Assembly (NCBI GenBank): GCA_021780015.1
Contig: JAJXZN010000218.1
Coordinates: 1,564-12,890 of the forward strand
Source: Pseudomonadota bacterium
GTDB taxonomy: Bacteria > Pseudomonadota > Alphaproteobacteria > Rhizobiales > Beijerinckiaceae
Length of the DNA: 11,327 bases
Reading direction: 5' to 3'
The notes beneath the pieces were generated by a model. It had not been told where the DNA came from and made no database searches. It saw only the letters and a program-made list of their open reading frames with translations. Made by a program: the position numbers and the translations under genes. This document shows, one piece after another, positions 1 through 11,327 of this stretch. Each line of letters starts with the position of its first letter. The stretch's first letter is position 1.

Positions 1-279
1 CGGCAAGCCGTAATTCGGCGGCGGGCTGGCAACGGGATTGACCGCATCCGTATCGGCCCCCCCGGGCGCGTCGGAAATATCGTTGAGGGGTGGCGATTCC
101 GTGCCGCGCAGTTCCGGCGGCGGCAGCGGCGCGGCCTGCAATGCCGGCGCCTGATCGTCCTCTGCCGACGGCGCCGGCGGCTCCGGCGTCATCTTCTGCG
201 CATAAGCGCAGCTGTTCGCGGCAGCGATGAAAAGCGCGGCCGCGGCTGCGTTAAGGCAGAGTTTGGCTGAAACCGGCAC
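1..279 (-). CDS. N-terminus of an exported, Pro-rich protein (partial; possibly outer-membrane)
   Basis: An open frame on the minus strand runs 93 codons from a GTG at 279 to the window edge without a stop, so the gene continues outside the window. The first ~31 residues look like a signal peptide: a hydrophobic Ala/Leu/Phe core followed by an N-S-C-A-Y-A-Q region that fits a cleavage site. The next ~60 residues are rich in Pro, Ala and acidic residues with no globular pattern, ending in a P-P-P-N-Y-G-L-P stretch. Similar Pro-rich leaders precede outer-membrane beta-barrel domains in Rhizobiales, but the barrel itself is not visible here, so that is inference. A GAGGA Shine-Dalgarno-like stretch lies 3 nt before the GTG, which is close. 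No ATG is available in this frame nearby; an upstream non-standard start is possible. Confidence 0.55.
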   Translation of the reverse strand, partial: MPVSAKLCLNAAAAALFIAAANSCAYAQKMTPEPPAPSAEDDQAPALQAAPLPPPELRGTESPPLNDISDAPGGADTDAVNPVASPPPNYGLP

Positions 280-463
280 GCGTCCTCGCTGTCGCAGCCC
301 GCTCCCGAGACTGCGATCATCGAGGGTTAAGCAAACATGGTTAACGCTACCTTAGCGACGCCGGCGAAGCGTGCCGAAACGGGACGTAGGCTCGGTTGCT
401 GGAATCCGCTGATATTTGAACCTGATGGCAAAGACGAACGGATTGACCGGCGCATTTCGAAAT

Positions 464-667
464 TCAGTGTTTTCCGCCCGGATAGCGCGCCGCCCAGCGT
501 CTCCAATGCGTGGGTCGAACCCGAATCAGGTCTCCGGTCAGCGCATTACGCCAGCCTTTCGCCGTCAGGCGACAAGGAAAGACGAGAGCATGAACCTCGC
601 GGCCTTCGATCACGCAGATTTCGAGATCGCAATCGTAAGGTGCTTTATCAATCGGGGCCCATTCCAT
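464..667 (-). CDS. Conserved hypothetical protein, 67 aa
   Basis: This small, probably cytoplasmic protein begins M-E-W-A-P-I-D-K-A-P. It has a middle V-H-A-L-V-F-P-C-R segment followed by G-W, and a P-T-H-W-R-R-W motif near the C-terminus. I recall this pattern (W-x-P-I in the first residues, HALxFPC, PTHWR-x-W) from short hypothetical proteins common in Rhizobiales; no function is known to me. The start at 667 is chosen because GAGGA sits 8 nt before the ATG. An upstream ATG at 691 and a TTG at 712 are in frame but have no ribosome binding site. A one-mismatch FNR/FixK-type site lies at 767-780, which would leave a leader of about 65 nt if it works as a class II site. The paralogue-family gene 810-1022 lies just upstream on the same strand. 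Confidence 0.7.
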   Translation of the reverse strand: MEWAPIDKAPYDCDLEICVIEGREVHALVFPCRLTAKGWRNALTGDLIRVRPTHWRRWAARYPGGKH

Positions 668-766
668 TGAAGGAATCCTCGCCGTCCGCATAAGAGCAAT
701 TTCGTCGGCCAATTGGCGAAACTTTGCGGATCAACGGCAAGCTGCAACGAGAGTCGGTAAGATGAT

Positions 767-780
767 TTGAGAGAGGTCAA
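767..780 (-). promoter_or_regulatory. Weak FNR/FixK-type operator candidate
   Basis: On the minus strand this reads TTGAC-CTCT-CTCAA, one mismatch from TTGAY-N4-RTCAA. It lies 30 nt past the stop of 810-1022 and about 100 nt ahead of the ATG at 667. No convincing -10 box is seen at the class II distance, so this is the weakest site of the series. Confidence 0.3.
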
Positions 781-809
781 TTCATTCTGACCTTAGAAAA
801 AATTTCGCT

Positions 810-1022
810 CTAGCCGCCCTCATGTCCCTCCTCGCCGCCGGCGCCAATTATGGGATTTCGGCGCCTCGGCGCTGCAAGATCGGCGAGCTTGGACTCTTCC
901 GAAGCCAGAAGCCTTTCGACGGTTGCTCGGGTCTCGTCATCGAGCGGTGTTTTGAGGATCTGCTTGTAATGCCTAATATTCAGCTCGGCTATTTGGCGAG
1001 GACTCGTGAATTCGTCGGACAT
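810..1022 (-). CDS. Small conserved protein, 70 aa (paralogue A)
   Basis: The protein begins MSDEFTSPRQIAELNI and continues with a helical segment containing K-T-P-L-D-D-E-T-R-A-T-V-E-R-L-L-A-S-E-E. It ends in a basic then Gly/Glu-rich tail (A-P-R-R-R-N-P, then G-G-E-E-G-H-E-G-G). It is clearly homologous to 3618-3803: about 45 aligned residues share the P-R-x-I-A-E-L-N-I, T-P-L-D and T-R-A-T-V-E-R-L-L motifs. No signal peptide or membrane segment is present, so it is probably a cytoplasmic, mostly helical protein. I do not know its function. The ATG at 1022 is supported by the homology start shared with the paralogue and by a GGGAAAGG sequence just upstream; the same frame stays open to 1403, but that part overlaps the regulator gene. 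It is divergent from the Crp/Fnr gene, with a perfect FNR/FixK box between them. Confidence 0.75.
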   Translation of the reverse strand: MSDEFTSPRQIAELNIRHYKQILKTPLDDETRATVERLLASEESKLADLAAPRRRNPIIGAGGEEGHEGG

Positions 1023-1101
1023 GCCGCCTTTCCCACCGGAAACATGCTCCATTGAAGCCCGAATGCGCCACGGGCCGCCATCGGATTGGGTCGCCGAATT
1101 T

Positions 1102-1143
1102 TTGATTGGGATCAAGTTTTCGGTCGAAATCCGAAGGCATAAA
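1102..1143 (+). promoter_or_regulatory. Perfect FNR/FixK box and class II promoter of the Crp/Fnr gene
   Basis: TTGAT-TGGG-ATCAA at 1102-1115 is a perfect match to the FNR/FixK consensus. A CATAAA hexamer at 1138-1143 lies 22 nt after the box, exactly where the -10 element of a class II FNR promoter (box centred at -41.5) should be. Transcription would start near 1150, 23 nt before the ATG of the regulator. This suggests autoregulation or control by another FNR/FixK protein. The same palindrome could act on the divergent gene 810-1022, but no good -10 is seen on that side. Confidence 0.75.
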
Positions 1144-1172
1144 ATTCCCGAGGCAGCACCGGAGGCAAGCAA

Positions 1173-1931
1173 ATGGCGGCAGTCGCCAATCGCATCGGCG
1201 GGCCGCAAATTTATGCGGCTCACCCATGGGTGCCGGGAAACCCGGAAAAAGGCGTTCGCCATCAATTGCTGAGCGACGATGAGCGCGCGCGGCTCGCCAA
1301 GATCGCATCCATCACCCGTTTCAAGAAAGGCGATGCGATCTACGCCGAAGGCGACAAGGCTGATGCGGTATTCAACATCATAAGCGGCGTGGTCATCACT
1401 CACCGTAAAGCCGGTGACATCGATTATGTGGCTTCATTCCTTTACCCTGGCGATTTATTCGGCCTGTCCGAAGAGGGGTGCTACAGCAATGCTGCAAGGG
1501 CCGCGACTCCTGTAGTCGCCTACAAAATGCCCCTGGCAGCAGTCCGGCGCGCGTTGGACAGTGACGCTCATCTCGATGTCAATGTCATTATCAAGCTTTG
1601 CGAGGAACTCCGCGAAGCACAGCGCCATGCTCTCCTTCTCGCCCAAAGGAAAGCGACGACGCGGCTGGCGATGTTCCTCGACCTGCAGGAACATCTACAG
1701 ATCTGGCGTGGAGAGTCAGCGCCGGAAATTTACTTGCCGATGAATTTTTCTGCCATCGCCGCTTATCTCGCCATGTCTCCTGAAACGCTTAGTCGTGCAT
1801 TCCGGACGATGACGCTGGATAAGGTCGTTGCTTTCCGCAATCGGCATCACGTTAAAATTCTGAACCGAGAATTGTTTGACCGGCTTGTCGCCGATTGGCG
1901 AGGCGCAAGCACCGGCGACGCCATGCGCTAG
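1173..1931 (+). CDS. Crp/Fnr-family transcriptional regulator
   Basis: A 252-aa one-component regulator. Residues ~33-150 form the cyclic-nucleotide-type beta-roll sensor (F-K-K-G-D-A-I-Y-A-E-G-D, then I-I-S-G-V-V, then Y-P-G-D-L-F-G-L), followed by the long dimerisation helix (~133-160). A C-terminal winged helix-turn-helix (~190-240) carries P-E-T-L-S-R: E204, S207 and R208 match the E-x-x-S-R residues with which FNR/FixK proteins read TTGAT half-sites. The N-terminus has no cysteine cluster; the only cysteines are C103 and C143, so it is not a classical [4Fe-4S] FNR oxygen sensor and is more FixK-like. The canonical R-x-S cAMP-binding residues of CRP are not apparent. The ATG has GGAGG 7 nt upstream. 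The promoter carries a perfect FNR/FixK box, and similar boxes precede most neighbouring small genes, which are plausible targets. Family assignment is firm; fixK versus another subgroup cannot be settled here. Confidence 0.92.
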   Translation: MAAVANRIGGPQIYAAHPWVPGNPEKGVRHQLLSDDERARLAKIASITRFKKGDAIYAEGDKADAVFNIISGVVITHRKAGDIDYVASFLYPGDLFGLSEEGCYSNAARAATPVVAYKMPLAAVRRALDSDAHLDVNVIIKLCEELREAQRHALLLAQRKATTRLAMFLDLQEHLQIWRGESAPEIYLPMNFSAIAAYLAMSPETLSRAFRTMTLDKVVAFRNRHHVKILNRELFDRLVADWRGASTGDAMR

Positions 1932-2056
1932 CCATGCTCGCCCTATGCACATTCGCCGTCGCGGGCAAAATGACAAGGGGGCTACGGCCCGCGGAATCGA
2001 TCCGCGCGCCGAGCCTCGCTTCTCTTCGCGTGCCTAGCGCCGAAAGACCGTCCGGC

Positions 2057-2284
2057 TCAGTAATAGCGCGCGCAGATATGTCCATGCCAGCGTAGACACC
2101 GGCGCGTTTGCCGGATCGTCGTCCTGGCAACACAGACGCCGTGGACCCGCGTCCTTCCCGGGCCGCATCCCCAGGCGACATGCGTGACCATGCCGTCCAT
2201 CTGCGGAGCAGGCGCGCGCGTCATCGCCTCGCCCGACGTCGAAATGGCTAAGGCCACAGCAACAACAGAAAGCAGCTTAAGCAT
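2057..2284 (-). CDS. Small secreted Cys-containing protein, 75 aa
   Basis: The N-terminus (M-L-K-L-L-S-V-V-A-V-A-L-A-I-S-T-S-G-E-A) is a typical signal peptide ending near residue 20, so the mature protein of ~55 aa is probably periplasmic. The mature part contains W-G-C-G-P-G, then G-V-C-V, R-C-L and I-C-A: four cysteines that could form two disulfides. The W-G-C-G-P-G segment resembles the GCG-type motif of short exported proteins common in Rhizobiales; no function is known. The ATG at 2284 is preceded by a very strong purine-rich ribosome binding site (GGAGGAGGGAGGA). No FNR/FixK box lies directly upstream. It may be co-transcribed with the Gly-rich gene 2471-2914, whose stop is 186 nt upstream, although a hairpin lies between them. 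Confidence 0.72.
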   Translation of the reverse strand: MLKLLSVVAVALAISTSGEAMTRAPAPQMDGMVTHVAWGCGPGRTRVHGVCVARTTIRQTRRCLRWHGHICARYY

Positions 2285-2377
2285 TCCTCCCTCCTCCTAC
2301 CGTTTAAAGCGAACCCAAGCAGGGATTGAAATTTTGACGGCCTCGGCGAAAACGAGCCTCCGGCACGATCATCGAAG

Positions 2378-2413
2378 CGTTGGAGAAGTCCGCATCACCG
2401 GACGTCTCCAACG
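2378..2413 (-). terminator. Long hairpin between two minus-strand genes, possible terminator
   Basis: CGTTGGAGA (2378-2386) pairs perfectly with TCTCCAACG (2405-2413). After one mismatch GTCCG (2388-2392) pairs with CGGAC (2399-2403), with a 6-nt loop. It lies 57 nt past the stop of the Gly-rich gene (2471) and ahead of 2057-2284. No T-run follows on either strand, so it may be a partial terminator or an mRNA-stabilising structure. Confidence 0.4.
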
Positions 2414-2470
2414 TCATTGACCAACAACCCGCTTCTGATCGCAGGCTCAAACCTGCCCATGCCTCCGAAC

Positions 2471-2914
2471 TCAATACGGGTACTGGCCTGGGCAGACCCA
2501 CCGGCTGTAGCGATCATAATAGCAGCCATTGTTGTAGTAGCCGGCGGCGGCGCCGGCAGCGGCACCGGCCGCGGCAGCTCCCGCGGCACCCCAGCCATAA
2601 CGGCCATACCCATAACGGCCATAACCGTAACGTCCGGCATAGTGGCCACCATGACCGTACCGACCCCCGTAGCGCATGCCGCCGCCGTGGACCCCATAGC
2701 CGCGATGCGCCACGGAGCCGCGTCCGCCGTAGCTCCGTCCGGCGAACCCGCCACCGCGGCCGCCGCCGCCGCGGCCGCCGCGCGCAAGCTGGATGTCCGA
2801 CGCATACGCAGCTGCATTGGCAAGATCCGGCAAGACGGGCATGGCCGCAGCTGAAGCAAAATCAGCGGATCCCAACAAACAAGCGACCGCCATAGGAAGA
2901 ATTGTCTTGAACAT
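2471..2914 (-). CDS. Exported Gly/Tyr/Arg-rich low-complexity protein, 147 aa
   Basis: Residues 1-24 form a signal peptide (M-F-K-T-I-L-P then a hydrophobic core, ending S-A-A-A). The mature part is low complexity: an R-G-G-R-G-G-G-G block at ~45-57, tandem G-R-Y-G-Y segments at ~94-108, a Gly/Ala zipper-like stretch at ~109-125 that could insert in or pack at a membrane, and a C-terminal tail Y-Y-N-N-G-C-Y-Y-D-R-Y-S-R-W-V-C-P-G with two cysteines. Such exported Gly-rich proteins are frequent in Rhizobiales; their role is unknown, with cell envelope or surface location likely. The start at 2914 has GGAGGT 6 nt upstream. A one-mismatch FNR/FixK box at 2970-2983 sits at class II distance from a predicted start ~21 nt ahead of the ATG. 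The repetitive composition makes other frames look open, but only this one has a signal peptide and a ribosome binding site. Confidence 0.78.
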   Translation of the reverse strand: MFKTILPMAVACLLGSADFASAAAMPVLPDLANAAAYASDIQLARGGRGGGGRGGGFAGRSYGGRGSVAHRGYGVHGGGMRYGGRYGHGGHYAGRYGYGRYGYGRYGWGAAGAAAAGAAAGAAAGYYNNGCYYDRYSRWVCPGQYPY

Positions 2915-2969
2915 GACTCACCTCCCAATTGCTGCTGCGCAGAAATTAACCGGGAGTTGTGGGATGGCC

Positions 2970-2983
2970 TTGATCTGTATCAG
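2970..2983 (-). promoter_or_regulatory. FNR/FixK-type operator candidate upstream of the Gly-rich gene
   Basis: TTGAT-CTGT-ATCAG on the plus strand, one mismatch from the consensus. Read on the minus strand, a class II start would lie near 2935, giving a ~21-nt leader that includes the strong ribosome binding site of 2471-2914. The AT-rich stretch GTTAATTTCT (2941-2950) occupies the -10 region. Confidence 0.5.
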
Positions 2984-3084
2984 CCGGCCGCAAATTTTTC
3001 TCCCGGCTCAAGCTGCGGCGCCGTACGGCCGGTAAACGGCCCGAACAAAACTACGCTACATCGATGCAGCGCCGCCTCGCCTTT

Positions 3085-3318
3085 TCAATGCGATGTTTCT
3101 TGTTGCAAGGGCGCCGGCGGCGGCGCCGGTTTCTTGCGGGGCGCGGCCGGCGGCAAGGGCGCTTGCGGAACCGCCCCATTCTCTAGCCCCGTAGGCGGAA
3201 GCTCAAGACGCGACGTCGCCCGGGACGCCGAAGGCGCGTCGGCGCGAACGGCCTGTTGCGCGACGGCGCCGAACGATTGCGAGACAAATAAAGCGATCGC
3301 CAAAAAAACAATTCGCAT
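3085..3318 (-). CDS. Small exported Pro/Ala-rich protein, 77 aa
   Basis: The protein begins M-R-I-V-F-L-A-I-A-L-F-V-S-Q-S-F-G-A-V-A-Q, a clear signal peptide with a likely cleavage after A-V-A near residue 20. The mature ~57 residues are Ala/Pro-rich with a P-R-K-K-P-A-P-P-P-A-P segment near the C-terminus. There is no catalytic motif and no cysteine. It may be a periplasmic, unstructured or envelope-associated peptide; the function is unknown. The ATG at 3318 is chosen because GGAGA lies 5 nt upstream and it begins the signal peptide; an in-frame ATG at 3342 would put eight extra residues before the signal peptide. A one-mismatch FNR/FixK site at 3415-3428 lies ~97 nt upstream. Confidence 0.68.
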   Translation of the reverse strand: MRIVFLAIALFVSQSFGAVAQQAVRADAPSASRATSRLELPPTGLENGAVPQAPLPPAAPRKKPAPPPAPLQQETSH

Positions 3319-3414
3319 CGCAGTCTCCGAAAAACCGCACAAAAAAAACGCGCCGCGACGTGAGACGATTTCCCGCCGGAAACATTACGCTGCCGAGAAT
3401 CCGGCGCGCTCAAA

Positions 3415-3428
3415 ATGACATAGGTCAA
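3415..3428 (-). promoter_or_regulatory. FNR/FixK-type operator candidate upstream of 3085-3318
   Basis: On the minus strand this reads TTGAC-CTAT-GTCAT, one mismatch from TTGAY-N4-RTCAA. A class II start would lie near 3380 and give a ~62-nt leader for the small exported protein gene. The -10 region is not clear; TAATGT at 3382-3387 is a few bases too far. Confidence 0.45.
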
Positions 3429-3443
3429 AGCCATTATGCGAAG

Positions 3444-3524
3444 CGAAAACGGCCCCTTCTGAGAAGGGGCCGTCTACGCGCGTAGAATATGCAGCGAATG
3501 CAGACCAATAAATTCGTCCTGCAC
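3444..3524 (-). ncRNA. Candidate small RNA (~80 nt) under an FNR/FixK box
   Basis: A perfect operator (3561-3574), a GATAAC -10-like hexamer (minus strand of 3531-3536) 24 nt after it, and a strong intrinsic terminator (3449-3473) together define a transcript of about 80 nt in a gap without a recognised gene. Inside it, two TGCA blocks could form a short stem and a 12-bp palindrome CTACGCGCGTAG (3474-3485) sits directly ahead of the terminator. Alternatives are the 3' part of the mRNA of 3618-3803, or a tiny gene: an open frame of 27 codons begins at GTG 3557 and its TAG (3474-3476) lies just ahead of the terminator, but it has no ribosome binding site. Prediction only. Confidence 0.35.
3449..3473 (-). 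terminator. Strong intrinsic terminator
   Basis: ACGGCCCCTTCT (3449-3460) is the exact reverse complement of AGAAGGGGCCGT (3462-3473), with one base between them. In practice this is a GGCCCC stem with extra A-T pairs closing a small loop. On the minus strand the stem is followed by GTTTTCG, so it ends leftward transcription, either from 3618-3803 (stop 145 nt away) or from the candidate small RNA. Confidence 0.75.
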
Positions 3525-3560
3525 GCGAAGGTTATCTTGCCCAGTGGAATGCGGCACGAA

Positions 3561-3574
3561 TTGACACACGTCAA
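3561..3574 (-). promoter_or_regulatory. Perfect FNR/FixK box in the gap 3319-3617
   Basis: TTGAC-ACAC-GTCAA is a perfect palindromic match to the FixK/FNR consensus. No gene starts at class II distance on the plus strand. On the minus strand GATAAC (3531-3536) lies close to the expected -10 position and leads to a transcript ending at the terminator 3449-3473. Confidence 0.6.
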
Positions 3575-3617
3575 CGATGGCTAAGCTGAGCCTGATCGCC
3601 TCCAGGGCTTAGTCCTG

Positions 3618-3803
3618 CTATTCCCGCACACGGGGCGCCGGAGATTCAATATTCGGCAATTGCGCCAGCTTCTGCCGTTCTTCTACGAGAAGACGTTCGA
3701 CGGTGGCCCGAGTTAATTCATCGAGCGGCGTGCGCAGTAGGCGCGTAAAATGCTCAATATTGAGCTCGGCAATCTCGCGGGGATTCGTGAAGTCGTCCGG
3801 CAT
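3618..3803 (-). CDS. Small conserved protein, 61 aa (paralogue B)
   Basis: The protein begins MPDDFTNPREIAELNIEHF, continues with R-T-P-L-D-E-L-T-R-A-T-V-E-R-L-L-V-E-E, and ends after a short Pro-containing tail. It is a paralogue of 810-1022: the two align without gaps over the first ~48 residues, and the DNA around both start codons is also similar. It is predicted to be helical and cytoplasmic, with no known function. The ATG at 3803 is set by the homology start. There is no Shine-Dalgarno sequence before it, and the near-perfect FNR/FixK box at 3840-3853 would place a class II start about 2 nt before the ATG, so a leaderless mRNA is possible. The frame stays open to 4112, but the extension has no homology to the paralogue and shows no coding character. 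Confidence 0.72.
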   Translation of the reverse strand: MPDDFTNPREIAELNIEHFTRLLRTPLDELTRATVERLLVEERQKLAQLPNIESPAPRVRE

Positions 3804-3839
3804 GTGATGCGCCAAGATGAGCCCAACGCTTCGGCAGAT

Positions 3840-3853
3840 ATGATCCTGATCAA
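3840..3853 (-). promoter_or_regulatory. FNR/FixK-type operator candidate upstream of paralogue B
   Basis: On the minus strand this reads TTGAT-CAGG-ATCAT, one mismatch from consensus. Its centre is 43 nt ahead of the ATG at 3803. No strong -10 hexamer is visible; CATCTT is the best candidate. The rest of the gap up to 4084 shows no other feature I can support. Confidence 0.45.
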
Positions 3854-4084
3854 GTATTATTTCAGAAGCAAGACCTTTCGGCATCCCCCTGGCGAAACAT
3901 TTTCGCGATCTCGCAGACTTGTTGTGAGCGGAATAAAACGAGCGCCGATGGTGGTTCCCTCGGCCAAGACACGAATTTTGTCGTGCCTGCGCGGGTTCGA
4001 AGGCGCAGCCGGCCAGCGGCAGGCTGGACTCCTTCTCAGGATTGTGAGAGTTTCGGAACATAACACGAACAGAGGGGATAGCCG

Positions 4085-4297
4085 ATGGTCGCAGCGCCGT
4101 GCCAAAAATCACAGAGAGAGGAGGAGCTTAACGACGACCTTCTGAGCGAAGGGGTCGAGGCCATCATCACGGACCACGGCGGCGACGCGAGAGCGGCGCT
4201 TCGGTCCCTGCTTGAAATGGTGTCGTATCTGGAGAAGGCGCGCGACCGCGCTTTGGTCCTCGTGTCCTATGGACATGGGCGAGGTCGGGTCAAATGA
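4085..4297 (+). CDS. Small conserved hypothetical protein, 70 aa
   Basis: The core D-D-L-L-S-E-G-V-E-A-I-I-T-D-H-G-G-D-A-R-A is followed by a helical A-L-R-S-L-L-E-M-V-S-Y-L segment and ends in Y-G-H-G-R-G-R-V-K. I recall short alphaproteobacterial hypothetical proteins with this layout (a D-D-L-L-x-x-G-V-E-A-x-I start, an H-x-G-D-x-R-x-A-x-R-x-L-L middle, a G-x-x-R-G-R end). No enzyme motif, signal peptide or membrane segment is present; function unknown. The ATG is preceded by GAGGGG at ~8 nt. The first ~13 residues are polar and poorly patterned, so the conserved part may start at E13, but no alternative start codon exists there. It stands alone on the plus strand, divergent from paralogue B. 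Confidence 0.65.
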   Translation: MVAAPCQKSQREEELNDDLLSEGVEAIITDHGGDARAALRSLLEMVSYLEKARDRALVLVSYGHGRGRVK

Positions 4298-4350
4298 TGC
4301 CCCAGGCTTAATGCGCCAACGCCAGGCTTAGCTTCCATCCTTCTGAAGGT

Positions 4351-4377
4351 CGGTGCTGCCAGCAGGGACCAGCACCG
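4351..4377. repeat. Inverted repeat in the convergent gap
   Basis: CGGTGCTG (4351-4358) pairs with CAGCACCG (4370-4377) around an 11-nt loop. It lies between the convergent genes 4085-4297 and 4460-6097 and could end transcription from either side, but there is no T-run. Confidence 0.4.
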
Positions 4378-4459
4378 TAATCAGAACCGCGAAAACTCCA
4401 TCGGAAAATGCGCTCAGCCGTTCAGGGGTTGCTTTACGCAGCATGGCGGCGCTGCCTCC

Positions 4460-6097
4460 TTAGGCTCTCTCCGTCGCCGGCGCGGCACGGCCGACAAGCT
4501 CCAAAATCTCGGCCCCGCGCTTATCGCGGAGGTCGCGCGCGTCGGCCATCGCGCGCGCAAGGCTTGGCTTGATCTCGCTCGTGATCTCTCGGCCCGCGAC
4601 ATCCCGATAGCGGATGATCCAAGCTCCGGCGGCGCCATCGGCGTCGCCGCGAAGGAGAAATTCGCTATCGGCGTCAGTCGCACGCTGCACCGGTGAAGAC
4701 GATTTCGGACGGACGAATTTGAGCAAGACGCTGAGCGCGGCGAAAGGGACGACGACCAATGGGAAAACGAGCGGCAGCAGGCCGACCAAAAACGCATTGC
4801 TCGTGGCCAAAAAATTGAAGTAGACCCCGACGAAGATGGTCGCCCCGATGAGACCGATGGCGCCAAGCCAGGTCGCAACCATGACCCACGAAGGCTCGCC
4901 GCCATGCCGGTGCAGATAGGCCAGGATGGCCAGCGCCGCAAAAGTCTGCAGAAAAATGATGCCGAACGAGCCGAGGCCAATCAGGACGGGAACACCGGCC
5001 TTGAACGGATCAAGCCCGGTGAGCGCAAAAGGAATGACGGCAATGAGCGTCATCGCGCTGACCGTCAGGCTCGCGCGGTGCGGCGCGCCGGATTTTGGGT
5101 GCGCCGCGCCGAACCACGGCAGAAGCAGCCATTCGCGCCCGAGCGCGAAAATATAGCGCGATGCGGCGTTGTGAATGGCGAGATAGGACGCAAGAATGGA
5201 AAAGCAGACGAAGACGCCCATGATGTCGGTCAGGACTTCACCGCTGTAGCGCGAGAAGATGTTGAACATCAGCTCGCCGGTTTCCTTATTCGCGCGCGCG
5301 GCGATCGCGTCGGGCTCGATGGCGCCGATCGTGACCCATGCCGTGAACAAGTAGAAGACGGCGATGGATATGACCGCGGTATAGGTCGCGATCGGGATCG
5401 AGCGTTTGGGGTCGCGCGCCTCTTCGCCATAAAGCGCGGCGGATTCGAAGCCGACAAAACAGGTGAAGGCGACCATCAAGCTGACGCCGAGCCCCGGCGT
5501 GAACACCGCATGCGGAGTCCAGACGCTTGTCGGCAAGGCCAGCGAAAAACCCTTGGCGTGGATGACTGCAATGTCGAAGATGGCGAGGATGATCACTTCA
5601 CCAATCATCAGAGCGCCGAGGATCGCGGAGGAGAGATCGATCGACCGGTAGCCCAAGACGGCAACGATGCCGATGCCCGTGACGGCATAAGCAAGCCAGG
5701 GCAAATGCAGGCCGGCCTGGTCGAGAACGAGACCGGTGAAATAACCAAAAAAGGCCGCCAGGCCGAAGGTGAAGGCGAGATAGGCCAGAAGCGCGGTATA
5801 AGCCGAACTGACGCCGAGCGTTGGTCCGAGGCCTTCCGAAATATAGGTATAGAAAGCGCCGGTCGCGACGATGCGGCGGCTCATCGCGGCATAGCCGACG
5901 GCAAAACAGAGGAGAATGACACCGGCGATCGCAAAGGCACCCGGCGTCCCGGCCCCATTGCCAAGACCGAGCGCAATGGGAAGATTGCCGATCATCGATG
6001 CGAGCGGCGCCGCGGCGGCGATGACGAGAAAAACGATGCGCGGCGTCGAGAGCGAGGCGCGGCCTTCGACGGCTTGGGAAATCGATGAATTGGCCAT
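4460..6097 (-). CDS. APC-superfamily amino acid permease with C-terminal soluble extension
   Basis: A 545-aa inner-membrane secondary transporter, most likely for amino acids or related amines. The first hydrophobic segment has the small-residue unwound pattern A-A-A-A-P-L-A-S-M-I-G-N typical of TM1 in APC transporters. Then follow G-A-F-Y-T-Y-I-S-E-G-L-G near TM3 and the family signature C-F-V-G-F-E-S-A-A-L-Y-G-E-E-A-R-D-P-K-R-S-I-P at about residues 217-240. About 12 hydrophobic segments are visible up to residue ~464. Residues ~465-545 are hydrophilic and contain A-W-I-I-R-Y-R-D-V-A-G-R-E-I, an Ala/Arg-rich helix and A-E-I-L-E-L-V-G, which looks like a separate small domain. The ATG at 6097 has AAGG 4 nt upstream. 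The gene seems monocistronic. The substrate cannot be read from the sequence. Confidence 0.9.
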   Translation of the reverse strand: MANSSISQAVEGRASLSTPRIVFLVIAAAAPLASMIGNLPIALGLGNGAGTPGAFAIAGVILLCFAVGYAAMSRRIVATGAFYTYISEGLGPTLGVSSAYTALLAYLAFTFGLAAFFGYFTGLVLDQAGLHLPWLAYAVTGIGIVAVLGYRSIDLSSAILGALMIGEVIILAIFDIAVIHAKGFSLALPTSVWTPHAVFTPGLGVSLMVAFTCFVGFESAALYGEEARDPKRSIPIATYTAVISIAVFYLFTAWVTIGAIEPDAIAARANKETGELMFNIFSRYSGEVLTDIMGVFVCFSILASYLAIHNAASRYIFALGREWLLLPWFGAAHPKSGAPHRASLTVSAMTLIAVIPFALTGLDPFKAGVPVLIGLGSFGIIFLQTFAALAILAYLHRHGGEPSWVMVATWLGAIGLIGATIFVGVYFNFLATSNAFLVGLLPLVFPLVVVPFAALSVLLKFVRPKSSSPVQRATDADSEFLLRGDADGAAGAWIIRYRDVAGREITSEIKPSLARAMADARDLRDKRGAEILELVGRAAPATERA

Positions 6098-6150
6098 GCT
6101 ACCTTGAGATATCGGGAGGTCGCGGCGATCTGGGGCGACCCCGCCCTTGC

Positions 6151-6180
6151 TCTATAAACGTTATTGCGGATTGGCGACAA
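6151..6180 (-). promoter_or_regulatory. Possible sigma-70 promoter of the permease gene
   Basis: On the minus strand TTGTCG (6175-6180) is followed after 18 nt by TATAGA (6151-6156), about 54 nt upstream of the ATG at 6097. Each hexamer matches four of six consensus bases. Confidence 0.35.
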
Positions 6181-6279
6181 TTGCCTGCTGCAGGCGGCCT
6201 TGCGGTCCGGCGGGCGCCATTCCGCACAAGCCGAAATTACAGCCCATCATCGATAATCGGATCAGGCGTAGCACGCCAT

Positions 6280-6329
6280 AAAAACGGTTAGCGGCCCTCC
6301 CCCGGGAGTCTGTCGGGAAGACCGCTAAC
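6280..6329 (-). terminator. Intrinsic terminator for leftward transcription
   Basis: GTTAGCGG (6287-6294) pairs with CCGCTAAC (6322-6329); the 27-nt loop can fold further through CTCCC/GGGAG. On the minus strand the stem is followed by CGTTTTTATGG, a good T-run. It would end the transcript of the ene-reductase gene, whose stop is ~135 nt upstream. Confidence 0.6.
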
Positions 6330-6464
6330 ACTGCACTCGCATTGCACATGCAACGCATCGCCACGAGGCGACGCAGACATAGCCGAGGCGCCGAGAGCGC
6401 GACATGAGAAAAGACACACCGCATGATCGGCGGGTTAGGTTTTCGCGCCGCGCCGTCGGCGACG

Positions 6465-7553
6465 CTACGCCAGCGCCGGATAGTCCGTATAGCCGTGCGC
6501 ACCGCCGCCGTAAAATGTCGGCTGGTCCGGCTTGTTCAGCGGCGCATTGCGGCGCAGGCGTTCGACAAGATCCGGATTGGCGATAAACGATACGCCGAAA
6601 GCGATGAGATCGGCGCGCTGCGCATTCAGGGTCTCGATCGCAAGCTCGCGCGTATAGCCGTTGTTGGCGATATAGGCGCCCGAGAAGGTCTTGCGCAGGC
6701 CGACGTAATCGAAGGGCGCATAATCGCGCGCGCCGCCCGTCGCGCCTTCGATGACATGGATATAGGCGAGGCCGCGGGCGCCGAGCTTTTCAACCAGCGG
6801 GAAATAGACTTTGGCCGGATCGCTGTCGGCAATATCGTTGAATGGGCTCACCGGCGAGAGCCTGATGCCGACGCGCTCGCGCGGCCAGACGCTCAGGATC
6901 GCGTCGACGACTTCAAGCGCAAAGCGCAGGCGATTGTCGACCGAGCCGCCGTATGCGTCGGTGCGATGATTGGTCTTATCTTTCAGGAATTGCTCGATCA
7001 GATAGCCGTTCGCACTGTGAATTTCGACGCCGTCGAAACCAGCCTTCTTAGCGTTCTCCGCGGCCGCTACATAATCACGAACAACGGCCTTGATCTCGTC
7101 GATCGTCAGCGCGTGCGGCTCGGAAACCTCGACGAAGCCGCTCTCGACGAAAGTCTGTCCCTTCGCCCGGATCGCGGAAGGCGCGACCGGCGGCGCGCCA
7201 TTCGGCTGCAGCGAGACATGCGAAATGCGGCCGACATGCCAAAGCTGGAGGAAGATTTTGCCGCCGGCCTCGTGTACGGCCTTGGTGACTTTCTGCCAGC
7301 CCTCGACTTGGGCCGGCGAATAAATCCCCGGCGTCCAGATATAGCCTTGGCCTTGCTGCGAGATCTGCGTCGCCTCGGTGATGATGAGGCCGGCCGAAGC
7401 GCGCTGGCGATAATATTCGACATTGAGATCGTTCGGCGCATCCGTGCCGTGGGTCGCGCGGTTGCGCGTCAGCGGCGCCATGACGATGCGATTTCTCAAT
7501 TCGATATCGCCCAGCCGAAAGGGCGAGAAAAGGATGCTGGCGTCCTGCGTCAT
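6465..7553 (-). CDS. Old Yellow Enzyme family ene-reductase (NemA-like)
   Basis: A 362-aa FMN-dependent, NAD(P)H-using oxidoreductase of the OYE/N-ethylmaleimide reductase family, which reduces activated C=C bonds or nitro/nitrate-ester compounds in the cytosol. The TIM-barrel landmarks are in order: M-A-P-L-T-R (T29, FMN-tuning Thr), Q-L-W-H-V-G-R at ~103-109, the substrate-binding pair H179 and N182 in I-H-S-A-N-G-Y with the proton donor Y184, then N-R-L-R-F, R231, and the phosphate-binding end A-F-G-V-S-F-I-A-N-P-D-L. The length matches NemA-type enzymes. The frame is open further upstream to 7631, but the family N-terminus begins at the ATG at 7553, which has GAGGA 8 nt before it. It follows gapR on the same strand with a 111-nt gap. 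The physiological substrate is unknown; detoxification of electrophiles is the usual suggestion. Confidence 0.93.
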   Translation of the reverse strand: MTQDASILFSPFRLGDIELRNRIVMAPLTRNRATHGTDAPNDLNVEYYRQRASAGLIITEATQISQQGQGYIWTPGIYSPAQVEGWQKVTKAVHEAGGKIFLQLWHVGRISHVSLQPNGAPPVAPSAIRAKGQTFVESGFVEVSEPHALTIDEIKAVVRDYVAAAENAKKAGFDGVEIHSANGYLIEQFLKDKTNHRTDAYGGSVDNRLRFALEVVDAILSVWPRERVGIRLSPVSPFNDIADSDPAKVYFPLVEKLGARGLAYIHVIEGATGGARDYAPFDYVGLRKTFSGAYIANNGYTRELAIETLNAQRADLIAFGVSFIANPDLVERLRRNAPLNKPDQPTFYGGGAHGYTDYPALA

Positions 7554-7664
7554 TCCGAGGTCCTCGATTGAGACAAGCTCTTCCCGGCGGGGATGAGAGA
7601 GCCGCATCGCCGTCGGGCATGCGACCGCCATCGAGATAGGAATGGACGCGGCAGTTTGTTAGGT

Positions 7665-7919
7665 TCAGCTCATGTTCAATGCCTGCATGTAGAGGTCGAG
7701 AATCGCCTCCATCTCCTTGCGTTCGGCATGATCCTGCTTGCGGATTTTGACAATCTGCCGCACCGCCTTCGAGTCGAAGCCGCGTCCCTTCAATTCCGCG
7801 TAAACATCGCGGATATCGTCCGAGAGCGCCTTCTTTTCTTCCTCGAGCCGTTCGATCCGCTCGACAAATTGCTTCAATTCCTCGCCCGCGACGCCGGTCT
7901 CGGCGATATCTGCCGTCAT
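7665..7919 (-). CDS. gapR: GapR nucleoid-associated protein (DUF2312)
   Basis: An 84-aa protein of the GapR/DUF2312 family, an essential chromatin protein in Caulobacter that binds overtwisted, AT-rich DNA ahead of replication and transcription and stimulates type II topoisomerases. The sequence is almost entirely helical. Residues ~13-45 form a coiled coil ([16 protein letters not shown]), followed by the family signature [26 protein letters not shown] and a C-terminal helix with L-D-L-Y-M-Q-A-L. Lys/Arg residues along the helices fit DNA contact by a clamp-like tetramer. Start at 7919 with an AAGG ~9 nt upstream, a weak but usable site. Length matches the family. It lies 130 nt after the FGase gene on the same strand. 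Confidence 0.93.
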
Positions 7920-7957
7920 GTCACGCTTACCTTGACTTGTTCGCTTTTAAGTTGCGG

Positions 7958-7977
7958 CGCGCCGTTGCAGCGGCGCG
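7958..7977 (-). terminator. GC-rich hairpin after the FGase gene
   Basis: CGCGCCG (7958-7964) pairs perfectly with CGGCGCG (7971-7977) around a 6-nt loop, ~73 nt past the stop of the FGase gene and ~39 nt ahead of gapR. There is no T-run, so terminator function is uncertain; it may separate the two transcripts only partly. Confidence 0.35.
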
Positions 7978-8049
7978 ATTTCGCCGTTTCGTTGCGGCCC
8001 CGGCGGCGCAAAATCAAGCTTTCGCGGGCGAAATCCCCGCAATTCTGGC

Positions 8050-8868
8050 TTAGCCGCGCAGCCGCCCCGCCCGGCTCGCGCAGAAAGCGACCTCATGCAG
8101 CTCCGGCCGCGCCAGAATCGGCTTCAGCACGTCGGCCAGGAGATCGGCCCAGCCGTGCGCCTTCGCCGGGGTTGCGACAAGGTCCTGCCGCACTTCGATC
8201 AAAAGGCCGGCGAGGCCCTTTGCCGTCACCTGCTCATGCAGCGTATCGCCCGGCAGCGCACCATCGTAGGGCTCATTGTCGCCGACAGCGAGGCCGCGCG
8301 CCTGGAGTGCCGCGATCAGCGGCCCCGGCAGGCGCCGATCGCTGTCCCATAGGATGCCGATCTGCCACGGCCGCGCGACGCCGTGCCAGGCAGGCGTGAA
8401 CGTATGCACCGAAATCACCGCCGGGACCGGCCCTTGCGCCGATAAAGCCGCGATCGTCTCCGCAATCGCGGCACGATAAGGCTGCCAGTAAAGGGCGCGG
8501 CGGCGGCCGATTTCAGCCGCATCGATCCGCGCATTGCCGGGAATCAGCCGCCGATCCGAAAGTCGCATCACCAACGTGGGATCGTGCGCGCCGCGATTGG
8601 GGTCAATCAAGAGCCGCGAGAAGCGCGTCAGCAGCGCCGGGGCGCCGAGCTGCGCGGCCAGCCGGCGGGTGAGGTCGGCGGCGCCAATATCATAGGCGAT
8701 ATGCGCTTCGAGATCGGCAGCCGCGAGGCCAAGCCGGCCATAGTGCGCCGGCAGAGCGTTGCTGGCGTGATCGCAGAGCAGCAGAAGGCCGGCGTCCGCG
8801 CCTCCCGCGATCCGCTCGACCGGCTCGAATCCGTCGGTGCCTTGCGCATCGGCCATGCGCCATTTCAT
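8050..8868 (-). CDS. N-formylglutamate amidohydrolase-family protein
   Basis: A 272-aa protein of the FGase family (PF05013), related to HutG-type N-formylglutamate deformylases, metal-dependent hydrolases that in histidine breakdown release formate and glutamate. Family motifs are in order: L-L-C-D-H-A-S-N-A-L-P (metal-site H/D near residues 33-35), H-I-A-Y-D-I-G-A-A, S-R-L-L-I-D-P-N-R-G, V-I-S-V-H-T-F-T-P, I-G-I-L-W-D-S-D, and L-L-I-E-V-R-Q-D-L near the end. There are no other hut genes nearby, so the in vivo substrate may not be formylglutamate; this copy belongs to the chromosomal FGase/DUF1036/pyk neighbourhood. Two starts are possible, ATG 8868 and ATG 8856; neither has a good Shine-Dalgarno sequence. 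I report the longer one. Confidence 0.88.
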   Translation of the reverse strand: MKWRMADAQGTDGFEPVERIAGGADAGLLLLCDHASNALPAHYGRLGLAAADLEAHIAYDIGAADLTRRLAAQLGAPALLTRFSRLLIDPNRGAHDPTLVMRLSDRRLIPGNARIDAAEIGRRRALYWQPYRAAIAETIAALSAQGPVPAVISVHTFTPAWHGVARPWQIGILWDSDRRLPGPLIAALQARGLAVGDNEPYDGALPGDTLHEQVTAKGLAGLLIEVRQDLVATPAKAHGWADLLADVLKPILARPELHEVAFCASRAGRLRG

Positions 8869-8960
8869 GGCGCAGAGGCCGGCAAGTCAACTTTTGGACA
8901 AACCAATTTGGGATGAACCCGGTGCCGAGCCAGATTCTGCTTGCGCGCTCAGGCGGCCAA

Positions 8961-8983
8961 GCCGCTATTCTGCAGAATGCGGC
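8961..8983. promoter_or_regulatory. Extended palindrome in the divergent gap (possible operator)
   Basis: ATTCTGCAGAAT (8967-8978) is a perfect 12-bp palindrome. It is flanked by GCCGC (8961-8965) and GCGGC (8979-8983), which also pair, with one unpaired T at 8966. It sits between the divergent FGase and DUF1036 genes, where an operator would be expected. No regulator is known for it. Confidence 0.35.
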
Positions 8984-9040
8984 CGGAAATCCTCTGAATG
9001 CGCCTCCGTTGCGACAAAGTTTTGCCCCTGTGTCTCATCG

Positions 9041-9493
9041 ATGAATCTCTCCCGAAAGACGCTTTCCTCGGCTTTGCTGCCATTGCTTCTCGCGCCGGCT
9101 CTGCTTGCGGCCGCTCCCGCCTCGGCCGATTTCCGGCTCTGCAATATGAGCGAGAACCGGGTGAGCGTTGCCATTGCCTATACTGACGGCGCCAATTGGG
9201 TGAGCGAGGGCTGGTGGAACCTCAAGGCCGGCGCCTGCGATAATCTCGTGCGCGGGCCTTTGGCGGCGGAATTCTACTATGTCTACGCGATGGACGAACG
9301 CGGCGCCGAATGGAAGGGAAAAGCCTTCATGTGCACCGCCGACCACGAGTTCCGCATCACCGGGCGGCAGGATTGTTTCGTCCGCGGCTTTGACCGCACC
9401 GGCTTCTTCGAAGTCGATACCGGGCGCGATGCGCGCAACTGGACGGTCCAATTAACCGATCCGACGAGCAGCCCGGAACATTCGGGGCCCTGA
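9041..9493 (+). CDS. DUF1036 exported protein, 150 aa
   Basis: A small periplasmic protein of the DUF1036 family. Residues 1-29 are a signal peptide (M-N-L-S-R-K-T, Leu/Ala core, A-P-A-S-A). The mature part begins D-F-R-L-C-N-M-S and contains family features: V-S-V-A-I-A-Y, W-V-S-E-G-W-W-N-L, F-Y-Y-V-Y-A and F-M-C, with four cysteines (R-L-C-N, G-A-C-D, F-M-C-T, Q-D-C-F) that can form two disulfides. The biochemical role is unknown. The ATG at 9041 is chosen because it starts the signal peptide; the frame is open upstream to 8837 without sense, and no strong ribosome binding site precedes the ATG. It lies 150 nt upstream of pyk on the same strand, a neighbour relation I remember from Rhizobiales, but pyk has its own leader. 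Confidence 0.88.
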   Translation: MNLSRKTLSSALLPLLLAPALLAAAPASADFRLCNMSENRVSVAIAYTDGANWVSEGWWNLKAGACDNLVRGPLAAEFYYVYAMDERGAEWKGKAFMCTADHEFRITGRQDCFVRGFDRTGFFEVDTGRDARNWTVQLTDPTSSPEHSGP

Positions 9494-9599
9494 CCGGGCC
9501 GCGGATGGGGTCGGCGCCGCGGCGATCCGTCTTCACGAAAGCGCACAAAATTCCAGCTAGGGGATGATTTTTTCCCCGCGTTCCGTATTAAAGCCAAAA

Positions 9600-9640
9600 C
9601 GTTCGCCTAGGAACGGTATCTATTCGATAGAGGAGATCTC
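9600..9640 (+). promoter_or_regulatory. Palindromic leader before pyk
   Basis: Three short inverted repeats follow each other directly before pyk: CGTTC/GAACG (9600-9615), CTAT-TCG-ATAG (9620-9630) and GAGATCTC (9633-9640). The last overlaps the GAGGAG ribosome binding site of pyk, so folding could affect initiation. The repeats are visible; a regulatory role is a guess. Confidence 0.3.
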
Positions 9641-9643
9641 TCA

Positions 9644-11062
9644 ATGCGACGGCTGCGCCGCTGCAAGATCGTCGCGACTTTGGGTCCGGCGACGGCTCAA
9701 CGTTCTGCCATAGCCGATCTGTTTCGCGCCGGCGCCGACGTCTTCCGCATCAACATGAGCCATGCAAGTCATGACGACATGCGTGAGCGCGTCCAGATGA
9801 TCCGCTCGCTCGAGCACGAGTTCGGCCGGCCGATTGCGATCCTTCTCGATCTGCAAGGGCCGAAACTGCGCATCGGTCTCTTCAAGGAGGGCGCGGTCGA
9901 ACTGAAACGCGGCGAGATTTTCGTGTTCGATTCCGATCCGACGCCCGGCGATGCGAGCCGTGTGTACCTGCCGCATCCGGAGATCCTCCAGGCGCTGCAG
10001 CCGGGCCACAATGTGTTGGTCGACGACGGCAAGGTACGCCTGCACATCACCGAAGCGTCGCCGAAGCACGCCGTAGCTGTGGTCGATGTCAGCGGCCGCG
10101 TCTCCAATCGCAAAGGCGTCAGCCTGCCCGACACCGAAATTCCGGTCGCTTCGATGACCGCCAAGGATCGCGACGATCTGCGCGCCGGTCTTGAGGCGGG
10201 CGTCGATTGGATCGCCGTCTCCTTCGTGCAACGCGCCGAAGACGTCGCCGAGGTCAAGAAGGTCGCCGGCAACCGGGCCCTGGTCCTGGCCAAGATCGAA
10301 AAGCCGCAGGCGATTTCGCGTCTCGAAGAAATCATGGAAGTCTCCGACGCCTTCATGGTGGCGCGCGGCGACCTCGGCGTCGAAATGCCGCTTGAGAAAG
10401 TCCCCGGCTTGCAGAAGCGCATCGGCCGCATCGCGCGCCGGCTCGGCAAGCCGGTCATTGTTGCGACCCAGATGCTCGAATCGATGATCGCGTTGCCGGT
10501 GCCGACCCGCGCCGAAGTCTCCGACGTCGCCTCGGCCTTGTTCGAGGGTGCCGATGCGATCATGCTCTCGGCGGAAAGCGCCTCCGGCCGCTATCCGGTC
10601 GAGGCGGTGGCAACGATGAACAAGATTGCCGAGGAGGTCGAGCGCGATTCCTTCTATCGGCAGATCATCAATGCGCAACGGCCGGCGCCCGAGGCCACCG
10701 TCGCCGACGCCATCGCCACGGCGGCGCGGGACGTGGCCGAAACATTGGATTTGAAGGCGATCGTCGCCTGGACGTCATCGGGCTCGACCGCCTTCCGCAT
10801 CGCCCGCGAGCGGCCGGAGCCGCCGGTGCTCGCCTTGACGCCGAACCGCGACACTGCCCGCCGCCTGGCGCTTGTCTGGGGCGTCCATGCCGTCGTCACG
10901 GAGGACGCGCAGGATGTCGATGACATGACGGATCGCGCCTGCGTCATCGCCGCCGCCGAAGGGTTCGCGACGCCCGCCGAGCGGATCATCATCGTTGCCG
11001 GCGTGCCCTTCGGCTTGCCCGGCGCGACCAATATGGTGCGGATCGCTTCGATCGAGAAATAG
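9644..11062 (+). CDS. pyk: Pyruvate kinase
   Basis: A 472-aa cytosolic glycolytic enzyme converting phosphoenolpyruvate and ADP to pyruvate and ATP. Full length, with all family landmarks: K-I-V-A-T-L-G-P-A-T at the start, F-R-I-N-M-S-H (R35, N37), L-L-D-L-Q-G-P-K-L-R-I-G (D69, K74), the small B domain (~residues 75-160), A-K-I-E-K (catalytic K217, metal ligand E219), A-R-G-D-L-G-V-E (metal-binding D242), A-T-Q-M-L-E-S (T275), and M-L-S-A-E-S-A-S-G-R-Y-P. The C-terminal domain (~350-472) has W-T-S-S-G-S-T-A and ends near G-A-T-N-M-V-R-I, where allosteric effectors bind in related enzymes. The ATG at 9644 follows GAGGAG by a few bases. It follows DUF1036 on the same strand; a weak terminator and the 61-bp repeat array lie downstream. 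Confidence 0.97.
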   Translation: MRRLRRCKIVATLGPATAQRSAIADLFRAGADVFRINMSHASHDDMRERVQMIRSLEHEFGRPIAILLDLQGPKLRIGLFKEGAVELKRGEIFVFDSDPTPGDASRVYLPHPEILQALQPGHNVLVDDGKVRLHITEASPKHAVAVVDVSGRVSNRKGVSLPDTEIPVASMTAKDRDDLRAGLEAGVDWIAVSFVQRAEDVAEVKKVAGNRALVLAKIEKPQAISRLEEIMEVSDAFMVARGDLGVEMPLEKVPGLQKRIGRIARRLGKPVIVATQMLESMIALPVPTRAEVSDVASALFEGADAIMLSAESASGRYPVEAVATMNKIAEEVERDSFYRQIINAQRPAPEATVADAIATAARDVAETLDLKAIVAWTSSGSTAFRIARERPEPPVLALTPNRDTARRLALVWGVHAVVTEDAQDVDDMTDRACVIAAAEGFATPAERIIIVAGVPFGLPGATNMVRIASIEK

Positions 11063-11067
11063 CCGCC

Positions 11068-11107
11068 AAAGCGTCGGACGTCCAAATCGCTCGGCGCTTT
11101 TATGTTT
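11068..11107 (+). terminator. Weak terminator candidate after pyk
   Basis: AAAGCG (11068-11073) pairs with CGCTTT (11095-11100) and is followed by a T-rich stretch TTATGTTT. The stem is short and the loop long. The repeat array that follows is itself hairpin-forming and might end transcription instead. Confidence 0.35.
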
Positions 11108-11108
11108 G

Positions 11109-11312
11109 CACTTTTCGGTCCGATGCTTTGGTCGTTCCCATCGCATCGGATCGTCCGAAAACCGCTTCACACTTTTCGGTCCGATGCTTTGGTCGTTTCC
11201 ATCGCATCGGATCGTCCGAAAACCGCTTCACACTTTTCGGTCCGATGCTTTGGTCGTTCCCATCGCATCGGATCGTCCGAAAACCGCTTCACACTTTTCG
11301 GTCCGATGCTTT
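11109..11312. repeat. Tandem 61-bp hairpin-forming repeat, 3.3 copies
   Basis: Units at 11109-11169, 11170-11230 and 11231-11291 are each 61 bp and nearly identical (unit 2 has TTTCC where units 1 and 3 have TTCCC); a fourth copy breaks off at 11312. Each unit contains CTTTTCGGTCCGATGC and, in inverted orientation, GCATCGG and CCGAAAA. The 45-bp cores 11143-11187, 11204-11248 and 11265-11309 can fold as GCATCGG...CCGAAAA - CCGCTTCACAC - TTTTCGG...CCGATGC hairpins. The GAAGCGGTTTT/GTGTGAAGCGG style centre resembles widespread intergenic palindromes of Rhizobiales. The period is not a multiple of three and no coding sense is apparent. Confidence 0.92.
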
Positions 11313-11327
11313 AGATATCGCGGCCTT

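Follow-up and report, generated by a model that had tools for sequence, protein, structure and literature searches.

Putative anaeroboxes and a conserved cassette of two small genes at a Methylovirgula locus

Introduction

The locus described here raises the question of whether a cluster of short DNA sites around a Crp/Fnr-family gene marks a set of genes that respond to low oxygen and, if so, which genes belong to it and which regulator reads the sites. It lies in a stretch of 11,327 nucleotides (the window) from the genome of a soil bacterium of the genus Methylovirgula. The low-oxygen regulon of Alphaproteobacteria is governed by FixLJ-FixK or FnrN, as described in two papers (PMC7888657, PMC4999443), and the anaerobox TTGAT-N4-ATCAA appears in the first as the site bound by FixK and FnrN (PMC7888657).

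An earlier note on the window had read six sites of this kind as a regulon of the encoded Crp/Fnr protein or of another FNR/FixK. If this is true, the low-oxygen regulon gains two unannotated families of small proteins, of a size easily missed in regulon studies. The regulatory signature would then be strong enough to guide experiments, and the role of these proteins in microaerobic life, including in root nodules, could be tested by single-gene deletion.

Results and Discussion

Six sites in the window

A rescan of the window confirmed the coordinates and mismatch counts of all six sites. Two are perfect, at 1102..1115 and 3561..3574, and four carry one mismatch, at 767..780, 2970..2983, 3415..3428 (the weakest of the six) and 3840..3853. 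All are assigned to the minus strand except box 1102, which lies between divergent genes. There are no other sites with at most one mismatch in the 11.3-kb window, and shuffled versions of it contained a mean of 0.69 sites, none of 200 shuffles reaching six. When up to one mismatch is allowed, the assembled part of the genome (1,694,242 bases, 60.45% complete) contains 168 sites; 11 sites are perfect, two of them in the window. The comparison with the genome average proposed in the earlier note gave six sites in 3,087 bp against 0.31 predicted from a genome rate that covers all assembled DNA, genes included (Poisson P about 9e-7, or about 5e-4 when multiplied by the number of such stretches). 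The six-site cluster is real and above chance.

A conserved box-A-box-B cassette

Four of the six sites fall into a cassette with the conserved order box, gene A (about 60–70 aa), box, gene B (about 62–90 aa), which is present in two copies, the second without B. The first copy runs from box 1102 through gene A copy 1 (810..1022, minus strand, 70 aa) and box 767 to gene B (464..667, minus strand, 67 aa). Box 1102 is shared by the divergent A and Crp/Fnr genes, its centre being 86.5 bp from A and 64.5 bp from Crp, and has a perfect counterpart in the same place in the sister genome G004 (L052:6249). The centre of box 767 lies 106.5 bp ahead of the B start codon (ATG at 667), a position matched by boxes at loci L052–L055, L107 and L177. 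In the second copy the centre of box 3840 is 43.5 bp ahead of the ATG of gene A copy 2 (3618..3803, minus strand, 61 aa). Box 3561 follows 43 bp behind the stop codon of this gene with no B gene after it, so the description of the sites as facing small genes does not extend to box 3561, which directly faces no visible gene.

Conservation upstream of orthologues had been set beforehand as a test of the regulon reading, and within the genus a box was found upstream of all seven strong B genes and all six intact A genes. No such conservation was seen for boxes 2970 and 3415 in the genus genomes compared. In genus g10 a box precedes both B genes and one of two A genes. Besides Methylovirgula, where the window's own genome has a single B gene in its assembled part, B occurs in a related genus, in further genomes of the order and on rhizobial plasmids. 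At order level (Hyphomicrobiales), 10 of 17 fetched B loci have an upstream box; these came from 18 non-own places, a fragment with two stops being dropped. The 17 were split into 11 stronger and 6 weaker loci after the boxes had been seen, and since L223 (E 2.4e-19, poor box) scores much like L224 (E 1.2e-18, no box), moving L223 to the weaker group makes the box counts 9 of 10 and 1 of 7. Among plasmids the box is present at two of six loci, opened from 32 records and picked for organism variety. Overall, a box within 300 bp is absent at 11 of 32 B loci, namely six distant paralogues, four Rhizobium-type plasmid loci and L214. These counts exclude weaker B matches outside the genus and g10; the four weak B-like matches of the genus itself have no box upstream.

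The neighbourhoods of B were named by heuristic gene calling, many gene names being assigned by eye. A FixJ homologue lies near B at 7 of the 17 order-level loci and 5 of the 6 plasmid loci, and the sixth plasmid locus has ccoNOQP and hemN nearby. Relatives of B in other Hyphomicrobiales often stand beside fixJ-fixL and once beside ccoNOQP; arcA also occurs.

Promoter geometry

In a class II promoter the box is centred near -41.5 and the -10 element begins 22 nt past the box. Of 18 B promoters, which partly share descent, 14 have the pattern nAnnnT beginning exactly 22 nt past the box; the mean over the remaining gaps in the range 5 to 44 is 1.05 of 18. Among the B loci, 21 have a box no more than 300 bp away, and the 18 are these without L219, L222 and L223, whose boxes are far or weak. 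B of the window is among the 14, with CAGCTT (744–739) beginning 22 nt past box 767. The 22-nt signature was found in none of six A promoters. Judged from this spacing, the B promoters keep a class II layout.

Because of the conserved boxes, the fixJ-fixL and ccoNOQP company and the class II layout of the B promoters, the earlier low-oxygen regulon reading stands for A and for B. We consider it likely that the boxes are anaeroboxes for a low-oxygen activator of the FixK/FnrN type. Low oxygen would raise active FixK or FnrN, which would bind the box before B at the class II position and recruit RNA polymerase; the box common to A and Crp may act with another spacing or may serve the Crp gene. 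A and B would then be accessory proteins of low-oxygen life. This arrangement resembles the FixLJ-FixK/FnrN regulon in its motif, in the class II spacing at B and in the hemN, fixLJ and ccoNOQP company of relatives. It differs in that the targets here are two small families without a Pfam match, and we found no mention of either family in the portions of the literature on that regulon available to us.

The regulator

The part of the earlier reading that made the neighbouring Crp/Fnr protein the regulator fared less well. This protein (1173..1931, plus strand, 252 aa) does carry the E-x-x-S-R recognition residues, as E-T-L-S-R at residues 204–208. Its closest solved match is FixK2 of Bradyrhizobium (PDB 4i2o, E 5e-17), to which it is only distantly similar, and the N-terminal cysteine cluster for Fe-S binding that characterises FnrN and FNR is absent, its only cysteines being at 103 and 143. 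That it directly regulates a self-contained local regulon is nevertheless suggested by its place inside the cluster, by the divergent box that it shares with A both in the window and in G004, and by its being the only E-x-x-S-R protein seen in the assembled 60% of its genome (another protein has E-x-x-T-R). Against this, G004 has perfect boxes, yet its orthologue, 73% identical, reads A-A-L-S-R where the window protein reads E-T-L-S-R. In G007 the part with Crp and A is missing from the locus, while the box and B remain, and the stretches fetched for the cassettes at L053, L054 and L055 contain no Crp gene. Since the nearest orthologue lacks the E and a sister genome retains the box and B alone, this role is unsupported, and we regard it as distinctly unlikely.

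The regulator is most likely the general FixK or FnrN of the genus; the FixK2-like neighbour may itself be a target or may form a local branch. G004 and G007 both encode FixK-like proteins with E-T-V-S-R, and in each a perfect box stands about 41 bp ahead of hemN (named by eye). As far as it is assembled, the window's own genome showed no FixK carrying E-T-V-S-R.

Sites outside the intact cassette

Box 3561 could instead drive a small RNA ending at a terminator-like hairpin (3449..3473, minus strand) that is followed by a T-rich stretch. The box is perfect, the hairpin and T-rich stretch lie about 90 nt on, and the hairpin is part of a stable fold (z -4.17). However, none of the other 40 genomes searched has a match to this DNA, which belongs to no Rfam family, and box 3561 occupies the position equivalent to the promoter box of B in relatives, as would suit a second cassette box lacking its B. 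We give the small RNA little credence.

The earlier note had also counted three exported proteins among the targets. Only two of the three genes have boxes, because the exported-looking gene at 2284–2057 has none within 300 bp upstream. Box 2970 lies 62.5 bp before a gene for a Gly-rich protein (2471..2914, minus strand), exported by the look of its N-terminus, and TAATTT (2948–2943) begins 21 nt past this box. The gene has one weak homologue in the genus (G003), without an upstream box. It plausibly belongs to the low-oxygen regulon and, in the mechanism proposed above, probably does. The small exported-looking gene at 3085..3342 (minus strand; alternative ATG at 3318) lies 79.5 or 103.5 bp downstream of box 3415 depending on the start chosen. 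It has no matches in the 10 other genus genomes, and box 3415 has no good -10 element at 20–23 nt. A low-oxygen reading is unsupported for box 3415, which alone could be a chance occurrence.

Other signals

Proteins of the NnrR/DNR type, from the same superfamily, are said to read similar sites, so the sites might answer to a different signal, for example nitric oxide. The solved structures matched by the local Crp include DNR (E 3e-6); the best match is FixK2, however, and the neighbourhoods contain fixLJ, arcA, ccoNOQP and hemN, making this reading improbable. That the cluster reflects chance and base composition is very improbable: the genome is indeed rich in such words (the reversed pattern gives 14 sites against the 168) and many perfect boxes fall within genes in G000, G004 and G007, but the excess, the conservation (which speaks against chance for boxes 767, 1102 and 3840) and the fixed spacing all argue otherwise.

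A possible role for A and B

Returning to a FixK/FnrN-type activator, we tentatively propose, as one idea with a modest chance of being right, that A and B make up a module of small proteins, so far unnamed, in the oxygen response of Alphaproteobacteria. With B under FixK/FnrN and often adjoining fixJ, they might partner FixL-type sensors in feedback or tuning, much as FixT does but with unrelated folds. FixT is described as a feedback inhibitor of FixL with a single receiver domain (PMC7078487), and it resembles the proposed B in being a small component of the FixLJ/FixK circuit. We rejected B as FixT itself: B, at 67 aa, is predicted to be a small all-beta protein (pLDDT 89), and a Pfam search with four B proteins, accepting E values up to 1, gave no family. 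The predicted fold of A copy 1 is a two-helix hairpin (mean pLDDT 77.8), and a similar helical hairpin also occurs at the N-terminal end of a PAS-like protein (L219).

Clustered boxes and their genomic background

Six matches to TTGAY-N4-RTCAA, an FNR/FixK-type operator also known as the anaerobox and here called a box, begin at 767, 1102, 2970, 3415, 3561 and 3840. A pattern scan recovered all six with the positions and mismatches claimed in the earlier note, and found no seventh with at most one mismatch in the window. Shuffled versions of the window contain a mean of 0.69 boxes, and none of 200 shuffles reached six. The genome from which the window comes (1.69 Mb, an assembly 60.45% complete) contains 168 boxes with at most one mismatch, 11 of them perfect, whereas the pattern read backwards gives 14 sites. 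The proposed excess over the genome average is borne out, as the genome rate predicts 0.31 boxes for the island that contains six, and the observation of a box cluster stands. In this genome and in G004 and G007, sister genomes of the same genus (Methylovirgula, family Beijerinckiaceae), many further perfect boxes fall within genes. The anaerobox, FixK and FnrN are among the subjects treated in PMC7888657, the FnrN/FixK motif among those in PMC4999443 and FixT among those in PMC7078487.

A conserved box–A–box–B cassette

Four of the boxes accompany two small genes. Gene A (1022-810, with a second copy at 3803-3618) encodes a protein of ~60-70 amino acids with a conserved I-A-E-L-N-I core, and gene B (667-464) encodes 67 amino acids, with relatives reaching ~90, in which W, A-P, F, C and P-x-H-W-R-x-W are invariant across a 19-row alignment. 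G004 repeats the window order of Crp gene, box, A, box and B, with both boxes perfect. Further cassettes occur at L053 (G004) and at L054 and L055 (G007), in fetched stretches without a Crp gene, and a fourth, L177 (G007), opens at a contig edge with an apparent A tail, judged by eye against P0013, followed by box and B. The second box lies 29 to 59 bp past the A stop in the six cassettes measured. The second window cassette retains this box (3561) with no B after it, and the genome has a single B.

The boxes are also kept upstream of orthologues, a check that the earlier note had proposed: within 300 bp of all seven strong B genes of the genus (only 214 bp being available for L177) and within 150 bp of all six intact A genes. 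Four weak B-like matches in the genus have neither the P-x-H-W motif nor an upstream box. In a related genus A and B are convergent neighbours, with a box at both B genes and at one of two A genes. A search of 397 genomes from the order found B at E 1e-8 or better in 15, the window's own included. A box lies within 300 bp at 10 of the 17 B loci fetched from other genomes of the order, comprising 10 of 11 higher-scoring loci vs none of the six lowest-scoring (Fisher P 6e-4, for a split made after the boxes were seen), and at two of six loci on rhizobial plasmids. Taken together, 21 of 32 B loci have an upstream box. The 300 bp downstream contain one in 5 of 32; in four of these five the box stands where a following arcA homologue begins, and the remaining one belongs to the convergent A gene in L073.

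Promoter geometry

The sequence nAnnnT begins exactly 22 nt past the box in 14 of 18 B promoters, that of the window included; averaged over the remaining 39 gaps between 5 and 44, the figure is 1.05 of 18. Because these promoters are partly related by descent, the binomial value for the 22-nt peak overstates the case. This spacing is the layout of class II FNR promoters. The A promoters have no 22-nt peak (0 of 6). The Gly-rich gene (2471..2914, minus strand; box 2970) has TAATTT at a gap of 21 and the Crp gene has TAAAAT at a gap of 24, the latter not found again in G004. A box is centred 40 to 45 nt upstream of the chosen start codon at 7 of the 17 order-level loci, both B loci of the related genus and two plasmid loci, so that, judging from this distance, transcription may start near the ATG.

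Candidate regulators

The Crp/Fnr protein of the window (1173..1931, plus strand; 252 amino acids) contains cNMP-binding and Crp HTH domains, E-T-L-S-R at 204 and cysteines at 103 and 143 only, and its best solved-structure match is FixK2. The G004 orthologue (73% identity) has A-A-L-S-R in the E-T-L-S-R position. Contig C97 of G007 carries the gene that adjoins Crp in G004, at 87.6% identity, and directly after it come a box and a B gene (79%). The 1.1-kb Crp and A part is missing there, and the best Crp-family match in this 88% complete genome is no better than E 1.8e-15. G004 and G007 each encode another FixK-like protein, with E-T-V-S-R. The assembled portion of the window's own genome showed no such protein, so the local Crp/Fnr protein may play a role in this species. 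Separately, a cysteine-rich Crp-type regulator with H-A-S-R occurs near a box (L081, L101 and L002, with L164, L148 and L145), next to hemN in both sister genomes and in front of a Kdp-like gene in the window's genome, with both genes named by eye.

Gene neighbourhoods and putative functions

B relatives adjoin fixJ and a FixL-like kinase on plasmids of Rhizobium lentis, Rhizobium sp. Pop5, R. leguminosarum, Sinorhizobium sp. B11 and Mesorhizobium ciceri, where fixJ either bears that annotation or is an unnamed response regulator with 80% or more identity to the R. lentis protein; arcA comes next in three of these five loci. In M. loti NZP2037 B is flanked by pseudoazurin and ccoNOQP, with hemN close by, and 7 of the 17 order-level loci include a homologue of FixJ with 52% identity or more. 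Perfect boxes precede hemN in G004 and G007 (at 41.5 and 40.5 bp), one hsp20-like and one phaC-like gene in G007 and a hemA-like gene in G004, all named by eye.

The A and B proteins examined matched no Pfam family at its cut-off. Structure prediction gives B a small all-beta fold (mean pLDDT 89) and A a two-helix hairpin (pLDDT 77.8), and fold searches returned nothing convincing. A large protein set contains 259 B-like and 159 A-like proteins at an E 0.001 cut-off. We hold A and B to be putative accessory low-oxygen proteins; the boldest reading, a putative feedback role near FixL, seems to us rather unlikely.

Other observations

At L219:7245-7967 a gene convergent with B encodes a 240-amino-acid protein with an A-like stretch at its start and, by eye, a PAS-like character. 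In genome G019 the stretch from L072 to ~2,411,000 is a larger regulatory island surrounding an A/B pair, marked by six Crp-type HTH family matches in the interval 2.383-2.411 Mb, by numerous boxes and by two histidine kinases that contain PAS domains. A perfect box lies between DUF2312-like and Old Yellow Enzyme-like genes (by eye) in the sister genomes (L093, L184), and the same pair in the window (7571-7665) has no box between. The window ends in head-to-tail repeats of ~61 bases (11100-11327), which resemble a stretch of G004 (L052, ~9783-9837).
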